Assembly (NCBI RefSeq): GCF_900155395.1
Contig: NZ_LT699725.1
Coordinates: forward strand, 88,071-152,070
Origin: Merdibacter massiliensis
GTDB taxonomy: Bacteria > Bacillota_I > Bacilli_A > Erysipelotrichales > Erysipelotrichaceae
Reading direction: 5' to 3'
DNA length: 64,000 nucleotides
The position numbers and the translations under genes are program-made. Numbering within the stretch: position 1 is the first letter of the stretch; the number at the start of each line of letters is the position of its first letter. The notes under the pieces were generated by a model. It had not been told where the DNA came from and did not search any database. It saw nothing but the letters and a program-made list of their open reading frames with translations. Positions 1 through 64,000 of the stretch are shown piece after piece.

Positions 1-17
1 AGGGTAGGTAATGATGA

Positions 18-1199
18 ATGAAACGTGCAAAACGAATGGAGTGTTTTCATCCTTCTATTTTTACAAAATTAGATGAAGAGAAGCAAAAACAGCAGGCAAT
101 GGGCAGGCAGATGCTTGATTTTTCAATTGGTTCACCGGATATTGCACCTGCAGAACATATCATTGCTGCATTGACAAAAGAAGTGGCCAAACCGGAAAAT
201 TATCGTTATGCCATTCATGATCTGCCGGCGCTGCAGGAAGCAATTGCCGCATGGTACCAACGGCGTTATGGCGTACAGTTAGATACGAACGGTGAAATTC
301 TGACTTTGCAAGGTTCACAAGAAGCTTTGGCCAACATTGCATTAACCATCTGTGATCCAGGCGATTATGTACTGGTGCCGGATCCTTATTATCCGATCTT
401 TGCGGATGGACCACGATTGGCAGGTGCCAATATTTGGTTCATGCCTATGCGTGAAGAAAACGATTATCTGATTCAATTTGATGACATCCCAGAAGAAATA
501 GCTGAAAAAGCAACTTTGATGATCGTTTCTTATCCGAATAATCCGACCGGAGCAACGGCAAATGATGATTTTTACAATCAATTGATTGCTTTTGCAAAAC
601 GCTGGGGAATTGCTGTTTTACATGATAATGCATATAGCGAACTTGTTTTTGACGGAACATTAGGGAAAAGCTTTCTGTCATATGAAGGGGCAAAGGATGT
701 TGGGGTCGAACTGAATTCTTTTTCCAAGACATATGGCATGGCTGGGGCGCGTTTAGGCGTTCTTGTGGGGAATGCACAAATCATCGATGGATATAAGATA
801 CTAAAATCGAATATGGATTATGGCATCTTCTTGCCTGTTCAAAAAGCAGGGATCGTTGCTTTGAATGCAAACCAGAATTGCGTAGCAGTTACACGAGATG
901 CATATGAGCATCGAAGGAACCTGATGGTCAAGTGTTTTAGAGAAGCCGGCTGGATGTTGAATCCAAGCAAAGCTACCATGTTTGAGTGGGCAAGGATCCC
1001 GCAAGAATTTGAGGATAGTGAAACTTTTGCAGTTGAGCTTTTGAAACAATGCGGGATCATCGTTACACCAGGAACAGCATTCGGTCCTGAAGGAAAACGC
1101 TATGTGCGTTTGGCTTTGGTAGTGGAGGATGATCAAATTATTGAGGCAGGAAAACGATTAAAAGATTGTACATTCTTTCAGAGAAACCATGTACAATGA
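18..1199 (+). CDS. PLP-dependent class I/II aminotransferase (LL-DAP/aspartate aminotransferase-like)
   Basis: A 393-residue fold-type I aminotransferase, which transfers an amino group between an amino acid and a 2-oxo acid using pyridoxal phosphate in the cytoplasm. The family is recognised from an N-terminal substrate loop (DFSIGSPD), the YPNNPTGA motif near residue 175 that lines the cofactor site, and SFSKTYGMAGAR near residue 235, whose Lys forms the Schiff base. The overall pattern resembles the DapL/AspC-like group, but the substrate cannot be read from the sequence. The ATG at 18 follows an AGGTA-type ribosome site; an internal ATG at 36 is an alternative. galE follows on the same strand after its own apparent promoter. 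Confidence 0.9.
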   Translation: MKRAKRMECFHPSIFTKLDEEKQKQQAMGRQMLDFSIGSPDIAPAEHIIAALTKEVAKPENYRYAIHDLPALQEAIAAWYQRRYGVQLDTNGEILTLQGSQEALANIALTICDPGDYVLVPDPYYPIFADGPRLAGANIWFMPMREENDYLIQFDDIPEEIAEKATLMIVSYPNNPTGATANDDFYNQLIAFAKRWGIAVLHDNAYSELVFDGTLGKSFLSYEGAKDVGVELNSFSKTYGMAGARLGVLVGNAQIIDGYKILKSNMDYGIFLPVQKAGIVALNANQNCVAVTRDAYEHRRNLMVKCFREAGWMLNPSKATMFEWARIPQEFEDSETFAVELLKQCGIIVTPGTAFGPEGKRYVRLALVVEDDQIIEAGKRLKDCTFFQRNHVQ

Positions 1200-1232
1200 G
1201 AAGGAGCAGATGCATTTTGCTATATAGAATGC

Positions 1233-1270
1233 TATAATGCAAGAGTGAATAAAAATAGGCTGCTATTTTT
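1233..1270 (+). promoter_or_regulatory. galE -10 box and leader hairpin
   Basis: TATAAT at 1233-1238 is a consensus -10 box; the -35 is weak. A perfect 8-bp hairpin (AAAAATAG-gctg-CTATTTTT, 1251-1270) follows at once and would sit at the very 5' end of the galE transcript. Alternatively it terminates read-through from the aminotransferase gene. Confidence 0.45.
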
Positions 1271-1286
1271 AGAGAGGATGTAAGGT

Positions 1287-2288
1287 ATGGAAATTCTAGT
1301 TAGTGGTGGAACGGGTTTTATTGGTTCGCATACATGCGTGGAGCTGTTAAATGCAGGTTATGAAGTTGTGATCATCGATAATCTATACAATTCACAGCGG
1401 GATGTCATCGATAAAATTGAGAGCATAACAAATAAAAAAGTTACTTTTTATGAAAAAGATTGTAAAGATGAAGATGCGTTAGAAGCGATTTTTGATAAAC
1501 ATGATATTGCGGCAGTTATTCACTTTGCTGGATATAAGGCAGTGGGAGAATCTGTTGCCAAACCATTGATGTACTATGAGAATAATATCATGACGACATT
1601 GGCGCTTTGCAAAGCAATGCGCAAGCATAATTGTAAATGTTTGGTTTTTTCTTCCAGTGCTACTGTCTACGGAGATCCGCAGCGAATTCCGATCGATGAA
1701 GAATGTCGACTGGGGCCTACGACAAATCCTTATGGAACGACTAAATTGATGATCGAACAGATTTTACGCGATCTTTACCGTTCAGATGATGAATGGAATA
1801 TTGCATTGTTGCGTTATTTTAATCCAATCGGAGCACATAAAAGCGGTCTTTTAGGAGAAAGCCCAAATGATATTCCGAATAATTTGATGCCTTATATCGT
1901 AAAAGTGGCAAATAAAGAGCTGCCGTTGTTGCATGTGTTTGGAAATGATTATGATACACCAGACGGTACCGGAGTACGTGATTATATCCACGTAGTGGAT
2001 CTTGCCAAGGGACATGTAAATGCAGTACATAAGCTCTTGCATGAACATATAGGTGTAGATGCCTATAATCTGGGGACAGGAAAGGGATACAGTGTATTGG
2101 ACGTCGTTCACGCATTTGCGAAAGTAAATGAGGTAGATGTTCCATATCAAATTGATCCCCGCCGTCCTGGGGATATTGCAACCTGCTATGCTCAACCGGA
2201 TAAAGCATGGAAAGAACTTGGCTGGAAAGCAGAGATGGGACTGGAAGAAATGTGCAGAGATGCATGGAATTTTGTCAAAAAAGCATAG
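1287..2288 (+). CDS. galE: UDP-glucose 4-epimerase GalE
   Basis: A 333-residue short-chain dehydrogenase/reductase that interconverts UDP-glucose and UDP-galactose with bound NAD (Leloir pathway, supply of galactosyl donors for surface glycans). The Rossmann GGTGFIGSH motif is at residues 7-15, the catalytic Ser/Thr segment SSSATVYG near residue 124, and the YGTTK (YxxxK) dyad near residue 148. Length is normal for bacterial GalE. The ATG has an AGAGGATG-type ribosome site. A strong terminator follows immediately, so the gene is probably monocistronic. Confidence 0.96.
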   Translation: MEILVSGGTGFIGSHTCVELLNAGYEVVIIDNLYNSQRDVIDKIESITNKKVTFYEKDCKDEDALEAIFDKHDIAAVIHFAGYKAVGESVAKPLMYYENNIMTTLALCKAMRKHNCKCLVFSSSATVYGDPQRIPIDEECRLGPTTNPYGTTKLMIEQILRDLYRSDDEWNIALLRYFNPIGAHKSGLLGESPNDIPNNLMPYIVKVANKELPLLHVFGNDYDTPDGTGVRDYIHVVDLAKGHVNAVHKLLHEHIGVDAYNLGTGKGYSVLDVVHAFAKVNEVDVPYQIDPRRPGDIATCYAQPDKAWKELGWKAEMGLEEMCRDAWNFVKKA

Positions 2289-2292
2289 ATAA

Positions 2293-2331
2293 TGAAAAGC
2301 TATCTAATCCTGAAATTAGATAGCTTTTTCA
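2293..2331 (+). terminator. Rho-independent terminator after galE
   Basis: A perfect 14-bp stem (2295-2308 with 2315-2328) closes on a 6-nt loop and runs into T5. The A-rich 5' arm means it could also stop minus-strand transcription from the convergent VanZ/RDD gene. Confidence 0.9.
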
Positions 2332-2339
2332 TTGTTAGA

Positions 2340-3524
2340 TCAAACATTGTGATGGTTGATCTTTTCAGTTCTGGAAGGCGCAGTTATCGTGCTGATGTTT
2401 ATTGTGTGAGAACAGCGGATATAAGCGGGTTGAATTTCGGAGGTAAATAAAGATCCTAAAGTGAGAATCATCTGAAAAATATAAATGAAACCGCAGAAAA
2501 AAGTGATAAAAAGAACAGCAGGCTGAATGCTTATCTGCAAGATCATTTGTGAGTAGACGATATAGATCATGCCAGCCATTAAAACAGGCGGCAATAAACA
2601 ATAAGTGATCGCAAAGAGAGAAGATCGAATCAATAATTGCATGAAAGATGGAGCATGATTCTTATCATTCATTAATTGCAGATGTACGAGCAGTTTTCCG
2701 ATTGTCTTTCCTTTCGTTATCCAAGGAATGATCAGGAAGAATAAGCAATAGGTGATCGCACAGTATAAGATGCCCCAACGGATACGAAATGCTAGAATCC
2801 CATAGTGACTGCATACTTTCGCTATTAAGAAAGCACAGAAGAAAGTGAATGCAAGATCAATACCAGTTGCAATTCCTCTTCGCAATGGGGAAACCTGTCT
2901 TCCTCTGTGATAGGCTACTTCATCCAATCGTTCTCTTTTTGGCAAGAAAAAAGTGAATAAGGGTGTCAATAAAAAGCCCAATAAGCCGCCGGTAGTATTC
3001 CAAATCAGATCATCTACTTCAAAAAGACGGTAAGGACGAGGATAAATTCCAAATAAAGCACTTCTCTGTATCAACTCAAAAGACAAAGATAACAAGAAAG
3101 AGAGAAGGATGGTTTGCCACCAGCTTCTTTTAAAATAGTAATGCAGATAGACACCAAAAGGGAATACGAGTAGGATATTGAAAAAGACCTGAAGAAAATT
3201 AGGAGAGAACAATGTGGCAAGATAAGTAGATGGATCACTGATGATGAGCGGACTTTCATGCAAGATCAGCCCAATACTGTGAAATGGACGTAATTCATAA
3301 ATTGGCTGGGTGCTGTTTAGCACTTCTTCGAAAGTAGGCAAAGGCAAGATGGTTAAAAAATAAGCGCACATGAGATAAAAGATGAAAGAATAGATGATCA
3401 GTGTACGCAGAATGAGGATAGCACCATATTTATGATATTCCCAGATCATATATGGTATGGTCAATAATAAAGCGATAACAGGAAACAGCAGGATGGCTGT
3501 TCGTATTGTTTGTATGTAAATCAT
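2340..3524 (-). CDS. VanZ-like / RDD-domain membrane protein
   Basis: A 394-residue polytopic membrane protein that fuses two known membrane domains. The N-terminal half (about 1-190) is VanZ-like: hydrophobic helices with FELIQ near residue 150 and EVDDLIWNTTGGLLGFLL, the typical VanZ signature. The C-terminal half is an RDD domain (ATGIDLAFTFF, then TKGKTIGKLLVHLQ). VanZ proteins are linked to teicoplanin tolerance and lipid II-related functions; the role of the VanZ-RDD fusion is not established. It is convergent with galE and divergent from comFA. Confidence 0.82.
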   Translation of the reverse strand: MIYIQTIRTAILLFPVIALLLTIPYMIWEYHKYGAILILRTLIIYSFIFYLMCAYFLTILPLPTFEEVLNSTQPIYELRPFHSIGLILHESPLIISDPSTYLATLFSPNFLQVFFNILLVFPFGVYLHYYFKRSWWQTILLSFLLSLSFELIQRSALFGIYPRPYRLFEVDDLIWNTTGGLLGFLLTPLFTFFLPKRERLDEVAYHRGRQVSPLRRGIATGIDLAFTFFCAFLIAKVCSHYGILAFRIRWGILYCAITYCLFFLIIPWITKGKTIGKLLVHLQLMNDKNHAPSFMQLLIRSSLFAITYCLLPPVLMAGMIYIVYSQMILQISIQPAVLFITFFCGFIYIFQMILTLGSLFTSEIQPAYIRCSHTINISTITAPSRTEKINHHNV

Positions 3525-3540
3525 TTAAAATCACCCCTAT

Positions 3541-3569
3541 AAAGTGATACAAGCGTATCACTTTTTCTA
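3541..3569. promoter_or_regulatory. Perfect inverted repeat upstream of the VanZ/RDD gene
   Basis: AAAGTGATAC-AAGC-GTATCACTTT, a perfect 10-bp inverted repeat 16 bp upstream of the minus-strand VanZ/RDD start, between two divergent genes. On the plus strand it ends in TTTTTC and looks like a terminator, but no plus-strand gene precedes it. It could equally be an operator or leader hairpin of the VanZ/RDD gene. Confidence 0.5.
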
Positions 3570-3662
3570 TAGAAATGGCAAGTAGGAATAATTAAAAATT
3601 TAGAGCACACGAGTTAGCGAAAAAGCAGATAAATACGTATAGAAATATTGAAAGGAGAAGAT

Positions 3663-4847
3663 ATGAAACAAGTCATGTGTTGTCAGCGTTGTGGTAACAC
3701 AAATAAAGAGCTTTTTTTCAATGATCGTGGCATTTGGTATTGCCGCCGTTGTATTGCTTTCGGAAGGATCAATGTAAATGAGAGGCCGGTTTCACTAAAA
3801 TGGAAAGCGAAAACAATAGCATGTTCTTATCAGCTGCCTTATGAATTGACAAATTTGCAGAAACAAGTGGTTCAGCAAGTATGTCATTATTTAGAGAATA
3901 AAGAGAACGTATTGATTTATGCAGCAACAGGTGCAGGGAAAACGGAACTTACAATGGAAGCAATTTGCCGCTATATTCAAGAAGGAAAGAAGGTGGGATT
4001 TGCCATATCGCGCAGACAGGTCGTGTTAGAGATTGCACAAAGAATGCAAGAAGCATTTCCTATGTTAAATGTAATTGCTGTCTGTGAAGGATATACTTCT
4101 GTTATCCAAGGAGATCTGATCGTATGCACAATGCATCAATTGTATCGTTATTATGGAGTGTTTGATTTATTGATCATGGATGAAGTGGATGCATTTCCTT
4201 ACAGAGGCAATGCTTTGTTAAAAACGATAGCAATGAATGCTTGTATCGGGGAGATCCTTTATTTGACTGCAACACCGGATCAAGAAATGATCGAAGAAGT
4301 AAAAGAAGGTAAATTAAAAGAAGTAACTTTATTTGAGAGGCCGCATGCCCATCCGTTAGTGATTCCGAAGCTGCTGCATGCACCAACGGGGATCCTTCAC
4401 CTTTTTCTAATTCAGTTTTTGTTTGATAATCATCATAAACAGAAACAAACGATTGTTTTTGTGCCTACCATTCGTATGTCCCTTTGGCTGTCATTTGTAT
4501 ATCGTCTTTTATTTTCCTGTGCTTCGCTTTCTTCCAAAAGCAAAGATAGAGATACCATATTGGAAATGTTTAGAGAAAGAAAAGTGGAAATTCTTTTCGC
4601 AACGACTGTATTGGAAAGAGGAATTACGATTCCCGATGTACAGATTGTGGTGTTTCATAGCGAACACCCTGTTTTCTCGACAGCAAGTTTGATCCAAATG
4701 ATTGGCAGAGCAGGCAGGAAGAAAGAATATCCGGATGGGAAAGGATTATTTTTATGTACCTATATCACAGAAGCTCAAACAAAGTGCATATCGGAACTAA
4801 AACGAATGAATGCTTCTTTGGAAAAAAGGGTGAATGAAATCGGATGA
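3663..4847 (+). CDS. comFA: Late competence DNA helicase ComFA
   Basis: A 394-residue superfamily-2 helicase that helps drive transforming single-stranded DNA across the membrane. An N-terminal four-Cys zinc module (CCQRCG and CRRC, residues about 6-30) is followed by Walker A AATGAGKTE (about 93), the box II variant MDEVD, LTATPD, and the helicase C motif QMIGRAGR (near 347). The frame is open back to a TTG at 3648, but the ATG at 3663 has a clear AAGGAG at ideal spacing, so I start there. It overlaps comFC by 4 bp (ATGA), a tight two-gene competence operon. Confidence 0.92.
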   Translation: MKQVMCCQRCGNTNKELFFNDRGIWYCRRCIAFGRINVNERPVSLKWKAKTIACSYQLPYELTNLQKQVVQQVCHYLENKENVLIYAATGAGKTELTMEAICRYIQEGKKVGFAISRRQVVLEIAQRMQEAFPMLNVIAVCEGYTSVIQGDLIVCTMHQLYRYYGVFDLLIMDEVDAFPYRGNALLKTIAMNACIGEILYLTATPDQEMIEEVKEGKLKEVTLFERPHAHPLVIPKLLHAPTGILHLFLIQFLFDNHHKQKQTIVFVPTIRMSLWLSFVYRLLFSCASLSSKSKDRDTILEMFRERKVEILFATTVLERGITIPDVQIVVFHSEHPVFSTASLIQMIGRAGRKKEYPDGKGLFLCTYITEAQTKCISELKRMNASLEKRVNEIG

Positions 4848-5476
4848 AATACTGTTTGATATGTTTATGCGAGCTGCAAGATCATCAAACGTTACAGCAG
4901 TGGTTATTCATGGAGGATCCTTTATGCAAAGAATGCAGAGCACAATTTTGCCCAGTCAACAGAAAAGTGCAGATCAACGGATTAAATATATTTGCTTTTT
5001 ATCTGTATGATTCATTTATGGAAGCCTTGTTGTTTCAAATGAAAGAAGGGAGAGATATTGCATTAGCACCTCTATTCTTTCTGCCGTTTTCCAGATGGTT
5101 TCACCAGCATCGGCATCTAAAATGGATTTTGATGCCAAGCAGTGAGCATAAATTCATAGAAAGAGGTTTTTCACCATTAAGGGAGATGCTGAAAAATATT
5201 CCAGGATTGCTTTATGAGCCATTATACAAAAAAACAGATTTCAAACAATCCAAACGTTCAAAAGTAGAAAGAGCACAAGTATCGCAAGAAATCTTTTTAA
5301 AAGAAGAATATCCGATTCCACAGGGTCATCTGTTATTAATAGATGATGTCTGTACGACAGGAGCTACGTTGCAGCGTGCATATCAGTTGTTAAAAACGCA
5401 TAATAATGAGATAGAGGCAGTCGTACTTTGTATACATCCATTGTTGTTGGAACAAAATAAGAAACGGTCTCGATGA
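4844..5476 (+). CDS. comFC: ComF family protein ComFC
   Basis: A 210-residue phosphoribosyltransferase-fold protein, the partner of ComFA in DNA uptake. It has an N-terminal Cys cluster (CLICLCEL, then CKECRAQF, residues 3-38) and the C-terminal PRPP-binding motif [14 protein letters not shown] near residues 164-177. Length is normal for ComFC. Its start overlaps the comFA stop, indicating translational coupling. A cold-shock gene follows after a 16-nt gap that holds a strong ribosome site. Confidence 0.9.
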
Positions 5477-5492
5477 AAAAGGAGGGGAGATT

Positions 5493-5702
5493 TTGGAAGG
5501 TAAAGTAAAATGGTTTAATTCAGAAAAAGGCTATGGTTTCATTAGTAATCAGGATAACCAGGATGTGTTTGTTCATTACACACAAATACAGATGGAAGGT
5601 TTTAAAGTATTAGAAGAAGGAGATATCGTTTGTTTTGAAATATTTGACAGTCCGAAGGGGCCACAGGCACAAAATGTTAGAAAAATAGGATGCGAGAAAT
5701 AG
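5493..5702 (+). CDS. Cold-shock protein, CspA family
   Basis: A 69-residue single OB-fold nucleic-acid-binding protein, presumably an RNA chaperone. The RNP1 motif (KGYGFIS, about 12-18) and RNP2 motif (DVFVHY, about 24-29) are both intact. The start is a TTG at 5493, chosen because GGAGGGGAG lies 4-8 nt upstream and the family begins with exactly this M-x-GKVKWFN pattern. It lies directly behind comFC and is closed by its own terminator. Confidence 0.93.
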
Positions 5703-5720
5703 AAAACTCGCATTTTTTAT
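5691..5720 (+). terminator. Terminator after the cold-shock gene
   Basis: TGCGAG/CTCGCA hairpin overlapping the stop codon, followed by T6. Confidence 0.8.
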
Positions 5721-5777
5721 ATAGTGTAAACCCACTGCTTATGATAGAATATGTATATCTCTTAAGGAGGTTTTTAG

Positions 5778-6926
5778 ATGAAAAAGGAAGAGCAAAATAA
5801 GCAGATGCAAGATACATCTGATCAGGAGTTAGATGCTTTGTTAAAAGATTTTCATGAACAGGATGATCTTCATGAGAAAATCCAGCAGTTTAAAAAGAAA
5901 AAAGCAGCGGCAAATATTCGACAGGAAACAGAAATGTATCAACGACCAGAAACCGAGATAGAATCTGTTCAACATACTTCCACATCGGCATTGGATCAAC
6001 TGAAGTCAATAAAAAATGAGGAGTCATTAGAAAAAACTACAGTAATATCTGTTGCGGAAGAACAGCCGGAAGAGCAGACAAAAGAGTTAGAAGTTGAAAG
6101 TGAAGATACAAACGCAACCGTGATCATCAGCGAAGATGATATGCGTCATCTTGTAGAAGAAGAGGAAAGAAAAAAACAACAGAAGAAAAATGATAAGCAA
6201 GCAAATGCAAAAAAATATAATACAGATAACAGTTCATTGCGTTCTGTGAAAGAGGATGAAGAAAAAGATCATCGTCTGAACAAGATCATTACATATATTG
6301 TAATTGGAATCATTTCTATTGCAATTTTAGTTGGGATCTTTTTTGCTGTAAGAGCAATTATTGGTTCAGATGCAAAACCAACACAAGATCAACAACAGGA
6401 AAGCGAGTCTACAACGGATAGCGAACAGGATTCTTCCATCAGTGATAGCCAGATCGAAACAAATCATGATAAAGAAATATCAGAGATCAATGGACAGATC
6501 CAATCATATCAAGATGAAATTTCTTATTACCAGTCATTGATCAGCGATGAAAATACAAAGTTGGAAAATGCGAAAAGTACCTTATCGAAAGCCGAAACAG
6601 CTTATCAAAATGCAAAGGCAAAATTAAATTCTTCTGAATTTACGAATGCAGAATCAGAATTAGCACGTTTGAAAGCACAGCAAGAGAGTGAAACAGACGA
6701 ATCAAAACGAGCAGAGCTGCAAACACAGATCGATGCAGTTAATAAGCAAATTGAAAGCATCAATAGTGAGTATCAGCAAGCAGGCATTACCTATGAGAGC
6801 GCACAAAGAGAATATGAGTCTTTACAAGGTACGACAAGTGCCAATATAGAAGATTACAATTCTAAGATTTCAGACTTAAATAATAAGATCACGGATCTAC
6901 AAAATCAATTAGCAAAACTGCAGTAA
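5778..6926 (+). CDS. Single-pass membrane protein with cytoplasmic acidic tail and external coiled coil
   Basis: A 382-residue protein of unknown function. Residues 1-170 are highly charged (Glu/Lys/Gln-rich, low complexity) and lack a signal peptide. One transmembrane helix lies at about 173-195 (a run beginning IITYIVIGIISIAI). The remaining residues form a Ser/Gln/Glu-rich linker and a long predicted coiled coil (about 230-382, heptads such as ISDLNNKITDLQNQLAKL at the end). This topology is seen in division or cell-wall scaffold proteins, but no catalytic domain is visible. AAGGAGG precedes the ATG; it is a single gene between two terminators. Confidence 0.8.
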   Translation: MKKEEQNKQMQDTSDQELDALLKDFHEQDDLHEKIQQFKKKKAAANIRQETEMYQRPETEIESVQHTSTSALDQLKSIKNEESLEKTTVISVAEEQPEEQTKELEVESEDTNATVIISEDDMRHLVEEEERKKQQKKNDKQANAKKYNTDNSSLRSVKEDEEKDHRLNKIITYIVIGIISIAILVGIFFAVRAIIGSDAKPTQDQQQESESTTDSEQDSSISDSQIETNHDKEISEINGQIQSYQDEISYYQSLISDENTKLENAKSTLSKAETAYQNAKAKLNSSEFTNAESELARLKAQQESETDESKRAELQTQIDAVNKQIESINSEYQQAGITYESAQREYESLQGTTSANIEDYNSKISDLNNKITDLQNQLAKLQ

Positions 6927-6957
6927 GAATGACTGAACCACAGTCATTCTTTTTTTA
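6926..6957 (+). terminator. Terminator after the coiled-coil protein
   Basis: Perfect 10-bp stem AGAATGACTG/CAGTCATTCT followed by T7. Confidence 0.92.
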
Positions 6958-7069
6958 TGAAAAGAAAGTGCGTAGTGAACAAATAATATAATGAGAAAAA
7001 AGAACGAGATATGGAAAAAATAGGTTTTTTTTCATTCTACATTGGATTTTACCGGAGTTTACCTTTTTT

Positions 7070-7099
7070 TTGCCTATATTTTTTGTTAAAATATACAAT
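7070..7099 (+). promoter_or_regulatory. Promoter of glmU-prs
   Basis: TTGCCT (7070-7075), 18-bp spacer, TACAAT (7094-7099): a plausible sigma-A promoter 25 nt upstream of glmU. Confidence 0.55.
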
Positions 7100-7123
7100 G
7101 AGATGATAATGGAGGTAATAGAA

Positions 7124-8479
7124 ATGCGTTCAGCAATCGTACTTGCCGCAGGCAAGGGAACTAGAATGAAATCTTCTCTGAACAAAGTCATGCACCCCAT
7201 ATCCAATAAACCGATGATCGGACATATCGTATCCAGCTTAAAAAAAGCAGGAGTAGAGAACATTGTCGTTGTTGTCGGTCATGGGGCAGAGAGTGTAAAA
7301 GACTATCTAGGAGAGAGCGTTCAGTATGCTTTGCAAGAGCCTCAGCTTGGAACAGGGCATGCCGTTATGCAGGCACAAAGTTTAAAAGATGTGGATGGAG
7401 ATACATTGATCCTATGTGGGGATGGACCATGTATTCAAAGCGAGACGATCGAGGCTGCATTTGCGGCAAATGAAAATAGTGAAATGACCGTATTGACTGC
7501 ACTGCTTCCAAATGGGGAACATTATGGACGAATCGTACGCGGAAACGATGGAAGTGTAGAAAAAATTGTAGAAGCGAAAGACTGTACGAAAGAACAGTTG
7601 GAGATCAAAGAAATCAATACGGGTATTTTTTGTTTCAAGAATAAATTATTATTTGAAAATCTAAAAGAAATTGGAAACGAGAATGTACAGAATGAATATT
7701 ATTTGACAGATTTGGTTGAGATATTCAATCGTAAACAATTGCGTGTCAATGCAATGATCGTAAAAGACCCGCAAGAAACGATGGGAGTAAATGATCGAAT
7801 TGACCTGGCAAAGGCACAGAAATGGATGACACGGCATGAATGTGAAAAACATATGCGCAATGGGGTGACGATCATTGATCCGGATACTACATATATCGAT
7901 GTAGATGTAGAAATTGGACAAGACAGCATCATCTACCCAAATGTGATCATTCAAGGTGAAACAAAAATCGGGGCAAATGTAACAATATTATCTAATTCGT
8001 TCTTGCGCAATGCTGTTATTGCAGATAATGTGACTATTGATTCTAGCAAGATCGTTGAAAGCAGTGTAGGTGCACATACAACGATCGGACCAATGAGCCA
8101 TTTGCGCAACCACACAGAAATTGGTGAAAATTGCCGTATCGGTAATTTTGTCGAATTTAAGAATTCTCATTTTGGCAATGGAAGTAAATGTGCACATTTA
8201 ACTTATGTTGGAGACGCTGATGTAGGCAGCGGTGTGAATTTTGGTTGTGGTGTCGTTACTGTAAATTATGATGGCAAACATAAATATCGCACGACGATCA
8301 AAGACGGTGCATTCATTGGAAGCAATTGTAATTTGATTGCGCCAGTAACAATTGGAGAGAATGCACTTTTGGCAGCAGGCTCAACAATAACGGATTCTGT
8401 AAACGATGGAGATATGGGCATTGCCCGCAGCCGTCAACAAATTAAAGTTGGTTATGGAACAAAATATAAAAATAAATAA
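7124..8479 (+). CDS. glmU: Bifunctional N-acetylglucosamine-1-P uridyltransferase / glucosamine-1-P acetyltransferase GlmU
   Basis: Makes UDP-GlcNAc for peptidoglycan and teichoic acids: it acetylates glucosamine-1-P and then transfers UMP. The N-terminal nucleotidyltransferase begins with LAAGKGTRMKS (about 7-17). The C-terminal half is a left-handed beta-helix of hexapeptide repeats with the acetyl-CoA site region (NFVEFKNSHFGNGSK and VNYDGKHKYRT). 451 residues is standard. The frame is open upstream, but the ATG at 7124 has GGAGG at 7111-7115 and matches the family N terminus. prs follows 17 nt downstream, as in many Bacillota. Confidence 0.96.
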   Translation: MRSAIVLAAGKGTRMKSSLNKVMHPISNKPMIGHIVSSLKKAGVENIVVVVGHGAESVKDYLGESVQYALQEPQLGTGHAVMQAQSLKDVDGDTLILCGDGPCIQSETIEAAFAANENSEMTVLTALLPNGEHYGRIVRGNDGSVEKIVEAKDCTKEQLEIKEINTGIFCFKNKLLFENLKEIGNENVQNEYYLTDLVEIFNRKQLRVNAMIVKDPQETMGVNDRIDLAKAQKWMTRHECEKHMRNGVTIIDPDTTYIDVDVEIGQDSIIYPNVIIQGETKIGANVTILSNSFLRNAVIADNVTIDSSKIVESSVGAHTTIGPMSHLRNHTEIGENCRIGNFVEFKNSHFGNGSKCAHLTYVGDADVGSGVNFGCGVVTVNYDGKHKYRTTIKDGAFIGSNCNLIAPVTIGENALLAAGSTITDSVNDGDMGIARSRQQIKVGYGTKYKNK

Positions 8480-8496
8480 AGAGAGGATCGTAAAAA

Positions 8497-9447
8497 ATGG
8501 AGAAAACACTGGTATTTGCATTAAGTTCAAGTGTCGAATTGGCAAATGAAATCGTAGCTGAATTAGGGTTACCTTTGGCTAAATGTGAAGTAAAACATTT
8601 TGCGGATGGAGAAATCATGGTAGAACTTGGACAGTCTGTTCGTGGAAAACACGTTTACATCGTTCAATCTACTTGTAATCCGGTTTCTACGAATTTGATG
8701 GAAGTTCTGATTGCAATTGATGCATGCAAGCGGGCAAGTGCAGCACACATTACGGTGATCATGCCGTATTTTGGATATGCACGTCAGGATCGTAAAGCGA
8801 GACCGCGTCAGCCAATTACATCTAAATTAGTTGCTTCTTTATTGGAAACAGCAGGAGCAAATCGCGTGATTACAATGGAACTGCATGCAACACAGATTCA
8901 AGGATTCTTCGATATTCCCGCAGATGATATCAGTGCCATGAGCATCATTGGCAACTATTTCCGTTCTATCAATCTGGATAATGTGGTTGTTGTATCTCCG
9001 GATCATGGAGGTGTCACACGTGCACGCAGACTTGCAGAGATGTTGCATGCACCTTTAGCTATCATTGATAAACGACGTCCAAAACCAAATGTTGCAGAAG
9101 CAATGAACCTGATTGGTGATGTCGATGGGAAAACAGCCATCCTTGTAGATGATATTGTGGATACTGCAGGAACTTTGGTATCTGGAATCCAGATGCTTCG
9201 TGATAAGGGAGCAAAAGCAATTTACGCAAGTTGTGTACATGCTGTATTGAGCGAGCCTGCAATCGAACGCTTGCAAGCTGCTGACCTTGCCGGATTTGTT
9301 TGTACGAATACAATCGATCAGAGCGAGAAAGTAAAACGATATGACCGTATGAAGGTCCTGTCTGTTGGACCAGTGCTTGGCGGAGTGATCCGTGCGATGG
9401 AACACGATCGTCCAGTTAGTGAAGTACTCTCTGTCTTTGCTAAATAA
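8497..9447 (+). CDS. prs: Ribose-phosphate pyrophosphokinase (PRPP synthetase)
   Basis: A 316-residue enzyme that forms PRPP from ribose-5-phosphate and ATP, feeding purine, pyrimidine, His, Trp and NAD synthesis. It shows the ATP-binding flexible loop RQDRKARPRQPI (about 98-109), the DHGGVTRARR segment (about 169) and the PRPP loop VDDIVDTAGT (about 216-225). Length is typical of class I Prs. It is co-transcribed with glmU and ends before a strong hairpin behind which a group II intron is inserted. Confidence 0.97.
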   Translation: MEKTLVFALSSSVELANEIVAELGLPLAKCEVKHFADGEIMVELGQSVRGKHVYIVQSTCNPVSTNLMEVLIAIDACKRASAAHITVIMPYFGYARQDRKARPRQPITSKLVASLLETAGANRVITMELHATQIQGFFDIPADDISAMSIIGNYFRSINLDNVVVVSPDHGGVTRARRLAEMLHAPLAIIDKRRPKPNVAEAMNLIGDVDGKTAILVDDIVDTAGTLVSGIQMLRDKGAKAIYASCVHAVLSEPAIERLQAADLAGFVCTNTIDQSEKVKRYDRMKVLSVGPVLGGVIRAMEHDRPVSEVLSVFAK

Positions 9448-9492
9448 ATCAGTTTATTCATACCTGACTTTATTTACATAAGGAATATTATG

Positions 9493-9529
9493 AAAAAGCC
9501 ATTCATCTTCACATCGAATGGCTTTTTAT
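9493..9529 (+). terminator. Terminator after prs; target hairpin of the group II intron
   Basis: Perfect 12-bp stem AAAAAGCCATTC (9493-9504) / GAATGGCTTTTT (9516-9527) with its T-run. The intron 5' end (GTGTG) starts only 4 nt after the stem, the position preferred by class C introns. Confidence 0.9.
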
Positions 9530-9531
9530 AT

Positions 9532-11456
9532 GTGTGCCGGGCATGGCACGAATTCAGTTGGAGATAAGCCAACCACAGGTAGTTACCGCCAAGTGTAGCG
9601 AACCACAAGTCGTTAACAGTGATGTTGAGGATGGAGGAAGTGGTGTAGCGATTCTTTCGAGCGTACGAACAGAAACCGGATATAAGGCTAAATGGTGGAT
9701 AAGGTTGCATATCAAACCGAAGTCCAAAAGGTAAACGTAAAACCAAGACAGTAAATCAGGACGTTGTGAAAGAAACAGGATTCGTGAATTACCCCGGGAG
9801 GTCTTGTGGACGATGAAATCCAATATCTTTAAAATCAGTGATGGTAACATCGGTCGAAAAAGGTTTACCACAAGAAGTCAGCTGAGGTCGTAGTAGGTAG
9901 AGACATCTATACCCAAGGACCTAATGTTTATATGGTGCAGCTCACCATGCGCAATGTTTGGATAGTTCGAAATCGAGGATAGTTCCATAAGTGGGAATCG
10001 TAATCCCATGGGAATGAAGGTAGAGGGAATGGTTCCAAATATATTTACAAAAGGAAGGAGAAGCAACAACATGAAATTGATCGAAGTGATCTTAAGAGAT
10101 GAAAATCTCGAAGAGGCAATCAAAAGAGTCAAAAGTAATAAAGGTGTACCTGGCATTGATAAGATGACAGTGGATGAAATTGACGAGTATTTCAAGGCCT
10201 ATAGGGAACAGATAAAGAAACAGATACTGGCGAAGAAATACAAACCTCAACCTGTAAGAAGAGTCTATATTCCTAAATCAAATGGAAAGAAAAGACCCCT
10301 GGGAATTCCAACAGTAGTAGACAGGGTCATCCAACAGGCGATAGCTCAAGTGTTATCAGATATTTATGATAGTAAATTCAGTGAGAATAGTTTTGGATTT
10401 CGACCAAACAGGAGTGCACATGATGCCATCCTGCGAACACTGGACTACTTAAATGAAGGATACGAATGGGTCATCGATTTAGATATAGAAGCATACTTCG
10501 ATACAGTAAATCACGATAAATTAATTTCAATACTTAGAGAGCATGTGAATGATTCGACAACATTGCATTTGATTCGTAAATTCCTGCAGGCAGGAATCAT
10601 GGAAAATGGTTTTGTCAAAGCAAATGCCATAGGAATGCCACAAGGAGGACCTCTAAGTCCAATTCTATCAAATATTTACTTAGATAAATTTGATAAGGAA
10701 CTGGAAGAAAGGGGACTATGCTTTGTGAGATATGCAGATGACAGTAATATCTTCGTTAAAAGCGAGATGGCAGCAAATCGAGTGATGAAGTCCGTCACAT
10801 CATGGCTGGAGAGAAAATTATTCCTAAAAGTCAGTGCAACCAAAACAAAGGTAGTACGACCAACGAATAGTAATTTTCTAGGTTTTACATACTGGAAGAA
10901 CTCATCAAAATGGGAATGTATTCCTACAAAGAAGAGTAAGAAAAGCCTGTATGATAAATGTCGAAAGGAACTCATTCGAAAGAAATGTGTAGCACAGACC
11001 AACGCTAAAACATTCACCAGGACAAACCAAATCGTCAAAGGATGGATAAACTACTTTCGAATCGGAAGGATGAAGAACTTCATCGATGAATTTGGACAAT
11101 GGTTAAGGCACAAAATAAGGGTCATCATCTTAAAACAGTGGAAAGTACCACCGAGGATATATAAAAATCTACAAAAGTTGAATGAGAAATTGCCATATCA
11201 CTTCAGTGATGAACAACTCTACTCGGTAGCGAATACAAGGCTTGGCCTATATAAACAAGCAAATGGGAATGTAATTAATTTCTTACTTAATGCGGATATT
11301 CTAGCCATAAGAAAAGAGGAAAGACCTGGATTGGTCAATCCTCTAGCATACTATCTAAGATAGGTTGTATTAACATATAAATGTAGCGCCGTATACGAGA
11401 CCCGTACGTACGGTGCAATGAGAGGGGCGAAGATTAATTTCTTCCCTCTACTCTAT
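9532..11456 (+). mobile_element. Group II intron, probably class C, inserted behind the prs terminator
   Basis: The 5' end GTGTG (9532-9536) matches the group II consensus GUGYG. About 540 nt of presumed structured domains I-III precede the reverse transcriptase gene, which sits in domain IV. Domain V lies at 11385-11416: catalytic AGC at 11385-11387, with arms GCGCCGTA and TACGGTGC around a GAGA-type turn. Domain VI follows (11420-11456) with GAGAGGGG/CCCTCTACTC and a candidate branch-point A near the 3' end. I place the 3' boundary at ...CTCTAT (11456); it may be off by one or two bases. Class C is inferred from insertion behind a terminator hairpin and the lack of an endonuclease domain. 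Confidence 0.85.
10071..11363 (+). CDS. ltrA: Group II intron reverse transcriptase / maturase
   Basis: A 430-residue multifunctional intron protein that aids splicing and target-primed reverse transcription. RT motifs appear in order: KSNKGVPGID (RT1), RPLGIPTVVDRVIQQ (RT2), SFGFRPNRSAHDA (RT3), DLDIEAYFDTVNH (RT4), GMPQGGPLSPILSNIYL (RT5) and the catalytic FVRYADDSNIF (YADD, RT6). The maturase X region follows (NYFRIGRMKNFIDEF). It ends without a C-terminal HNH endonuclease, as class C proteins do. The frame is open back to 10008, but the ATG at 10071 has a GGAGAAG ribosome site. Confidence 0.93.
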   Translation: MKLIEVILRDENLEEAIKRVKSNKGVPGIDKMTVDEIDEYFKAYREQIKKQILAKKYKPQPVRRVYIPKSNGKKRPLGIPTVVDRVIQQAIAQVLSDIYDSKFSENSFGFRPNRSAHDAILRTLDYLNEGYEWVIDLDIEAYFDTVNHDKLISILREHVNDSTTLHLIRKFLQAGIMENGFVKANAIGMPQGGPLSPILSNIYLDKFDKELEERGLCFVRYADDSNIFVKSEMAANRVMKSVTSWLERKLFLKVSATKTKVVRPTNSNFLGFTYWKNSSKWECIPTKKSKKSLYDKCRKELIRKKCVAQTNAKTFTRTNQIVKGWINYFRIGRMKNFIDEFGQWLRHKIRVIILKQWKVPPRIYKNLQKLNEKLPYHFSDEQLYSVANTRLGLYKQANGNVINFLLNADILAIRKEERPGLVNPLAYYLR

Positions 11457-11477
11457 TGTTTATCTGCTTGTTGCATC

Positions 11478-12248
11478 TTATACAGGCAATGCAAAGATGG
11501 TTTCTATCCATTGTGACCAGCCTTCTTGATAGAGACGATGTAAACCGTCTTTTCCATGTTCCCGATAAATGTCATCAATGTAGAATAAAGCGGAAATGGT
11601 GGTAAATTGATCCCAAAAAGAGAGCTTGGACAAAGAGTGAAGAATCGTTTGCTGGATGTTTGGGGAATCTATAAAATAAGTTTCGTACAAAGTTCCAAAT
11701 GCCTTTTCTCTAGCCTGATCATAGTGGTCAGTATAAAGATGATAATCATCTGCTTGTTCGTTCCATGATAAATAAGTAGCAAATCCTTCAATAAAAGAAT
11801 GATAATTTAAGAAAGCCTTATAAGATGGTGCATGAAAAGGGTGAACGTGTTTTAAATAAGAACAAGTCGTTTCATAATGCAGGGTATGTAAGATCAAATA
11901 CATCATTTGCGACACGATTGAGGTCATATTAGCACATTGGATCAGATCTATCACATAATATTGTTTTTGGTCCATTACAAATTTACTAAAAAAATGTTTG
12001 GATCCTACAAGCAGGATAATCCTAGTATTTTCCAAATATTTGGATAATGCAGGAAACAATGTTGTATAAAGATCTTTATTAAAATTAGGAAAATCAGTTA
12101 AGGATCGTTTTGTTCTGTTTTTTAATTCCAGTACGACTTCTTTACGATGAGGATCAAGAGGACATCGGTCGATAGGGAAAGGAAAGCTTTCCAGATTCAA
12201 AGGCTTATCTGTTAGATATTGGTCAATGATATGGGTATCTATTTGCAT
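11478..12248 (-). CDS. Unknown protein, degenerate metalloprotease-like
   Basis: A 256-residue soluble protein with no confident family. The central segment (YVIDLIQCANMTSIVSQMMYLILHTLHYE, then FIEGFATYL about 50 residues later) resembles the layout of DUF2268-type or other gluzincin proteases, where HExxH is followed by an EGxA helix. Here the first motif reads HTLHY, so the catalytic Glu is missing. It may be a non-catalytic relative, or the resemblance may be chance. The frame extends to a GTG at 12263, but the ATG at 12248 has AGGTGA at good spacing and a TATAAT box upstream. It is convergent with prs. Confidence 0.6.
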   Translation of the reverse strand: MQIDTHIIDQYLTDKPLNLESFPFPIDRCPLDPHRKEVVLELKNRTKRSLTDFPNFNKDLYTTLFPALSKYLENTRIILLVGSKHFFSKFVMDQKQYYVIDLIQCANMTSIVSQMMYLILHTLHYETTCSYLKHVHPFHAPSYKAFLNYHSFIEGFATYLSWNEQADDYHLYTDHYDQAREKAFGTLYETYFIDSPNIQQTILHSLSKLSFWDQFTTISALFYIDDIYREHGKDGLHRLYQEGWSQWIETIFALPV

Positions 12249-12356
12249 AAAATCACCTAACACTTATTATACGTTGCCTATTCTAAAAAGAAAAGCGATA
12301 GGAACTGCAATACATAAAAATGATGTAGCAGGGCAGATTATGTTTGAGGTGAAACT

Positions 12357-13124
12357 GTGAAAATAACGACAAAAAAATATATCTCTATTGGAATGGCAGG
12401 CGTGTTGATCTTGGCATGCTGGATGGGAATGAAAACAAAAGAAGAAACAGTTTATCTGGAAGCGCAGCCTGTATTGGCGCAAGAAGACGAAGGAAAAAAG
12501 ATCATCTATTTGACTTTTGATGATGGTCCTAGTCAAAACACAGAAGCAGTATTACAAATGTTAGCAGAAGCTGATGCAAAAGCTACTTTTTTTGTTACAA
12601 ATGAATTTCCCGCATATATCAATTTGATTCGTGAAGAAGAACAACAAGGGCATACAATCGGTATCCACACGTATTCTCATAAATATGAAGAGATCTATCA
12701 AAACAGTGATGCTTATTTTAGTGATATTGAAAAAATGCAAGAGATCCTATATGAACAAACGGGGAAAAAGAGCAAGGTACTGCGTTTCCCCGGGGGAAGC
12801 AGCAATACGATATCAAGAAATTATTGCAATGGCATCATGAGCCAGCTGACAAAAGAGGTCATGGAAAAAGGTTATGCTTATTATGATTGGAATGCAACAA
12901 ATGGAGATGGGGACACAAGTTTAGATGCATCTGCATTGATAGAAAAAGCAAAAAAAGAGATTGGATCACAGGATGTTGTCATGTTATTAATGCATGATGG
13001 TGCAGGCAATGAGGAAACAGTAAAAGCCTTGCCCCAAATTTTGCAGTATTGCAAAGAGCAAGGCTATGAATTTCGTGCAATAGATGAGACGACTCCTGTA
13101 TTCCATCACCATGTTAATAATTAA
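12357..13124 (+). CDS. Polysaccharide deacetylase (NodB domain), extracytoplasmic
   Basis: A 255-residue carbohydrate esterase family 4 protein, probably de-N-acetylating peptidoglycan GlcNAc at the cell surface. A signal anchor spans residues about 6-23. The NodB core shows TFDDGPSQ (motif 1, metal and base Asp), GIHTYSHKY (motif 2, metal His pair), LRFPGGSSN (motif 3) and LLMHDGAGN (motif 5), so all key residues are present. It starts at a GTG (12357) with GAGGTG 5 nt upstream. The gene stands alone between divergent and convergent neighbours. Confidence 0.88.
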   Translation: MKITTKKYISIGMAGVLILACWMGMKTKEETVYLEAQPVLAQEDEGKKIIYLTFDDGPSQNTEAVLQMLAEADAKATFFVTNEFPAYINLIREEEQQGHTIGIHTYSHKYEEIYQNSDAYFSDIEKMQEILYEQTGKKSKVLRFPGGSSNTISRNYCNGIMSQLTKEVMEKGYAYYDWNATNGDGDTSLDASALIEKAKKEIGSQDVVMLLMHDGAGNEETVKALPQILQYCKEQGYEFRAIDETTPVFHHHVNN

Positions 13125-13125
13125 A

Positions 13126-13152
13126 GGAACACTCAGGTGTTCCTTGATCATT
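13126..13152. terminator. Hairpin between convergent deacetylase and helicase genes
   Basis: AAGGAACAC-TCAG-GTGTTCCTT, a perfect 9-bp stem placed between two convergent stops. The downstream T-run is poor on the plus strand. Confidence 0.6.
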
Positions 13153-14560
13153 TTATTGCTTTTTCCACTCGAATGTGTTTCTTTTTGATCGTTTGGGTTT
13201 GAAAGGCTTGCAAGACATGTTCGCCTTTTCCATTTAAGATTTCTACATACGAGTTGTGTTCCTGTACCTTTATGACTCCGATATCTTCACTTGTCACACC
13301 ATCGATGGCGCATATTGCGCCAACAAGATCTCCAGGGCGGATCTTTTTGCTTTTGCCGGCAAAAATACAAAGCTTCATGACATCTTGATAGATGAGATCT
13401 TCTTTTTGTACTTTTGGTTTAATAGGGCTCCGCAGCTGATCAAACGAAAATTGTCTGTTCAGCTCAAGGGATTGAATGGAAAAATACGGATAGATTTCTT
13501 GCAGCTGTTGAAAAATTGACAAAGAGGATGGTCCTACCAAAGAAACAGCTAATCCTGCTTTTTTCATACGTGCGCTTCGTCCTACACGATGAATATAAGA
13601 TTGTGCTGTAAGCGGGAAGTCATAGTTGATAATGAGGGAAATATCATCAATATCTAGACCGCGGGCGGCTACATTGCTTGCAATCAATATACGTGTCTGA
13701 CCATCACGAAAAGCCTGCAAAGAAGCAAAACGATCTTCTTGTGTCTGTTTGCCATGCAATGTAGAGATAAGCAGATCCAGTTTGGACAGCTGCATGCTCA
13801 GCTGTTGTGCGGCTTCGATCGTATTCATGAATATGATACAGCGTGTAATGGAAAAAGATTGCAGTATGTCTAGTAAACCAGAAAACTTTTCTTCATCTTT
13901 GATTGCATAAAACAACTGTGTTAATTGTCTGGGAAATATATCGGCATCTTCTTGGATCCAGTTGGCGGATGTAATATGCTTTTGGATAAACTGTCGAATT
14001 TCATCTGGAAATGTAGCTGAGAAACAGGCGGTCTGTTTCTGCTTAGGCAAATAAGAGATGATTTTTTCTAAGATAGGACGAAAACCTAAATGAAACATTT
14101 CATCTGCTTCATCGCTGATCAACATAGAAATATTATGGAGATCTACTGTTTTTTCTTGTATATGTTGGTAAAGTCTTCCAGGAGTAGCGACAATCACATG
14201 TGTGCGCTGTTTCATATCTTCTTTTTGATCATGAAACGATTGTTTGCCAACTAGCATTTGATGATGTGTGTGCAGATACAAACCGACTGCGTCCAGTGTC
14301 CGTTTTACTTGTTGTGCTAATTCTCTGGTTGGAACAAGGATCAATGCCTGCGGAAAAAAAGAATCAAAAGAAATACACTGTAAGATGGGGATAACATAAG
14401 CCAGTGTCTTCCCGCTGCCAGTCATTGATTGAACGACCATATCTTCTTTTTCTAGCATCTTAGGAATTACTTTTTCTTGTATGGGTGTCAATGTTTCATA
14501 GTGCATCGAAGATAATGCTTTTTGTAAAGGCGCGGAAAGTTTCAACTGTTTAAATTCCAT
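13148..14560 (-). CDS. dbpA: DEAD-box ATP-dependent RNA helicase, DbpA/YxiN-like
   Basis: A 470-residue RNA helicase. The RecA1 domain has the Q motif (LTPIQEKVIP), Walker A MTGSGKT (about 44), PTRELAQ, DEAD and SAT. The RecA2 domain has ARGLDID and HRVGRSAR. The last 80 residues match the DbpA/CsdA RNA-binding domain (PGDLVGAICAIDGV and KKHIRVEKA), which in YxiN/DbpA recognises the 23S rRNA hairpin 92. The role in large-subunit assembly is inferred from that family. Single gene with its own ribosome site. Confidence 0.9.
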   Translation of the reverse strand: MEFKQLKLSAPLQKALSSMHYETLTPIQEKVIPKMLEKEDMVVQSMTGSGKTLAYVIPILQCISFDSFFPQALILVPTRELAQQVKRTLDAVGLYLHTHHQMLVGKQSFHDQKEDMKQRTHVIVATPGRLYQHIQEKTVDLHNISMLISDEADEMFHLGFRPILEKIISYLPKQKQTACFSATFPDEIRQFIQKHITSANWIQEDADIFPRQLTQLFYAIKDEEKFSGLLDILQSFSITRCIIFMNTIEAAQQLSMQLSKLDLLISTLHGKQTQEDRFASLQAFRDGQTRILIASNVAARGLDIDDISLIINYDFPLTAQSYIHRVGRSARMKKAGLAVSLVGPSSLSIFQQLQEIYPYFSIQSLELNRQFSFDQLRSPIKPKVQKEDLIYQDVMKLCIFAGKSKKIRPGDLVGAICAIDGVTSEDIGVIKVQEHNSYVEILNGKGEHVLQAFQTQTIKKKHIRVEKAIK

Positions 14561-14678
14561 TTATATCCCTCCTGTGGTGGATAGTATATCACAAAATGAC
14601 CTATGAAAAAAGAAAGAGAGAGTAGATTGTTCGCTACTTTTTCCTTGTTATGGTAAAATACGGGCAGAGGTGAATGAA

Positions 14679-15038
14679 ATGACAATATTGATATGGTATC
14701 CGAAATGTTCTACATGCCAAAAAGCAAAGAAGAAATTAGAAGAGTTAAAAGTTCCTTTTACGCTTCGTCATATTGTGGATGAAACGCCCAGTATGAAGGA
14801 ATTGCAAAATTGGATGAAACTAGGCGGATTGGAATTAAAACAATTGTATAATACATCAGGAAATCTTTACAAAGCATTGAATATGAAAGAAAAACGAAAA
14901 GAAATGAGTGAAGAAGAACAACTGCAATTATTAAGCGAGAATGGCATGCTGCTCAAAAGACCAATCCTGGTTGGAGAACACCAAGTGCTTGTTGGCTATC
15001 GCGAAAATGCGTATGAAGAATTTGCCAAAATAAATTAA
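14679..15038 (+). CDS. ArsC/Spx-family thioredoxin-fold protein
   Basis: A 119-residue protein of the arsenate-reductase-like family (ArsC, Spx, YffB, MgsR). CSTCQK near residues 11-16 gives a CxxC redox pair in the usual position, and LLKRPILV near residue 90 is the conserved RP turn. Nothing in the context separates a reductase from a transcriptional Spx/MgsR-like role. The frame extends to a GTG at 14670, but the ATG at 14679 is properly spaced from AGAGG. A terminator follows. Confidence 0.85.
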   Translation: MTILIWYPKCSTCQKAKKKLEELKVPFTLRHIVDETPSMKELQNWMKLGGLELKQLYNTSGNLYKALNMKEKRKEMSEEEQLQLLSENGMLLKRPILVGEHQVLVGYRENAYEEFAKIN

Positions 15039-15042
15039 GTAT

Positions 15043-15082
15043 AAAAGGATGCTTTCAAATCGGGTGAAGGCATCCTTTTTCA
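15043..15082 (+). terminator. Terminator after the ArsC/Spx-like gene
   Basis: AAAAGGATGC (15043-15052) pairs with GCATCCTTTT (15070-15079), followed by T; probably bidirectional against convergent tatD. Confidence 0.85.
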
Positions 15083-15102
15083 GCTGTATATAACAATTCT
15101 TC

Positions 15103-15888
15103 TTATTTGTTTAGTATGGTATCGTTCATTTGAATGAAGTTCTGATAGTTTTCTTTTATTTGTTCGCTTAGTATTGCCGGATCGGTATTTCTGCATTCAC
15201 AAATTTTTTCAAAGGTGTATCGTACATACATCGGTTCATTTTCTTTTCCCCGAAATGGAACAGGCGTGAGATAAGGGCTGTCTGTCTCTGTTAGAATCCG
15301 TTCAACAGGAACAGATTGTGCAACAGCTGGCAGATTTCTTGCGTTTTTAAAGGTCAGGGGACCTGCAAAAGAAATATAGCCGCCCAATCGTATGGCCTCC
15401 ATGGCTGTTTCTATGCTGCCGCTGAAGCAATGCAACACGAAGGGTGTTTCAGCGTATTTCTTTATTAAGGTCATGCCATCTAGTGTAGCATCTCTCATAT
15501 GTACGCTAAAAGGCAACTGATATTTAACGGCTAATTGTATTTGACGAATAAAGGCTTGTTGTTGAATTTCTTTTACTGTATCTTCATAGTGGTAATCTAG
15601 ACCAATTTCACCGATGACATCGATCTTGTTTTGCTTACATAAATTTTCAAGGTCTTCATAATCCTGTTCCGTAAGTTCATAAGTGTCACATGGATAAAAA
15701 CCATAGGCAATTTTTATAAAATCATATTGTTGTTTTAGTTGCCATGCACGGTCGAATTCTTCACGCTTGCAACAAACGACCAATAATTGAGAAACATGGT
15801 TCTGTCGGCAGTTTTGCAGGATTTCTTCCACTCTTCCATATAAGCGATCACAGGTGATATGGCAATGTGAATCTATGTATTGAATCAT
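15103..15888 (-). CDS. TatD family metal-dependent deoxyribonuclease
   Basis: A 261-residue TIM-barrel hydrolase of the amidohydrolase superfamily; TatD enzymes are 3'-5' exonucleases with proposed DNA repair roles. Metal ligands are seen in order: IDSHCHI (HxH, residues 5-11), GEIGLDYHYE (catalytic Glu, about 93), FSVHMRDA (His), LHCFSGS (His) and TETDSPYLTP (Asp). It lies 13 nt behind mnmE, so the two form an operon on the minus strand. Confidence 0.93.
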   Translation of the reverse strand: MIQYIDSHCHITCDRLYGRVEEILQNCRQNHVSQLLVVCCKREEFDRAWQLKQQYDFIKIAYGFYPCDTYELTEQDYEDLENLCKQNKIDVIGEIGLDYHYEDTVKEIQQQAFIRQIQLAVKYQLPFSVHMRDATLDGMTLIKKYAETPFVLHCFSGSIETAMEAIRLGGYISFAGPLTFKNARNLPAVAQSVPVERILTETDSPYLTPVPFRGKENEPMYVRYTFEKICECRNTDPAILSEQIKENYQNFIQMNDTILNK

Positions 15889-15901
15889 ATAGCTACCTTC
15901 C

Positions 15902-17239
15902 TTATTTTCCTAAACAAAAGTTTGTAAATAGTGTATCAAGCAAATCTTCTCGATGTACTTCTCCTAAAATTTCTTTTAATGCAGTATACGCTTCTTGTAA
16001 ATCAATGTCAGCTAGTTCGAGTTCAAGACCAGATTGCATAGCATCAATGGCATGCTGCATACAACTATAGGCTTTTCGCATGAGCGCAATTTGTCTTTCA
16101 TTTGCTAAACTAGGTTCTTTTGCGGCAATGCGATGTTCATCAAACAAGCGGTGAATCTCATCTAGCAACGGCTGTATTTCCTGGTTCGCTGCACTGATCT
16201 GAATTCCTTCCAGATGTTTATCGGTAATATCGCTTTTATTATAAACAATGATTCTTGTTTTATTTTCACTATCTTTCAGAAGACGAAGATCTTCCTCTTG
16301 TAAAGGAGCGCTGCCGTCTAAAACTAAGATGACCAGTTGCGCATCTTCCATGATCTGATAACTTTTTTCTATTCCTTTTTGTTCGATGATATCCTGAGTA
16401 TCGCGAATACCGGCTGTATCGATCAGATTGAGCTGTAATCCGCCTTCTAAACGAATGTGCCCTTCGACAATGTCGCGTGTAGTACCGGCAATATCTGTAA
16501 CGATGGCTTTCTCTTCTTCCAGCAATGCGTTTAATAAAGAGCTTTTACCTACATTCGGTCTGCCGATGATCGCCGTCTTGATTCCTTCACGAATGATTTG
16601 ACCGCTGTTTGCTTTTTTCAGGATGTTTTCTATTTCTAAAAGCCAGTGGTTTGCTTTTGGAAGCAGTTTTTCTTGGGTGATTTCTTCAATATCTTCATAC
16701 TCCGGATAGTCAATATTCACTTCAATATTTGCAATCATATCAAGCAGTTCTTTGATGAGAGGATCCAATAATTTTTTGACGCTGCCGCGGATCCCATACA
16801 TGGCTAAGCGCGCATTTTCTCTAGTATCGGCTTGAATCATATCATTTACAGCTTCTGCTTGCGTCAGATCGATCCTTCCATTAAGGAATGCACGCTGTGT
16901 AAATTCACCCGGTCTAGCCAAGCGTGCACCTTGGGATAGCACTAATTGCAAGATCAACCGTGTGATATATCTGCCTCCATGGCAGCTGATTTCTACGATA
17001 TCTTCTTTTGTATATGTACGGGGAGCACGAAAAAGAGAAACAAGAACTTCGTCTACTCGTTCTTTTGTTATAGGGTCAAGTATATAACCATAAGTAACGG
17101 TATGGGAGTCCTTATCGTGTAAAGAACGGCTAAAAAGTTTTTCAGCAATCGAAATTGCTTCATCTCCGCTCATCCGCACGATAGAAATAGCACCATCCTG
17201 CGCTGCTGTAGAAATTGCTGCAATTGTATCTTGTAACAT
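15902..17239 (-). CDS. mnmE: tRNA uridine-5-carboxymethylaminomethyl(34) synthesis GTPase MnmE
   Basis: A 445-residue GTPase which, with MnmG, modifies the wobble U of tRNAs. The N-terminal folate-binding domain starts near DTIAAIST. The G domain carries GRPNVGKSS (G1), TDIAGTTRD (G2), DTAGIRDT (G3) and NKSD (G4). The protein ends with the invariant C-terminal motif FCLGK (the Cys needed for modification). Length is normal. tatD follows in the same transcript. Confidence 0.96.
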   Translation of the reverse strand: MLQDTIAAISTAAQDGAISIVRMSGDEAISIAEKLFSRSLHDKDSHTVTYGYILDPITKERVDEVLVSLFRAPRTYTKEDIVEISCHGGRYITRLILQLVLSQGARLARPGEFTQRAFLNGRIDLTQAEAVNDMIQADTRENARLAMYGIRGSVKKLLDPLIKELLDMIANIEVNIDYPEYEDIEEITQEKLLPKANHWLLEIENILKKANSGQIIREGIKTAIIGRPNVGKSSLLNALLEEEKAIVTDIAGTTRDIVEGHIRLEGGLQLNLIDTAGIRDTQDIIEQKGIEKSYQIMEDAQLVILVLDGSAPLQEEDLRLLKDSENKTRIIVYNKSDITDKHLEGIQISAANQEIQPLLDEIHRLFDEHRIAAKEPSLANERQIALMRKAYSCMQHAIDAMQSGLELELADIDLQEAYTALKEILGEVHREDLLDTLFTNFCLGK

Positions 17240-17362
17240 AGTGCATCCTCCTTTATATTCGTAATTATTATTTTATCACAATTCGTTGCAAAAGGCAGGT
17301 TATCTATTTTATCAAAAAAGAAATCAATTGAATAGCAAGAAGCAGAAGTCAGGAATCTTTCA

Positions 17363-17391
17363 TTGTTCCTTTTTGAGATGCGTGCTATAGT
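17363..17391 (+). promoter_or_regulatory. Promoter of the Sua5/TsaC-type gene
   Basis: TTGTTC (17363-17368), 17-bp spacer, TATAGT (17386-17391), 30 nt upstream of the ATG. Confidence 0.6.
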
Positions 17392-17420
17392 AGAACAGTA
17401 AGCAGGAGGAGAATCGGGAT

Positions 17421-18026
17421 ATGACGATCATTTATGAGAAAGAACAATTAGCGGAAGTTGTAAAAGCAATTCAGCAAGGCAAAGTAATTGCATTTCCTAC
17501 AGATACCGTCTATGGATTAGGAGTTCGTTATTTTGATGAAGCAGCTCTTGAACAGTTAAAAAAAGCAAAAGGACGACCAGAGAATAAACCAATTCCAACG
17601 ATGGTGGCGAATCAAGAGCAATTAGAAATGGTTGCGGAAATGACACCTACTATTCAAAAAATCGCAAAAGCCTTTTTGCCGGGGGCTTTGACTTTAGTTA
17701 TGAAGAAGAAAAAAGAAGTTCCATCTTATGTAACGAATGGGTTAGAAACGATTGGTGTCCGCATGCCGGATGATCCTTTTGTATTGAAATTGATCGAACA
17801 AAGCGGAGGACCTATGCTAGTCACCAGCGCAAACTTGAGCGGAGAGCCGACAGGAACGACATTTGAACAAGTAATGCAGCAGCTGGATGGCCGTATTGAT
17901 GGCATTGTAAAAGGCAGCTGCGGTTGTTTAAGCGCAAGTACGATCATTGATGTAACTGCGGATACAGTCAAAGTTCTGAGAGAAGGCCCGATTTTAAAAG
18001 AAGAGATAGAAAAAGTAATTGCATAA
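17421..18026 (+). CDS. tsaC: L-threonylcarbamoyladenylate synthase (Sua5/YciO/YrdC family)
   Basis: A 201-residue YrdC-fold enzyme that makes threonylcarbamoyl-AMP from Thr, bicarbonate and ATP, the first step of t6A37 tRNA modification. Family motifs: IAFPTDTVYGLG (about 24-35, with the conserved PT(D/E)T), KAKGRPENKPIP (about 52-63, KxRxxxKP) and the SANLSGEPTG segment near residue 137. The length fits the short TsaC form without the Sua5 extension. AGGAGGAG precedes the ATG. Confidence 0.93.
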   Translation: MTIIYEKEQLAEVVKAIQQGKVIAFPTDTVYGLGVRYFDEAALEQLKKAKGRPENKPIPTMVANQEQLEMVAEMTPTIQKIAKAFLPGALTLVMKKKKEVPSYVTNGLETIGVRMPDDPFVLKLIEQSGGPMLVTSANLSGEPTGTTFEQVMQQLDGRIDGIVKGSCGCLSASTIIDVTADTVKVLREGPILKEEIEKVIA

Positions 18027-18036
18027 GTGTTTTTAG

Positions 18037-18065
18037 TTGACAGAGTGCATGAAAAGAGATAGGAT
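18037..18065 (+). promoter_or_regulatory. Promoter of the FMN riboswitch-ribU transcript
   Basis: Consensus TTGACA (18037-18042), 17-bp spacer, TAGGAT (18060-18065), placing the start just ahead of the aptamer. Confidence 0.7.
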
Positions 18066-18081
18066 GTACATGAACAAAAAA

Positions 18082-18188
18082 CTTCAGGGTAGGGTGCAAT
18101 TCCCAATCGGCGGTAAAACTCCGCGAGCCGTTATTGGCAGGAACCGGTGTAATTCCGGTAGCGACAGTCATAGTCTGGATGGAAGAAG
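18082..18188 (+). ncRNA. FMN riboswitch (RFN element)
   Basis: Classic RFN aptamer. P1 is CTTC/GAAG at its ends. The conserved AGGGTAGGGTGCAATTCCC block is followed by CGGCGG...CCGCGAGCCG, ACCGGTGTAATTCCGG and GACAGTCATAGTCTGGATGG. It binds flavin mononucleotide and here controls the riboflavin transporter ribU downstream, through the terminator at 18220-18250. Confidence 0.97.
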
Positions 18189-18219
18189 ATTTTTGAATTT
18201 CTTTTTATCGTAGTATCCT

Positions 18220-18250
18220 GAGAGGTTTTGTGATGATCCTCTCTTTTTTA
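18220..18250 (+). terminator. Riboswitch-controlled terminator upstream of ribU
   Basis: GAGAGG (18220-18225) pairs with CCTCTC (18238-18243), followed by T6. It lies between the FMN aptamer and ribU, as expected for transcription attenuation. Confidence 0.85.
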
Positions 18251-18286
18251 TTGAAAAGAGAGCGCTGATGATAAGGAGGAAGAAAT

Positions 18287-18901
18287 ATGTCAGCAAACAC
18301 AATGATCTCAACGAAAACATCTCGTGTACAGTGGATTGCCAAAGTATCCGTTCTTTCTGCAATTGCTTTTATTCTCATGATGTTTGAAATTCCATTGCCA
18401 TTTGCACCATCCTTTTATAAATTAGGATTTGATGAAGTAATCGTTTTACTGGGCGGTTTTTCTTTAGGTCCGCTTGCAGGTGCCGCAATCGAAACGATGA
18501 AGATCATCCTAAATTTATTGTTTCAAGGCAGTGATACTGCTTTTGTAGGCGAAATTTCAAATTTACTGGTAGGATTGTCTCTTGTACTTCCAAGCGCATT
18601 TTTCTATAAAAATCATAAAACGATGAAAGGTGCTTTTATCTCTATGGGGGTTGGTGTCCTTTCTATGGCTTTCGTAGGATGTCTAGCAAACTACTTTATT
18701 GCATTACCGGCATATTCGTATTTTTATGGTCTTCAGATGTCGGTGATCGTAGGAATGGGAAGCGCAATCTTTCCTTTGGTAAAGGATACATTTACTTTTG
18801 TCATTTTTATGACATTGCCGTTCAATATCGTAAAAGGCCTCGTTGTTTCGTTTGTAACGGCTCTGCTCTATAAACGTGTATCGCCATTGTTGCATCGATA
18901 A
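18287..18901 (+). CDS. ribU: Riboflavin ECF transporter substrate-binding subunit RibU
   Basis: A 204-residue six-helix S component of an energy-coupling factor transporter; it binds riboflavin and needs the shared EcfA/EcfA'/EcfT module encoded elsewhere. Hydrophobic helices run throughout. The N-terminal stretch (AKVSVLSAIAFILMMFEIPLP) and FAPSFYKLGFDEV match RibU. The assignment is secured by the FMN riboswitch that leads the transcript. Confidence 0.95.
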   Translation: MSANTMISTKTSRVQWIAKVSVLSAIAFILMMFEIPLPFAPSFYKLGFDEVIVLLGGFSLGPLAGAAIETMKIILNLLFQGSDTAFVGEISNLLVGLSLVLPSAFFYKNHKTMKGAFISMGVGVLSMAFVGCLANYFIALPAYSYFYGLQMSVIVGMGSAIFPLVKDTFTFVIFMTLPFNIVKGLVVSFVTALLYKRVSPLLHR

Positions 18902-18945
18902 GATAATATTTTCTTATTCAAATGCTTTTCCTATTAGGTAAATAG

Positions 18946-18974
18946 TTGACAAAACCTTTAAAAATCGGTAAAAT
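18946..18974 (+). promoter_or_regulatory. Promoter of the lysS T-box transcript
   Basis: Consensus TTGACA (18946-18951), 17-bp spacer, TAAAAT (18969-18974). Confidence 0.8.
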
Positions 18975-18984
18975 TGTGTCGCAA

Positions 18985-21170
<2,186 letters not shown>

Positions 21171-21224
21171 GATTGAAACAAGTAAGAGAGAAAATAATCT
21201 CTACAATTACTAAGAATAGATAAG

Positions 21225-21264
21225 AAAAAACGCTCAGAAATGCATGCATTTTTGGGCGTTTTTA
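21225..21264 (+). terminator. Terminator after lysS
   Basis: AAAAACGCTCA and TGGGCGTTTTT arms around an ATGCAT-containing loop, ending in T5. Confidence 0.88.
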
Positions 21265-21308
21265 CTTATCAGGCAGGTATGGCAAAAAGGATAGAAAGAA
21301 GGCTGTAA

Positions 21309-21410
21309 GTACACCTTTTTCCGTGAAAATATAAAGGCAGATAACAAATTACGTAATGAAGTATCTTCGGTTCTATTTGCTTTTTTATAAATGGTTTTAT
21401 AATGAGCGAA
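21309..21410. repeat. Dispersed intergenic repeat, copy 1
   Basis: From GTACACC to GAGCGAA this matches 36728-36838 nearly base for base (core AATATAAAGG.AGATAACAAA through GTATCTTC and TAAATGGTTTTATAAT). It contains an ATTACGTAAT palindrome flanked by AGATA/TATCT arms. Both copies lie in gene-free DNA 15 kb apart. Confidence 0.88.
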
Positions 21411-21545
21411 TGTGACAAAAGAGTTAAAGAAAGGGAGTTAGTGAAGTGTGAAAACTATGTAAATCAGTTAAGCAGTTGATGGAATAAAAAATACGAATAG
21501 AATATAAATGAGGATAGGAAACAATTTTCTACTTCAAATATTATC

Positions 21546-21665
21546 CGCTAGCTGGTATGCGGGATATAAATGGCTAGCGCTTAAATGTTAACCGTTAATT
21601 CGTGTACGGGATATAAAAGACGAATGGTTAAAGAATGCTTCGCCGATAAAGTGGAGCATTTTTCA
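21546..21665 (+). ncRNA. Three consecutive hairpins ending in a terminator; candidate small RNA
   Basis: Hairpin 1: CGCTAGC (21546-21552) with GCTAGCG (21573-21579). Hairpin 2: TTAACC (21588-21593) with GGTTAA (21626-21631), enclosing ATTCGT (21598-21603) with ACGAAT (21620-21625). Both loops carry the same GGGATATAAA. Hairpin 3: AATGCTTC (21634-21641) with GGAGCATT (21653-21660), then T5. No known family is recognised. Confidence 0.4.
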
Positions 21666-21921
21666 TAGGTGATCAGAATAAATATAGACATAGGATATTT
21701 GTATTTTATTGATCATAAATTCCTTGGGTTGGTAGACAATAATATATTGAAAGAATAAAACTTCTGATCAAAAAGGATACCATAACAGACCGGCAATTAA
21801 GGTTTCTGAAGAAAAGGTAAGCTACGGATGAAGCAAATTCAATAAGATAAACATTCAAACTAGGTGGTTTGCTTCGGGATGTAGTTGCTTTTTCAGTTTC
21901 TGCACTTGCTGAAATAGGACG

Positions 21922-21967
21922 TAAAAAGCGTTCAAAATAGCTACATTTTAAACGCTTTTTATTTTTC
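21922..21967 (+). terminator. Strong orphan terminator
   Basis: AAAAAGCGTT and AACGCTTTTT arms, extended inside by TCAAAAT/ATTTTA, then TATTTTTCC. No gene ends here, so it implies an unannotated transcript. Confidence 0.75.
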
Positions 21968-22179
21968 CTATCTTCATATTTTTAGTACCGTTTTGCACAC
22001 TAACACCTTAATACATAGTGCCTACGAACATCGACTCATTCTTTATGTGTCATCTGTCACGTATCGATTTATTCCTGTGTGACTATTCGTTTACATAATG
22101 AAATATCGAAAACAAGCACATTTTGACATGAAAAAGTAACTCCTTTTTTTGTGATTAGTATAGTAACAACAGGTAGCAA

Positions 22180-22201
22180 ACTGCTTTTATTCAAAAGCAG
22201 T
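22180..22201. terminator. Inverted repeat downstream of the bgl operon, possible terminator
   Basis: ACTGCTTTT-ATTC-AAAAGCAGT, perfect 9-bp arms, 57 bp beyond the EIIA stop on the minus strand; weak T-run. Confidence 0.4.
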
Positions 22202-22257
22202 CCTTAAAGAAGATGTAAAAAGTACAATTATTTTTCCATTAAATGAAAAGATAGTTG

Positions 22258-22760
22258 CTATTCTATAATTTTTTGACTTTTTGTGACTTGTTGAGGTTTG
22301 ATAAACTCGATGACTTGATTATTTGCATTTGTAATAATCAGCATAGTAGACATCTCATATGATTTCTTTAATTCTTTGATATTCACTTTGACGATTGGTT
22401 CTCCTGCCTTTACCCGATCTCCTTGTTTTTTTGAAAAAAGCGTAAATCCTTTTCCATTTGCATTAACTGTATTGACACCGATATGAACTAAGATTTCTAC
22501 CCCATTATTCATCGTCAATCCAAAAGCATGTCCTGTTGGATATAATACGGATAATTCACCATTGCAAGGTGCGCAAAGTGTCACAATATCTTGATCATAT
22601 ATAAAAGCAACACTATCACCAAGCATTTTTTGAGCAAACATTTCATCCTGAACTTCTCTGACGTCAATTAATTTACCATCTGCCATAGCTACGATTTCAT
22701 CATCACGAACAGTAATTGTTTCTAAGTGTTCTTCCTTTTTAAAAATATTAAATAAACGCA

Positions 22761-22761
<1 letters not shown>
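22258..22761 (-). CDS. PTS glucose-type EIIA component
   Basis: A 167-residue cytoplasmic phosphocarrier that passes phosphate from HPr to EIIB. The active His is in VEILVHIGVNTV (about residue 92) and the second catalytic His in GHAFGL (about 77). This is the single-domain EIIA form (Glc/Crr type), here probably serving the separated bgl EIIB and EIIC. The frame extends upstream into the GH1 gene, but the ATG at 22761 has GGGGGAA before it and shares one base with the upstream stop (TAATG), indicating translational coupling. Confidence 0.92.
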
Positions 22762-24236
<1,475 letters not shown>

Positions 24237-24256
24237 TCATTATTGATACAGGAACA

Positions 24257-25327
24257 TTAAGCCGTCTCTTTTTCAAAATAACGTTTTCCAAGAATATAGG
24301 TTACGACAAAAGAAACTGCAACAGCCAAACCCATTACAAATAACATACCGAATAAGTTTCCCATAGAGCCATCCGGATTGATATATGCAGCAAATGAAAT
24401 GAATCCTGGAGTTGACACCACATATTGTGTCCATCCAAATGCACCAGCAATTGCTCCGCCAAGGCCACCACCGATCATAGCAGCAATCAACGGATAACGT
24501 TTTGTAAATAATACACCATAAACACCTGGTTCAGTAATGCCACATAAAGCTGTAACACCAGCACCAACAGCGATTGATTTTTCTTCCGCTTTTTTCGCAA
24601 TTAATGCAACAGCTAGACAAGCCCCACCTACAGCCACATTTGCTGGTGCCATACCAGTACAGATCAATGGATCCGAACCAACTTCTGCTAACAATGTAAA
24701 TAAAATTGGATATGTTGCATTGTTCATGCCAAAGAATACTAACCAAGGTGTCGTTGCGCCAATGATCGCAACGGCAATAATCGGAGCACTTTGATAGATT
24801 GCATAAACACCATTTGACAGCCATGTACCAACCGTATTACCGATAGGCCCCAAGAACAACAAAGTAACAGGAACAGTTACCAGCATCGTAATTAAAGGAA
24901 CAAAGATTGTTCGTAATGTAACTGGCATATGCTTCTGTAAGAATCTATAAATCACACTCATGAACAATACACCCAAAATAACAGGGAATACCGTTGAGTT
25001 ATAAGCAATCGGCTGAACATCTAACCCTAAGAAATTTAAGGTAATCGGCTCTGCGATACCGCTGAAATTATTTGTAAAGAACAGCAATACAGCTGCTAAG
25101 AAGGCTCCCAGATATCCGTTGGATTTCAAACGCTGAGCAGATGAAAAGCCAATAAAGATAGGTAAGAACCAAAAAGTAGCCTGATTTAGACAATAAAATA
25201 CTTGATATACGCCTGAATCCGTTCCTACTCCAGCAAAAGTTGTTAACAGGGTTAATACGGCTCCAGTCAAACCTCCTGCGACCAATACTGGAATTACTGG
25301 TGAGAAAGTACCGCCAATAAAGCTCAT
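24257..25327 (-). CDS. PTS beta-glucoside EIIC, severed from its EIIB by an IS element
   Basis: The membrane channel domain of a bgl-type EIIBC, 356 residues from the first ATG. The frame is open upstream to the IS edge and reads NVLEAIMSFIGGTFSPVIPV, the usual beginning of the EIIC domain, so the whole domain is retained. The conserved GITEPGVYGV (substrate site) is intact. The internal ATG at 25327 lacks a clear ribosome site, so expression after the IS insertion is doubtful. It is the 3' part of a gene whose 5' part lies at 26771-27115. Confidence 0.85.
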   Translation of the reverse strand: MSFIGGTFSPVIPVLVAGGLTGAVLTLLTTFAGVGTDSGVYQVFYCLNQATFWFLPIFIGFSSAQRLKSNGYLGAFLAAVLLFFTNNFSGIAEPITLNFLGLDVQPIAYNSTVFPVILGVLFMSVIYRFLQKHMPVTLRTIFVPLITMLVTVPVTLLFLGPIGNTVGTWLSNGVYAIYQSAPIIAVAIIGATTPWLVFFGMNNATYPILFTLLAEVGSDPLICTGMAPANVAVGGACLAVALIAKKAEEKSIAVGAGVTALCGITEPGVYGVLFTKRYPLIAAMIGGGLGGAIAGAFGWTQYVVSTPGFISFAAYINPDGSMGNLFGMLFVMGLAVAVSFVVTYILGKRYFEKETA

Positions 25328-25364
25328 GATCGCTTCTAAGACATTCCGGGAATGTGACCAATCA

Positions 25365-26777
25365 TGTGTAAGTAATATTCGACAGGTTTTGACCCGTGAA
25401 AGTCGAATGGTGTCACCTGACCTTTGTCCTCGTCCCTTAAGCCGGTATGATCATTGAGTTGATTTCATGCCGGCTTTTTTTCGTTTTTTATTACATATCA
25501 TTCTTCACTGCTGTCCATGATCCTGAGCTGATTGATGATCAGGTCCCAGTTCCTGCACCTCTGTGTCCATCTGCTGCTCAGATTCTGAATAGCCAGATAC
25601 AGCATCTTCCTCAAGCTGTCATCATTAGGGAATACATTCTTTGTCTTTGTCACTTTTCTGAATTGTCGGTTTAGTCCTTCGATCGCATTTGTCGTATAGA
25701 TGATCTTTCGGATTTCCACGGGATAATCGAAATACGTGCTTAGTATGTCCCAATTTTCTTCCCAGCTATGCACCGCTGTTGGATATTGTTTCTCCCATTT
25801 TTCACTGAATGTCGCCAGCTGGCTCATGGCCTGTTCTTCTGTATTTGCCTGATATACCTGCTTGAGATCTTTCATAAATTCCTTGATGTGTTTATAGCTC
25901 ACAAAACGTGTGCTGCTGCGGATCTGGTGAATGATGCATCTCTGTATCCTTGCTTTGGGATAAACAGCCGTGATTGCTTCTTTGAAGCCGGTAAGGCCGT
26001 CTACGCAGAACAAAGAAACGTTCTGTACCCCTCTGCTTTTCAGCTCATTCAATACGCCCATCCAGTATTTGGCCGATTCGCTGGCACCTACCCATAAGCC
26101 AAGGACCTCTTTGATTCCGTCCTCATTGATTCCCAGGATCACATAGGCAGCCTTTGTCACCACTTGATGATCTTCACGGATCTTGTAATGGATGGCATCC
26201 ATGAATACGAAGGGATAGCAGGCTTCTAAAGGGCGATCCTGCCATTGTTTCACCTCAGGAAGGATACGCTCACTGATCTTGCTTACAAGTCCTTCCGATA
26301 TCTCCACGTCATATAGACCTTTGATCTGCTCCTTGATCTCACGGGTAGACATGCCAGCAGCATAAAGGGACAGGATACGTTCCTCGATACCATCTGCATT
26401 GCGCTGATACTTTGAGATGATCTTTGGTTCGAATTCTCCGTTGCGGTCTCTGGGGACATTGACCTCCACTTCACCCAGCTGTGTTTTCATCGTCCTTTTA
26501 ACGGAACCGTTGCGATAATTCTTTTTAGCATCATCATTTCTTCTTTCCGCATGTTCATAACCGAGATGCTGATCCATTTCAGCTTGTAATGTTTGTTCGA
26601 GGACATCGGCGAACATGCTCTTCATGCAGTCCATGATATCCTTGGTAGATGTAAACTTTTGTTCATTGATCAGATCCTTGATCTGTTGTGTCGAAATAAA
26701 AGATGTGTTCATGTCGAATTCCTCCTGATAAGATCGTTATTCATCTTCATTCTTACCTGTTTTCAACTATTTACACA
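25365..26777 (-). mobile_element. IS256-family insertion sequence
   Basis: An approximately 1.41-kb element with imperfect terminal inverted repeats, each beginning TGTGTAA and sharing ACAGGT at the same distance (left end 25365, right end 26777), around a Mutator-type transposase gene. It splits the EIIBC gene between its EIIB and EIIC domains. I see no 8-9-bp target duplication, so the exact ends or a post-insertion change remain open. Confidence 0.8.
25498..26712 (-). CDS. IS256-family (Mutator-type) transposase
   Basis: A 404-residue DDE transposase. Catalytic residues fall in FMDAIHYKIRE (first Asp, about 170), LFCVDGLTGF (second Asp, about 236) and TTNAIEGLNRQFRK (Glu, about 343), with the family C/D-x2-H signature in RCIIHQIR (about 261). 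The N-terminal region holds the DNA-binding helices. The gene is intact, with AGGAGGAATTCGAC before the ATG, so the element may be active. Confidence 0.94.
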   Translation of the reverse strand: MNTSFISTQQIKDLINEQKFTSTKDIMDCMKSMFADVLEQTLQAEMDQHLGYEHAERRNDDAKKNYRNGSVKRTMKTQLGEVEVNVPRDRNGEFEPKIISKYQRNADGIEERILSLYAAGMSTREIKEQIKGLYDVEISEGLVSKISERILPEVKQWQDRPLEACYPFVFMDAIHYKIREDHQVVTKAAYVILGINEDGIKEVLGLWVGASESAKYWMGVLNELKSRGVQNVSLFCVDGLTGFKEAITAVYPKARIQRCIIHQIRSSTRFVSYKHIKEFMKDLKQVYQANTEEQAMSQLATFSEKWEKQYPTAVHSWEENWDILSTYFDYPVEIRKIIYTTNAIEGLNRQFRKVTKTKNVFPNDDSLRKMLYLAIQNLSSRWTQRCRNWDLIINQLRIMDSSEE

Positions 26778-27115
26778 TCTTTTTCTACATTCTCGACATT
26801 CCCTTTCATTTTGCTGTCCTGTTTCAATGCTTCTGCATCTTCAACAGAACCTCCAGCTTTGATTCCTTCGATCTTGATGATTTCTTCATATGCACTAGGT
26901 ACATCTTGACCAATCACAAATTGATATTCACCATTTTGTACAATAACATTGATCACTCCTGGAATCGTTTTTGCCTTTTCCATATCCAGTTTGGAACCAT
27001 CGCTTAATTGCAGACGTAATCTTGTCATACAGTGACTGACATTCAATATATTTGTTGCACCGCCACTTACTTCAACAATTGATTTGGCGATATTTGCATA
27101 ATCTTTTTTTGCCAT
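26771..27115 (-). CDS. PTS beta-glucoside EIIB domain, 5' part of an IS-split EIIBC gene
   Basis: A 114-residue product. Residues 1-90 are a complete glucose/bgl-type EIIB whose phosphorylated Cys is in NVSHCMTRLRL (about residue 28). The rest is the start of the interdomain linker. The stop codon is supplied by the IS256 end (GAT GTG TAA), so the protein is a truncated EIIBC. Since EIIB and EIIC work as separate polypeptides in many systems, this half may still function. AAGGAGAGAG precedes the ATG; 23 nt separate it from the upstream GH1 stop. Confidence 0.87.
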   Translation of the reverse strand: MAKKDYANIAKSIVEVSGGATNILNVSHCMTRLRLQLSDGSKLDMEKAKTIPGVINVIVQNGEYQFVIGQDVPSAYEEIIKIEGIKAGGSVEDAEALKQDSKMKGNVENVEKDV

Positions 27116-27138
27116 TTTTCTCTCTCCTTCATTAATTA

Positions 27139-28638
27139 TTATTTAGCGTCTTTGATATCTGAAGCAATTTGACTCACTTTAGAAAATTCTCTCCATTCGC
27201 TCATATCTTTACCCCATTCTTGACCATTGGACTTGATTAATTTACTGTACCAATAGAAACTATCTTTTTTATAACGCTTAAGATCTCTTACATCATCATC
27301 TGTTGTATTGACAAACACAAGCCCATATCGTTTTGCCATTCCATTTCCTGTAGACAACAGATCTGTAAAGCTCCAAGGGTTAAATCCTATTACTTCTACA
27401 CCATCCTGAATTGCTAATCCTAAATTATAGATATAATCTCTTAAATAATCGATTCGATAATCATCATGGATTTCTCCATTTTCATCTAAGTCTTCGTGTG
27501 CACCAAATCCTGCTTCTGTTATAATCATAGGCAAATGATAATGATCCCACATATAACGCATCGTATATCTCATGCAGACACCATCGATATGCCAATCCCA
27601 ATCGGTTGTTTCCACATATGGGTTACGATCAAGTGCATATTCACCTGGAATGTTCGTATAAATAAATTCGCCTTTGCGTCCATATTTATTCAAGCCAATT
27701 TCTTGCAAGAAGGTCGGATCAGGTGCCATACCAACATCACTCCTGTAGCAGTTAATGGCAAAGAAATCTATCTTCGCAGATTTGATTAATTCCATGTCTC
27801 CTGGTTCAATTTTTGGATCGATTGCATTTTCTTTCCAATAATTTTTGATAAATGTATTGTATTCTCCAAAATAATAGAGATCATCCCAAACTTTTTGGGT
27901 CAGTTCTTCTGCATTCATCGCTGCAATCTGATCTTCAGGTCTGCAACTTTTTGGATAGATCGGTACATATCCAGGAACAGGACCAATCTTACCACCTTCA
28001 ACTAATTCATGGCAGGCAATGACAGCTTTTGCATGGCAAAGATTCATGATGTGATTAATCTGCCATTTTTCTTTATCCCAATCGGTACAACCTTTAGAGA
28101 CTCCTAACCATTTTCCGTATACAATCTGCATATTTTGTTCGTTGATCGATAGCCAGTATTTCACTCGATCACCAAATGCATTCAAACATGTTCTTACGTA
28201 AAAATCAAATTCATCAATAATGGCACGATTACGCCATCCACCAAATTTTTCATCTACCCATACAGGCATATCGTAGTGATATAAAGTAACGATTGGAGTA
28301 ATTCCGGCTGCTACTAATTCATTAATCAAGTTGTTATAAAATTCGATGCCTTTAGGATTTACTTTGCGGTCTGCATGCGGAATGATTCGTGACCATGATA
28401 AAGAAAAACGATAAGAAGTAAAACCGCATTCTTTCATTAATGCAACATCTTCTTTATAATGATGATAATGATCTGCTGTGATAGAGTTATCTGCAAAGGG
28501 TTTCTTCGTTTTTGAATTTAAATCAATAATTGCAGGTGTTCTTCCCCCTTCATCAACTCCTCCTTCCACTTGCCAAGCAGCACTGCTGGCTCCCCAAAGA
28601 AAACCTTTAGGAAAAGTCGGATTCTGTAAATGTTTCAT
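27139..28638 (-). CDS. 6-phospho-beta-glucosidase, GH1 (first of the bgl operon)
   Basis: A 499-residue GH1 enzyme for phosphorylated beta-glucosides. N-terminal FLWGASSAAWQVEGG; acid/base Glu in SINEQN (the usual TFNE replaced by SINE); nucleophile Glu in ITEAGFGA, where the common ENG is EAG. The Asn-to-Ala change at the nucleophile and the SINE acid/base motif mark it as a divergent GH1 subgroup. The start at 28638 is chosen for the AAGGAGGTTATT ribosome site; the longer frame to 28692 would overlap the promoter. Confidence 0.9.
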   Translation of the reverse strand: MKHLQNPTFPKGFLWGASSAAWQVEGGVDEGGRTPAIIDLNSKTKKPFADNSITADHYHHYKEDVALMKECGFTSYRFSLSWSRIIPHADRKVNPKGIEFYNNLINELVAAGITPIVTLYHYDMPVWVDEKFGGWRNRAIIDEFDFYVRTCLNAFGDRVKYWLSINEQNMQIVYGKWLGVSKGCTDWDKEKWQINHIMNLCHAKAVIACHELVEGGKIGPVPGYVPIYPKSCRPEDQIAAMNAEELTQKVWDDLYYFGEYNTFIKNYWKENAIDPKIEPGDMELIKSAKIDFFAINCYRSDVGMAPDPTFLQEIGLNKYGRKGEFIYTNIPGEYALDRNPYVETTDWDWHIDGVCMRYTMRYMWDHYHLPMIITEAGFGAHEDLDENGEIHDDYRIDYLRDYIYNLGLAIQDGVEVIGFNPWSFTDLLSTGNGMAKRYGLVFVNTTDDDVRDLKRYKKDSFYWYSKLIKSNGQEWGKDMSEWREFSKVSQIASDIKDAK

Positions 28639-28677
28639 AATAACCTCCTTATATTGTGTTGTACTTAAATTATAGAA

Positions 28678-28691
28678 TGAAAGCACTTCCA
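28678..28691. promoter_or_regulatory. Probable CcpA cre site of the bgl operon
   Basis: TGAAAGCACTTCCA differs at only two positions from the palindromic cre TGAAAGCGCTTTCA and lies directly upstream of the TATAAT (28669-28674, minus strand) that would serve the bgl operon. It suggests carbon catabolite repression. Confidence 0.6.
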
Positions 28692-28693
28692 AA

Positions 28694-28720
28694 TTAGTTT
28701 CTATAAATGAACGAAACTAA
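28694..28720. promoter_or_regulatory. Palindromic operator 1 between the bgl operon and RpiR gene
   Basis: TTAGTTTC-N11-GAAACTAA with perfect 8-bp arms; the spacer starts with TATAAATGA. Likely binding site of the adjacent RpiR-type regulator. Confidence 0.65.
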
Positions 28721-28726
28721 AAAAAC

Positions 28727-28745
28727 GGTATCTATAAATGATACC
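28727..28745. promoter_or_regulatory. Palindromic operator 2 in front of the RpiR gene
   Basis: GGTATC-TATAAAT-GATACC with perfect 6-bp arms, 23 bp upstream of the RpiR start; its spacer shares TATAAAT with operator 1. Confidence 0.6.
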
Positions 28746-28767
28746 AAAAGTATGCTAAAATAAATTT

Positions 28768-29601
28768 ATGAACAATGACAAGAACATTACATTCGTACAA
28801 TTTAATATCTTATCTTCTCTTTTAGCTGTACTAAATCGCAATGAGTATAGCAGTACAGATTTTATCATTGCGAATTATTTACTTGAGAATATTCATGATT
28901 TAAATAAGTTGAGCATTTATAAAGTTGCTGAAGATTGCTTCATCTCAAGAAGTTCAATACAGCGTTTTATTAAAACTATCGGTTTCAACAGTTTTAAAGA
29001 CTTAAAGGCAAATGCACAAGAAGTGATGGATCATCAAAAAGCCTTAATCGAATATACAGATTATACAAATTATGAAGAAACTTTATCCAAAAAAATCATG
29101 GATATGATTACTGCGATTAACAATAGTGTCAGCAAAAAGGAACTGGTTACCCTAGCACATCAGATTTATGACACAAAAAACGTGATTCTTCTTGCAGCTG
29201 AAGATAGCGTCGCTTCTCTTCGCTTATTGCAAAATTTACTAGCTACCTCTTATAAGCTGGTCAGAGTCGTTACAAGCAGTTCAATTGATGCCAGACTATT
29301 TGAACACTTGAACAATGATGATTTAATTATTACTTTTTCCATCAGCGGCAATTATGCTCTTGCAGCATTACCGCTGCTCCGCAAACTTACTGTTCGTAAA
29401 ACGTTGATTACTTTAAATCGAACATCGTTATTTGAAACTACATTTGACAAAATTATCTATATTAGTCATGACACAACGCTAAACAATCGCGCAATCAAAA
29501 GATATCAAAATGTGTATACACGCTATGCCTTAAACTACTTTGTTGATTTACTATTTCACCAGTACTTTATTACTTTCATGAATCAAGAGAAACAAGAATG
29601 A
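28768..29601 (+). CDS. MurR/RpiR family transcriptional regulator
   Basis: A 277-residue regulator. The N-terminal RpiR helix-turn-helix (about 1-80, with LSIYKVAEDCFISRSSIQRF as the recognition part) is followed by a SIS sugar-phosphate-binding domain (about 115-250, with NVILLAAEDS and LIITFSISGNY). It probably senses a phosphosugar and controls the divergent bgl operon, with two palindromes lying between them. It starts at ATG 28768. Confidence 0.9.
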   Translation: MNNDKNITFVQFNILSSLLAVLNRNEYSSTDFIIANYLLENIHDLNKLSIYKVAEDCFISRSSIQRFIKTIGFNSFKDLKANAQEVMDHQKALIEYTDYTNYEETLSKKIMDMITAINNSVSKKELVTLAHQIYDTKNVILLAAEDSVASLRLLQNLLATSYKLVRVVTSSSIDARLFEHLNNDDLIITFSISGNYALAALPLLRKLTVRKTLITLNRTSLFETTFDKIIYISHDTTLNNRAIKRYQNVYTRYALNYFVDLLFHQYFITFMNQEKQE

Positions 29602-29934
29602 TTACAAAATTTTTATATATCTCTGGTAAACTGCCTGTTGTAATGTGGAGATTACAGACTATTAATAGTTGGCACATGATGGACAATCACTTGATGAAGA
29701 ATAGAAACGAATGCAAAAGAAATAGTATCCACAATTAGCTAGAGTGTAAATATGACATGGTCTCTCTATTAAAAAGTAATGCAATGCTTCTAACGACTAG
29801 TATCTTTCTACAGCAATTCTTCTCTAAAAAGATATCAAATGAAGTCCTTAACATATAAAGTGAACCCAAAAGTTTAAACTTTGATACGAACCTGGTTTTT
29901 TGGCTACATTAAAATTTAATTTATGAAAATTATG

Positions 29935-30124
29935 TCATGGATGTTTCTCTGTATTTCACAGAAGACATCCATTTTGTTTTTTTGAATTCTTTCGTTCTTA
30001 TAATAATTTATATAATCTTCAATGCTATTCTTTTTCATAATCGTAATATATCTCGTTTTTGATTCTGCCAAAGAATGTTTCCATTATACAATTGTCATAA
30101 CAATTCCTATTCTAGACATTGATT
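29935..30124 (-). pseudogene. IS3-family transposase (OrfB) C-terminal remnant
   Basis: Translating the minus strand across several frameshifts gives SMSR, then NCYDNCIMETFFGRIKNE, then YINYYKNERIQ, then KWMSSVKYRETS and a stop. This is the well-known C terminus of IS3-family integrase-type transposases. At least three frame changes and the absence of the upstream catalytic region show it is a dead fragment. Confidence 0.82.
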
Positions 30125-30540
30125 GAATAATTTCGTGTTTTGATAGTTACACAAAAGCAAATGCGAAGGTTTATCATGATGAGAAAATTGATTATATGGT
30201 GGTGGATACACTTGGTTGCTATGAGACGATTTTATGAAATCTATGGCAATGATCACGACTTACTGAAGATGGTTGGCTTTGTAGAACAGTTAGTAGCTAT
30301 ACACTCAGATTAGTTTGAATCTCAGCTTTCAGCAGTAAGAACCATATTTTCTGGTATAGAAGTCAATCATTTAAGTATCGTAATTGAATGGGATAGGATG
30401 AACATAACTATTCGGGAAGGCAATATAGATGGAAACGCAAATATGTTTATCATTGTAAACAAAGGTTGGTAAACAAAGATGTATACACTACAATCATTGA
30501 ACACAGCATGTAAAAAGTGTGTTTGTGAGTATAGTCTTGC

Positions 30541-30571
30541 AAAAAGAATATATTTTTTATATATTCTTTTG
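30541..30571 (-). terminator. Terminator of the PRD regulator gene
   Basis: AAAAGAATATA/TATATTCTTTT stem followed by T5 on the minus strand, 38 nt beyond the stop. Confidence 0.7.
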
Positions 30572-30608
30572 AAATAAATAATATGATGAACGTACAAGTG
30601 ATTTTCTG

Positions 30609-32534
30609 TTAATTATGAATAAGTATGTCCATAAACTGTTCGAAAGTTTCTGTTTTCAACAGCATCAATGTTTTCTCAGTTGAAATAAATGATTCGACAA
30701 TAACATCGAATACATCTCTGAACAATTGGGTTTCATCTTGAGCAAATCCCATCAGCAAGATGAAATTAACTCTTTTCTTGTCCCATAATACAGGTTTCTC
30801 GTTATGGATAACGCAGATAAAGGATCTTTTTGATGAGACAGACATGCTGTGAGGAATAGCAGCATAATCAGTAAAAGCTGTATTTGAAAAATTCTCTCTA
30901 GCAAGAACATCTTCAATAAATCTATCATCAACAAGATTGTACTGTTTACAATAGTTCCCTAAATAACGAATATATTCTTCACGGTCTTTTTTGTATACAT
31001 TATGGAAAAACAAATTTTTAGAAAAGAGATAGTGTATGCTGTTTGTGATTTTTTGAAATTTCTTTTCTTTCTTTATTAACTCTATTTCATTATGTATGGT
31101 AATTATATTACTTTTAGTAATGATCGGATTGATTGTAACTACATGAGGATGGTGAAAATCATAATCTGTAGTGGAAATTATGAGATCTACAAATATATCA
31201 TTTCTTTTATATTCAGATAATGTCAGCGTTTCTACTAGTGTTAATTCTTCACCGAATGAATAATGAAGTTCATGGAGCAATGCTTTGGATGATAGCCAAT
31301 AATTTTCCACAATTAACACAAAAGGAACTTTATCTGCTTTTGTTCGATTGTTTTCCAAATAGGATCCAAAATGAAAAGCGATAAAACCTATTTCGTCTTC
31401 ACTGATGCGGACATTGTATGATTTTGCAAAATTATGAGCAAAAGAAACAGCCATATCATAAATTGGAGCATATTCTTTTTTTATTTTTGAAGCTAAAGGA
31501 TTAGGATAATTGATGTTATAAGAGGCTCGTTGATATAGATTAAAGGTATGCAACGTAAGTTGGCAAATAAATTCATTGCTGAAGTCAGGTAAATCGTATT
31601 TTTTCTTGAGATTAAGGATTATTTTAATGACCGTATTAAAAAAGTGATGATCAATAAAATTTGAAAAATCATTCAGATCTATATTACCTGCATGGAACTG
31701 TTCAATACTTAATGACAGTAAAAGAGTAATTTGGGTCAGATCACTTTTAGGTAAAGATTTACCTGTTAATGAGAAACAAAAATCTTTAATTTTATGTAAA
31801 AAGTCAGTAATTTGTTCTTTTTGAGCATGATTTTCCAATAATAAATCAACAGTAGCATATTCATTTTCATAATTGAGTTCATTATTTGTCTGTAACCGAA
31901 TCAGAATAATAATTAGGTGAATAAGAAGATTATTTTTTGCATAACTATTGATGTAAAGATTTGAGTCTGTGCAAATTTCTGATAATGTGCTTGCAATATT
32001 TTCTACGTTAAGTGATCCTGATAAGTTTTGTAATACGGCCGTGGATGAAAAGAAACCATTAGCATTATGTGTAGCTAAAAAACCAATAAGACGACGCTTA
32101 TTGATCTCAGATCCATTTAGATAATAAACAAAATCTTTTGATATGACTTCCAGATGATAGTTCGTAACCAATTCTTTTAGATACAAATTAATATCACTAA
32201 TAATAGTACTTTCACTGACAGAAAAATCTTCTGCCAAATCAAAGATTGAAATGCCGTTTTTACTAGAAAGTAAACGATAAAGAATCATTCTAGAACGAGT
32301 GTGTGTCCAGGATGAATTGGAAAATGAAGGTTCTTGAATACTTTCTTTTTTACGTAATTTATAACCTTTTGAACTTCCTTCAATGAAATAACAGTCCTGC
32401 TTATTTATTTCGTTAACATAATTAATGATTGTTCTTTTGTTCACATTAAGCATTTTTCCTAATTCATTTGCTGAAATCCATACGCCTGATTCTTTAAGAC
32501 ATTTTAACAGCTTGTTTATATTTTCTGATTTCAT
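30609..32534 (-). CDS. PRD-containing transcriptional regulator, LicR/MtlR-like, with EIIB- and EIIA-like domains
   Basis: A 641-residue activator of PTS operons. An N-terminal HTH (about 1-60, MLNVNKRTIINYVNEINK) and a second winged helix (about 85-150, GISIFDLAEDFSVSESTIISDI) precede two PRD modules (about 175-390) with regulatory His residues. An EIIB-like segment follows (about 400-480), and a mannitol/fructose-type EIIA ends the protein (TDYAAIPHSMS near 553 contains the His site). Phosphorylation by HPr and EIIs sets activity in this family. I start at 32534 (GGAGTGATAAT site); the longer frame adds a hydrophobic, unlikely leader. It is divergent from the PTS operon it presumably controls. 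Confidence 0.9.
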   Translation of the reverse strand: MKSENINKLLKCLKESGVWISANELGKMLNVNKRTIINYVNEINKQDCYFIEGSSKGYKLRKKESIQEPSFSNSSWTHTRSRMILYRLLSSKNGISIFDLAEDFSVSESTIISDINLYLKELVTNYHLEVISKDFVYYLNGSEINKRRLIGFLATHNANGFFSSTAVLQNLSGSLNVENIASTLSEICTDSNLYINSYAKNNLLIHLIIILIRLQTNNELNYENEYATVDLLLENHAQKEQITDFLHKIKDFCFSLTGKSLPKSDLTQITLLLSLSIEQFHAGNIDLNDFSNFIDHHFFNTVIKIILNLKKKYDLPDFSNEFICQLTLHTFNLYQRASYNINYPNPLASKIKKEYAPIYDMAVSFAHNFAKSYNVRISEDEIGFIAFHFGSYLENNRTKADKVPFVLIVENYWLSSKALLHELHYSFGEELTLVETLTLSEYKRNDIFVDLIISTTDYDFHHPHVVTINPIITKSNIITIHNEIELIKKEKKFQKITNSIHYLFSKNLFFHNVYKKDREEYIRYLGNYCKQYNLVDDRFIEDVLARENFSNTAFTDYAAIPHSMSVSSKRSFICVIHNEKPVLWDKKRVNFILLMGFAQDETQLFRDVFDVIVESFISTEKTLMLLKTETFEQFMDILIHN

Positions 32535-32707
32535 ATTATCACTCCAATGAATATGTATTATGGATTGCATAAATATTATAGCAGTAAAAAAAATGAAATT
32601 TGTTAGAAAAAATTCATTAAGAGGTGAAAAATATTTGTATGAGAGTGAAAAAGATAATTTGTATAGTAAAGGTGTAAAAAGTATCAGAAAAGATTGGAGG
32701 TTTGAAT

Positions 32708-33010
32708 ATGATACGAATTCTATTAGCTTGTGGTGTTGGAATGTCATCTGGATTCATGGCTTCCAGCATGAGAAAATCGGCAAAAAAGCAAAAGCTTGAA
32801 GTTACGGTGAAAGCAGTTAGCAAAGCTGAAGTGATGTCACATGAAGGAGAATTCGATATCCTTCTTTTAGGACCGCATTTTGCTAAGGAAGTTCCTGGAT
32901 TTCAAAAAGCATTTCCGAATGTAAAGGTTTCTACGATTGATCCCGATTTGTACGCAACTTTAGATGGAGAAGGGATTTTAAAAGAAGCTTTACAGCTTTA
33001 TGAATCATAA
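32708..33010 (+). CDS. PTS lactose/cellobiose-family EIIB
   Basis: A 100-residue phosphocarrier of the Lac/Cel family; the phosphorylated Cys is residue 8 in LLACGVGMSSG. It transfers phosphate from EIIA to the sugar bound by EIIC. The frame opens at a TTG (32702), but the ATG at 32708 is 7 nt from GGAGG (32696-32700). First gene of an EIIB-EIIC-EIIA-GH1 operon divergent from the LicR-like regulator. Confidence 0.93.
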   Translation: MIRILLACGVGMSSGFMASSMRKSAKKQKLEVTVKAVSKAEVMSHEGEFDILLLGPHFAKEVPGFQKAFPNVKVSTIDPDLYATLDGEGILKEALQLYES

Positions 33011-33030
33011 AAGGGGGGTTATGTAAGATT

Positions 33031-34302
33031 ATGATGTCAAAAATGCAGGCATGGATAGAGGCAAGACTTGTGCCAGTTGTAAATAAAATTTCTAGTTTTT
33101 ATTGGTTTAGTATTGTCGCAAATGCAGTATTGTTTTTAGTTCCATTTTCAATGGCAAATGCAGTTTCCGCATTATGGGGTGTTTTAAGGAAGTTTGTTCC
33201 ATCATTGATTGATATATCAGTCATAGGAACATATTCCTTTGGATTAAGCGGATTGTTCATGGCATTTATCATTCCACATGATGCAATGGTAAAAGAAAAC
33301 CGCCGTGATCGTTCAATAATTGCAGGTTTTACATCTATCGGCACGTATATGCTTTGTATGAAAGCTGTCGCAGTTGAGGGCGGTACATTATTCACAATCG
33401 AGCGATTTGGAGCAGCCGGTATGTTTACTGCAATGGCGGTCGGTCTGTTTGTCGGAATTGTGTATAAAAAACTTGCCCACTTTTCCTTCTTTAGCGAAGA
33501 CTCTGTAATTCCAGATTTTGTAAAAAACTGGTTTGATAATATTTTTGCAATTATCTTCTGCTTGTTCATCGGATTCGTATTCTCTTATGGCTTTAACCTG
33601 GATCTATTCAGTGTAATCACTTTGGTGATGAGTCCAGTAAATTATTTTGCACAAAGCATTTTTGGAGTGATTTTTCTTAGTTTTGTAATGGATATTTTCT
33701 ATTTCTTTGGAGTATCGGGATGGGTTTGGACACCAATTACTATGACGATTCAAAAGGCAGCCATTGCTGAGAATACAGCGAGAATGGCGATGGGAGAGGC
33801 AGCTCAAAATATTTACGCTTATGGATTCAGTCGCTACCAGCATATTGGTGGTGAAGGTGCCACACTACCTATTGCATTATATATGCTTAGAGCAAAAAGC
33901 AAAAAATTTAGATTGCTTGGTAAGGCAACAATTATTCCATCTATTTTTAATATCAATGAACCGCTTGTATATGGAATGATTGTATGTAATCCATTTATGC
34001 TAGTGCCGTGGATCCTAGTGTCAATAATTCATTCTGCAAATACTTATATTTGGATGAAGTATGGTTGGGCACAAATCCCTTATGTTAACTTTGATGTTAA
34101 CAATTTACCAAATGTTATTTCAGCATATGTACAGTCTGGAGGACATATTGGAAATGTCTTGCTAGTTATCGTGAATTTTATTATTGCTGCAGTTATCTAT
34201 TATCCTTTCTTTAAAGTTGCGGATGCTTATGAGTATAAGAAAGAGCTAGCAAAAGAAGCAAAAAAAGCACAAAAAGAGAGTGCGGTAGCACAGATGTCAT
34301 AA
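33031..34302 (+). CDS. PTS lactose/cellobiose-family EIIC permease
   Basis: A 423-residue integral membrane channel that binds and translocates a beta-linked disaccharide or aryl-glucoside. About ten hydrophobic segments are visible. The NINEPLVYG motif (about 310-318) is the hallmark substrate-binding loop of the Lac/Cel EIIC family. GGGGGG precedes the start; a second in-frame ATG at 33034 is equally likely. The Ala/Lys-rich C-terminal tail is cytoplasmic. Confidence 0.94.
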   Translation: MMSKMQAWIEARLVPVVNKISSFYWFSIVANAVLFLVPFSMANAVSALWGVLRKFVPSLIDISVIGTYSFGLSGLFMAFIIPHDAMVKENRRDRSIIAGFTSIGTYMLCMKAVAVEGGTLFTIERFGAAGMFTAMAVGLFVGIVYKKLAHFSFFSEDSVIPDFVKNWFDNIFAIIFCLFIGFVFSYGFNLDLFSVITLVMSPVNYFAQSIFGVIFLSFVMDIFYFFGVSGWVWTPITMTIQKAAIAENTARMAMGEAAQNIYAYGFSRYQHIGGEGATLPIALYMLRAKSKKFRLLGKATIIPSIFNINEPLVYGMIVCNPFMLVPWILVSIIHSANTYIWMKYGWAQIPYVNFDVNNLPNVISAYVQSGGHIGNVLLVIVNFIIAAVIYYPFFKVADAYEYKKELAKEAKKAQKESAVAQMS

Positions 34303-34316
34303 AAGGAGCATGAAAA

Positions 34317-36168
<1,852 letters not shown>

Positions 36169-36282
36169 TAGGATGAAAGTTTGTGATAATTTGTTAAAAG
36201 TTTTGCCTTCAGTTTGTTGGCAGACTATACATTTTAAAATCATCAAAAAATATATTATAAGTGTTGATGATAAATATTTTAC

Positions 36283-36327
36283 AGGTAATCTTAAGCTAAT
36301 AACAGCTTAAGATTACCTAATTTTAAT
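36283..36327 (+). terminator. Terminator of the EIIBCA-GH1 operon
   Basis: Perfect 15-bp stem (36283-36297 with 36304-36318) on a 6-nt loop, followed by AATTTTAAT. Confidence 0.75.
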
Positions 36328-36342
36328 ATTAAAGAGGGAAAA

Positions 36343-36403
36343 GTTCGGTCAAAGAACTAATTTGTCAACGATCTGAGAGAGGATGATAGCTCTCTCTTTT
36401 TTT
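36343..36403 (+). ncRNA. Small hairpin pair ending in a terminator, candidate sRNA
   Basis: AGTTC/GAACT hairpin near 36343-36359, then GAGAGAG (36375-36381) with CTCTCTC (36390-36396) and T7. It lies after the operon terminator, so it seems to end a separate transcript. No known family is recognised. Confidence 0.35.
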
Positions 36404-36727
36404 GTTATTCATAGAAATTTGAATAGGGAACTTCAGTGTTAAGATATAACTGTAGCACTGCTATTGTTAGTTATGTTCTTGGGAAAAAGAAAGCATTTTT
36501 GATATAGAACATGTTACCAGTTACAGATAAATATTATATATATGTTGATAAGAATATAGATTGATTTATTGAATTGTCAACGAAAGTAAAAAAATAGTTC
36601 ACATGCGAAAGCAAACAGATACTTGTCATTATATAGGGGCCAAAGAATTAAGCTAATGTTTACAGATGTAGAAAAATACTTAATAAGACAAACATTTGTG
36701 ATTAGGCACATGAATCTTAGTTGTGCA

Positions 36728-36838
36728 AAGGTACACCATTTTCGCTTGAAAATATAAAGGAAGATAACAAATTACGTAATGAAGTATCTTCCGTTCTATT
36801 TGCATTTTTATAAATGGTTTTATAATAAATAAGCGAAA
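36728..36838. repeat. Dispersed intergenic repeat, copy 2
   Basis: Nearly identical to 21309-21410. In this copy the arms GGAAGATA and TATCTTCC are perfectly complementary around the ATTACGTAAT palindrome, so it is the better preserved copy. Confidence 0.88.
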
Positions 36839-37017
36839 TAATGATAAAAATGAACCAGGCATTCTATGGACTAGAAAACTTTTTTTACATAACCGATTAA
36901 TTATGTAGAGGTATTTAGAAATGAAACATTCTTATATTGTTTACAGATAACAGATAGAAAGTTGACTGCTTATTGGGTTTTGTACAAGAAACAGAGAAAT
37001 TAGTTCTCGTTAAAATG

Positions 37018-37932
37018 TTAATAAAGCCCATTATAATTAGGCAAAGGGTAATCAATTTCATAATTTTTGCACAAATTGATAAAGAATTTTGCTGATGAGG
37101 TTAACATTTTGTTTTTGTGGTAGATGATTTGGAATTTTCTTTTGAATTCTAATCCTTTTATGTTGATTGCAATCACTAGTCCTTTTTCTAGAGGTCCTAC
37201 AATCATTCGATGAGGTAAAATGGAGATCCCTAAACCATTGATCACAGCATTTACAAGAGCTGTCGTGCTCATAGCTTCCCAAGTAGGTTCAATAGAAAAG
37301 CCAGCTGCTTCAATAACATTTTCTATTGTTTCTCGGGTTCCGCTTCCATGCTCTCTCAACAGAATATTCTGTTTTTTAAATTCCTCTATAGAAATTTCTT
37401 GTGATTGCTTAAACGGTCCGTTAGGAGAACAAATGACAGTGAGGCAATCTTCCATATATTCTTCAGATATAAAATCATGATTATGGACAACTCCTTCAAT
37501 TAGAGCAAAATCTAGTTCATTGTTCAATATCTTTTTTTCTAATTGATCTGAGGGACCAATTTGTACCTTTACATTTGTATTGGGATAAATGTTATAAAAT
37601 TCCTTTACGTAATTTGGTAAAAACTGTGAGCCGATCGTAATGCTGGAACCTATTCTTATCAACCCAATTGAATCCCAGTTTTTCATACTTTTTTCCATGT
37701 CATCAAACAGTGTCAGGATATGAGATGCGTATTCCTTGAAGCGATTTCCTGCTTCAGTTATTTTAAGCCGATGGTTAATACGATCAAATAGTGTGATTCC
37801 ATAATATTGTTCTAATTCTTTAATGGCGATACTAACAGCAGGTTGTGTCATAAGTAATTTTTCAGCAGTTTTACTTGTGTTAAAGTTATTCTCAATTAAT
37901 GCGATAAATATTTTTAAATGTCTTAAGGTCAT
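37018..37932 (-). CDS. LysR family transcriptional regulator
   Basis: A 304-residue LysR-type regulator. The winged HTH (about 1-60) has the typical TAEKLLMTQPAVSIAIKELE helix pair and LFDRINHRLKITEAG. The effector domain (about 90-295) begins with LIRIGSSITIGSQFLPN, as in CysL/CbbR-like members. It is divergent from the chromate-transporter operon, across a 141-bp spacer holding a 17-bp inverted repeat, so it very probably controls that operon; the effector is unknown. Confidence 0.92.
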   Translation of the reverse strand: MTLRHLKIFIALIENNFNTSKTAEKLLMTQPAVSIAIKELEQYYGITLFDRINHRLKITEAGNRFKEYASHILTLFDDMEKSMKNWDSIGLIRIGSSITIGSQFLPNYVKEFYNIYPNTNVKVQIGPSDQLEKKILNNELDFALIEGVVHNHDFISEEYMEDCLTVICSPNGPFKQSQEISIEEFKKQNILLREHGSGTRETIENVIEAAGFSIEPTWEAMSTTALVNAVINGLGISILPHRMIVGPLEKGLVIAINIKGLEFKRKFQIIYHKNKMLTSSAKFFINLCKNYEIDYPLPNYNGLY

Positions 37933-37977
37933 TTTGTTTCCTGATGAATAGAATCATCTTTTCCTTTCTGTTTCGAT

Positions 37978-38040
37978 GAATAATTATAAATAAATACTAA
38001 TATATTTTATAAAATTATATTATTTTATTTATAATTATTC
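37978..38040. promoter_or_regulatory. 17-bp inverted repeat in the LysR/chrA divergent promoter
   Basis: GAATAATTATAAATAAA (37978-37994) is the exact reverse complement of 38024-38040, separated by 29 bp. Each arm contains its own ATAATTAT palindrome. Strong candidate for the LysR operator pair. Confidence 0.7.
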
Positions 38041-38073
38041 AAGTGCTATACTTCAAGTTAAGGAGGAAATTGT

Positions 38074-38640
38074 ATGGGGAAATATAAAAAATTATTCTTG
38101 TCAACTTTTGAATTGAGCGCATGTACATTTGGAGGAGGGTTTGTAATCATTCCCTTGATGAGAAAAAAATTTGTCGAAGATCTGCATTGGATCGATGAAC
38201 AGGAAATGTTAGATATGACAGCAATAGCGCAATCTTCACCAGGAGCAATTGCTGTAAATGCATCTATTTTGATAGGATATCGTGTTGCTGGAGTGTTAGG
38301 AGCTTTGATAACGGTTATTGGGACAGTATTACCACCTTTAATTATTATCTCGATTGTTTCAATGTTTTACATTGCATTTCGTGACAATATTTTTGTGAGC
38401 ATGGCGATGACTGGAATGCTTGCCGGAGTTGCTGCAGTTATTTGTGATGTTGTATTAAGCATGGGAAAAGATGTTTTTGCAAAAAAAAGAATTTTGCCTA
38501 TTACGGTACTATTGTTGTCATTTATAGCTGTTTATTTTTTTAATGTAAATATTATATTGATAATTCTTTTATGTGGAATTGTTGGTGCTATTGATACAGT
38601 ATATACAGAGAAAAGAATGAATGGGGAGAAAACATTATGA
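38074..38640 (+). CDS. Chromate transporter family protein, short chain (first half)
   Basis: A 188-residue membrane protein with one CHR domain. The family signature is visible as FGGGFVIIPLMRKKFV (about 18-33) and SSPGAIAVNASILIGYR (about 60-76). Short-chain CHR proteins act as pairs, each half equal to one half of ChrA, and export chromate or related anions; the real substrate here is unknown. AAGGAGG precedes the ATG. It overlaps the second half by 4 bp. Confidence 0.9.
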   Translation: MGKYKKLFLSTFELSACTFGGGFVIIPLMRKKFVEDLHWIDEQEMLDMTAIAQSSPGAIAVNASILIGYRVAGVLGALITVIGTVLPPLIIISIVSMFYIAFRDNIFVSMAMTGMLAGVAAVICDVVLSMGKDVFAKKRILPITVLLLSFIAVYFFNVNIILIILLCGIVGAIDTVYTEKRMNGEKTL

Positions 38641-39200
38641 TTTACTTGCAATTGTTGTGGAGCTTTTTCCAAATCGGATTATTTAGTATTGGCGGAGGTT
38701 ATGCAGCTATGCCTCTGATTCAAAATCAGGTTGTAGATTTACATTCTTGGCTGACGATGTCTCAATTTGCAGATATAATGACAATAGCGGAAATGACACC
38801 AGGTCCAATTGCAATAAACTCAGCGACATTTGTTGGAATTCGAACAGCAGGATTATTAGGAGCTATTATTGCAACTATTGGTTGTGTACTTCCATCATGT
38901 GTTATAGTGATGACATTGGCATATGTTTATTATCGTTATCGAGGTCTTTCTATGATACAAGGGATTTTATCAGGACTAAGACCTGCTGTAATCGCAATGA
39001 TTGCTTCGGCATGTTTATCATTGATGACTTTATCGTTTTATGGAAGCAGAACTTTACCACAAGATTTTAGCACAATTAATATATTGCCATTATTAATATT
39101 TTTGGTAGGTATTTTCATTCTTAGAAAATGGAAACCAAATCCAATTTATGTTATGTTGGGTTCTGGAGTTGCTGGTATTGTATTGTTATCTATTTTCTAA
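38637..39200 (+). CDS. Chromate transporter family protein, short chain (second half)
   Basis: A 187-residue partner CHR-domain protein (GGGYAAMPLIQNQVV near 19 and MTPGPIAINSATFVGIR near 54). Start codon overlaps the first half (ATGA), so the two are made together and probably form a heterodimer. About five to six hydrophobic helices. Confidence 0.9.
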   Translation: MIYLQLLWSFFQIGLFSIGGGYAAMPLIQNQVVDLHSWLTMSQFADIMTIAEMTPGPIAINSATFVGIRTAGLLGAIIATIGCVLPSCVIVMTLAYVYYRYRGLSMIQGILSGLRPAVIAMIASACLSLMTLSFYGSRTLPQDFSTINILPLLIFLVGIFILRKWKPNPIYVMLGSGVAGIVLLSIF

Positions 39201-39218
39201 TGGGAGAATTTTAAGAAT

Positions 39219-39737
39219 ATGAAATATGTAATGAAATCGGGAAGTTTGATGTCTAATGGACAACAACTGGTGTATATTACAGGAAGCTTAGTGCAAACAG
39301 ATAAAAAGGTAGTTAACAAAGCTGGTACGGTCCTCTTAGAATTGGATATAGTAGATTTAGAAACAGAAAATTTGGAAGAAGAGTTAGATCATCAATATGT
39401 GATGTATAATAAAGAAAGAAAGGTCATATTATCAGCATTTCCAGCATATGCCGAAAATAATCGACCTTCAGAAGTGGGATGGCCAGTATGTAGGATGCCG
39501 AAAGTTGATCATGCAATTATCAAAGCTAAAAATAGTGAATATACACTTCAAATGTTAAATAATCAAAATTACTGCTTGTATGATATCAAGAAAGAAATAA
39601 TGGTCCAGATATATCATCGAGGTATTGGTGGAGGATGGAATATTGAGACAAAGTGTCAGTTTGAACCAGAAATACTCTGCGGCTTGTTTGTTTTTTGTAA
39701 ATATTTAGAAAAAGAAAATGAATTTCTTATTGTATAA
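39219..39737 (+). CDS. Unknown 172-residue protein in the CHR operon
   Basis: No confident family. It lacks a signal peptide and membrane helix and looks beta-rich (ITGSLVQTDKKVVNKAGTVL; MVQIYHRGIGGGWNIETK). The alternating strands and a Gly-rich turn recall tubby/LURP1-like lipid-binding barrels, but this is a weak impression. It lies 19 nt after the second CHR gene with a GGGAG site, so it belongs to that operon and may serve the same transport process. Confidence 0.7.
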   Translation: MKYVMKSGSLMSNGQQLVYITGSLVQTDKKVVNKAGTVLLELDIVDLETENLEEELDHQYVMYNKERKVILSAFPAYAENNRPSEVGWPVCRMPKVDHAIIKAKNSEYTLQMLNNQNYCLYDIKKEIMVQIYHRGIGGGWNIETKCQFEPEILCGLFVFCKYLEKENEFLIV

Positions 39738-40099
39738 TCAAAACTTCAGAGATCGTAGTTAAGCACGAACCAATAAAAAGTTTCTTCGTATCTAAATAAA
39801 CAGGTTGTTACTTTTTGTATAAAATCTAAAAAGTTTGTTCATGTTAATGGATACAGAAAAGATTCTTAATAGGTTAAAATATTTGTGCTTATATATATAA
39901 GTAAGGAAAGATTAAGAATTTTTTACATTAAAAACTCACTAAATTTCTGATTATCTTTTCATAAGCTGGTAAATGTCGGTATAGCCTGTATTTTAGGGCT
40001 TTATCGGCATTTTCCTTTGGGAAGATACTCTGCATAAGCTGGCATTTACCAGCATGAAAATGCAACCAAAAGTAGTAAATGAGTAGTACAATCACCGAT
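39738..40099. other. Boundary between host DNA and the integrative element
   Basis: 362 bp without a gene. The host side is AT-rich up to about 39937. The element side holds the inverted terminal repeat (39938-39955) and repeated GCTGGTAAATG / CATTTACCAGC motifs (39965-40055), likely integrase arm-binding sites. Confidence 0.6.
39938..39955. repeat. Left terminal inverted repeat of the ICE
   Basis: ACTAAATTTCTGATTATC, matching the inverted right end at 15 of 18 positions; 145 bp beyond the int stop. Confidence 0.6.
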
Positions 40100-41296
40100 T
40101 TAAGAAGCAAGAGCCAGTCTTTCAAGTTCTGCTTTCGCTGAATTGAAAGTACCGTGTGCGTAGTACCCTAATGTCATGGTGATGTTTGAATGTCCCATGA
40201 TGTATTGTAGGGTGTTCGGGTTCATTCCTTTGTTTGCCATGTTCGTGCAGTAGGTATGTCTGAATGAGTGCGGTGTGATGTTTGGTAGCTGGTCTTTATG
40301 TGTCTTGTTGTATTTCTTCACAAGCCCACGCAACATACTTTCGTAGTTGCCAGCCACTTTAGGGAAGCCCTTTTGGTTTAGGAACAGGAAATTGCTGTAA
40401 CCATTGATAACGATAGGCTCTGCCTTTCCTCTGTTCTGTAACACTCGCTTAAAGGCTTGATAGGCTCTTTCTGTCATTGGAAGCTGGCGTTCTCCTTTTT
40501 TGGTCTTAGGTGTTTCAATGTAGTAGCCGATTTCGCTGTCTTTCAATAGCTGATGGTCTACATTGATGATACGGTTCGCCATATCAATATGGACTGTCAG
40601 ACCGCAAAATTCAGAGATACGAAGCCCCGTTTCCAGAAGAATAACCACTTCATCATAATACTTGCTGTACGTCTTGTCCTGTTCCATAAAGGCAAGCAAT
40701 TTTTCTTCCTGCTCTGGCGTGAGAATGACTTTGGGTTCTGAATTATCTTCCAGAACGTCGCTCAATTTGAAGTTAAAAGGATTTTTTCTGATACAGTCGT
40801 CCTCAATCGCCATATAGAATGACGCTTTCAGAGAACGCTTGTAGTTGCTAATCGTCTTGTAGGAAAAGCCATTCTCATACATTCGCATAGCCCATTCCTT
40901 ACCGTCCGATAGCTTCACCGTATCAATGCTCCTTGCACCCAGAGGGTCGTTTTCCAGAATTTTCATAAGATACTGGCGACCTTTTTCTGTGTTGCGTTTC
41001 ACATTTTTTCTCTGGCTGTTCTTCTTTGCGTAGAGCTGGCAGACTGTCATTTTCCCACCTATGGTATTGATACCGTCGTCGAGGTCTTTCTTAATCTTTT
41101 TCTGCTTTTCCCTCAATGACAAATCTTCACGTTTCCCAGCGGGTGTCTTGTCTGTCGGAACAAGTTTCCAAGCATAGACAAACTGTGGTTGCCCGTACAT
41201 ATCGGTATATTTGTAAACGTATCTTCCGTCTTTTCTCTGGCTCTCTCCAAGTCGTAAATTGCGTCCCTTGCTGTCTTTTCTCTTTACATTAGACAT
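40100..41296 (-). CDS. int: Tn916-type tyrosine integrase
   Basis: A 398-residue site-specific recombinase that excises and integrates the element. The N-terminal arm-binding domain (GESQRKDGRYVYKYTD, about 13-28) and SAM-like core-binding domain precede the catalytic domain. Catalytic residues: Arg in GLRISEFCGL (about 227), HSFRHTY (about 344), GHSNITMTLGYYAH with the nucleophile Tyr (about 378). It aligns along its whole length with Tn916 Int. xis is immediately upstream. Confidence 0.96.
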   Translation of the reverse strand: MSNVKRKDSKGRNLRLGESQRKDGRYVYKYTDMYGQPQFVYAWKLVPTDKTPAGKREDLSLREKQKKIKKDLDDGINTIGGKMTVCQLYAKKNSQRKNVKRNTEKGRQYLMKILENDPLGARSIDTVKLSDGKEWAMRMYENGFSYKTISNYKRSLKASFYMAIEDDCIRKNPFNFKLSDVLEDNSEPKVILTPEQEEKLLAFMEQDKTYSKYYDEVVILLETGLRISEFCGLTVHIDMANRIINVDHQLLKDSEIGYYIETPKTKKGERQLPMTERAYQAFKRVLQNRGKAEPIVINGYSNFLFLNQKGFPKVAGNYESMLRGLVKKYNKTHKDQLPNITPHSFRHTYCTNMANKGMNPNTLQYIMGHSNITMTLGYYAHGTFNSAKAELERLALAS

Positions 41297-41375
41297 AGTG
41301 CGAAGCTCCTTTCCGTCAAGGAATGAGCCGTTGATACGCTATACTTTATTATACCATACCTACGGCTCGCTGACA

Positions 41376-41579
41376 TTAGATTTCGTCTAATGTATCAATG
41401 ATTTTTTCAAACTGTTTTCGCTTAATCTGCACACGGTTTCCATTCACAATCACCCAGCCAGCGTCGAGGTTTTCCTCTGCCAGCTTACGCAATTTCTTTT
41501 CCCCGATACGGAAGTATTTTGACGCTTCCTCAATCGTCAGCGTGTACTTCTCCCAGATAGGCACATCAGTATTGTTCAT
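41376..41579 (-). CDS. xis: Tn916-type excisionase
   Basis: A 67-residue winged-helix excisionase that bends the ends for Int-mediated excision. [20 protein letters not shown] is the recognition region, and the C-terminal [19 protein letters not shown] is nearly that of Tn916 Xis. AAAGGGGGTG precedes the ATG. It lies 79 bp upstream of int. Confidence 0.94.
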
Positions 41580-41954
41580 AAGTATGCACCCCCTTTACTG
41601 TGTGTCTTATGGAAGCAGACAGACGGCTTTGGCAAGCTCCACTGGCATTTCAGCCATTCCCATTCCTGTGGGCAGAACCGCACCATGCGGATGTATCATT
41701 ATTCTGTGAATACAGGTCGTGGCAAAGCGACTTTTCCAACGGTCACTCTCGGATCACTGCATGGGTCGCTCGCTTCCCCTTATGGAAAAGGTCGTGGCGT
41801 ACAGTCCCCGTGGCTCGCTGTATCACAAACGTATCTGTCTGCTTTATTCACTTGTCAAAGAACAGTGGCGAAAGCCATAGGCTCTCATGTGTAAAAGCAG
41901 AGGGCAGGACAGGAAAGAGGGGATTTCAACAAATCATGCCCTGCCATAATTGCT
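41580..41954. other. Spacer between xis and orf8, no convincing gene
   Basis: 375 bp in the position of the regulatory spacer of Tn916 elements. Open frames on the plus strand have Trp/Cys/Arg-rich, composition-driven translations and no ribosome site, so I do not call them. Confidence 0.5.
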
Positions 41955-42203
41955 TTATTCTTCTGTTGGAACAGTACCGATATCGAAGTCTAAAATCATT
42001 TTGATAATAGCTTCTCTGATACGCCCTTTAAGCTCCATATCTACTACGATATAAACATTACCGTATTCATCATATAGAGGACGCAAACAGCATTTTGATA
42101 TGTACGGGTCATAAAATGCCAGTATTCTTTCAATAGACTGTTCATTTCCGTCCACAGCAGATGAAATAAGTCGATAGGGTGGAAGTTTGTACCCTTTTTT
42201 CAT
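41955..42203 (-). CDS. Tn916 Orf8-like helix-turn-helix protein
   Basis: An 82-residue protein resembling Tn916 Orf8 (region-4-like HTH domain). The conserved LISSAVDGNEQSIERILAFYDPYI is recognised, as is the C-terminal ELKGRIREAIIKMILDF helix. It follows the sigma-like orf7 by 3 nt. In Tn916, orf7-orf8 transcription promotes excision and transfer. Confidence 0.9.
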   Translation of the reverse strand: MKKGYKLPPYRLISSAVDGNEQSIERILAFYDPYISKCCLRPLYDEYGNVYIVVDMELKGRIREAIIKMILDFDIGTVPTEE

Positions 42204-42206
42204 GTT

Positions 42207-42632
42207 TTATTCACGCTCCTTTGTCAGTGTTTTCTTCAAATTTTGTAAAGCTCTGTAACGGTTTTTAAAAACTCCTGCTCTGGAAATTTTCTGTGCTTTT
42301 GCAATTTCTGTATCGCTCATTTCCAGAAAGTAGTACATCAGAAGATTTTCACGGTTGCGTTCCGATAATTGCTTTAACGCTTCTGAAAGTTCTTCATCAA
42401 GCACTCGGATTTCAACGCCGCATACTTCAAACACGGTATAGTCACTCATGTACTCGTCCCATACAGCCAGCTTTTCAACAACGATTTCTGGAAGTTCACA
42501 GAAAGGAATTTCTTTATCTTTACGACGTTTTAATTCCTTTTTATAATTCCAGATAACGCCCTTAACAGTACGTTTGAGCTTACAGTCAAACTGACACTGG
42601 ATTGTCTTTTGGAAGTCAGACGGTTTCATCAT
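42207..42632 (-). CDS. Tn916 Orf7-like sigma-70 family factor
   Basis: A 141-residue small sigma-like protein. Region 4 is clear: LKQLSERNRENLLMYYFLEM followed by the HTH TEIAKAQKISRAGVFKNRYRALQNLKK. It is the positive regulator in the Tn916 model, co-transcribed with orf8. GAGGGGGTGAG precedes two tandem ATGs (42632, 42629); either may be used. Confidence 0.92.
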   Translation of the reverse strand: MMKPSDFQKTIQCQFDCKLKRTVKGVIWNYKKELKRRKDKEIPFCELPEIVVEKLAVWDEYMSDYTVFEVCGVEIRVLDEELSEALKQLSERNRENLLMYYFLEMSDTEIAKAQKISRAGVFKNRYRALQNLKKTLTKERE

Positions 42633-42763
42633 CTCACCCCCTCTCTGTCCAGACGTAAAAGGTATCTATCCCTCTTTCCGCCCCACATCGGTACAGGAGT
42701 GGGTGATTTGCTAACCTGTATAAGAAAGAAATTCAAAAAAATATTGAACTTCTCATAAATAAC

Positions 42764-42812
42764 AAAAACAGTCAATCAGCACATGAATGTACCAACAGAC
42801 TGTTTTTGCTAT
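42764..42812. terminator. Bidirectional terminator upstream of orf7
   Basis: AAAAACAGTC (42764-42773) with GACTGTTTTT (42798-42807), perfect 10-bp stem and A/T tracts on both sides. Confidence 0.65.
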
Positions 42813-42985
42813 GTTTGCGATATGAATTTTTAACTCATGTTTAGGGTGTGCTGACTGGATAACCATTGTAAGGCGGTTATTCAGTTGTGAATACTGGCGT
42901 GTTCGCTGATACGCAATCATAGCACACCCCCCCTTATCCAGAGCTGTGCCGTGAGTGCAGAAGAAAAGGACAGCTCTGGTTATCC

Positions 42986-43067
42986 AAAACCGTCCTAATC
43001 AGATTGAAAGACATGGAAAAAGATATTACCTTAGAACGGTTTTTTTTATTTACCGTCAAGGTAATAT
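42986..43067 (+). promoter_or_regulatory. Candidate attenuator with mutually exclusive hairpins
   Basis: Structure A: AAAACCGTCCTAA (42986-42998) pairs with TTAGAACGGTTTT (43031-43043) with one mismatch and runs into T11, a terminator. Structure B: ATATTACCTT (43023-43032) with AAGGTAATAT (43058-43067), plus inner ACGGT/ACCGT, which uses the same bases. The two cannot coexist. Confidence 0.55.
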
Positions 43068-43156
43068 TGATACGAATTACTAACGCATAATATATGCGCT
43101 TTTAACACATTCTAATCATGTGCCATGAAGTATAAACTCATGACAGGTGATTTGAA

Positions 43157-43519
43157 ATGAGGAAAAAGAAAGACACGCACAGCTTTGATTTCCGTCCGTT
43201 AGGACTGGCAATCAGAGAAGCGAGAGAAAAAGCTGGGCTTTCCCGTAATGATTTAGGCGATAAGGTCTTTTACGGAGAACGTCATATCGCAGATATTGAG
43301 AATATAGGGAAACACCCCAGCTTCCAGTTATTTCATGATTTAGTGACAATGTTCCATATCTCTGTTGATGAATACTTCTATCCGCAGGAGAAAGCGGAAA
43401 AATCTACAATCCGCAGGCAGATAGACGTATCGCTTGATGAACTGACAGATGAAGAACTCAAAATCATTCAAGGAACAATCGACGGTATCATGAAATACAA
43501 GGGGACGGGAAGCAAATAG
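43157..43519 (+). CDS. Tn916 Orf9-like XRE-family repressor
   Basis: A 120-residue DNA-binding protein with an N-terminal HTH_3 domain (LAIREAREKAGLSRNDLGDKV, about 19-39) and a short C-terminal helical tail. It is the only opposite-strand regulator in the element, exactly as orf9 in Tn916, where it is proposed to repress transfer-gene activation. The ATG has an AGGTG site. Confidence 0.9.
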   Translation: MRKKKDTHSFDFRPLGLAIREAREKAGLSRNDLGDKVFYGERHIADIENIGKHPSFQLFHDLVTMFHISVDEYFYPQEKAEKSTIRRQIDVSLDELTDEELKIIQGTIDGIMKYKGTGSK

Positions 43520-43588
43520 GCTTCTCGTTTTCTTTTTCCTCGCATAAGCTATCCTGCTGATCTGCTTTGCAGGAAGCAGGATAAGCAC

Positions 43589-43813
43589 CTAAATCTTAGT
43601 TTTCTTTGTAATTGTGTAAATGTATTCTTCTGGTGTAGGTATCTTATTACCAAAATACTTTTTAAATCGTTTCTGTACCACTGGGTCTTGACTATTCATA
43701 GAGTTGTCAATATTCTCCTGTATTTCAGCCCTAAACTCTGGTAGCGACAATCCTCTGGCTTTTGCCCCAGCTTTTAAAATAGTTCTCATATCTCGTTTTT
43801 TAAGACCAATCAT
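43589..43813 (-). CDS. Unknown 74-residue protein at the end of the ABC cargo operon
   Basis: A small basic protein (LKKRDMRTILKAGAKARGLSLPEFRAEIQ helical start; TPEEYIYTI near the end). No confident family. GAGGTGACAAA precedes the ATG. It is co-directional with the ABC exporter genes and separated by 19 nt from the gene before it, so it probably belongs to that operon. Confidence 0.65.
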   Translation of the reverse strand: MIGLKKRDMRTILKAGAKARGLSLPEFRAEIQENIDNSMNSQDPVVQKRFKKYFGNKIPTPEEYIYTITKKTKI

Positions 43814-43832
43814 TTTGTCACCTCATTACCGA

Positions 43833-44213
43833 TTAGATTAGAAAAGAATTTATAATCGCTATAACAGATTTATCAAATACGCTAACTTTATGCCTTGTTA
43901 CTAAATTGACAGTATCGTTAATTGAAGTCAAGTTACCATTTTCCAAAAAAGCTAGGCAATTACATTCTAATGCAATGATAACTTTGTCTAATGTCCAGCA
44001 AGAGGATAAAGCTATCCTATGAAAGATTGCACATTCTTGTAGTTCACTTAAAATAATATCTTTATCAGCGTCCATATCTAAAATTGCAATATTCTCTAAA
44101 GAGCCGTTATTTATCGGGAGTAAATAATTCTGTATCTGTTGAAAAATCGCTAACCCTTGATAATCTGTAATATATTCAACGTTTAAATTTGTAAGAGAGA
44201 ATACCTTAATCAT
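43833..44213 (-). CDS. Unknown 126-residue protein downstream of the ABC permease
   Basis: No recognised family and no membrane segment or signal peptide. It begins 2 nt after the permease stop, so translation is coupled to the exporter. Composition is AT-rich and unlike the surrounding transfer genes, as is the whole 43.6-46.3 kb cargo. It might be an accessory or sensor of the exporter; this is only context. Confidence 0.65.
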   Translation of the reverse strand: MIKVFSLTNLNVEYITDYQGLAIFQQIQNYLLPINNGSLENIAILDMDADKDIILSELQECAIFHRIALSSCWTLDKVIIALECNCLAFLENGNLTSINDTVNLVTRHKVSVFDKSVIAIINSFLI

Positions 44214-44215
44214 TA

Positions 44216-44950
44216 TTAGCCTTTCATTCTGCGTTTAAAGATAATAACAGACGGAATGATAAGTACCAGAGCGTATCCTAAAACCCATACAAGCTGTAAT
44301 GGTATATCTGAAAAATTACCGTTTATTGCATAATTTACCGCATTTACTGCATGACTGAATGGTAGTAAATCGCAGACCGTTTTGAATGTACCACCAATCA
44401 TATCCAATGATAAGACAGCACCACTTAAAAACACTGTTGCATTCACTAAGATTGTTCCAAATCCATTGACCGCATTATTTGTTGAAAGTACACTACCAAT
44501 AAATAAGCCAAAACTGATAAATAATATCGCCACTGGAATTAAGGTCAAAATAGCTATAAAAATATTTATATTTAATTCTAATCCGAAGAACAGAGCTACA
44601 CCAAAACAGCAAACAGCCTGTAAAATTGCAAGCGGAATTATAGGTATAGAATATCCTAAGATGTAATCAATTCCCTTCATAGGTGACGCAAATAATCGGG
44701 TTAGGAAAGAACTATTCCTATCGGTGGACATCAACGTACCTACAAAGGTACTTAGAAACGCCATTCCTAAAATCGTCATACTCGGTGCAAAATTTTGGAC
44801 TTCAAATACATCAGCCATTCCACCGATACTTTCTTTCATCAAAGCTAACGCAATAATCAGCAAAACAGGAAATCCGAGACACATGAGAATACTCATGGGA
44901 TCTCGCACAATTTCTTTAAAATTACGTCCTGTAAAAATAGTAAATCTCAT
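44216..44950 (-). CDS. ABC-2 type transporter permease
   Basis: A 244-residue membrane protein with six hydrophobic segments and the ABC-2 layout; the ABC-2 signature region is around AVLSLDMIGGTFKTVCDLLPFSHAV (about 170-195). With the upstream ATPase it forms an exporter, typically of a drug, peptide or lipid. It overlaps the ATPase by 4 bp (ATGA). Confidence 0.9.
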   Translation of the reverse strand: MRFTIFTGRNFKEIVRDPMSILMCLGFPVLLIIALALMKESIGGMADVFEVQNFAPSMTILGMAFLSTFVGTLMSTDRNSSFLTRLFASPMKGIDYILGYSIPIIPLAILQAVCCFGVALFFGLELNINIFIAILTLIPVAILFISFGLFIGSVLSTNNAVNGFGTILVNATVFLSGAVLSLDMIGGTFKTVCDLLPFSHAVNAVNYAINGNFSDIPLQLVWVLGYALVLIIPSVIIFKRRMKG

Positions 44951-45678
44951 AATTCAGTACCCCTTTCTGTATACATCAAAAATGCTTCTTCAAAATTTCT
45001 AGCACCAGATACCTTGATAATTTCATCAGCCGTACCAAGAACCTGCACAACACCCTTATCCATAATACAGATACGGTCAGCTAATTCCTCTGCTTCTTCA
45101 AGATAATGTGTTGTTAAAATCAAAGTTAATTTTCCTTTCAATTTTTCCATTGTTCCCCATAATTCTCGTCTTGCTCTTACGTCAAGCCCGATTGTCGGTT
45201 CATCAAGGAAAAGAATTTTAGGATTACTTATCAAAGCCATTGCGATACTTAATTTTCTCTGCCAGCCACCCGATAACTGTTTTGCTCTGTCATTTTTTCG
45301 GTCAGTTAGTTCAAAAGTTTCCATGATTTTGTCGGCTTTTTCCCTTGCTTCCTGTTTAGAACTACCATGTAAGCGGGCAATCATCATCAGATTTTCTTTA
45401 ACTGTCAGCTTTGGTGCAACGGCTGTTTCCTGTGGAGAAAGGTTGATAATATCTTTTACTTTATCTGCCTGTTTTCTCAAACTGTTTCCTAACATAAGGG
45501 CATCACCACTTGTTGGCTCTGTCAGACAGCTCAACATTTTAATAGTTGTTGTTTTTCCTGCACCATTTGAACCAAGCATTGCGAAAAATTCTCCTTGTTT
45601 GATATTAAGCGAAAGAGAATTAACTGCTGTTAAATTTCCATATCGCTTTGTTAAATCTCTAATTTCTATTGCATTCAT
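44947..45678 (-). CDS. ABC transporter ATP-binding protein (DrrA-like)
   Basis: A 243-residue ATPase with Walker A LGSNGAGKTTTIK (about 34-46), Q loop NLSPQET, signature QLSGGWQRKLSIA (about 132), Walker B KILFLDEPTIGLD (about 155) and H loop LILTTHYLEEAEEL. The signature LSGGW is a slight variant of LSGGQ. Most like antibiotic- or multidrug-export DrrA types. Overlaps the AbrB gene upstream and the permease downstream by 4 bp each. Confidence 0.93.
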   Translation of the reverse strand: MNAIEIRDLTKRYGNLTAVNSLSLNIKQGEFFAMLGSNGAGKTTTIKMLSCLTEPTSGDALMLGNSLRKQADKVKDIINLSPQETAVAPKLTVKENLMMIARLHGSSKQEAREKADKIMETFELTDRKNDRAKQLSGGWQRKLSIAMALISNPKILFLDEPTIGLDVRARRELWGTMEKLKGKLTLILTTHYLEEAEELADRICIMDKGVVQVLGTADEIIKVSGARNFEEAFLMYTERGTEL

Positions 45679-45908
45679 TCTTTGTCCTCCTTTTGAAATG
45701 CCATTTGAAACGCTTCGTTACAACCGTCCATTTTCTGTAAGGCAATTCCTTTGTCTTTATCAGCAAGTAACACTAATAGCTCGCCGATATGAATACCAAA
45801 GAAATCCCTTACCTCTTTTGGAATAAGAATTTGTCCTTTTGTTCCCACTTTTAAGGTGCCTAAATATCGTCCATTGTGGGAATAGTGTTCTGTAACATCT
45901 CTATTCAC
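45675..45908 (-). CDS. SpoVT-AbrB domain regulator 1, first gene of the ABC operon
   Basis: A 77-residue swapped-hairpin DNA-binding protein: the AbrB core GTLKVGTKGQILIPKEVRDF (about 17-36) followed by LLVLLADKDKGIALQK. It is translationally coupled to the ATPase gene (4-bp overlap), and its promoter is flanked by two near-identical palindromes, so it probably controls its own operon. A paralogue lies 156 bp upstream. Confidence 0.92.
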   Translation of the reverse strand: MNRDVTEHYSHNGRYLGTLKVGTKGQILIPKEVRDFFGIHIGELLVLLADKDKGIALQKMDGCNEAFQMAFQKEDKE

Positions 45909-45924
45909 TATATCTCCTCCTTTT

Positions 45925-45951
45925 GGTATAACAAGTATTACTTGTTATACC
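45925..45951. promoter_or_regulatory. Palindromic operator A of the AbrB/ABC operon
   Basis: GGTATAACAAGTA-T-TACTTGTTATACC, perfect 13-bp arms on a single central base, between the -10 box and the ribosome site. Core AGTATTACT is shared with operator B. Confidence 0.8.
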
Positions 45952-45952
45952 A

Positions 45953-45981
45953 ATATTAACACCAGCAGAGTAAAACGTCAA
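45953..45981 (-). promoter_or_regulatory. Promoter of the AbrB/ABC operon
   Basis: Minus strand: TTGACG (45981-45976), 17-bp spacer, TAATAT (45958-45953), sandwiched between operators A and B. Confidence 0.75.
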
Positions 45982-45983
45982 TA

Positions 45984-46000
45984 GAAAAGTATTACTTTTC
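45984..46000. promoter_or_regulatory. Palindromic operator B of the AbrB/ABC operon
   Basis: GAAAAGTA-T-TACTTTTC, perfect 8-bp arms sharing the AGTATTACT core with operator A, directly upstream of the -35 box. Confidence 0.75.
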
Positions 46001-46023
46001 CTACTTTTTGCTAAAAGTTATAA

Positions 46024-46054
46024 AAAAGACGGTGCCATAAAAGCACCGTCTTAA
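46024..46054 (-). terminator. Terminator after AbrB regulator 2
   Basis: Perfect 10-bp stem AAGACGGTGC/GCACCGTCTT followed on the minus strand by T6. It separates the two AbrB genes into different transcripts. Confidence 0.85.
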
Positions 46055-46063
46055 TAATTTAAT

Positions 46064-46303
46064 TTATTCTGACTTCGTAGGTGATTGCCCAGAGTTAAAC
46101 ACTTGTTCAAAAAAATCTTTGTAAACCTCATATTTTTGAACAGCGATACCTTGTTTTGCGTCTGCTAATAAGACCAAAGTATCACCTGTACTGATATTTA
46201 GCATTTCTCTTGCTTCTTTGGGTATAACAATCTGTCCCTTGGGACCTACTTTCACAGAGCCGACAAATTTATCATTCTTTGTTTTTTTGTTTTCATCAGA
46301 CAT
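46064..46303 (-). CDS. SpoVT-AbrB domain regulator 2
   Basis: A 79-residue paralogue of regulator 1: GSVKVGPKGQIVIPKEAREM then TLVLLADAKQGIAVQKY. The longer upstream frame adds an unlikely Cys/Phe-rich leader; the ATG at 46303 has GAGAGGAG and fits the family. It has its own terminator. It may share or compete for the AGTATTACT operators. Confidence 0.9.
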   Translation of the reverse strand: MSDENKKTKNDKFVGSVKVGPKGQIVIPKEAREMLNISTGDTLVLLADAKQGIAVQKYEVYKDFFEQVFNSGQSPTKSE

Positions 46304-46381
46304 GAACTCGCTCCTCTCTAAAATCGTATAACATTTCCTACTTATTATACAACTCAAACAATAAAAAAACAAGTACTGGTT

Positions 46382-47275
46382 TTACTCTATTATCTTCCAG
46401 TTACTATCCTTATGAAGCGTCAACTCATACTGTGATACCTGTGTTGCCTTTGTCTGGTTATCAATGAACTTCACAGATACCTTGACATTCACATTATCTC
46501 CGTCCTTTGTAAATACTGGGTTTACTAGCTCGGAAAAGAGATAGTCCCCGTTTATCGGTTCAAGAGCGTTTCCCTCTACATAGTAGGCAAGCTCCTTATC
46601 CGTTGCGGTCGGGTACAGCTTAAAGAATGTTTCCAGAAACGCCGTAGCGTCATTTACCGTATCAGCGTCCACGCTGTTGTCTGCTTCCTGTGCCTTTGGT
46701 TCATAGCTGGATTTTTCCATAGCGGGGGCAAGGGTAGGGTTCTGTATGATAACCATATCCCCGTCAGCGTCCACATGAACGGTCACGGTATAGGTTTCTG
46801 ATACGTTCCTTGTCTGGTCGCCCTCTTTTATCTGCTGATCTACTTCGTAGGTAACAGAAAAAGCGTTCTCCCCAAACTGTTCCACGTCCCAGATAAGTAC
46901 ATCCGTGACCGTGGAGCTGGTCGGTATATCCGTCCTTACCGTATCAACATTCAAATCCTGCAATTCCTGTGTCAGATAGGCACTGATAGCCTGTGTCCTT
47001 GCTTCGATTGCTTCCTTGCTGTTGCTCCATGTGTAGTAGGATTTACAGAAATTCTTCACGAAATTTTCTATCCCGTTGGTGTCATTCAAGCGGAGCTGTA
47101 TGGTTTCTATCTCATGCGTGGTGTGCTGGTCGATAGCGGTAAAGTTCTTATACACACCAAAGCTCACGCTTGCGATAAGCACCACCCAGAGGGCAATGAC
47201 GGATTTCTTATGCGTCCCCACTTTCATAGTGCGGACTTTCTTTTCCTTTATCGGTTTTTCTTTCTTCTTGAACAT
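46382..47275 (-). CDS. Conjugal transfer protein, Tn916 Orf13 / TcpC-like
   Basis: A 297-residue bitopic membrane protein (VirB8-like). A short basic cytoplasmic tail precedes one TM helix (about 26-45, SVIALWVVLIASVSFGVY), followed by two NTF2-like extracellular domains (about 70-180 and 195-297), as in TcpC of pCW3. It is part of the mating channel core. Last of the transfer operon, 21 nt after orf14. Confidence 0.93.
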   Translation of the reverse strand: MFKKKEKPIKEKKVRTMKVGTHKKSVIALWVVLIASVSFGVYKNFTAIDQHTTHEIETIQLRLNDTNGIENFVKNFCKSYYTWSNSKEAIEARTQAISAYLTQELQDLNVDTVRTDIPTSSTVTDVLIWDVEQFGENAFSVTYEVDQQIKEGDQTRNVSETYTVTVHVDADGDMVIIQNPTLAPAMEKSSYEPKAQEADNSVDADTVNDATAFLETFFKLYPTATDKELAYYVEGNALEPINGDYLFSELVNPVFTKDGDNVNVKVSVKFIDNQTKATQVSQYELTLHKDSNWKIIE

Positions 47276-47296
47276 GATATTTCCATTCCTTTCTTT

Positions 47297-48304
47297 CTAT
47301 TGCTTAATTCTGCCAGCCCCGATAAGGTGCTGTTGCCAGTAGGAGCTTGTAAGGTCGGTGTAACCTATCGGGTCGCCAGCGTGGTACATCTGATTGTTTC
47401 CTACATAGATACCGACGTGCGTTACATACGTTCCCGCATTGTAGGTACTGTGGAAGAACACCAAATCCCCAGCCTGTGCCTGTGAAAGCGGGATATGCTG
47501 GGTAGCGTCATACTGTGCCTGTGCCGTTCTCGGCAGACTGATACCAGCCTTTCCATAGCACCATTGAACCAGTCCCGAACAGTCAAAAGAAGTGTTAGGA
47601 TTGCTCCCGCCGTACACATAGTCCCAGCCTTGATATTTCAGTGCTTCGTCCATGATTTTTTGAACGGTCGCATTATCGAATTTTGTAATCGTTAAATATT
47701 GGTTGACTATCTCTACATAGAACATATTCCCGTAGGCATATCGCCAGCCACCGTTGCGGGCGACAGCAATAGGGTTCGTGTAGGTGACTTTCTTCCCGCC
47801 AGACTTGTCACGGGCGAAATTCTCTGCCAGCGTGAAGCTGTGCTTTTTCCCATTGGAAGCCACATAGCCGATATAGCCACCGCCATAGTTATAGGACTGT
47901 ATCACCACGTTTATATCCTCTATGCCTTGATTTTCTGCTGAAGAAAGCAGGGACGCAAAATATTTGCACCCCTGCTTGATTGAACTTTCCGTATCAAGGG
48001 AATTAGGCGGTAAGCCCATGCTCTCGGAACTCTGCATAACGTCCTCGGCTGTCCCGCCACTTTCCACCTGTATGATTGCCAGCAGATAGGGGACGTACTC
48101 GGATATGCCGTACTCTTTAGCGTATTTCTCTACCATAGGCTGATGTTTCAAGACCTCTGCGGACAGGTTCATGCCCGTTACCCATGAGGAAGAACCACCG
48201 CCCCCGTCGTCGTCCTCGGCACTGATAAGCACACCAAAGAAAAGCACTATCGCAAGAAGAAAGGGAAACAGACTGCCGATAAGGGCGATATGTCTTAGCT
48301 TCAT
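47297..48304 (-). CDS. Bifunctional cell-wall hydrolase of the conjugation channel, Tn916 Orf14-like
   Basis: A 335-residue VirB1-type protein that locally opens peptidoglycan for the mating pore. An N-terminal TM (about 8-26) is followed by a lysozyme-like domain (about 60-190; catalytic Glu in AIIQVESGGTAEDVMQSSES) and a C-terminal NlpC/P60 amidase (about 205-335; Cys in FDCSGLVQW, His in THVGIYVGN). Overlaps orf15 by 4 bp. Confidence 0.94.
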   Translation of the reverse strand: MKLRHIALIGSLFPFLLAIVLFFGVLISAEDDDGGGGSSSWVTGMNLSAEVLKHQPMVEKYAKEYGISEYVPYLLAIIQVESGGTAEDVMQSSESMGLPPNSLDTESSIKQGCKYFASLLSSAENQGIEDINVVIQSYNYGGGYIGYVASNGKKHSFTLAENFARDKSGGKKVTYTNPIAVARNGGWRYAYGNMFYVEIVNQYLTITKFDNATVQKIMDEALKYQGWDYVYGGSNPNTSFDCSGLVQWCYGKAGISLPRTAQAQYDATQHIPLSQAQAGDLVFFHSTYNAGTYVTHVGIYVGNNQMYHAGDPIGYTDLTSSYWQQHLIGAGRIKQ

Positions 48305-50442
48305 TTCTTATGTCCTTTCTTTCCTGTCATGTTTAGGGTCGCTTTCTTGATGGTTCGCTCTTTTCTGGTGGTCTGCTGGTTCAGCTCTACACCATTGAGC
48401 CTTGTTCCGTGTTTCTGCAATACAGGTTCAGCAGATTTTGAAGCAAGCGGACGCTCCTTGACAGGTTGTGCTTTCGTCGGCTCGGTATGTACCTTGTCCG
48501 TAGTGACAGGACGCTTGATTTCCTGTGCTTTTCCTGTATCTGTCTTTGACGCAGGAGAAGCAGTCACAGGTCTGTCATGGGGACGGGTAGCTCCTGTTGT
48601 CGCTGATCCGTCCGTCGCTTTGCCAGACTGCTTTGCTTCCTGTGCCTTTTGAAGTTCTATACGCTTGTCAGCGATATTCTGTCTGTGTTGCTCACGCTTA
48701 TCGGCACGCTGGCTCTGTCTAGTTTCCTGTCCCTGCACAATGCCACGCTTGAAGTCGGACACATTTTCCTTTGCCTTTTCCTTAGCGGAGTGCAGGGCAT
48801 AGGCGGTCTGTGTCGGCATATCCTTGATATTCTCCTTGACAGCCGTTGCCTTGTCCTTGACCTTGTTTTTTGTATCAAGCACCGCACCTATGGCTGAACC
48901 CGCTCGGCTTCCAAAAGAAGTATTTTCTCGGCGTTCTTTTCTGCCCGTACCAGCTCTAGTAGATTTCCCAGAACCGTCATTCATGGTTGTTCCTGCTACT
49001 GTACCAGCCACCGCACCAGCAACGCTTCCAGCACCGACAGCCCTTGCGATACGGTGTTCCATACGCCTAGCCCTGTGTCGCATGAACATGTACGGGCGAC
49101 GGAATATCCTGCGTCCCATGCTCTGGCTGTCCCCAGCGTTTAAGCTGAACATACTCATAAGGTCGCCCAGCTTCATGTAGATACCTGCAAAGCACACTAT
49201 CTGTAAGAACGCAATCATAAAGAACGGGTAATCCGTGGAGATGTTGTAGAACATACTGGAAATAGAAAAAGCCACCGTGACAATAAGCGTTATCCCCGCC
49301 CTTGTCATAATCGTATTGAACACCCGCACGATTGCCTGTTTCGCCATGTTCTCATAGCTGGGTATCATGCTTAAAAGAAAACTGATAGGCAGGAACATAG
49401 CGAAGATGATAAAAAGTATCTGGGAAAATATCATCATGCCCGTAAGCAGGAAAACGAATATCGTTATCCCCAGATTGAAGATGAGCAGGAAGAACACCAT
49501 TCCCAGACGGTTGATGACCTGCGGTATCGTCAGATTGTCGTTGTCGTTATCCTCGATTTCCGTTTTCACCACGTCCTCACGGGTCGCCCCGTCGTCGGCA
49601 GAGGGACTAACCGATACCAGAGCTTCCACACGGTCAGCCCCGATTTCCTCTATATCGCTGTTCCCAAACTGCAAAAGTAGCCACGGCTGTTGTACCTGTA
49701 TGGAAAACAGGCTGTCCCTTATCAAGTCCACGCTGTCTTTTCCCGCACTGTCGCTGTCGGGAAGCATGATTTTTGTCCCCAAATCCAGCGAAGCCGTGGA
49801 AATGTCCGAAGAAAAGTCATTGATTTTCTTGATATAGTCGGGAGCGTAGGCAATAAAGGAAGCGGACAGCACGAACACCACAATGAAATTGATAACGGCG
49901 TGTAATGCCTTGCTGGTTTCTCGCTTTATCAGTCCCGTGTAGGCTACATAGATACCCACGATAAGGATAATGAGAAGCAGGAAGCCCACATAGAAGCCCG
50001 TACTTCCAAAGCCGTTTTCCGTCACGCCCGCTAGGGTCTGTATGCTCTTGCCGATACTGTCTGCCATGTCGTTGATGAAGTCCAGCTTATACGCCTGCTG
50101 GACGACGTACCCTGTGGCGTTACTTAGATACAGGCTGATAGTCCAGATAAAATTGGTGATACAGTAAAGCCCGTATTGTACGGATTTCCCGATACCGTCC
50201 AGCCAGTTCCACGGAAGCCAGCCCCAGCTATTGTCCACATAGAAATCAAGCTGGTAGTTTTCCAAAGGGTACTGCGAATACAGGTTGTCCGCATTGACGG
50301 TATCATCTACCAGCCCAGAAGCGTGTGCCACTGTCCCCAATAGGGAGAGCAGAGCAATGGTTGTCAGTACCACAATCACAGCTATCTTGAAAAAACGAAA
50401 GAGCTTCTTTTTTGTCAGAAGCCCCTTTATCCTATCTTTCAT
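48301..50442 (-). CDS. Conjugal transfer membrane protein, Tn916 Orf15 / VirB6-like (TcpH)
   Basis: A 713-residue polytopic protein, probably the channel scaffold. A signal-like N-terminal TM (about 16-40) leads to about seven further helices up to residue 440; the rest is a long, basic, Ala/Lys/Thr-rich cytoplasmic tail (KERRENTSFGSRAGSA onward) of low complexity. The start is ATG 50442, behind GAGGTGGAG and sharing a base with the orf16 stop. Confidence 0.92.
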   Translation of the reverse strand: MKDRIKGLLTKKKLFRFFKIAVIVVLTTIALLSLLGTVAHASGLVDDTVNADNLYSQYPLENYQLDFYVDNSWGWLPWNWLDGIGKSVQYGLYCITNFIWTISLYLSNATGYVVQQAYKLDFINDMADSIGKSIQTLAGVTENGFGSTGFYVGFLLLIILIVGIYVAYTGLIKRETSKALHAVINFIVVFVLSASFIAYAPDYIKKINDFSSDISTASLDLGTKIMLPDSDSAGKDSVDLIRDSLFSIQVQQPWLLLQFGNSDIEEIGADRVEALVSVSPSADDGATREDVVKTEIEDNDNDNLTIPQVINRLGMVFFLLIFNLGITIFVFLLTGMMIFSQILFIIFAMFLPISFLLSMIPSYENMAKQAIVRVFNTIMTRAGITLIVTVAFSISSMFYNISTDYPFFMIAFLQIVCFAGIYMKLGDLMSMFSLNAGDSQSMGRRIFRRPYMFMRHRARRMEHRIARAVGAGSVAGAVAGTVAGTTMNDGSGKSTRAGTGRKERRENTSFGSRAGSAIGAVLDTKNKVKDKATAVKENIKDMPTQTAYALHSAKEKAKENVSDFKRGIVQGQETRQSQRADKREQHRQNIADKRIELQKAQEAKQSGKATDGSATTGATRPHDRPVTASPASKTDTGKAQEIKRPVTTDKVHTEPTKAQPVKERPLASKSAEPVLQKHGTRLNGVELNQQTTRKERTIKKATLNMTGKKGHKK

Positions 50443-52889
50443 CACTCCACCTCGCTTTTCACGGGCGGTCTGGTATCAAAGGCGTGCAGTAATTCTTCAA
50501 AGACAGGGTGTATCTGCACCACGCCCACACGCCCGTACAAATCTTGAAGTAGGCATTGTCCGTTCTCCAAGTCACGAAGTCGTTTCTGGTTGTTCTCGTC
50601 GTCCTTGTCGATACCGAAAAATTCAAGGGTCTGCTTTATCTCATTGATGTCGGTACTTCTAAAGGCAAACTTCAAGCCGATATTGTTCTTTAGGCTCTCT
50701 TTGGACACGTCCCCAGAGGATTGCGTGACGAAGTACACGCCTGCCTGCATAGCACGTCCCGCACGCACCAGCTTGTTTGAGAGGGTTTCTCCCTGCGCCA
50801 CATTGAGGAACGCCCACGCTTCATCTAAATCCACTATTTTAAAGATACTGCGGTCTGAATGAATGAAGTCTAAGGCAAAGGTACTAATGACAATCAGCAT
50901 AGCCACGGACAGCAGTTCAATGGTGGTGTATTCCTCAAAGGTCGTGTCCTTGTCGGGCAGTACCAAATCTGCCACCTGTATGATATTGAGCTGGTTGTCC
51001 AAGCTGATAGCGTTAGATACCGAACCGTCAGAGAACAGCAGATGTGCAAAGTCATAGTCCGTAAAGCTGTCGATATGGTCGGCAATATTGCGGGCTATCG
51101 CCGTGTCCTCTCTGCGTAGCTCGTCTATCACATGGAGTAGTCCTCGCTGATCGCTCTGGGTCACGGCTCGCACCGCTTTTCTAAGGACAGGGAACTTCTC
51201 ACCGTCCCTAGAGGAAATCCCCGTAAGGAATGTGAGAATATCTATCGCCAGACTTTCAGCGTCCTTTACATTCTTCATAATCACGAACGGGTCAAGAAGC
51301 CCAGCGTTTTCCTTATCGCTGGTAAGGTTGACGATATTGATTTCATGGGCTATCTCTGGGAGCGTTTCTTTCCAGTTGCCACGCTCTGATTTAGGGTCAA
51401 GGATAACCGCCTGTCCCCCAAAGAGAACAGAATAGTAAACGATAAGGTTATTGCAGAACGATTTTCCACCGCCCAGCGAACCGACAAAAGCAGAAGCCAG
51501 AGCGTTGGTGACTGTCCCTTTCACGCCTTGACTGGCAAGAGAGGGCTGTAAATAGACGTTTCTTCCTGTATCTACGGAATAGCCGATATAGATACCTGTA
51601 TTCTCTCCAAGCTGTTGTGTCGCCCCGAAGCCAAGACCAGCCAAGAAGTCGGATTTCACATACTGCACATAGTCATTGATGTAACGCTTGCTGGCGGGAA
51701 GAAATTCAGAGTGAAGCCCCAGCATATCCCCAGCAGGTCGGACTAATTTTACATTGAGGTCGTCGTAAAAGTCCTTGACCTCATCACAGCGTCGTTTCAG
51801 CTCGTCAAGGTCTGGAGCTGATACACGGATAACGTAAGAAAGTTTATACATACTTTCCTTGCTCTGGTCGAGGTCGGTTTCCAGCTCGTCCACGCTGTCT
51901 AATGCGTCCACCACGTTTGAGCTTGTTTCGCTTCCAGACTGATAGGCGTGGTTGTCCAAGTCTTTCAGCTCTTTCTTTTTATTTCTCACCGTGGAAAGTG
52001 CCTTGCGGTTGCCGACGATTTCCACATTCATGCTCGTATCAACAGGAAACGTGAACTGCTGTTGCTGGAAATAGAAGATTTCCGACGACGGAAAATCCAG
52101 CTCGCCCACAATGGCGTTGACGGTAAAGTAGGACACGAAGCTCTCGCTGTCCTCATGTTCCAAACGCAAGTATCGCTGGCTTTCCTCTATTAGACAGCGG
52201 GTCGGACGGATAAGGTCGTACTGCTTGATAAGCGTTGCCTTTTTCAGCTTCTTCTTTGGAAGCGAATACTCGTAGTCCTCATACGCCACGCCGTCCCTGC
52301 CGTAGATATGCTCGATAAGATACCCGAAGTCGTTCTTGTCCAAGCGTCGGAACTTGAAACGGCGGGAGATTTTATTTTCCAGCAGTTTTTCCATTTTCAT
52401 GTAGCGGTTGATTTCATCATCTGGCATGGAGATAAAGTCATTTATCAGTGTATGGTTGACCTCGTTCAAAAACTCTTTGAATGTCATAAACGCCGATTTC
52501 TTCATGCTGTCAAGGCTGACCTTTTCCTCTGTCACAATGAGCTTGAAGCCAATAAAAAAGCGGTAGTCCACTTGATTGTCCCCAATCATGCTTACTAACG
52601 CTTCTGTCTGTTCGTCTATCTTCTGTATCGCCACATCACGAAGTCGTCCCGTCACCAGCTTTTTTGACTGCTCCTGTATGCTTCTTATGGAGCTTTCCGT
52701 CGCTATCTGCAAGGCGTGTATCTTTCCCTCACGGGACTGTGCGATAAGCTGACGGAAGCTGTCATGGACGATAAACTTCTGCTCCGCTGACAGAAAAGAA
52801 TAGTTATACGGTATCAGCTCATAGTAGGCGAATACCTCATTGTCCTTGTTCCAGACAAGGTTGTTGTCGATATATTTAATCGGGAACAT
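50442..52889 (-). CDS. Conjugal transfer ATPase, Tn916 Orf16 / VirB4-like
   Basis: An 815-residue cytoplasmic ATPase that powers channel assembly or DNA transfer. The N-terminal half is the VirB4 assembly domain. Walker A GSLGGGKSFCNNL is near residue 465 and Walker B FKIVDLDEAWAFL near 685, followed by VTQSSGDVSKES. Length is as expected for Orf16. Overlaps tcpE by 14 bp. Confidence 0.95.
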   Translation of the reverse strand: MFPIKYIDNNLVWNKDNEVFAYYELIPYNYSFLSAEQKFIVHDSFRQLIAQSREGKIHALQIATESSIRSIQEQSKKLVTGRLRDVAIQKIDEQTEALVSMIGDNQVDYRFFIGFKLIVTEEKVSLDSMKKSAFMTFKEFLNEVNHTLINDFISMPDDEINRYMKMEKLLENKISRRFKFRRLDKNDFGYLIEHIYGRDGVAYEDYEYSLPKKKLKKATLIKQYDLIRPTRCLIEESQRYLRLEHEDSESFVSYFTVNAIVGELDFPSSEIFYFQQQQFTFPVDTSMNVEIVGNRKALSTVRNKKKELKDLDNHAYQSGSETSSNVVDALDSVDELETDLDQSKESMYKLSYVIRVSAPDLDELKRRCDEVKDFYDDLNVKLVRPAGDMLGLHSEFLPASKRYINDYVQYVKSDFLAGLGFGATQQLGENTGIYIGYSVDTGRNVYLQPSLASQGVKGTVTNALASAFVGSLGGGKSFCNNLIVYYSVLFGGQAVILDPKSERGNWKETLPEIAHEINIVNLTSDKENAGLLDPFVIMKNVKDAESLAIDILTFLTGISSRDGEKFPVLRKAVRAVTQSDQRGLLHVIDELRREDTAIARNIADHIDSFTDYDFAHLLFSDGSVSNAISLDNQLNIIQVADLVLPDKDTTFEEYTTIELLSVAMLIVISTFALDFIHSDRSIFKIVDLDEAWAFLNVAQGETLSNKLVRAGRAMQAGVYFVTQSSGDVSKESLKNNIGLKFAFRSTDINEIKQTLEFFGIDKDDENNQKRLRDLENGQCLLQDLYGRVGVVQIHPVFEELLHAFDTRPPVKSEVE

Positions 52890-53265
52890 ACATCACACTC
52901 CTAACTGCCGTGACGGGTTCGCTGAACACTTCCTTTTCCAGCTTCACGGCTTTTCCTGCATAGGTCACTTTTGGTCGCAGGACAAACGTAATCTGCGATT
53001 TCAAGAAGCTGTAAGGCTTCTTGCCGTCAAAGGTCTTTTGGCTCATAAACCATGTGAGGGCAACAGGAATACCGAAGTATTTCAGAAATGCCCCCTCGAT
53101 AAACGATAACGGCGGTAAGTCCCCTAAGATAATGACGGCAAACTCCGTGATGACAAACCACGTTATCTGGGTAAAGGTAACAGGAAACGGGAGAGTAAAG
53201 TCATTGATTGCATACAAGACCTTCTCCACGTTCCAGATACCTGTGTAGCTCTTAATCTTCTTCAA
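52876..53265 (-). CDS. TcpE-family conjugal transfer membrane protein, Tn916 Orf17-like
   Basis: A 129-residue integral membrane component of the channel, TcpE/Orf17. Two hydrophobic segments (about 25-47 and 55-78) follow a short N-terminal tail. The FFxGxxxKYxxxP-like loop (FIEGAFLKYFGIPVALTWF) is family-typical. Starts at a TTG (53265) behind GGAG. The 3' end overlaps orf16. Confidence 0.92.
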   Translation of the reverse strand: MKKIKSYTGIWNVEKVLYAINDFTLPFPVTFTQITWFVITEFAVIILGDLPPLSFIEGAFLKYFGIPVALTWFMSQKTFDGKKPYSFLKSQITFVLRPKVTYAGKAVKLEKEVFSEPVTAVRSVMYVPD

Positions 53266-53424
53266 TTCGTTTCAGCTCCTTTCATTGTTTTTGGCGTGTT
53301 CCTCACGGCATAGAGGTATCCCCTTGCGGGATTTCGTTGTAATGGAAAAGGACAGCCATTTTCAGACTGTCCTTGATAGAAAAAGCTGTCAGTAGCGACC
53401 TTGCCTGTCGCTGATCTGCCAGCT
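53266..53424. other. Spacer between ardA-1 and tcpE with an intra-operon hairpin
   Basis: Minus-strand hairpin AAGGACAG/CTGTCCTT (53348-53374) ending in TTTTCC; one of a set of similar intra-operon terminators in this element. Confidence 0.55.
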
Positions 53425-53934
53425 CTAATATGGTATCTCGCATATCCCACGGCTTGTTTCAATGAATGTCCCCTCTATGGACAAGTCCCTGCCGTATGCT
53501 TCATAGTCGATATAGTTCTGTAACGGTAGCGGTATCTGTCCCAATACCTGTAACTCATCAATGAAGTAATAGGCAACGTCGGTCATATCCTCGCAATTAG
53601 GATAATAATAAATCTCGTCCTTATGCTCGTAGACTTCTTCCAGACTTCCATAGTAGGAAACAAACTCGTCCAGAGCGTCCGTGATATAGTCGGGAAGCTC
53701 ACAAATCATGTCGTACATCTCGTTGAGTTCTTGAATGGAGATATACTCCCCGATTTCAATGGGAAAGTTGTCGGTATCATGGACAGCGTATTCCTCATAA
53801 TAGCTGTTCAGCCCGATACGCTCCGCAACATCTTCCTCGTCGATAGGGAAAGAGAACCAGTCCCCGACAAGTTCACCCTCATTGTACTTGCCAAGATTAG
53901 CGATATACACCCTCATGTCGTCCACCACAGGCAC
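53425..53934 (-). CDS. ardA: Antirestriction protein ArdA, copy 1
   Basis: An acidic 169-residue DNA mimic that blocks type I restriction enzymes after conjugative entry. MRVYIANLGKYNEGELVGDWFSFP at the start, DFVSYYG-like central helix and QNYIDYEAYGRDLSIEGTFIETSRG at the C terminus match Tn916 Orf18. Either the first Met or Met7 may be used. A second, diverged ArdA gene is 11 nt upstream. Confidence 0.94.
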   Translation of the reverse strand: MPVVDDMRVYIANLGKYNEGELVGDWFSFPIDEEDVAERIGLNSYYEEYAVHDTDNFPIEIGEYISIQELNEMYDMICELPDYITDALDEFVSYYGSLEEVYEHKDEIYYYPNCEDMTDVAYYFIDELQVLGQIPLPLQNYIDYEAYGRDLSIEGTFIETSRGICEIPY

Positions 53935-53945
53935 ACACCTCTTTT

Positions 53946-54443
53946 CTACGGAAGCTCATAGATACCGTGGTCGGTTTCCACAAAGCGTCCGTTGTCGTCA
54001 AGGTACTGCCCGTAGGCTTCATAATCGAAATAGCGGATAACACTCTCACTAAGAGAAGTGAACGCTGGGTCGTTGTTCAGAATGTGGCGGGCAACGTCCG
54101 TCATGTTCCTGCACCATGAATAATGAATGATGTTGTTTCTGTATCGGTGCAGTTCGTCTAGGTCAGTGAAATAGCACATCAGCTCCCCGTAGTCCTCTTT
54201 CAAGTCAGAGGGCAGGCTTTCATAGGTATGGTACAGGTCGTCGAGTTTTTCAATGGTGGTATCTTCCTGCACTTCATCAGCAAAGGGAAACTCCTTGCCC
54301 GTGATGTAATAATAGTCTGTATCTACATCAATCCCCAGCAGTTCTTCCACCTGTTCCGTGTCGATAGGCAGGGTGAACCAAAAGGCTCGTATCTCGCCGT
54401 CTGTCGGCTCTCTGGCTTCAATCTGCACACGCATTTCTTCCAT
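53946..54443 (-). CDS. Antirestriction protein ArdA, copy 2 (diverged)
   Basis: A 165-residue acidic ArdA-like protein. It shares the domain plan and the C-terminal YFDYEAYGQYLDDNGRFVETDHG with copy 1 but differs widely elsewhere (MEEMRVQIEAREPTDGEI at the start lacks the IANLGKYNEG box). Probably an anciently diverged paralogue with a different target range. It is translated ahead of copy 1 in the operon and overlaps the orf19-like gene. Confidence 0.88.
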   Translation of the reverse strand: MEEMRVQIEAREPTDGEIRAFWFTLPIDTEQVEELLGIDVDTDYYYITGKEFPFADEVQEDTTIEKLDDLYHTYESLPSDLKEDYGELMCYFTDLDELHRYRNNIIHYSWCRNMTDVARHILNNDPAFTSLSESVIRYFDYEAYGQYLDDNGRFVETDHGIYELP

Positions 54444-54654
54444 GTTTCATCACGTCCTTTCTTTGTAACGCTTCCTGTATGACGGTGTAAGGCACACCGA
54501 ATACATAGCGTGAAAAATCTTCCAACTGTTTCTTAGGGTAGTCGGACAGGCAAAGGCGTTTCATCTCAAACCAGACCGCACGCTTGTAGTAGGGCAGGTC
54601 GGAGAGATACGGACACCCGATTTTTGCCTGCATATCCGTAAAAATATCTTTCAA
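54418..54654 (-). CDS. Small Tn916 Orf19-like protein
   Basis: A 78-residue soluble protein in the orf19 position between the DNA-processing and ArdA genes. The pattern (TDMQAKIGCPYLSDLPYY, then LSDYPKKQLEDFSRYVFG) recalls Tn916 Orf19; function unknown. Its 3' end overlaps the ardA-2 start by 26 bp. Confidence 0.75.
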   Translation of the reverse strand: MKDIFTDMQAKIGCPYLSDLPYYKRAVWFEMKRLCLSDYPKKQLEDFSRYVFGVPYTVIQEALQRKDVMKHGRNACAD

Positions 54655-54686
54655 TCAACCACTCCAATCTGAAATTTGAGTATAGA

Positions 54687-54721
54687 AAAAGCGGTTGATC
54701 TCCAAAGGAGTAACCGCTTTT
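54687..54721 (-). terminator. Intra-operon terminator between tcpD and orf19 genes
   Basis: AAAAGCGGTT (54687-54696) with AACCGCTTTT (54712-54721), then T5 on the minus strand. Nearly the same hairpin recurs at 58352-58384. Confidence 0.75.
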
Positions 54722-54730
54722 AACGATAGG

Positions 54731-54952
54731 CTACGCTCCAATGATACGGTTGAACAGCTCTAACAGCACGTCCTTGACACCGCCTGCATTGAATACCAGC
54801 CCGACGGCGATTAAGGCAATCACAAGGAAGCCGATTAACTTAGAAAACTCTCTCTTAAATCCTAAGTAGATACCGATTACCACGATTGCCATAAGCACCA
54901 AGCTCTGGGCGTTGCTTAAAAACCAGTTGTATAAGTTCTGTCCGAAATTCAT
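54731..54952 (-). CDS. TcpD-like small membrane protein
   Basis: A 73-residue protein with two TM helices (about 16-32 and 37-55, SLVLMAIVVIGIYLGF and LIGFLVIALIAVGLVF). Matches the small TcpD-type membrane proteins of Tn916/pCW3 transfer regions. Start overlaps the stop of the DUF3789-like gene upstream (ATGA). Confidence 0.8.
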   Translation of the reverse strand: MNFGQNLYNWFLSNAQSLVLMAIVVIGIYLGFKREFSKLIGFLVIALIAVGLVFNAGGVKDVLLELFNRIIGA

Positions 54953-55089
54953 TCTTTATCAATCCTTTCTTTCTTGATTTCTTCCATTTGTTCGTCAGCC
55001 ATTTTGCTGACCTGTGCGATACTCATAAGTACGACACCGATACCCATTCCCAGCGATACCAGCACCAAATCCTTGACAAGTTCTGCCAT
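54949..55089 (-). CDS. Tiny membrane protein, DUF3789-like
   Basis: A 46-residue protein: one TM helix (about 8-26, LVLVSLGMGIGVVLMSIAQ) and a charged tail (ADEQMEEIKKERIDKE). AAGGAG precedes the ATG at 55089, and its stop overlaps the TcpD-like start by 4 bp, so it is a genuine translationally coupled gene despite its size. Short proteins of this kind (DUF3789-type) sit beside the relaxase in Tn916-like elements. Confidence 0.8.
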   Translation of the reverse strand: MAELVKDLVLVSLGMGIGVVLMSIAQVSKMADEQMEEIKKERIDKE

Positions 55090-55104
55090 AATCTCAATTC
55101 TCCT

Positions 55105-56310
55105 TTATTCTGTGATAAGCTCCTCTGTGTCCGCTGTCTGCTGTCGGATTATCTGCAAGTGCTTTTCCGTCAGCTTTGCGTTGTCCTCAATCTCTTTCAG
55201 ATAGCTCGTACTGTTGCCAGCGTCTATCTTTTTCAGCATTTTTAAGGTCGGGGCAACCTGTCGGCTTATCCAGCCCAGCGTCCTTTCCAATGTGTAAGGC
55301 TCTGGGTCTGTCGTCAGCTTGACAGGCGGGCGGTCTTTCCCGATAAACCACGCCCAGCGGTCATTGAGCTTCCAGTCTGTCTTTCGCTTCTCTGGCTCTC
55401 TGTCCACGAAGCGGATATAGTGATTGATGATAGAAAATGCCGTCTGTTCTGCGTCATAATGGGTCAGCAGTTCACGGACGGCATAATAGGCTCTTTCATC
55501 TTTCAGTCGTATCTCGAAGCGGTTCTTTATGGGTGCTTCCTCAAGCGGTATTCCCAGCTTTGCGTACTGCTCGTAGTTCTTCTCATAACAGCAGAAGTAG
55601 ACTTCCGATTTCAGAGAGCCGATATACAGCGTGTGTCCCATGCCCGCCTTGTCCTGCTCGTTGTGCTTCACCAGCTCGCCCGAAGCATAGGACTTGAAAG
55701 AACGGAACAGGGAAACACATTCCTCACGGTTGCATTTGGCGGTCAGATCTGGAATATCCAGTATGCCCGCCCTGTCATTAATCGCAAGGTCAAGGCGTTT
55801 CATCACACCGCCCTCAACCAGAGCGTCCATGAGGAAGTCATACCAGCTACGCCCCTGTGCCACCAGATAGCTTTCAAACTGGCGACAGCCTTTGCCTTTC
55901 AGCTCCAGAAGCGTGCCTTTTTCCTCGTCCTGTGAAGTGTAGACGAACACATCACCCAGATAGTAATGCTCTGTGTATTTGTAGTGTCCGTAGTCCTCAT
56001 GGAGCATATAGTCAATGTTGAGCTTCAATATATCTCTGATAACGTGCTGTATATCCAGCGTGGGGAAACGGATACGCACATAGTCGAACAGCAGGAACAT
56101 GGGAGCGTCGGGATTGAATTTCTCGACCGCTTCCATGAGCTTTTCCTGCATATCGTCCGTGAGCTTGACCTTTCCCGCTTCGATACGGTTCAAGTGTTCA
56201 CGGCTAACATTAGCCATGATTGCAAGCCTTGTCTGGGACACGCCGTAAGATAGGCGTTTCTCTTTCAAGGCGGTGATAAAGGTGCTTTCATTCAGCCTGC
56301 ATACCCCCAA
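55105..56310 (-). CDS. MobT-type relaxase / replication initiation factor, Tn916 Orf20-like
   Basis: Up to 401 residues. An N-terminal XRE-like HTH (about 25-47, SQTRLAIMANVSREHLNRIE) joins a Rep_trans/MobT domain, which nicks oriT and starts rolling-circle transfer. Conserved blocks: DYVRIRFPTLDIQHV, LELKGKGCRQFESYL, KRLDLAINDRAGILDIP, SEVYFCCYEKNYEQY (candidate catalytic Tyr region), KNRFEIRLKDERAYYAVR. The frame opens at a TTG (56310); Tn916 homologues start nearer the LNEST position, so the start is uncertain. oriT lies just upstream. Confidence 0.93.
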   Translation of the reverse strand: MGVCRLNESTFITALKEKRLSYGVSQTRLAIMANVSREHLNRIEAGKVKLTDDMQEKLMEAVEKFNPDAPMFLLFDYVRIRFPTLDIQHVIRDILKLNIDYMLHEDYGHYKYTEHYYLGDVFVYTSQDEEKGTLLELKGKGCRQFESYLVAQGRSWYDFLMDALVEGGVMKRLDLAINDRAGILDIPDLTAKCNREECVSLFRSFKSYASGELVKHNEQDKAGMGHTLYIGSLKSEVYFCCYEKNYEQYAKLGIPLEEAPIKNRFEIRLKDERAYYAVRELLTHYDAEQTAFSIINHYIRFVDREPEKRKTDWKLNDRWAWFIGKDRPPVKLTTDPEPYTLERTLGWISRQVAPTLKMLKKIDAGNSTSYLKEIEDNAKLTEKHLQIIRQQTADTEELITE

Positions 56311-56424
56311 TCGTGAAAGTGTGATATTTTCCGCCGATTGTCACAGTCGGTCAGTAGTTTCAGAAAACCCTTATGCCAAGCGGGATTTCCAGACTTTTTG
56401 ACCGTAGTTTCCAGCGGAATTGTG

Positions 56425-56447
56425 CCCCTCTGTTAGATACCGAGGGG
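56425..56447 (-). other. Candidate oriT nic hairpin
   Basis: Minus strand: CCCCTC-GGTATCTAACA-GAGGGG, with CTAACAG as in the nic hairpins of ICEBs1/Tn916-type oriT. It lies between orf21 and the relaxase gene, the known oriT position. Confidence 0.65.
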
Positions 56448-56455
56448 CTTCTTTC

Positions 56456-56481
56456 GTGGAGCAGGGCAAGCCCTGCTCCAC
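56456..56481. repeat. Perfect 12-bp inverted repeat beside oriT
   Basis: GTGGAGCAGGGC-AA-GCCCTGCTCCAC; GC-rich and able to extrude as a cruciform, 8 bp from the oriT hairpin. Confidence 0.8.
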
Positions 56482-56535
56482 AGGACGGCTTGCACGGTCT
56501 GGGTCGCTTCGCTGACCGTTCCAGCCGTCAGTGGT

Positions 56536-56949
56536 TCAGCCTATCCTTGTCATGCCCGTATAAACTACGATACAATCGGTATCTCTTGAAAGGCATTTTC
56601 TGGCTATATCCTTGTCAATCTCGTATTCACGGCATACCTGTCTGAAATGCTCCCTGTCCATGACAAGAAACGTATAGCGGAAAAGACAGCCCAGCAGGTT
56701 CGCCATGTGTGCGGGAAGCTCCACGGAAAACAGCAACGGCATTTCCAGATAATCCTCCGCCAAATCTTCCAATAAATCCGACATTCTCTCATGGAAAAGT
56801 GTTTCTGGATAGTCGTCGTCCTGTTTATAATCACTGTCTGCCGTAAAAGCTAAATCGGACAGGAATTTTCCATATCCCAATCCGATACAGGTAAGTACAC
56901 TGTCGGTACATTCTGGTTCATAATGGATTTCCAAATATCCCATAATCAT
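56536..56949 (-). CDS. Unknown 137-residue protein between orf21 and oriT
   Basis: An acidic soluble protein without recognised family (ECTDSVLTCIGLGYGKFLSDLAF; CREYEIDKDIARKCLSRDTD). AAGGAGATTGA precedes the first ATG, which overlaps the orf21 stop by 4 bp, so it is co-translated with the coupling protein. The position suggests a DNA-processing accessory, but nothing in the sequence proves it. Confidence 0.72.
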   Translation of the reverse strand: MIMGYLEIHYEPECTDSVLTCIGLGYGKFLSDLAFTADSDYKQDDDYPETLFHERMSDLLEDLAEDYLEMPLLFSVELPAHMANLLGCLFRYTFLVMDREHFRQVCREYEIDKDIARKCLSRDTDCIVVYTGMTRIG

Positions 56950-58328
56950 TCAATCTCCTTTTGTTTCTCTGGTACGGCTTGCCTTGCCAGTGCAAGAGAG
57001 CCGATAGTCTGTAAAAAATCATGCCCCTTTGGTACAAGGGGAGTGTAAAATTCCGATATGACGCTCGTACCTACGTCACAATAACCACGTCCTTTGATAC
57101 GCTTCTGGAAGAACTGTTTCTTTACGTCGCTTCCAAAAAGCATACCGTAGCCTAGCTCGCTGATACGTCCCAAACCCACACGGAAGTTGAAGTTATCTCT
57201 GATACCGTCGCTGAAATACTTTGCGTCGGGACGCTGGCAGGCGACAATAAGAAAATAGCCCGCCTGTCTGCCAAGCATGACGATTTTCTTTAGCTGGCTT
57301 AAAAGGCTCATGCTTTCCTTTGTCCCCAGCATTTCCAAGAACGCCACATACTCGTCAAAGATAAGGAAGCAGGGCGGTAAGCCCAGATAGGCATAGTTCT
57401 CGCCCGTCTTGTAGGCTGGGTGGTGTTTCATTTCTTCGCTCCTTGCCACCATGCCCTCATAGAACGCATTGACACATTCAATCATATCTTCTTTGGTGTG
57501 GTACACGTTGTCCATGACCGTACCCAAGTCCGCAAGGTCAGCGTTCTTAGGGTCTAAGATGAAAAGCTGGGCGTTGGTCTGCAAGAGGGCTTCAATGATT
57601 GTCAGCAGGAAATAGGTCTTTCCACCGCCAGTCCCGCCACAGATAAGGGCGTGAGGGAGTATGTCGTATTCCCATGTGAGGTTCTTCATCAGACGCAAGC
57701 CCCCGTTTTCAGCTTTTACCTCGTCAATCGTGATACGGTTTGCTATCATGTCATAGAGCAGGGTGTACTCGATATAGCCGTCATGGAGCGTCTTGTCGGT
57801 CAGCTCACAGTACAGCCCGCTTTCCAGCTTATCTTCCAGTCTAAGGAGCTGGTCTTGATACTTCCCTAAAGAGATTTCACAGCGGATATGGAGCAAGCCC
57901 GTTTCCATTTGATAATAGATTTTAGGAAACCAGACGATTTTTTCCCTTGATCTGCTCTGCAGGTCAGTGAAAAAACCGCTGTCCTGTACGGTCTGTGCTT
58001 CATACCACTTATTGTCCAATATCATGCGTGCCAGCTTTTGACGGTGTAATAGCTTCTTGAAGCGGTCATGGAAGAAGCGGTAATAAAGAAAAGCGACCAA
58101 TGCACAGGCAAAAGTCGCTATCCCTATGGTTATGAAGTTGTATGTGGAAAGCGTCACGTCATTATCAAGCAGGCTGAAATGCTCCCAATCGGTACGCATG
58201 AGCTGTCCCATGTTCAGTAGCAGGAGAACCGCCACGAACAGAAATAGGAGCGTACCTACGCAGAAGCGGTACACAAGGTTCTTGTCGCTGGCTCTGATAC
58301 GCTTTCCCTTGTATTTTAAAATATTCAT
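56946..58328 (-). CDS. Coupling protein, FtsK/SpoIIIE family, Tn916 Orf21 / TcpA-like
   Basis: A 460-residue membrane-anchored DNA translocase that links the relaxosome to the channel. Two N-terminal TM helices (about 18-42 and 62-84); Walker A CGGTGGGKTYF near residue 232; Walker B FLIFDEYVAFL near 330; QRPDAKYFSDGIRDNF sensor region. The ATG at 58328 is chosen (AAAGGGG site); a GTG two codons upstream is less likely. Confidence 0.94.
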   Translation of the reverse strand: MNILKYKGKRIRASDKNLVYRFCVGTLLFLFVAVLLLLNMGQLMRTDWEHFSLLDNDVTLSTYNFITIGIATFACALVAFLYYRFFHDRFKKLLHRQKLARMILDNKWYEAQTVQDSGFFTDLQSRSREKIVWFPKIYYQMETGLLHIRCEISLGKYQDQLLRLEDKLESGLYCELTDKTLHDGYIEYTLLYDMIANRITIDEVKAENGGLRLMKNLTWEYDILPHALICGGTGGGKTYFLLTIIEALLQTNAQLFILDPKNADLADLGTVMDNVYHTKEDMIECVNAFYEGMVARSEEMKHHPAYKTGENYAYLGLPPCFLIFDEYVAFLEMLGTKESMSLLSQLKKIVMLGRQAGYFLIVACQRPDAKYFSDGIRDNFNFRVGLGRISELGYGMLFGSDVKKQFFQKRIKGRGYCDVGTSVISEFYTPLVPKGHDFLQTIGSLALARQAVPEKQKEIE

Positions 58329-58351
58329 AAACACCCCTTTCTGGATATGGA

Positions 58352-58384
58352 AAAAGCGGTCAATCGTAAAGACTAACCGCTTTT
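58352..58384 (-). terminator. Intra-operon terminator ahead of orf21
   Basis: AAAAGCGGT (58352-58360) with ACCGCTTTT (58376-58384), then T5 on the minus strand; same arms as the hairpin at 54687-54721. Confidence 0.72.
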
Positions 58385-58393
58385 GTAATTACT

Positions 58394-58654
58394 TTAATCG
58401 ATTTTTAATATGGCTTTAATTTCTGGAATAGTTTTCTTTTGCTCACGCAATTCTTTGATGTAGAAAATTCGTTCCATACTTTCCACACGTTTATAACGTC
58501 TTGTCAGATTTTCTTCCGCTTGCTCAAAAGGGAGCATACCTTCTTCCGTATAGAACTTTAATGTACTGTATCTTACATCTGTGAGCCTTACTAATTCACC
58601 GATAGTTACATACTCTGAATTTTTTATTACCTCCATACTTCTTTGCCTAGACAT
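58394..58654 (-). CDS. MerR-family DNA-binding protein
   Basis: An 86-residue protein consisting only of a MerR winged HTH (YVTIGELVRLTDVRYSTLKFYTEEG, about 15-38) and the first part of the coiled coil; no effector domain. It follows the GPP34-like gene by 13 nt and so is expressed from the promoter at 59368-59396. AT-rich insert between orf21 and orf22 of an otherwise GC-richer module. Confidence 0.88.
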   Translation of the reverse strand: MSRQRSMEVIKNSEYVTIGELVRLTDVRYSTLKFYTEEGMLPFEQAEENLTRRYKRVESMERIFYIKELREQKKTIPEIKAILKID

Positions 58655-58667
58655 ATGAACTTCTCCA

Positions 58668-59324
58668 TTAGCTATAAGCTACGATTAAAACATTCATCAT
58701 TGTAATCATGTATTCCACATTATTCACCATATCTTTAATTGATTTTCCTGTATCAGAATTTGTTATTTCTTTTAATTTCTTCTTAATCTCTTTTTGTTCA
58801 TATTCAGAAAAATAGGTTTTTAACACCTTGCTCTTATCTAAGAGGATAATCAGCGAAGCAATATCTTCCGTAACTTCAACATCTTCTAAAAATTCTGCCC
58901 TTATCATATCAACAACATAATGAACAGCATTTGCATTTGGAATATAGGCATTTTTATTTCCGAATATGCCTGTACGGGTAACTTCAACCAAACCTAAATC
59001 TTTTAAAGAAGCACCAATGGTATTAACAAGTTCATAGCCTCTATCCTTAAATGAATAGTTATATGCTTCTAATATTTTTTCCAGTTTTACAGGTTTTTGC
59101 TGATTTACAAAATCATATAGAGGTTTTAAATAAAGCTTTTCGTCTGGAAGATTATTCGTCACAGTGACTCTCTTTTTATCAATTTTAATACAGTCCTCTA
59201 ATTGCAATTCTAATAAACCAGACGCTATAAGGCAAATCAACTTCTCTGAACCAAATCCAGAAATTTTCCCTTTGGAATTTACCGCACAAATCAAATACTC
59301 TTGTGTAATAGATAAATCTTTCAT
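58668..59324 (-). CDS. GPP34/GOLPH3-like domain protein
   Basis: A 218-residue protein whose N-terminal 150 residues fit the GPP34 (Golgi phosphoprotein 3-like) pattern: ITQEYLICAVNSKGKISG, an LIASGLLELQLEDCIKIDKKR strand-helix block and a late LKDLGLVEV segment. Bacterial members are poorly understood lipid- or membrane-associated proteins. No membrane helix. Assigned by eye from pattern, so moderate confidence. First gene of a two-gene operon with the MerR protein; cargo inserted in the transfer module. Confidence 0.6.
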   Translation of the reverse strand: MKDLSITQEYLICAVNSKGKISGFGSEKLICLIASGLLELQLEDCIKIDKKRVTVTNNLPDEKLYLKPLYDFVNQQKPVKLEKILEAYNYSFKDRGYELVNTIGASLKDLGLVEVTRTGIFGNKNAYIPNANAVHYVVDMIRAEFLEDVEVTEDIASLIILLDKSKVLKTYFSEYEQKEIKKKLKEITNSDTGKSIKDMVNNVEYMITMMNVLIVAYS

Positions 59325-59358
59325 TTTGAGTTCTCCTTTCTAGTTACTACTTATTACT

Positions 59359-59396
59359 TACGATTTAATATTACACTATCGTATGCGGTTAGTCAA
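59359..59396 (-). promoter_or_regulatory. Promoter with inverted repeat for the GPP34-like/MerR pair
   Basis: Minus strand: TTGACT (59396-59391), 17-bp spacer, TAATAT (59373-59368). TACGAT (59359-59364) and ATCGTA (59378-59383) form an inverted repeat across the -10 box, the likely operator of the MerR protein. Confidence 0.65.
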
Positions 59397-59405
59397 GAGA
59401 ATGTG

Positions 59406-59792
59406 TTATTTTTTCTGTTGTCCCTGCGGAGCGTGGTTCTGCGGATTGCCTGCGGACTGACCGCCTTTATTTTTCAGCACAATGTCGTCTGCCTTGATGT
59501 ACCACTCCACGTCTGCCCCTCGGTAGTTGGCGTTAGCCACCGTATCGGCAACAGGATTGATAAGCTCCACCTCGGCATTGTACGGGTAGTCCTTGACAGG
59601 GATTTCCGCTGGGATAGATACCTGTATCGTGCGTTCCTGCTGACTACACTTCAAGTCATAGGTTCTACGCTTGATTTCTTCGCTGGTTGTCCCGTCCTCA
59701 TTCTCCACACGCACCTCATGTCTTAATGCGGAGAACTTCAATACTCCGAAAGTCTTTTCCTTATCTAATACAATTCCATTCGCTAATCTCAT
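59406..59792 (-). CDS. DUF961 (YdcP) family protein, Tn916 Orf22-like
   Basis: A 128-residue soluble protein of the YdcP/DUF961 family found in pairs at the front of Tn916 and ICEBs1 transfer operons; reported as an accessory of conjugal replication. Conserved EKTFGVLKFSA at the start and ADVEWYIKADDIVL near the end. C-terminal tail is Gln/Gly-rich. Confidence 0.9.
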   Translation of the reverse strand: MRLANGIVLDKEKTFGVLKFSALRHEVRVENEDGTTSEEIKRRTYDLKCSQQERTIQVSIPAEIPVKDYPYNAEVELINPVADTVANANYRGADVEWYIKADDIVLKNKGGQSAGNPQNHAPQGQQKK

Positions 59793-59807
59793 AATCTGAT
59801 ACCCCCT

Positions 59808-60149
59808 TTACTTGCTTTCCTCGGCTGGAAGCATATCATCAGCCGTTAAGATATAGTTTGTGTAGCCACGACCTCGCACGTTCTTTCCCTCGGCGGTAAT
59901 CTTAGGATTGATGAGCTTGACTTTTTGCTCATACTTGAAACGCTTTTCACCAGCCTTTGCGGGAAGCACCACGATAATGTCGTCGGCTCTCTGAATGTCG
60001 GAATACAGGTTATAGCTTCTCGTCACGGGAACAAAGCGACCATTGACACGCTGTTGCTCCACCTCATTTTCTCCTGCAAACTCCAAATTTCCAAAAGTCT
60101 GTGCCATATCAGGCACAATATATTTCAATTTCATGTGTTCATACCTCAT
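59808..60149 (-). CDS. DUF961 (YdcP) family protein, Tn916 Orf23-like
   Basis: A 113-residue paralogue of the next gene: DMAQTFGNLEFAGENEVEQQ, then YTNYILTADDMLP. The pair heads the transfer operon. Fifteen nt separate the two genes. Met6 is an alternative start. Confidence 0.9.
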   Translation of the reverse strand: MRYEHMKLKYIVPDMAQTFGNLEFAGENEVEQQRVNGRFVPVTRSYNLYSDIQRADDIIVVLPAKAGEKRFKYEQKVKLINPKITAEGKNVRGRGYTNYILTADDMLPAEESK

Positions 60150-60325
60150 TTCTTTCTGTGATTGATATGTGGGGAGCTACACTCCCCACGCCCCTAGTGG
60201 ACTGTTCTTTTCCGTTGATCTGCAAGCAGAAGAACAGAAAAGGAACAGTTTCGATTTTCTTTTCCTGTTACAAGTCCATACGGCGGGGAACGTGATTTCT
60301 TCATCATCATAAGCAGACCACCCGA
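60150..60325. other. Spacer upstream of the transfer operon, with hairpins
   Basis: Contains GTGGGGAG-CTACA-CTCCCCAC (60169-60189, perfect 8-bp stem) and an imperfect CTGTTC/GAACAG repeat; probably the terminator of the adhesin gene and the leader of the transfer operon. Confidence 0.5.
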
Positions 60326-63300
60326 TTAGGAACGTCTACGCTTGAAGAAGTATGTTCCTGCCACGCCTGCGCCAGAGAGAACAAGAAGCCCTAAAAATAA
60401 GGCAATGTTTGTATTATCGCCTGTCTTTGGAGCGTCGCTTGTTTTGGTCGGTGTATCTGGTGTGGTCGGCTGTTCCGGCTCTGTTGGTTCTTCCGGCGTT
60501 TCTGGTACTTCTGTGATTGTCACAGTCTGCCCGTCATCCTCAATGTCCTTATGCTCTGTAACCTTAGTCGGCTCGTCTGGATTGCTCAAATCGTATAATT
60601 CCTCAAAGGTCACAAGCTCTTTCCCGCCAAGCTCGGAAGCGTCGAATGTAAAGGCAATCTGTACTTCCATACTTTCACTGTCGGCGGTAAAAGTATAGTC
60701 ATTCTCGACACGCTCTCCGTTGATGATAAGCTCTGCGTTTTCGTCCTTAATCATCTGCCAGCCTTTGAGCTGATACTTTGTGCCGATTTCCAAGCCGTCA
60801 AGGGTCACGGTATCAATGATTGTCACGTCTTTTCCAGCTTCAATCTCTTTCTTTCCGTCCTCGCTGGTCGCTGTGGTATGAATAGAGATGATACGCTCCG
60901 TGATAAGAACCGTCTGTCCCTCGTCGTCAATGTCCTTGTGTCCAGCCACCTTTACAGGCTCGTCCTCATTGGAAAGGTCGTAAAGTTCCTCAAAGGTCAC
61001 AAGGTTCTTGCCACCTAAATCAGACGCATTGAATGTATAGGAAATTTCCACTTTCATTTCTTCATCATCAGCAGTAAAGGTATAGCTGTTCTCTACACGC
61101 TGTCCGTCGATAAGAAGCTCGGCGTTTTCCTCTTTCAACATCTGCCAGCCTTTCAACTGATACTTTGTTCCTTTTTCCAGTCCGTCCAGCGTAACCGTGT
61201 CAACGATTGTTACCTCTTTACCAGCCACGATAGACTTCTCGCCGTCCTTGCCTGTGGCTGTGGTATGGATAGAGATTTCTTTCTCGTATTCATCAGTAAG
61301 TGTCCCTAAGTCAACAGTCACATTGTTTCTGGACACCACGATTTCAAAGGCAGGGATAAGCTCAAAGCCTTTGTTGCTCTCACAGCGTAATTCCTCAATG
61401 ATATAGGTATCGTAAATCAAAGCACCTTTGCTGTCGTCTGGCTCACTTATTCCAAACCAGATACCGTCCTCGCTGGTCTTTCCTGCGTTGGTGTTGTTCT
61501 TATGGGAAGCCCAGTCAGAAGAAGTGGAGAACTGCCCGTTATCATCAGTTACGATAATGTGGCTCTCACCTGTGGTCTTGCTGGTGATCCTAAACGGAAC
61601 TCCCGCAAGACGCTGGTGTGTGCCAGCACCAATCTTGACACCCTCTAGGTCGCCACGCTTCACTTGATTGTAGATTGATGTGTCTGTCCCTGTAAGGTCA
61701 ACGATTTTTCCGTCCTCTGTGATTTCAAATTCAATCGGTTCTGCGCCGTCCGTCAGATAGCCCTCTGGTGCTTTGCTTTCCTCAATACGGTATTTCCCGT
61801 AAGGGAGTAAATCAGCAGAAGTAGAAGCCACGCCCTCAATGTCGGTAAGGATTGTCTTTACCACTTCGCCTTTATTGTAGAGCTTGCCCTCGACAAGTAC
61901 GGCGTTGTCATTTAAGGAAATGATTTCAAATTCAGCGTCTTTCAAGGTCGCACTTCCTTGACCTTTGGTATCGCTGGTTTCCAAATCTCTTTTCTGGATT
62001 TTCACACCGCCACGGATAACCTTGTCTGATACATGGTACTGATTGCTTCCAGACAATACGGCAATGTCGCCGTCCTCGGTAATCTGTGTAAGGTACATTC
62101 CTTTCATCTGTTCTTCGCTACCGTTTGCCTGCATATACGCACCGTCAAGAAGATAGCCGTTAGGAGCTTTCGTTTCCTCAACGGTCAGTGTTCCTAAAGG
62201 AAGCACGTTCTTACCGTTCTGTGTATAGAAGCTGTCCCCAGATACCTTGTATTCATCAGAAAGGCGGGAAACGTAATGGATAGTGCCGTCGCCGTCCTTT
62301 TCAGCGATTGTCTTTGTCACCCATGTTTTGGTAGGCTCGCTAGGGAGATTGTCAGCGGTATAGTGTCCCGCATAGAATTTCCATGTGAACTCCGCACCCT
62401 CTAGGGAAGCGTCGCCCTGTGGAGCGTCTTTCTGTGTTTCCATGTCAATCTTGAAAAGCTCGATAAGTGTATCTGTGACCTTTGGCGTATCTGATACATT
62501 AAATGTCGCTGTTTTGCCAGCTTCCACATTTAAGGAATAGACAGTGCTGTCCACCTTATAGCCAGCAGGAGCAGAAAGCTCTTTGATGTAGACTGTGCCA
62601 GCCTTTACTTCCACGGTATCAGTATTTCCGCTATTATCAGTTGTAAGGGTGGCAAGCTGTTTCGTACAGTCCTTATCAGAATAGACACCATAAGTCGCAC
62701 CAGCGATAGAGTAAAGCCCGTTTCCGTCGGTAATGCTGGTATTACTGGAAGTCTTTTTAAGGGTGGCATTTCCTACGGCAAGTTTCGCCCAGAACTGTCC
62801 AATGTCCTGTCCCTCACCAGAATAGATGTAACCACCACATGCATAGCGTCCCTTGTTCTCGCTGGCAAAGGCTTTCGCCCCAGAGTAAACCTCGTCCTGT
62901 ATCGCTTTTGGGATTTCATCATAGGAAGCTCTGACGTTATCGCATTGCCAGCCCAGATGAACACTCAATCTCTGCCATACGACGCACTGTTTCAAAAGAT
63001 AGATATGCTGACTGCTCAATCCGCTGTGGCTCTGCACATACTGATTAACATACTCGATTGAGAGGGCAACATCTGAAATCTGTTCGTAGCTCATGCGTGT
63101 GCTTGCGTCGGCTCTGGTCTTGTAGCCATTGCGGAAGTTGGTGTTAATATCCACGCAGAAAGCGTCCTCGCCCTCAACGGTCATGTGTCCCTCATTGAAT
63201 GTCGAACCGATAGAACCGTCATTCATCACTTTTTCAACGATACCGACACGCTCGGCACTTTCTGTCCAGTATTGCTTCTCGGAAGCGTGGACTGCCGTTG

Positions 63301-63370
63301 TCGGCAAAGCGGTAACGATAGTCGCAAAGGCAAGGAAGCCCGTGGCTAATCGCTTCAATATCTTTTTCAT
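60326..63370 (-). CDS. Cell-wall-anchored adhesin with thioester-like, SpaA/Cna-B and two VaFE repeat domains
   Basis: 1014 residues. Signal peptide 1-29 (cut after TAVHA). Residues about 45-200 resemble a thioester adhesion domain (Cys in DAFCVDINT; LLKQCVVWQ at the Gln position). Then several SpaA/Cna-B-like beta domains (about 210-690; LSAPAGYKVD, ESKAPEGYLTDG), often closed by isopeptide bonds. Two VaFE repeats (about 697-826 and 827-951) contain LVTFEELYDLSN. The C terminus has a Pro/Thr-rich spacer, the sorting signal APKTGD (non-canonical, without Leu), a TM helix and KRRRS. The start at 63370 has AGGAG 13 nt upstream; the longer frame adds no plausible leader. Surface cargo of the ICE, presumably for host or cell-cell attachment. 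Confidence 0.92.
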   Translation of the reverse strand: MKKILKRLATGFLAFATIVTALPTTAVHASEKQYWTESAERVGIVEKVMNDGSIGSTFNEGHMTVEGEDAFCVDINTNFRNGYKTRADASTRMSYEQISDVALSIEYVNQYVQSHSGLSSQHIYLLKQCVVWQRLSVHLGWQCDNVRASYDEIPKAIQDEVYSGAKAFASENKGRYACGGYIYSGEGQDIGQFWAKLAVGNATLKKTSSNTSITDGNGLYSIAGATYGVYSDKDCTKQLATLTTDNSGNTDTVEVKAGTVYIKELSAPAGYKVDSTVYSLNVEAGKTATFNVSDTPKVTDTLIELFKIDMETQKDAPQGDASLEGAEFTWKFYAGHYTADNLPSEPTKTWVTKTIAEKDGDGTIHYVSRLSDEYKVSGDSFYTQNGKNVLPLGTLTVEETKAPNGYLLDGAYMQANGSEEQMKGMYLTQITEDGDIAVLSGSNQYHVSDKVIRGGVKIQKRDLETSDTKGQGSATLKDAEFEIISLNDNAVLVEGKLYNKGEVVKTILTDIEGVASTSADLLPYGKYRIEESKAPEGYLTDGAEPIEFEITEDGKIVDLTGTDTSIYNQVKRGDLEGVKIGAGTHQRLAGVPFRITSKTTGESHIIVTDDNGQFSTSSDWASHKNNTNAGKTSEDGIWFGISEPDDSKGALIYDTYIIEELRCESNKGFELIPAFEIVVSRNNVTVDLGTLTDEYEKEISIHTTATGKDGEKSIVAGKEVTIVDTVTLDGLEKGTKYQLKGWQMLKEENAELLIDGQRVENSYTFTADDEEMKVEISYTFNASDLGGKNLVTFEELYDLSNEDEPVKVAGHKDIDDEGQTVLITERIISIHTTATSEDGKKEIEAGKDVTIIDTVTLDGLEIGTKYQLKGWQMIKDENAELIINGERVENDYTFTADSESMEVQIAFTFDASELGGKELVTFEELYDLSNPDEPTKVTEHKDIEDDGQTVTITEVPETPEEPTEPEQPTTPDTPTKTSDAPKTGDNTNIALFLGLLVLSGAGVAGTYFFKRRRS

Positions 63371-63817
63371 AGCTTTTAAAATTCTCCTTTCGTTTGGATA
63401 TAGAAAAAGCCGTCCATTTCTGAACGGCTGGAAATAGAAAAGGAACGTCAATATCGGCGTTCCATAATCTACTTGCGATATTCAATTTTTAGTTTATCAA
63501 TACTGATGTGCTGTACCATATCTTTGCAAATCTGGGATTTCTAACGTATCAAGGCTCATTCAATGGTAGTAAAATCGTAGTAATTTGAAGTATTTCAACC
63601 CTTGAAAATGCTGATAGATACAGTGTTTTAGCGGACAATCAGATTTTTAGTTGTTTATTATATAAATAAAATCCTATCCATATGATGTGCTTTTTTAACA
63701 GAGCAAACTACCCATTTATACGACCCTTAAAATGCCTAAATATATCTTATTCATAATGTAATTAATACATATAAAAAATAAATATTCTATTCATCTATTA
63801 GTAAAGGAAGTGAAAAA
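63371..63817. other. Right end of the integrative element and flanking host DNA
   Basis: Holds a hairpin (AGCCGTTC/GGACGGCT, 63408-63429) in the adhesin leader, a block AAATGCTGATAGATACAGTGTTTTAG (26 nt region 63605-63631) resembling the left-end arm sequence at about 39966, the right inverted repeat (63634-63651), and AT-rich host DNA. Confidence 0.55.
63634..63651. repeat. Right terminal inverted repeat of the ICE
   Basis: GACAATCAGATTTTTAGT is the inverted counterpart of ACTAAATTTCTGATTATC at 39938-39955 with three mismatches. Confidence 0.6.
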
Positions 63818-64000
63818 ATGTTATATCAAATTCTACCCCGTTATGATTATCGATTCCAAGATGAACCGATGAGGATGTTGTTGAAGACATTAGCATCTCC
63901 ACGTCGTATTGATTCAGTTATAGACGGTTTTAAAAAGCTGTTTGATCCAAGTCAAGGTACATTGGATTATCAATTCATCATTGATTGTGACGGAGAGAAA
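63818..64000 (+). CDS. Unknown protein, N-terminal part, cut by the window edge
   Basis: The first 61 residues of an open frame starting at ATG 63818 with AAGGAAG upstream (MLYQILPRYDYRFQDEPMR is the N terminus). I recognise no family in this short piece. It is host-side DNA just outside the ICE, with the AT-rich base use of the chromosome. Confidence 0.6.
   Translation, partial: MLYQILPRYDYRFQDEPMRMLLKTLASPRRIDSVIDGFKKLFDPSQGTLDYQFIIDCDGEK

Follow-up and report, generated by a model that had tools for sequence, protein, structure and literature searches.

A two-pseudoknot RNA beside the remains of a cptN toxin gene in Merdibacter massiliensis, most likely an orphan CptI antitoxin

The window analyzed here is a 64,000-nt stretch of the Merdibacter massiliensis genome (contig NZ_LT699725.1, positions 88,071 to 152,070), and all positions given below are positions within it. 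A reading frame of 641 amino acids at 19245-21170 appears to encode a lysyl-tRNA synthetase with a C-terminal tRNA-binding extension; between 21171 and 22257, neither strand has an open reading frame of 60 or more amino acids. Other RNA features in the window include parts of a group II intron RNA (9613-11456, Rfam), an FMN riboswitch (18076-18194) upstream of a membrane protein gene (18287-18901) that probably encodes a riboflavin transporter, and, on the reverse strand at 41639-41702, a pemK RNA motif (Rfam), whose name suggests a second RNA element linked to a toxin.

Behind the synthetase gene, the decamer GGGATATAAA occurs in two exact copies (21561-21570 and 21608-21617) enclosed by the segments CGCTAGC...GCTAGCG and TTAACC..ATTCGT/ACGAAT..GGTTAA. 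The first-pass annotation, made from the letters alone, had read these as two adjacent hairpins with an identical 10-nt loop, followed by a terminator in gene-free DNA, had proposed an RNA of no family known to it that presents a recognition motif twice, and had suggested looking for conservation and stem covariation in relatives. The letters and stems are as it gave them, and a strong 13-pair stem followed by a T run, with a shorter stem at the same place in relatives, does come after the pair (Table 1), although this terminator is absent from the output of a consensus scan. The decamer by itself is not rare, a third exact copy lying directly ahead of an ATG at 14560 on the reverse strand, and the minimum free energy of 21540-21670 has a z-score of only -2.2, with equally good folds in 2 of 200 shuffles. 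What exceeds chance is the architecture: none of 1000 dinucleotide shuffles of 21521-21640 contained two pseudoknots with a score of at least 28, while 34 contained one at that score and 8 contained two at a looser score of at least 24.

Each of the two structured pieces is best drawn as an H-type pseudoknot rather than as a simple hairpin. The first repeat pairs UCCGC with GCGGG in stem 1 (S1) and GCUGGU with GCUAGC in stem 2 (S2), with UA as loop 1 (L1) and AUAUAAAUG as loop 2 (L2); the second pairs CCGU with ACGG and AUUCGU with ACGAAU, again with UA as L1, and has GAUAUAAAAG as L2. The repeats are about 47 nt long, as is the distance between their S1 arms. Because of this structure, the supposed identical loop is instead the 3' strand of S1 together with the A-rich L2. 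The originally drawn CGCTAGC/GCTAGCG stem competes with the covarying S2 (GCTGGT/GCTAGC), and TTAACC/GGTTAA occupies the 5' strand of S1 and is missing from four aligned relatives.

Table 1. Positions of the RNA element, the toxin gene remnants and flanking features in the window.
Feature	Position	Strand	Remarks
Candidate promoter TTGATG-16-TAGAAT	21476..21503	+	weak, 9/12
Direct repeat copy 1, upstream of cptI	21309..21403	+	94% identical to 36731-36826
Complete two-repeat cptI antitoxin element	21535..21634	+	models R2, R1
CptI repeat 1 (pseudoknot)	21535..21580	+	all proposed pairs standard, some G-U
Repeat 1 parts	S1 21544-21548/21559-21563, L1 21549-21550, S2 21551-21556/21573-21578, L2 21564-21572		L2 is AUAUAAAUG
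CptI repeat 2 (pseudoknot)	21581..21627	+	
Repeat 2 parts	S1 21592-21595/21606-21609, L1 21596-21597, S2 21598-21603/21620-21625, L2 21610-21619		L2 is GAUAUAAAAG
Rho-independent terminator separating the antitoxin from the former toxin gene	21631..21664	+	MFE fold
Fossil 5' part of cptN	21684..21804	+	tblastn of intact CptN, DNA alignment, translation
Fossil 3' part of cptN	36433..36682	+	residues ~70-155, in-frame stops and indels
Direct repeat copy 2, just past the fossil cptN 3' end	36731..36826	+	

The family of the element was recognized from its relatives. In a DNA search of 97 genomes that included the window's own, 21533-21632 matched four genomes at 81-91% identity, all from a different family within the same order, with all matches beginning at 21533; only one of the four (G096) contains the exact double motif. 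Behind the element in G096 and G088 come a terminator, a GGAG sequence resembling a ribosome-binding site, and an open reading frame (161 and 157 amino acids, respectively). The encoded proteins score above the cut-off of the NCBIfam CptIN model NF047359 (E 2.3e-53 and 1.1e-48), and the G096 protein matches the CptN of PDB 4RMO (E 5.1e-15). Matches of the same toxin relatives to other type III models are weak (Pfam ToxN 1e-4 to 3e-4, below the cut-off; PADLOC AbiQ 0.003-0.004; TenpIN 0.01-0.03). A model, R2, built from 28 sequences without the window, its three closest relatives, or the stem-1 pairs, finds 21535-21634 with 56.4 bits (E 2.9e-11; the runner-up in the window has E 2.1), and model R1, whose training set includes the window, scores the same segment at 88.3 bits. 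Rfam reports nothing in 21400-21760 at E<=10, and Rfam 15 does not recognize CptI in the window or in the four related loci L003-L006, where a permissive search yields only a sub-threshold Streptococcus sRNA match on the opposite strand of L003. A CsrA-sequestering RNA, suggested by GGGA in the loops, had been considered and was dropped once homologues were found in front of CptN.

Two in-register pseudoknots are the usual arrangement upstream of CptN genes. Among 105 CptN loci (80 from genome contigs, the best of 453 there, and 25 from viral contigs, some of them nearly identical), 83 have such a pair at a spacing of 44-53 nt, 17 have one pseudoknot, and 5 have none (one of these with only 80 bases upstream), compared with two-pseudoknot counts of 0, 0, 1, 1, and 0 in five rounds of shuffling the same stretches; some surplus matches in this search are terminators. 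In an alignment of 32 rows, of which 28 represent loci chosen for having pseudoknots, 92.4% of cells are paired over the 20 proposed pairs, 16 of which have changed on both sides, and covariation is seen in all four helices; the covariation score is not attained in any of 500 shuffles, and 28-45% of cells stay paired when the partner strand is slid. More weight should be given to an unselected alignment for stem 1, since those 28 rows were picked for their pseudoknots. It consists of 35 matches in 34 loci found by R2, which has no stem-1 pairs, and none is an R2 training row, although the set contains one seemingly spurious match (L218) and some partial ones. Here, 97.8% of stem-1 cells are paired, all eight pairs have changed on both sides, and none of 500 shuffles attains even one of five measures, including a count of further pair types that had been reached on the 32-row alignment by 73 of 500 shuffles, and by all 500 for stem 1 alone.

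Conservation and covariation in relatives are thus both found, and the observation in the first-pass annotation is confirmed while its interpretation is partly supported: a structured RNA showing the same protein-recognition element twice was right, but the RNA belongs to a known family. Repeat length, pseudoknot architecture, and the match to an independently built model all agree with CptI, the antitoxin of type III toxin-antitoxin systems, and a terminator separates the element from the toxin position, as in a CptIN module, although an intact cptN reading frame does not follow directly. Taking homology, covariation, and the adjacent toxin fossil together, the element is almost certainly a CptI antitoxin RNA.

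The partner gene adjoins it in ruins. The DNA is gene-free in the sense that it lacks longer reading frames, but part of a decayed CptN toxin gene lies in it: residues 2-23 are recognizable at 21684-21749 and, after a frameshift, residues 26-42 at 21754-21804 in a different frame. The ATG start codon seen in relatives is gone, with an in-frame GTG a few codons upstream. The 3' remnant lies 14.6 kb away, beyond beta-glucoside PTS genes and an IS256-type transposase (names inferred from sequence); the transposase gene, at 25498-26712, sits between two apparent pieces of a beta-glucoside PTS permease gene at 26771-27115 and 24257-25327. With its start codon lost, its frame shifted, stops acquired, and its halves apart, the cptN of the window is, judged from its sequence, dead. 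Around cptI, both cptN remnants, and the intervening sugar-transport genes stand the two copies of a 96-bp direct repeat, which matches nowhere else in the genome at E<=0.01. In a comparison with two congeners, the LysR-ChrA side of the region was common to G001 and the cptI region was not; neither congener has a cptI match in assemblies that are 85-86% complete.

To place this locus, model R1 was run on two overlapping sets, one of 315 genomes from the order and one of 395 sampled from the class. At E<=1e-4 per genome, it found 35 distinct cptI loci (13 from the order set and 22 more from the class set), counts that are lower bounds as R1 missed the real cptI of G042, whose repeats and cptN are visible; G455 (1.1e-4) and G641 (5.8e-4) fell short of the threshold and were left out. 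Judged by a CptN profile on the 900 nt downstream, or up to the contig end, the toxin is intact at 16 loci, damaged at 7, doubtful at 1 (G503a, a weak match with E 0.08), and not recognizable at 11. The damaged loci are the window, G083 (cut after about 28 residues), G049, G094, G639b, and two loci of G621, a genome that may read TGA as tryptophan but whose loci G621a and G621b also contain TAA stops. No toxin is recognizable at G077, G253, G241, G535, G591a, G591b, G648a, G648b, G362, G509, and G639c. Under looser limits than those of the 105-locus search, two pseudoknots are present at 15 of 16 loci with an intact toxin, 5 of 8 with a damaged or doubtful one, and 9 of 11 without one (all but G241 and G362), the one first chosen in G077 having a non-canonical pairing. 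Nine of the 35 loci are therefore toxin-less with two pseudoknots in register; three of these (G591a, G591b, G648a) terminate a different operon, and six are plain orphans (G077, G253, G535, G509, G639c, and G648b, where the contig extends just 348 nt behind cptI). A degenerate cptN lies elsewhere in the G077 genome and an intact one elsewhere in that of G639; 8 of 15 such genomes checked whole, including G535, G253, and G509, have no CptN at E<=1e-3. The orphan nearest to that of the window, G083, has a damaged second repeat and no detectable pseudoknot pair. In G241 (L194) and G094 (L193), CptI is a single hybrid repeat that joins the start of repeat 1 to the end of repeat 2, the product that recombination between the repeats would give. 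In G586, a second cptI match (L206 2371-2475) and a second CptN-like reading frame stand in tandem behind a first cptIN locus. The element in the window is thus a member of a known RNA family in an unusual but recurrent state, an orphan CptI with a fossil toxin.

Our preferred explanation, to which we assign a probability of roughly 0.88, is that the two tandem H-type pseudoknots and terminator belonged to a chromosomal CptIN module whose cptN has died, leaving what is most likely a stand-alone antitoxin. Whether this copy is being kept for a present-day function is a separate matter, for which the odds appear slightly worse than even. At columns invariant among relatives, the RNA has changed at 6 of 79, compared with 21 of 78 in the 5' toxin fossil and 55 of 188 in the 3' fossil (the latter taking in a few columns beyond the stop codon), or three to four times less often (Fisher P 0.0014 and 5.5e-5, respectively). 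The six changes fall in a spacer, the linkers (three), one L2 position, and one stem base that keeps a G-U pair; in our reading of the alignment, none breaks a pair, so that the proposed stems and loop 2 are kept. This slow change speaks against a neutral relic, in which the same CptI RNA, neither expressed nor selected, would have decayed less than the toxin merely for want of elapsed time, as does the retention of two pseudoknots at several other toxin-less loci, together with promoters matching 10-11 of 12 positions in three of nine orphan loci tested (G535, G509, G253; the other six, G083 included, reach 8-9). The relic is nevertheless about as probable as functional retention, because no promoter above chance was found at the window cptI: the best candidate (9/12) is equalled in 416 of 1000 shuffles of the region, whereas promoters of at least 10/12 occur at 67 of 82 CptN loci versus 6 of 82 single shuffles. 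It also gains from the codon-position bias that persists in the toxin fossil, where differences from G096 at positions 1-3 are 0.38, 0.19, and 0.53, compared with 0.25, 0.12, and 0.51 in G094. Much of the divergence must then predate inactivation, so that the toxin may have died only a short time ago, and the P values overstate the strength of the rate test. The RNA is the slower partner even between G096 and G088, where the toxin is intact (97% identity for CptI versus 91% for the toxin). Erosion of the RNA elsewhere, to one repeat in G241 and G094 and through the second repeat of G083, fits the relic as well. In the window, repeat 2 has lost the outer stem-1 pair of G096, leaving four pairs versus five, and its 3' junction reads GGUUAAAG versus GUACAAAU in G096.

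The remaining explanations are far less probable. A protein-binding or regulatory RNA of some other kind, with no relation to toxin-antitoxin systems, was the reading of the first-pass annotation; the repeated recognition element and the lack of an Rfam match would suit it, but with homologous RNAs preceding intact CptN genes and the remains of cptN directly following the element, we consider it very improbable. Slightly more remote is the idea that the antitoxin is functional and has its CptN partner at another locus of this genome. Genomes with several cptI loci and one intact CptN do exist (G639, G503), but the sole match to the CptN family model in this genome, which is 99.85% complete, is the 3' fossil itself (36448-36633), and no other CptN was found by that search, which contradicts a partner in trans within the limits of the assembly and the family model. 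Chance hairpins or a mobile repeat might be suspected from the commonness of the decamer and the direct repeat flanking the region; this is the least credible account, already contradicted by the shuffling result for the double pseudoknot, by the covariation, and by the fact that the whole element matches only once in the genome.

Each repeat would be expected to retain binding to a CptN RNase from the subgroup of G096 and G088. In CptI of Eubacterium rectale, L2 makes an A-minor twist, and antitoxicity is lost upon the A29U change or when U30 is deleted (PMC4627078). By positional mapping, the window L2 AUAUAAAUG seems to fit the published anchors A27, A29, U30, A31, A33, and G35, and the essential residues A29 and U30 appear to be retained. 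The orphan could most likely still neutralize an incoming CptN. Were a mobile element to enter with a matching toxin, CptN would be expected to cleave the orphan CptI precursor at the A-rich repeat junctions and to become trapped in a protein-RNA complex, which would spare the cell addiction or toxicity. Searches with blastn found no matching DNA in plasmid or phage collections, and two exact patterns found no copies of the window RNA in viral contigs, so that no incoming element with a matching toxin is known. CptI-CptN pairs are highly specific in experiments (PMC4627078), and the range of rescue may therefore be narrow.

The three toxin-less loci that end other operons lead to a further arrangement. 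In four genomes of a single Bacilli genus, out of 55 examined in its family, CptI repeats follow an operon for a protein of about 198 amino acids and small proteins (loci L203 in G591, L204 in G648, L232 in G671, and L231 in G668), in arrays of two to five repeats. The longest, up to five tandem repeats counted by eye, is in G668, where the contig start is too close to show the ~198-aa gene. Four of the five near-full-length copies of the protein lie beside CptI repeats (the exception is G591:C2), and no CptN is found at these loci. The protein has no significant Pfam match, nor does the G648 copy have an NCBIfam match; one of the small proteins weakly resembles VbhA (E 0.049, below the cut-off). 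We know of no type III layout in which RNA repeats stand behind such proteins without CptN, and the operon and its array are possibly a new toxin-RNA antitoxin arrangement.

We tentatively suggest, while holding it less probable than its negation, that stand-alone CptI RNAs form a recurrent class of chromosomal toxin-less antitoxins, kept by selection and conferring immunity to CptN from mobile elements; in this view, other operons have also adopted such arrays, as with the 2-5 repeats behind the ~198-aa protein and the small proteins of the Bacilli genus above, perhaps as a toxin-RNA antitoxin system not yet described. If selection does keep such RNAs, the anti-addiction hypothesis could be tested directly with an RNA of about 100 nt and a single toxin gene. 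The failure of Rfam 15 at five loci indicates that such RNAs can escape routine annotation, and the models built here detect them.

The orphan-antitoxin literature that we found, as far as its consulted parts extend, mainly concerns protein (type II) systems, and in the parts of the literature searched (including parts of PMC5086642 and PMC8860590, with the 2012 survey of type III loci outside this scope) no paper describing a class of type III RNA antitoxins without toxins came up. In the chromosomal type II system ccdEch, according to passages of PMC2654758, the chromosomal antitoxin protects against a homologous plasmid toxin and so acts in anti-addiction; there the antitoxin is a protein within a toxin-antitoxin system, whereas here it is an RNA beside a dead toxin and protection is hypothetical. 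Passages of PMC5086642 describe pseudo-ToxI decoys in escape mutants of phage TE, in which toxin-free arrays of antitoxin RNA repeats hold a type III toxin in check, but these serve phage counter-defense, unlike a chromosomal RNA beside its own dead toxin. The ToxIN/AbiQ and TenpIN families share the layout of an RNA repeat antitoxin upstream of an RNase toxin, but the toxin relatives here score far better as CptIN. CptIN of E. rectale (PDB 4RMO; PMC4627078) differs from the window locus in having a functional toxin, which is destroyed here, and an L1 of 1 nt rather than 2 nt (UA); the two are alike in their two tandem repeats (45 nt there and about 47 nt here), in the match of a close relative's toxin to the 4RMO CptN, and in H-type pseudoknots with a short L1, a long A-rich L2, and a terminator before the toxin position.
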